Source: a bacterium
Lineage (GTDB): Bacteria; T1Sed10-126
NCBI GenBank assembly: GCA_003554945.1
Contig: PWHN01000011.1
Span: forward strand, 1 to 9,470
DNA: 9,470 nucleotides
Reading direction: 5' to 3'
Below the pieces are notes generated by a model. That model was not told where the DNA came from, did no database searches, and saw only the letters and a list, made by a program, of their open reading frames with translations. The position numbers were made by a program, and so were the translations under genes. Shown piece after piece: positions 1 to 9,470 of this stretch; within the stretch, counting starts at the first letter, position 1, and each line of letters begins with the position of its first letter.

Positions 1-29
1 ATCATCTCGATTGAAGGCGCGGTTAACCG

Positions 30-126
30 AGCACTCAAGCTGTTGTCATGTGGAGTGAAAAAACACTCTGTAAAATTGGCATACTTATTTTAATTTGCTT
101 TATTTGCCAAATAAAGCTTGAGTGCT
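30..126. other. Nested inverted-repeat element, possible structured RNA or MITE relic
   Basis: An 11-bp perfect inverted repeat (AGCACTCAAGC at 30-40, GCTTGAGTGCT at 116-126) encloses two further hairpins. One pairs GGAGTG (52-57) with CACTCT (64-69) across an A6 loop, including one G-T wobble. The other pairs TTGGCA (76-81) with TGCCAA (105-110). Together they would fold as a three-way junction. The element lies about 160 bases before rnfB. I do not recognise it as a known riboswitch. A small decayed mobile element with terminal inverted repeats is an equal alternative. An open frame from base 1 to a TAA at 91-93 (30 codons, no start in the window) crosses it and could be the tail of an upstream gene, but nothing in that peptide is recognisable. 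Confidence 0.45.
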
Positions 127-139
127 ACCTCGTAGAGGT

Positions 140-176
140 GGATTATGCACGAAAAAGTATTTTTCGTGCATAATCC
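140..176. repeat. Perfect palindrome, 17-bp arms, 3-nt loop
   Basis: GGATTATGCACGAAAAA (140-156) is followed by GTA and then its exact reverse complement (160-176). The uninterrupted 17-bp stem is far longer than chance predicts. It is not a standard intrinsic terminator: no T run follows the stem, because the A5/T5 run sits at the loop end. It lies in the rnfB leader, about 113 bases before the start codon. It could be an mRNA hairpin, a dispersed palindromic repeat or a site for a dimeric protein. The sequence does not choose between these. Confidence 0.8.
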
Positions 177-275
177 GGGTTAATGACTCTTTAGCTGGTG
201 GTTCCTGACTTGAAGTTTAGGAAGAACCCGAATATTGATTTGAGTTATTTTTTAGATAATTTTTTGTTGGTGAAC

Positions 276-283
276 AAGGTGAT
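276..283 (+). promoter_or_regulatory. Ribosome binding site deciding the rnfB start
   Basis: AAGGTGAT lies 6 bases before ATG at 290. The overlapping TTG at 287 would leave only 3 bases, so ATG 290 is preferred as the start. Confidence 0.75.
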
Positions 284-289
284 TACTTG

Positions 290-1072
290 ATGAACATCAT
301 AGCCATACTTAGCATGGCCATTCTTGGGGCACTTTTTGCTCTTGGATTGGCCTTTGCCCACAAGACCCTGAAAGTAGACCAGGACGAACGGGTTGAGAAA
401 GTCGATGACCTTCTGCCGGGGGCCGACTGCGGTGCCTGCGGCTACGCCGGTTGTGAAGCAATGGCCAAAGCAATAGTCGAGGGCAAAATTAAACCCACGA
501 AATGCCCGGTCGCTGACGAGGAAACATATGAAAAAATTGCCGATTTAATGGATATATCACTGCAGGAAGCGGCTGGAGAAAATGTCGCCGTAGTTCTCTG
601 CCGGGGCGGTAAGGAAGAAGCAAAATCCGCCGGAGAATATAAAGGCATAGAAACCTGCGAAGCAGCTAATTTGGTCGGCACCGGAGGGAAAGTCTGCAGC
701 TACGGCTGTCTCGGTTTTGGTGACTGTGTCGATGTCTGCGATTTTGAAGCTATTCGAATGAATGAAAATCGTCTACCCGAAGTTATAGAAGAGAATTGCA
801 CCGCCTGCGGTGCCTGTGTGGAGGCCTGTCCCCGTGACCTGATTGAAATTCATCCTGTTGAACGCAGTCTGTTCGTCTGGTGCAAATCCCACGACGACGG
901 CGCCACCGCTCGCCAGGCCTGTGAAGTTGCCTGCATCGCCTGTACCCTCTGCGCCAAACTTTGTGACGGCGTTGAAATGGAGGATGATCTCGCGGTCGTC
1001 AACCACGAGAAAACCGACACCTGCGACCCTGGCGTCGAAAAGTGCCCCACCGACGCAATCGCATACAAGTAA
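290..1072 (+). CDS. rnfB: RnfB, iron-sulfur subunit of the Rnf/Rsx electron transport complex
   Basis: Membrane-anchored ferredoxin-like subunit of the Rnf complex. Rnf couples ferredoxin:NAD+ (or related) electron transfer to H+/Na+ translocation; in enterobacteria the Rsx version keeps SoxR reduced. The 260-residue product has an N-terminal membrane helix (about residues 3-23). Next comes the RnfB-type four-Cys domain (Cys 47, 50, 55, 72), a middle part with Cys 123, 136, 140, 146 and 150 that includes the family-typical YGCLGFGDC, and a complete ferredoxin motif (Cys 170, 173, 176, 180, followed by Pro). A second set (Cys 215, 218, 221, 225) has Asp instead of the usual Pro after its last Cys. 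The extreme C-terminus, CDPGVEKCP, keeps only two of the four Cys expected for another cluster. No other rnf genes lie in the window, although rnfB is normally last in an rnfCDGEAB operon. An RseC-family gene follows 2.6 kb downstream, beyond an insertion sequence. Family assignment is secure. Membership of a full Rnf complex is inferred. Confidence 0.92.
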   Translation: MNIIAILSMAILGALFALGLAFAHKTLKVDQDERVEKVDDLLPGADCGACGYAGCEAMAKAIVEGKIKPTKCPVADEETYEKIADLMDISLQEAAGENVAVVLCRGGKEEAKSAGEYKGIETCEAANLVGTGGKVCSYGCLGFGDCVDVCDFEAIRMNENRLPEVIEENCTACGACVEACPRDLIEIHPVERSLFVWCKSHDDGATARQACEVACIACTLCAKLCDGVEMEDDLAVVNHEKTDTCDPGVEKCPTDAIAYK

Positions 1073-1779
1073 TCAAGCCCCACCCCCACAACCCACCAAC
1101 TTTTAATCCACAAGCCTAAAATTAAGCTCCCCCCAAAATCCTACCCAGCCCCACAAAAATGCTAACTTATATCAGATATAGTTAAGTTACAACTTAACTA
1201 TATCAGTTCTGTTCTCGATGATAATGACACTTTGTCTTCCCAAATCTCGTCAACAACGTTAAATACTCTGTTTGAGGGTGTATTATCTAAAATCAGATTT
1301 AATTAGTTATATGTTATTCCCAATGTGATTAAGTTTTTACTTAACTATCTAACTTTCAGCAGACTTTTATTTGTAAGATTTTTTTGCCCGCAAACAATCA
1401 TTATTGGGGAAAGCTTGGCGGGAAGATGGCAAATTATTTCTTATTTTCTTTTTTTAGCACTTTCTTTTTTTAAAGAGGTAAAATTGTTAGTTATAATTCA
1501 ATGGACCTGCTTGAGAGCCCGGTCTCCATTTTCCCGTGCACTATTTTGAGACCAAAATTGTTGCCCGCGGTCCTATTTTTTTGCCACAACTTTCTAACGA
1601 ATTGTAGCTAACAGATGCGACCGAGGAAAGGACGCAGTGGCCCCTTTCCCCAGAAGAAGGCTGATAAATTGTGCGAAAACAGGAGGACGAAAACTAGCGG
1701 ACCATAGATTAAAATCAGTAAAGAGAGAAGTTCATAAAATAGTCGGAGGGGATTTGCCGGCAAACATGAACCGGTAAGT
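1073..1779. other. AT-rich intergenic region without a convincing gene
   Basis: About 700 bases between rnfB and the transposase. An open frame at 1325-1549 (+) gives a hydrophobic, low-complexity peptide in T-rich DNA, has no good ribosome binding site and matches nothing I know. A 30-codon, very basic frame at 1615-1707 (+) also lacks a ribosome binding site. The only strong structure is the palindrome at 1175-1204. A more GC-rich patch at about 1600-1700 may be decayed coding DNA. A 12-bp palindrome TTTGCCGGCAAA lies at 1753-1764, just beyond the transposase stop. Confidence 0.6.
1175..1204. repeat. Perfect palindrome, 14-bp arms, 2-nt centre
   Basis: GATATAGTTAAGTT (1175-1188), AC, then the exact reverse complement (1191-1204). 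It lies about 100 bases after the rnfB stop. It is AT-rich and has no T run behind it, so it is a poor intrinsic terminator. It looks more like a binding site for a dimeric protein, or a cruciform. A shorter relative, TTAAGT-N4-ACTTAA, occurs at 1329-1344. Confidence 0.75.
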
Positions 1780-2946
1780 TTACATTTTGATTTTCTCTAT
1801 CAGGAACTTTTTTGTCATTGTATGGCCACATTTCATCTTCTCTACAAGATGCTGGCAGTGGCATTTAAAAGCCTGGAAGAGCGCCAGGCCAACCATCTGC
1901 CAGAAAAGGATTGCGTGCTTCTTTTTCTGAGATTGTATATAAGCTGATTTTGAGCCGACCAGTTCATTGAGTTGTTTGAACTCATTGTTTTCGATAGCCC
2001 AGCGTTTATGAGCCAGAAGTCGGAGCTGTTGAGCCGAAAGGTCAGTGTCAGTGGTAAAGACCCAGAAAGTTGCAGTTTTTCCTTTTCTGTGGCCAGAGGT
2101 ATAAGTGATTTCAAGTTGAAGGCCGTTGAGAGTGAATCCATGCCAGGCGATACAGTTGTTTTGAAGGGCCTTGAACTTGAAACCACGTTCACGGTCGAAA
2201 CCTTTGATAACGGATAAATGCTCTGGCAGGGATTCAGCGTTGAAGTAGTTGTCAAAATCCTGCTGAAGCTGACGGGCGCAGGAGAGAGTTTTCTCAGTGG
2301 TTTTGACCAGGGGGTCAAAGCCCATTTCCAGACCTTTGAGGAAGATGTTAGTGTTCATATACAGACCATCAAGCAGCAGGTGAGTGAAGGGTAGAGATTG
2401 CGAAGACATTTTGAGGCGTTGCAGGATGCGGAAGCCGGCCGATCTTTCTTTGCCCATATTTGAATAGGGTTCAAGGTCAAGTGGAGCCTGGACGTTTTCA
2501 CCGCAGAGAGTCAGGACACTGAACCAGTGGTCACCGAAAGAGCTGCCGTCCAGGATAGCCGGACGGATGGTTTTGGAGTCACCATGTGGGAAAGTGAGCC
2601 GACCGAGGGAAGAGAGCTGATCGATGAGGGCACGTGCAGAATTGCGGATATCATCGATGTTCCAGCCGTCAGCCGCTTGAAGGATAGTCGAATCAGAGCC
2701 GGCAGGCTGAGAGTTGTTTGTGTTAAGCAGGAAACCGGCGATATTTTGTCGAAGCCACTGGTCAAGTTGATGGATAGAGTTAATGCCAAGGACGATCTGG
2801 AAGAATAAGCTGGAAGCAATTTGAGAGGCGTCGATACAGTTAGAAGAGGAGTCTCTTCCGTCCTGCTGACGCCCGAGGGTTCTTTTAAGTCCACTGAAAG
2901 TTTTGTGGATAAAGTTTTGGAACTCAGCGAGGTTCCATTTGGTCAT
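1780..2946 (-). CDS. DDE transposase, IS4-like family
   Basis: A 388-residue transposase expected to cut and rejoin IS ends through an RNase H-like DDE domain. Candidate catalytic residues are Asp133 (in ILDGSSFGDHW), Asp193 (in LLDGLYMN) and Glu319 (in RWAIENNEFKQL, which resembles the W-x-I-E-x-x-F signature of IS4-type enzymes). The C-terminus is basic and helical. Length is within the normal range for the group, and the frame is open with no frameshift, so the element may be active. The start ATG is preceded on its own strand by AGGAGGT with 6 bases of spacing (2953-2959). A 15-base palindrome (2941-2955) covers both the start codon and part of this ribosome binding site. The IS4 superfamily call is reasonably safe; the subgroup is not resolved. 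Confidence 0.85.
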   Translation of the reverse strand: MTKWNLAEFQNFIHKTFSGLKRTLGRQQDGRDSSSNCIDASQIASSLFFQIVLGINSIHQLDQWLRQNIAGFLLNTNNSQPAGSDSTILQAADGWNIDDIRNSARALIDQLSSLGRLTFPHGDSKTIRPAILDGSSFGDHWFSVLTLCGENVQAPLDLEPYSNMGKERSAGFRILQRLKMSSQSLPFTHLLLDGLYMNTNIFLKGLEMGFDPLVKTTEKTLSCARQLQQDFDNYFNAESLPEHLSVIKGFDRERGFKFKALQNNCIAWHGFTLNGLQLEITYTSGHRKGKTATFWVFTTDTDLSAQQLRLLAHKRWAIENNEFKQLNELVGSKSAYIQSQKKKHAILFWQMVGLALFQAFKCHCQHLVEKMKCGHTMTKKFLIEKIKM

Positions 2947-2955
2947 AGTATGACC
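2941..2955. promoter_or_regulatory. Palindrome overlapping transposase start codon and ribosome binding site
   Basis: GGTCATA (2941-2947), G, then TATGACC (2949-2955). The arms pair exactly and include the ATG (2946-2944 on the minus strand) and the near end of the AGGAGGT sequence. Pairing in the mRNA would partly hide the start, or the site could bind a repressor. Control of transposase translation by such structures is known for other insertion sequences. Here it is inferred. Confidence 0.4.
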
Positions 2956-3079
2956 TCCTGTTTTCAGTTTATGGGATTGTGCATAAAAGAGCCCGCAGGG
3001 CAGGCAGGATGGAGGTGACTTTTCGAGTGTAATAGTATAGAAAAGAGCGTATGAACCGTATGACGGGCTCGTCTCGTAT

Positions 3080-3109
3080 AGAGAAAAGAAAAAAGAGAAA
3101 AAAGAAAAG
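3080..3109 (+). repeat. Homopurine tract of 30 bases
   Basis: An unbroken run of A and G on the plus strand, mostly A4-A6 blocks separated by single G. It lies upstream of the transposase, close to the probable right end of the IS. It is a simple-sequence feature; no function can be assigned. Confidence 0.7.
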
Positions 3110-3227
3110 TTAAAATCATCCTGCCAGGGAAGGATTATCGGCAGGTTATTCGTAAGATTTCAAAAGAATTTATTTACGTTAGAAAGTTCTGTTTTTTGCT
3201 TAACCTTGGATTGTAATTGTTTAGCCC

Positions 3228-3256
3228 GGCCTATGCATGAACCCTATGCATAGGCC
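3228..3256. repeat. Inverted repeat, 11-bp arms, 7-nt loop
   Basis: GGCCTATGCAT (3228-3238) pairs exactly with ATGCATAGGCC (3246-3256). It is the first of four inverted repeats in about 210 bases. A small hairpin GCCC-AAA-GGGC (3257-3267) follows directly. Confidence 0.75.
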
Positions 3257-3266
3257 GCCCAAAGGG

Positions 3267-3289
3267 CCGCCCATTCGTCAAATGGGCGG
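3267..3289. repeat. Inverted repeat, 9-bp arms, 5-nt loop
   Basis: CCGCCCATT (3267-3275) pairs exactly with AATGGGCGG (3281-3289). The palindrome GGGTTAACCC (3289-3298) overlaps its last base. The octamer GGCCGCCC occurs twice just before or within it (3253-3260, 3265-3272). Confidence 0.7.
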
Positions 3290-3297
3290 GGTTAACC

Positions 3298-3394
3298 CAG
3301 CCGTTTACAGAACAACTGGTAAGTTACAGTCTGTGGAAATAACTGCAATAATAATATTTTGTTTAATACCCAACAAGAAGCCTATAAACGGCTG
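3298..3394. repeat. Long-range inverted repeat, 10-bp arms
   Basis: CAGCCGTTTA (3298-3307) is the exact reverse complement of TAAACGGCTG (3385-3394). The 77 bases between are AT-rich and have no strong structure of their own. It could close a larger RNA fold or mark the ends of a short decayed element. Confidence 0.5.
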
Positions 3395-3407
3395 TCCTCC
3401 GGACGGA

Positions 3408-3438
3408 CAATTCACGACAGTTATTCTGTCGTGAATTG
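3408..3438. repeat. Inverted repeat, 13-bp arms, 5-nt loop
   Basis: CAATTCACGACAG (3408-3420) pairs exactly with CTGTCGTGAATTG (3426-3438) around TTATT. It is one of the longest perfect stems in the window. No T run follows, so a standard intrinsic terminator is unlikely. It lies more than 250 bases before the next gene. Confidence 0.75.
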
Positions 3439-3521
3439 CAAACTGGGAGTGGCTCTTCCTTAAAAAAGTCCTTGACAGGGCTTAAGAGTGTCCGGGTTAG
3501 CGCTTTCACTGTCATTACGGT

Positions 3522-3559
3522 AACGTATGACGTCCCGGGGAACGAATGACGTCCCAGGG
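3522..3559 (+). repeat. Tandem duplication of a 19-nt unit
   Basis: Two adjacent 19-nt units (3522-3540 and 3541-3559) share the pattern AACG-W-ATGACGTCCC-R-GGG and differ at two positions. The second unit is the left part of the 65-nt repeat copy at 3540-3604. The copy at 5182 has only one unit. Confidence 0.7.
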
Positions 3560-3604
3560 CTTGATCTAACGCTCGTCATTGCGGACTACGATCCGCAATC
3601 CATT
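3540..3604 (+). repeat. 65-nt dispersed repeat, copy A, containing a REP-like hairpin
   Basis: Matches 5182-5246 without gaps at 60 of 65 positions. The right half contains the hairpin ATTGCGGA (3578-3585), loop CTACGA, TCCGCAAT (3592-3599), framed by CGTC on the left and CCA on the right. Two of the five differences from copy B are the inner base pair of the stem, A-T here and G-C there, so pairing is kept. The layout resembles REP/palindromic units of other bacteria. No REP-associated tyrosine transposase gene is in the window. Confidence 0.85.
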
Positions 3605-3615
3605 TTAAGATCTTC

Positions 3616-3681
3616 GGTTTATAGTTTAAAGTTTCCAGTTTTCAGTTTTAGGTGCTACCCCGCGACTTGCAACCCGCAACA
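3616..3681 (+). repeat. Two short arrays with 7-nt period
   Basis: From 3616 to 3650 the sequence repeats every seven bases as (A/G)GTTTNN for five units. After ten other bases, 3661-3681 repeats every seven bases as YGCRACN for three units. The arrays end 8 bases before the RseC ribosome binding site. Heptanucleotide tandem repeats are known between genes in some bacteria, such as the STRR sequences of cyanobacteria. I infer only an analogy of form here, not relatedness. Confidence 0.6.
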
Positions 3682-3688
3682 TGGTTTT

Positions 3689-3694
3689 AAGGAG
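3689..3694 (+). promoter_or_regulatory. Ribosome binding site deciding the rseC start
   Basis: AAGGAG lies 8 bases before TTG at 3703. An in-frame GTG at 3694 overlaps the AAGGAG itself and cannot use it, so TTG 3703 is the likely start. Confidence 0.7.
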
Positions 3695-3702
3695 TGAACA
3701 TT

Positions 3703-4122
3703 TTGCCCGAAGCAATTGTGAAAGAAATTTCCGGTTCCACCGTCCGTCTCACCTGCACTTCGGCTCCCGGCTGTGAAGACTGCGAATCACTCGCTTGCAC
3801 TTCCCGGGGGGACAAATCCGAAATAAAAGCAGAACTTCCGGCGAACCTCGATTTATCTCCCGGCGATACAGTAGAAATTGAACCGGAAGATGAAATCCTC
3901 TGGGGCGTCGGCGCTCTGTTCTTTCTCCTCCCCATGCTCTGCTTTTTAGCCGGGGTGCTCGCCGGCTACTATCTTACCCGGCAATTTCAACTTTTCCCTC
4001 TACCGCCGGAGCTAACCGGCTTCATTGGCGGGCTCGCTCTCCTGCTCCTCTCCCTCCCCGTCGTTCGCTGGCTGGGAAAACAGTTCGCCACAAGCCATTT
4101 CCTGGTAAAAATCAAGAACTAA
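3703..4122 (+). CDS. rseC: RseC/MucC-family membrane protein (SoxR-reducing system)
   Basis: Small inner-membrane protein of 139 residues. In E. coli RseC acts with the RsxABCDGE (Rnf-like) complex in reducing SoxR and also influences sigma-E signalling. In many anaerobes RseC-family genes lie beside rnf genes, and a role in Rnf assembly or maturation has been suggested. The N-terminal soluble part carries four cysteines (18, 24, 27, 32) in a loop typical of the family, followed by a small beta-rich segment ending at VEIEPEDEILWG. Two membrane helices follow (about 69-91 and 105-125), then a short basic C-terminus. The start is TTG, chosen from the AAGGAG spacing. It is convergent with the hepT gene, 59 bases away. 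The closest functional relative in the window is rnfB, 2.6 kb upstream and split off by an insertion sequence. A sigma-E role is unlikely to be conserved outside proteobacteria. Confidence 0.82.
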   Translation: MPEAIVKEISGSTVRLTCTSAPGCEDCESLACTSRGDKSEIKAELPANLDLSPGDTVEIEPEDEILWGVGALFFLLPMLCFLAGVLAGYYLTRQFQLFPLPPELTGFIGGLALLLLSLPVVRWLGKQFATSHFLVKIKN

Positions 4123-4181
4123 TTTAGCCTCGGTTTTTTACAATCAAAATTTACACCCGACTCGTTTACTTTGTCTTTACC

Positions 4182-4637
4182 TTACAATTGCTTCCGCTCG
4201 GCTTCTTTATCCTGCTCTAATTCACCAAATTCAGTTTGAAGTTTTTCCAACAATGGAGGAAGCTCGGATAACAGACTCTGGTAGGCATCATACACATGAT
4301 TATCTTTCAGATCATTGTATTCATGGGCAAGACGATTGCGAAGACCGGCCAATTGAGCCCAGTGTTCAGCTTGTTCGGAATCGTAAAAGCCCGTCTGTGT
4401 CAACAGTATGAAGGATTCATAATAATCTTTGGGTTGGCGTGAAATCTCTTCGGTCACAATATGGTAATTAAGGTCGATTAAACGGTTAATAATACGCTCA
4501 AGTAATCGCTCGGTTTTTAAGCGATACTCGAGATCAGCAAGATAGTCCTCTTTTGTGATCTCTTTCCACTCGGACAGTTTTTCGATGTCGTCAATAATCA
4601 AGGATATCTTTCGATTGACTAACTCCGAATCAATCAT
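4182..4637 (-). CDS. hepT: HepT-like HEPN-domain toxin (DUF86 family)
   Basis: Probable ribonuclease toxin of the MntA-HepT type II toxin-antitoxin family. The 151-residue, almost wholly helical product carries the HEPN catalytic motif R-x4-H-x-Y as Arg100, His105 and Tyr107 in RNRLAHEY, which is complete. In studied members Arg and His are needed for RNA cleavage, and the partner nucleotidyltransferase attaches AMP units to the Tyr, which silences the toxin. Length fits the family (about 130-155). The start codon overlaps the mntA stop by 4 bases (ATGA), so the two are translationally coupled with antitoxin first. The tail after residue 135 is rich in Glu, Lys and Gln. Nothing looks broken. 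Its RNA target cannot be told from the sequence. A role in anti-phage defence or plasmid or island stability is a family-level inference. Confidence 0.9.
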   Translation of the reverse strand: MIDSELVNRKISLIIDDIEKLSEWKEITKEDYLADLEYRLKTERLLERIINRLIDLNYHIVTEEISRQPKDYYESFILLTQTGFYDSEQAEHWAQLAGLRNRLAHEYNDLKDNHVYDAYQSLLSELPPLLEKLQTEFGELEQDKEAERKQL

Positions 4638-5098
4638 GTAGTTTTCAACCTTTGTATTCGCCTGTGGTTGGCAGTTTTTTCTCGTTCCAGATACGGTTTA
4701 TAATCACTATACCGGTGGAAGGCCATACGTGCAAATTCTTTGAATGTATCTTTTTTCCCGGCTAACAAGAGCGCATCCTCAACTATTTTTTTTAGGTGCA
4801 GTGGGTCTGCTCCGTTGAGCCAGATCAGGTCAATATACTGATAATCAACGTCTAATAATTCACGTAATTTGCTGAGAAATTCATATCTTTCATCAAACGA
4901 AAACCGGTTTTCTCTCTGATAAGCTAAGTCCAGGTCACTGTACGAATGATTTTCCCGCCGGGCAAATGATCCAAAAACCAACAGCAGAGAAACTTTATAG
5001 TCCTTACAAAGATTCAGTAATTCCCGCCTACATCTTGCAGAGGAAGTTAGTTGTTTTATCAATGCTCCATGCTCCCGAGCCAGCACAGCGTTATCCAT
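4634..5098 (-). CDS. mntA: MntA-like nucleotidyltransferase antitoxin
   Basis: Minimal nucleotidyltransferase (MNT, pol-beta fold) of 154 residues, the expected antitoxin for the HepT gene that follows it. The signature GSx10DxD is exact: Gly43-Ser44 in VFGSFAR, then Asp55 and Asp57 in SDLDLAY. A likely third metal-binding Asp is Asp90 in QYIDLIWLN. Known members use ATP to add AMP to the Tyr of the HepT R-x4-H-x-Y motif. All catalytic residues are present, so the protein is expected to be active and not just a binding antitoxin. The start at 5098 is preceded on its strand by GAGTGGTGA at a normal distance. A promoter and a palindromic site lie immediately upstream. The basic C-terminus (HRRIQRLK) is unusual-looking but short. 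Substrate and partner are inferred from family and gene order. Confidence 0.9.
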   Translation of the reverse strand: MDNAVLAREHGALIKQLTSSARCRRELLNLCKDYKVSLLLVFGSFARRENHSYSDLDLAYQRENRFSFDERYEFLSKLRELLDVDYQYIDLIWLNGADPLHLKKIVEDALLLAGKKDTFKEFARMAFHRYSDYKPYLEREKTANHRRIQRLKTT

Positions 5099-5115
5099 TT
5101 TTAATCACCACTCAA

Positions 5116-5144
5116 AAGATACTATACATAGTATTAACTGTCAA
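5116..5144 (-). promoter_or_regulatory. Probable sigma-70-type promoter of mntA-hepT
   Basis: On the minus strand a perfect -35 TTGACA (5144-5139) is followed after 17 bases by TATCTT (5121-5116), which matches TATAAT at four of six positions. The expected transcript start is near 5109, giving a very short leader before ATG 5098. Confidence 0.6.
5119..5134. promoter_or_regulatory. Palindromic operator candidate inside the mntA-hepT promoter
   Basis: ATACTAT (5119-5125), AC, ATAGTAT (5128-5134). The 7-bp arms pair exactly, and the site fills most of the spacer and the upstream half of the -10 box. A protein bound here would block RNA polymerase, as in self-repressing toxin-antitoxin operons. 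Neither MntA nor HepT has an obvious DNA-binding domain, so the binder could be the complex or another regulator. Confidence 0.5.
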
Positions 5145-5181
5145 TTTTCGTAACTGGTTAGCGCCCCTCGGGTAATTGTGG

Positions 5182-5246
5182 GAACGTATGACGTCCCAGG
5201 GCTTGATCCAACGATCGTCATTGCGGGCTACGACCCGCAATCCATT
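5182..5246 (+). repeat. 65-nt dispersed repeat, copy B, containing a REP-like hairpin
   Basis: Matches 3540-3604 at 60 of 65 positions. Hairpin ATTGCGGG (5220-5227), loop CTACGA, CCCGCAAT (5234-5241). The inner pair is G-C where copy A has A-T. It lies between the mntA promoter and the 3' end of the antiporter operon, which is a typical place for REP-like elements. Confidence 0.85.
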
Positions 5247-5252
5247 CCCCCC

Positions 5253-5287
5253 CTTTGTCTTTCCCCCCTTCGAGGGGGGAAGACAAG
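5253..5287. repeat. C/G-rich hairpin at the 3' end of the antiporter operon
   Basis: Six C (5263-5268) pair with six G (5274-5279). The stem continues outward with small bulges, TTTGTCTTT against AAGACAA. It begins 2 bases beyond the antiporter stop codon on the minus strand. No T run follows on that strand, so it is more likely a stabilising 3' hairpin or a decayed repeat than a classical terminator. Confidence 0.5.
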
Positions 5288-5289
5288 TA

Positions 5290-6930
5290 CTATACTTCTT
5301 TACCAAGCATTTCTGCGGAACGTTCCCACAGTGCTTCCAGGTCTTTCTCGTCGTCAACCAGTGAATGAAACAGTTCCTCGAGGTGATCGGCGGCGAGCAG
5401 ATCAGAAACCGCCACGTAGTAGGCTCCCCGATCCAGCAACTCATGCGCACGCCGACGGTCTTTTGTGCGCAATATTACCTTGAGCTGATCAGAATAGCGA
5501 ACCAGCTCGTCACTGATCGCCCAAAAATCTACCGTCGAAACGACCAGGTCAGCCTCTGAAAAATTAGCCAGCTCACGGGTGTCCGGTTCAAACACATCCC
5601 CAAAAACAAAGGCTTTACTTTTCTCTTTTAACTCGTCAATTTTCCAGGGGCTACTCTCGATAACAACGTATTTCACATCATATTCATTACAGAGTTCGAC
5701 CAAACGGCGAGCAAAATCGCCGTAACCAACAATTACTATGTGATTTTTAAGCTCAGCCGGAACAAAACTATATTTTTTAAGTTTCTTGCCATGATCTCCA
5801 ACTAATCCAAGAAACGCAAGTATTCGAAAAATCTGTTCGTTGTAGTAACGGGTAAAGCTGGTTGTAATCAACGTAATTGCTGCGGCAAGGATAACGGCTT
5901 CAAAAATTTCCGGTATGATTAGCCCGAGAATTAAAGCCTCGATTACAAAAATTAAGGCAAATTCTCCCACCTGATCGAGATTTAATCCGGTTAATGTGGC
6001 CGTTCGACGCTCATAATCTTTTGAATTTAAGATCCAAATCATAACCATTGGCTTAACTACAACCGCTATCACTACCAGTAAAATTGTCAAACTCACCACT
6101 TCTCTAGAAGGCATTGTCACTAATGCGCCGATTGTAATAAAAAAGATAGCTACAAAGAAATCATTAATCGATTCCAGGCTGTTAATCACTTCTGAATATT
6201 TTACCGGCCGATAATTAATAGCCACCCCGGCGGCAAAAGCTCCCACAACGATAGATGTTCCCATCAACTGCGCTGAGCCGAGAAAAAACAGCAGAATAGC
6301 CACGGTCATAATTAACATAATTTCACTTGAGTGGCGGGCGAATTTACCTATTAAATCATACAAATAGCGGTTGATTATAGTTGCGAACACAAGCAGTATC
6401 ACTCCGTATCCAAGGTGTTCGGCAACAGTGCTAATTTGAAAAGTACCGGCTGCTACGACCATTAATAAGAACAGAGCAATAAAATCCTGGATTGAGTGGA
6501 TTGTCTCCGAAAGCCAATCGTGAACGTAATCCATATAGCGAGTATAAAATAGAGTTGATCCCATGAGCGAAGAGGACATTGAAGCTGTCAACCCAATAAA
6601 TATCGCCTGTCCCGGCGGATAGCCGATAATCAAACCGGCGCTAAAACCAATAAAGACCACCGCCAGCAGCTGTCCCACAGCAGCCAGCTCCGGGTCAGTC
6701 ACCTCAGTATGAAAGTCTTTAGTCTGTAGACGGACGGTGGAAGTAAACACCAGCAGTGCAATCCCCAGTCGAGCTATATCCAGCATAATCGCCTCTTCAA
6801 CAAAATAACCAACCACCAGACCGGCTACAATTAATGCCGGCGCCGTCGACACACTAAAGATTTTGGCAAGCAATAAAAAGGGCGCCGCTATAAGAAACAT
6901 CAGCGAGATTATAGACAGTAAATCAGCCAT
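5290..6930 (-). CDS. CPA2/Kef-type cation:proton antiporter with TrkA-N domain
   Basis: Membrane protein of 546 residues that probably exchanges K+ or Na+ for H+. Residues 1-375 form about 12 helices with antiporter-family landmarks: a membrane Asp149 in SIQDFIALF (Kef proteins have QD here), a small-residue SMSSSLMGS segment at 117-125, GAFAAGVAI (230-238), IFFITIGAL (262-270) and LDQVGEFALIF (318-328). A soluble C-terminal Rossmann domain of TrkA-N type starts near 396 and has an intact nucleotide motif VGYGDFA (401-407) with the acidic residue Glu425 at the end of the second strand. It is the last gene of a three-gene operon. Its ATG directly abuts the stop of the upstream paralog, and its GGAG ribosome binding site (6941-6938) lies inside that gene, so translation is probably coupled. 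The transported ion and the ligand of the C-domain are not known. No TrkA-C domain follows. Confidence 0.87.
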   Translation of the reverse strand: MADLLSIISLMFLIAAPFLLLAKIFSVSTAPALIVAGLVVGYFVEEAIMLDIARLGIALLVFTSTVRLQTKDFHTEVTDPELAAVGQLLAVVFIGFSAGLIIGYPPGQAIFIGLTASMSSSLMGSTLFYTRYMDYVHDWLSETIHSIQDFIALFLLMVVAAGTFQISTVAEHLGYGVILLVFATIINRYLYDLIGKFARHSSEIMLIMTVAILLFFLGSAQLMGTSIVVGAFAAGVAINYRPVKYSEVINSLESINDFFVAIFFITIGALVTMPSREVVSLTILLVVIAVVVKPMVMIWILNSKDYERRTATLTGLNLDQVGEFALIFVIEALILGLIIPEIFEAVILAAAITLITTSFTRYYNEQIFRILAFLGLVGDHGKKLKKYSFVPAELKNHIVIVGYGDFARRLVELCNEYDVKYVVIESSPWKIDELKEKSKAFVFGDVFEPDTRELANFSEADLVVSTVDFWAISDELVRYSDQLKVILRTKDRRRAHELLDRGAYYVAVSDLLAADHLEELFHSLVDDEKDLEALWERSAEMLGKEV

Positions 6931-8691
6931 TTAACTGCTCCAGTGCGGTCGCACAGTTGGAAATAGTGCATCTGACCGCAGTAGTTCAAGATCAGCTTCT
7001 ACAATTTTTTCAAAATTAACCGGTTCCTTGATGTAAGCCGTCAGATAGCGCTTCAACTGGTCGGCTGCGAGCTGCGGCGCCAGAACTACGTAGTCGACGC
7101 CCCGTTTATACAAATGGACGGCATCTTTTTCAGTTCGCGCCTCTGCAAGTACAGTAGCTCCGTCACGAGCCTCCTCGACAAGCATCTCATTTATTTCTCG
7201 CTGGTCGGATGAAGAAAAGACAAAGTCGGCTCGCTCAAGCCCGGCTGCCTTCCTTATCTTATGATATTTAGCGTCACCAAATACTGCTTCAAACCCGGAG
7301 CGCTCGATTGCCTCGTCTTCTTCAATGTTACGATCAATGACAACAATATCATCGTATTTGTCCTCTAATAGCAATACGACCCGCCGAGCGATTTCATCAA
7401 ATCCGACGATTACAGCGTGATTGCAAAGATCCTCCGTCGGTGGCTTTTCTATTGCTCCGCCGGTTAATCTGTCAAACCAGGGCTTCACAAACTCGTACAA
7501 ATCTCGATTGTATTGGATAAAATAGACCGAGATGCTCATCGTTATCAGAGCAATAATCGTCAAAAAACCTAATATCGCCGAATCAACAAAACCACCGGCT
7601 ACTGCAACAGAACCAACAATCAGGCCAAATTCACTCACCTGGACCATGTTTATGCTGCCCCGGAATACCGTCTCTGGGTCAAATTTTTGCCAGCTGATGA
7701 GAATCACATAGATCAGGAACTTAGCAACCATCAGTACAACTGAAGCTATTAGCGCTTCCCTCCAGTAAGTCAGCAGTGCTCTGGTATCGAGCTCCAGACC
7801 AACGGAGACGAAAAATACCAGTATAAACAGGTCGGTCAACGGAGATACCCTGGCCTCCAGTTCCTCACTGTAAGGCATCTGGGCAATAGCTAACCCGGCG
7901 AGAAAGGCGCCCATTTCAATTGACATTCCCAGCTCGTGGGAAACCAGGACAAAAAGAAAGAACCAGGCAATAGAAACCAGGAAAAAGATTTTTTGATTGT
8001 TAGCAATAAATCTAAACAGGGGCGGAAGAAAATACAACGATCCGATCGCGGCAAAAATGGCAATCATACTAACCAATCCAAAAACCATGCCTAAAGTCGA
8101 GGCCACGTCCATTACACTTTCGGGTTGCCCGGCAGCCAGCACAGTCAAAATAATAACTACCACGATGTCCTCAAATAACAGAATACCAATGTCAATTTTC
8201 CCGTGCAGGCTGGTGGCGGTTCCTTTGTCGTTTAACATTTTTATCGTCACGGCCGTCGAGCTGTACATTACCGCTAGACCGATAATTATGGCTTCCGATG
8301 TGCTAAAACCGAGACCAATTGATGTTAAAAATCCAATTGAGGAAATTAAGATCATCAAAAGAACCGAAATTTTAAGCAGCGGCTTGAGAATATGCTTTAC
8401 CTCGTCAACCCGCATTTCAATTCCTATCAAGAAGAGCAGAAAGGCCAGCCCCAGCTCCGCCATCGTATGCGTTAATTCACCCGGCTCCACAAAACCAATT
8501 ACCGCCGGCCCCAAAATTAGTCCGGTTATAATGTAAGCAATAATTGTTGGCTGTTTCAGGCGGGCGGCAAGCAATCCCATCAACGCGGCGTAAATTATAA
8601 TAATGATAAAATCTCCCGCCATCATCAACTCCATCGACGGCAGTTCAACCGGTATATGATAGGTTTCAATCAGACCAATAAGAGCTTCCAT
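6931..8691 (-). CDS. CPA2/Kef-type cation:proton antiporter with degenerate TrkA-N motif
   Basis: A 586-residue paralog of the downstream gene. The N-terminal 28 residues precede the first clear helix. About 12 helices follow to residue 395, with FLFLIGIEMR (86-94), YSSTAVTIK, LFEDIVVVI (Glu-Asp175, where Kef has QD), GAFLAGLAI, LVFFVSVGLELD and MVQVSEFGLIVG, all typical CPA2 positions. The C-terminal TrkA-N-like domain begins near 424, but its nucleotide loop reads VGFDEIA instead of GxGxxA/G: the second glycine is Asp. Asp453 at the end of strand two is kept. This domain may bind a different ligand or serve as the non-binding half of a pair. An extra tail follows residue 551. The start ATG 8691 is preceded by TTG at 8694; neither has a strong ribosome binding site, so the start is uncertain by one codon. 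The glutaredoxin gene ends about 30 bases upstream. Confidence 0.87.
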   Translation of the reverse strand: MEALIGLIETYHIPVELPSMELMMAGDFIIIIIYAALMGLLAARLKQPTIIAYIITGLILGPAVIGFVEPGELTHTMAELGLAFLLFLIGIEMRVDEVKHILKPLLKISVLLMILISSIGFLTSIGLGFSTSEAIIIGLAVMYSSTAVTIKMLNDKGTATSLHGKIDIGILLFEDIVVVIILTVLAAGQPESVMDVASTLGMVFGLVSMIAIFAAIGSLYFLPPLFRFIANNQKIFFLVSIAWFFLFVLVSHELGMSIEMGAFLAGLAIAQMPYSEELEARVSPLTDLFILVFFVSVGLELDTRALLTYWREALIASVVLMVAKFLIYVILISWQKFDPETVFRGSINMVQVSEFGLIVGSVAVAGGFVDSAILGFLTIIALITMSISVYFIQYNRDLYEFVKPWFDRLTGGAIEKPPTEDLCNHAVIVGFDEIARRVVLLLEDKYDDIVVIDRNIEEDEAIERSGFEAVFGDAKYHKIRKAAGLERADFVFSSSDQREINEMLVEEARDGATVLAEARTEKDAVHLYKRGVDYVVLAPQLAADQLKRYLTAYIKEPVNFEKIVEADLELLRSDALFPTVRPHWSS

Positions 8692-8721
8692 CAAGATAGA
8701 TCAGTCCATTCTACTTTTTAA

Positions 8722-8958
8722 TTAAATACTTTCTCTTAACCAATCAATAATGTCGTCGGATTCATAGAGCGGCTCACCGTCAATCAGCAGACACGGCACC
8801 TGAATCTTGCCACCGACTTCCTTCAATCTATCCTTAGCCGCCAGGTCCTCGTTTATTTCCTTTAACTCCACCTCAGTTATACCTTCTTCTTCCATAAACG
8901 CCAGCACCTTTTTGCTGAAAGGACATTCTCCTTTATAAAAAAGCTCCAGTTCTGCCAT
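8722..8958 (-). CDS. Glutaredoxin-like thiol protein, monothiol CPFS type
   Basis: A 78-residue thioredoxin-fold protein. The active-site segment GECPFSKKVL has one cysteine (Cys12) followed by PFS, the monothiol form of a CPxC centre. The VPC segment (54-56) holds the cis-Pro expected beside the active site, with an extra Cys56. The end (LYESDDIIDWL) matches the glutaredoxin / GST-N pattern. Function is likely reduction of disulfides or mixed thiols, or Fe-S or thiol sensing. The start is ATG 8958, because GGAGGTGAT lies just upstream; a TTG at 8973 in the same frame is part of that ribosome binding site. It is first in an operon with two Kef-like antiporters. Kef channels of E. coli are controlled by glutathione adducts, so a thiol protein made with them suggests redox control. 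That link is inferred. Confidence 0.85.
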   Translation of the reverse strand: MAELELFYKGECPFSKKVLAFMEEEGITEVELKEINEDLAAKDRLKEVGGKIQVPCLLIDGEPLYESDDIIDWLRESI

Positions 8959-8962
8959 AATA

Positions 8963-8971
8963 ATCACCTCC
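8963..8971 (-). promoter_or_regulatory. Strong ribosome binding site of the glutaredoxin gene
   Basis: GGAGGTGAT on the minus strand, 4 bases before ATG 8958 (9 from the GG core). It decides the start against the TTG that overlaps it. A small inverted repeat AATATC-N4-GATATT (8975-8990) lies directly upstream in the leader. Confidence 0.8.
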
Positions 8972-9175
8972 AAAAATATCTTTGGATATTATCAAATACT
9001 CAAGACTTATACCACTGTTGCACGACTAATTGTAAAATCGTAACTGCTTCGTATCCTCTCATCTGGTTTCATCTTTGAACTCAAAAATGTCAGTCTGGAT
9101 AAATCTCTTTACCAATTTTAGTGAATGCGAGAAAATACTTCTGAACAGCGAGGATTTGGATCTGCTCAATAATCA

Positions 9176-9266
9176 GGGGGGACTCCCATGACCTTGTGTC
9201 ATGGGTGAACCTGTTTGGGCAGCTAATCACAATTTGTCCCCCCCTCAAAGCGGGCCAGGTGGGGAC
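9176..9266. repeat. Nested and competing C/G-rich stems
   Basis: GGGGGGAC (9176-9183) pairs with GTCCCCCC (9236-9243) around an inner hairpin, CCCATGAC (9185-9192) with GTCATGGG (9198-9205) and loop CTTGT. The same C run can pair instead with GGGGAC at 9261-9266. Only one of the two outer pairings can form at a time. It could be a decayed dispersed repeat or a switch-like fold; no evidence favours regulation. Confidence 0.45.
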
Positions 9267-9287
9267 TATTGTTAATTGACGCGGGTA

Positions 9288-9310
9288 TCAACCGGGCAAT
9301 CTAGTGACTT
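9288..9310 (+). repeat. Right-half copy of the hairpin repeat
   Basis: Matches 9330-9352 at 18 of 23 positions, covering the loop end, right arm and right flank (CCGGGCAAT, then CTAGTGACTT). The left arm is missing or unrecognisable. Confidence 0.5.
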
Positions 9311-9315
9311 AAGGT

Positions 9316-9345
9316 CGTCATTGTCCGGCTTGACCGGACAATCCA
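9316..9345 (+). repeat. Hairpin repeat, copy C
   Basis: ATTGTCCGG (9320-9328), loop CTTGA, CCGGACAAT (9334-9342), framed by CGTC and CCA exactly as in copies A and B. The inner stem differs fully from A and B yet pairs perfectly. Confidence 0.85.
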
Positions 9346-9368
9346 GTGTCTTTCGGTCTTCATTCGCT

Positions 9369-9398
9369 CGTCATTGTCCAACTTGATTGGACAATCCA
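9369..9398 (+). repeat. Hairpin repeat, copy D
   Basis: ATTGTCCAA (9373-9381), loop CTTGA, TTGGACAAT (9387-9395), framed by CGTC and CCA. It differs from copy C at two adjacent stem pairs (GG/CC becomes AA/TT), both compensated. Confidence 0.85.
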
Positions 9399-9470
9399 GT
9401 GACTTTGACGTTGATTTTAAACCGGAATTATGGTCACATTTTCGACCAAGACTGGGCGCTAAGATTTCAA

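Follow-up and report, generated by a model that had tools for sequence, protein, structure and literature searches.

CGTC-tagged REP hairpins occur in several subfamilies in a draft bacterial genome and are not linked to a tyrosine transposase gene

The dispersed hairpins found in this window (the whole 9,470-nt stretch analyzed, contig 115 of a 2.2 Mb draft genome in 121 contigs) are CGTC-tagged REPs, a class already described in 2013. They are very probably non-coding, non-autonomous elements spread in trans by machinery other than a neighboring Y1 tyrosine transposase. This reading is founded on their observed anatomy, copy number, subfamilies, dimers, intergenic placement, expansion compared to a relative, and absence of a linked Y1 gene. 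The sole part that may be new is a 19-nt module that some copies carry within their loops.

The four hairpins of the original prediction were all recovered with perfect stems and two loops, CTACGA and CTTGA, each with CGTC directly 5' and CCA directly 3' (Table 1). The half copy also claimed was borne out as a 3' arm with its tail, together spanning 9292-9310. It lies ahead of hairpins 3 and 4, which form a direct tandem 53 bp apart start to start, and the same remnant recurs ahead of a subfamily c copy in L036 near 7970. When folded computationally as single-stranded DNA, hairpins 1 and 3 gave -7.5 kcal/mol (z -3.7) and -9.6 kcal/mol (z -4.5), respectively. Hairpins 1 and 2 sit within a common 67-nt extended repeat (3538-3604 and 5180-5246, 93% identity), and just upstream of each is a degenerate REP that bears the 19-nt module.

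Table 1. CGTC REPs and REP remnants in the window.
Feature	Position (strand)	Subfamily	Stem and loop	Tail or further detail
Degenerate CGTC REP	3511..3566 (+)		GTCATTACGGT ... CTTGATC	Two tandem 19-nt modules, 3522-3540 and 3541-3559
Hairpin 1, CGTC REP	3574..3602 (+)	b	ATTGCGGA-CTACGA-TCCGCAAT, 3578-3599; 8-bp stem, 6-nt loop	CCA
Degenerate REP	5172..5209 (+)		GTAATTGTGGG ... CTTGATCC	One 19-nt module, 5183-5201
Hairpin 2, CGTC REP	5216..5244 (+)	b	ATTGCGGG-CTACGA-CCCGCAAT, 5220-5241; 8-bp stem, 6-nt loop	CCA
Remnant REP	9288..9310 (+)		3' arm CCGGGCAAT, 9292-9300	CTAGTGACTT
Hairpin 3, CGTC REP	9316..9345 (+)	c	ATTGTCCGG-CTTGA-CCGGACAAT, 9320-9342; 9-bp stem	CCA
Hairpin 4, CGTC REP	9369..9398 (+)	c	ATTGTCCAA-CTTGA-TTGGACAAT, 9373-9395; 9-bp stem	CCA

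Other features of the window were noted alongside the hairpins. A HepT/MntA type VII toxin-antitoxin pair (4182-5098) lies between the two 67-nt extended repeats. A second dispersed palindromic repeat, beginning CCCCCCTTTGTCTTTCCCCCCTTCRAGGGGGG, occupies 5245-5287, is also present in L027, L030, L032 and L039, and often directly adjoins CGTC REPs. Two neighboring genes at 5290-8694 encode Na+/H+ exchanger domain proteins fused to TrkA-N domains. An ORF at 1780-2946 is transposase-like, resembling IS701/IS1634 family models only weakly and matching nothing in Pfam, and a perfect 17-bp inverted repeat (GGATTATGCACGAAAAA, 3-nt spacer, 140-176) lies upstream of an RnfB-like iron-sulphur protein gene.

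The original prediction depended on further copies elsewhere in the genome, and genome-wide pattern searches returned many: 131 matches to GTCATTG..CAATCC and 75 to CGTCATTC..GAATCCA, each with none for the reversed-pattern control, and 230 to a wider pattern (control 1). The genome thus holds at least about 230 CGTC REPs in five subfamilies. A detailed census anchored on GTCAT covered 393 kb of the 2.2 Mb, window included. Since these 393 kb contain 50 perfect [CT]GTCAT hairpins compared to 0 in 20 Markov-1 random sequences, the four hairpins are not a product of chance, and an anchor-free scan of the same DNA for stems of at least 8 bp also returned CGTC as the most frequent flank.

The census yielded 60 copies. 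Subfamilies a (n=10) and b (n=17) both have the stem ATTGCGG[GA], with the loop CTTGA in a and the 6-nt loop CNNCGA in b. Subfamily c (n=11) combines 9-bp stems with CTTGA, d (n=16) has the stem AT[TC]CCGGC and the loop CNNCGA, and e (n=6) has the stem ATTCC[CT]GC and the loop GNAA. By the orientation convention of this analysis, there were seven tail-to-tail pairs, nine tandems and two tag-to-tag pairs. The frame originally proposed, ATTG...CAAT-CCA, holds for the four window hairpins but is too narrow for the family, whose frame is (C/T)GTC-AT...AT-CCA and includes the stems ATTCCGGC, ATTCCCGC and ATCCCGGC.

These features identify the family. We had been pointed to REP units, correctly, and told of no named family with this frame, which was wrong: Di Nocera, De Gregorio and Rocco (2013, PMC3733652) described CGTC REPs as having a CGTC/TGTC tag, an 8-9 bp stem starting AT, a 4-5 nt loop and a CCA tail, as forming dimers, and as lacking a linked transposase. 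The super-family is defined by an unpaired CGTC (or TGTC/CCTC) at one end, and all 60 census copies carry CGTC (47) or TGTC (13). Their stems are likewise 8-9 bp beginning A-T, T-A, and the 3-nt tail, mostly CCA in the super-family, is CCA in 59 of the 60. Super-family dimers are inverted, with heterodimers in families 2 and 3, and all seven tail-to-tail pairs here are heterodimers; no transposase is associated in either case. Loops of subfamilies a, c and e fit the 4-5 nt range, and those of b and d, including window hairpins 1 and 2, are 6 nt; other loop lengths are allowed in a few species (PMC3733652).

Compared to families CGTC-1 to -3, the copies here are alike in tag, stem, a/c/e loops, CCA tail, heterodimers, mostly intergenic location and lack of a linked transposase, but differ in the CNNCGA loop of b and d, in the 19-nt module that about 30 copies carry where arm meets loop, and in a host lineage of just two genomes in our set. 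Neisseria dRS3 and Rickettsia RPE-4/RPE-6 belong to the same super-family, under the names CGTC-1/CGTC-4 (PMC3733652). Subfamily e (ATTCCCGC-GNAA-GCGGGAAT) shares the stem and loop lengths of CGTC-1, whereas here only 1 of 60 copies lies inside a gene and several subfamilies occur side by side. GTAG REPs, REPINs and RAYT/TnpA-REP systems (PMC3116915, PMC8266576) resemble this family in their short tagged hairpins, inverted pairs and high copy number. In contrast to those systems, the tag here is CGTC/TGTC and a Y1 gene flanked by REPs is absent.

We next consider the paired stem differences, which had been presented as both arms changing together. These compensated differences are real. Among 21 distinct b/d copies, 98.8% of stem cells in the alignment were paired and three pairs had changed on both sides; among nine distinct c copies, the corresponding values were 97.5% and five. 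In both sets the covariation was significant, with scores above those of every one of 500 shuffles and of every slid structure. Uncompensated mismatches were few rather than many, as 50 of the 60 census copies have perfect stems and the other 10 have one single-arm change each, with 4 producing G-T and 6 leaving the position unpaired.

The covariation signal mainly separates a few stem types, that is, it lies between subfamilies, and the changes confined to one arm of a single copy resemble ordinary neutral decay instead of RNA selection. For these two reasons the covariation speaks for source copies only: the palindrome mattered in them, which differs from selection on every copy, and DNA and RNA palindromes account for the signal equally well. 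Template switching between unequal inverted-repeat arms is also documented to homogenize them (PMC7202029, PMC8604942), and this process yields the same covariation pattern. The claim of selection on the folded RNA is therefore not upheld by the stems.

With respect to genes, 59 of the 60 census copies were outside crudely predicted genes. Co-directional gaps held 46 of 55 copies, compared to 65% expected from gap length, convergent gaps held 2 of 55 with no enrichment, and strand relative to genes was near even (27:19). Because no strand preference stands out and few copies lie in convergent gaps, placement gives no hint of a terminator role.

The sole relative from the same family (G001) has two CGTC REPs, with another stem, ATAC...GTAT. 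An identical 28-nt a-type hairpin occurs at a minimum of 107 loci across many phyla, in beta-, alpha- and zetaproteobacteria, Deferribacteraceae, Clostridia, Bacteroidales, Coriobacteriales, Endomicrobium and Parcubacteria MAGs, with many copies in one Deferribacteraceae MAG. Some single contigs with the identical hairpin, such as those from termite-gut MAGs, may be mis-binned. Three betaproteobacterial genomes (L073, L081, L115) share the identical CGTC REP in the same conserved gene neighborhood, which suggests an inherited insertion.

The original prediction also proposed movement by tyrosine transposases and a Y1 gene flanked by the same frame. No CGTC hairpin was found in 68 Y1-transposase loci from many genomes (219 kb), including all five Y1 loci of this genome. 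Neither hallmark of a REPtron, the REP-flanked Y1 gene or the GTAG tag, is present. The five Y1 genes (L011-L015) are RAYT-like and encode proteins of about 300 aa whose C-terminal domain is helix-turn-helix or DnaA-like, and each gene is bounded by distinct terminal inverted repeats of its own, 21-28 nt long (TIRYT type). Y1 proteins with such C-terminal domains are of a type reported not to be REP-linked (PMC6006769). A profile made from nine sequences, one of them in the wrong frame, detected no Y1 protein in REP-neighboring loci of other genomes, and clustering of REP-neighboring genes for a dedicated mover recovered only syntenic housekeeping genes of related species. A dedicated transposase was rejected on these three lines, in agreement with PMC3733652.

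No empty/occupied site pair turned up, and from their copy number and spread we infer that the elements are mobile. In the favored scenario, an element of about 29 nt would fold into a hairpin as single-stranded DNA and spread, mainly to intergenic sites, singly, in tandem or as inverted heterodimers. The responsible machinery would act in trans and would not be a neighboring REP-type Y1 transposase. By analogy with GTAG REPs, the mobile form may be the single-stranded DNA hairpin, read via its unpaired CGTC and CCA flanks. Paired stem differences would have arisen in source copies. Either one arm would have mutated and template switching between the arms during replication would have restored a perfect palindrome, or selection would have favored stems that the mover recognizes; the copies would then decay neutrally. 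Any regulation of neighboring genes would be secondary.

The usual REP/RAYT arrangement could still operate if one of the genome's own Y1 transposases mobilized CGTC hairpins in trans despite the other ends on its gene. Five long Y1 proteins with the C-terminal domains named above are present, and an NF047646-type gene is present in 10 of about 12 CGTC-positive genomes compared to 85 of 145 overall. We consider this unlikely, as the five genes keep their own repeats with a CGTC hairpin near none of them, the relative G001 has Y1 genes yet only two REPs, and G095, a single contig with 24 matches to the CGTCATTC pattern, has no Y1 gene detected by the PF01797 and NF047646 profiles.

Even less probable is a role for the hairpins as conserved RNA elements (terminators, mRNA stabilizers or protein sites), with compensatory changes that reflect selection on transcripts. 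Such a role is consistent with the significant covariation, the intergenic sites with a preference for co-directional gaps, and the RNA roles proposed for many REPs (PMC3733652). It is opposed by the near-even strand ratio, the rarity in convergent gaps, the lack of bias of single-arm changes toward G-U-tolerant pairs (4 of 10), the absence of any Rfam match above gathering score in the window, and the collapse of copy number in G001. Replication by itself, with template switching perfecting imperfect palindromes without selection, is a more serious alternative that we still hold to be doubtful. The described arm homogenization and the perfect stems alongside few single-arm changes match it, but template switching alone leaves dispersal to more than 200 sites unexplained, and the subfamilies differ in loop and stem length besides arm sequence. 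This process is compatible with the favored scenario and is partly included in it.

The 19-nt module AACGWATRACGTCCCAGGG had 34 matches genome-wide at up to 3 mismatches (control 0). In its host REPs it follows the 5' arm and precedes the loop, several times as a tandem pair; the host stems include ATTGCGGG, ATTGTCCGG, ATTGCCCGG and ATTGCCGGG, and in one case the loop behind it is CTCCGA. Of 386 genomes, just two contained the module: this one, and G001 with a single copy that likewise sits where arm and loop of a CGTC REP meet, on a different stem, ATACTGGG. It was absent from viral contigs. Tentatively, and against the odds, the module could be a tiny mobile element, a "parasite of a parasite", that targets the arm/loop junction in CGTC REPs whatever their stem, may duplicate 2 bp (GG) on insertion and can stack in tandem, or a fixed loop cassette around which both stem arms are replaced. 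In a comparable case, two Comamonadaceae-type genomes (L074 near 443, L132 near 4458) have the same 29-nt hairpin-bearing loop, CCCCGGATCGGAGTCCGGGGCAGGCCCGA, on CGTC REP stems that differ between the two.

Few bacterial repeats are as widespread as CGTC REPs, and their means of movement has been an issue since 2013. The set in the genome analyzed here ranks among the richer and more varied ones, its sole relative has almost none, and the usual suspect is disfavored by a genome that is rich in CGTC REPs and has no detectable Y1 gene. The loop module provides a marker for how CGTC hairpins change stems, and either reading of it, if true, would point to machinery that recognizes the folded REP.
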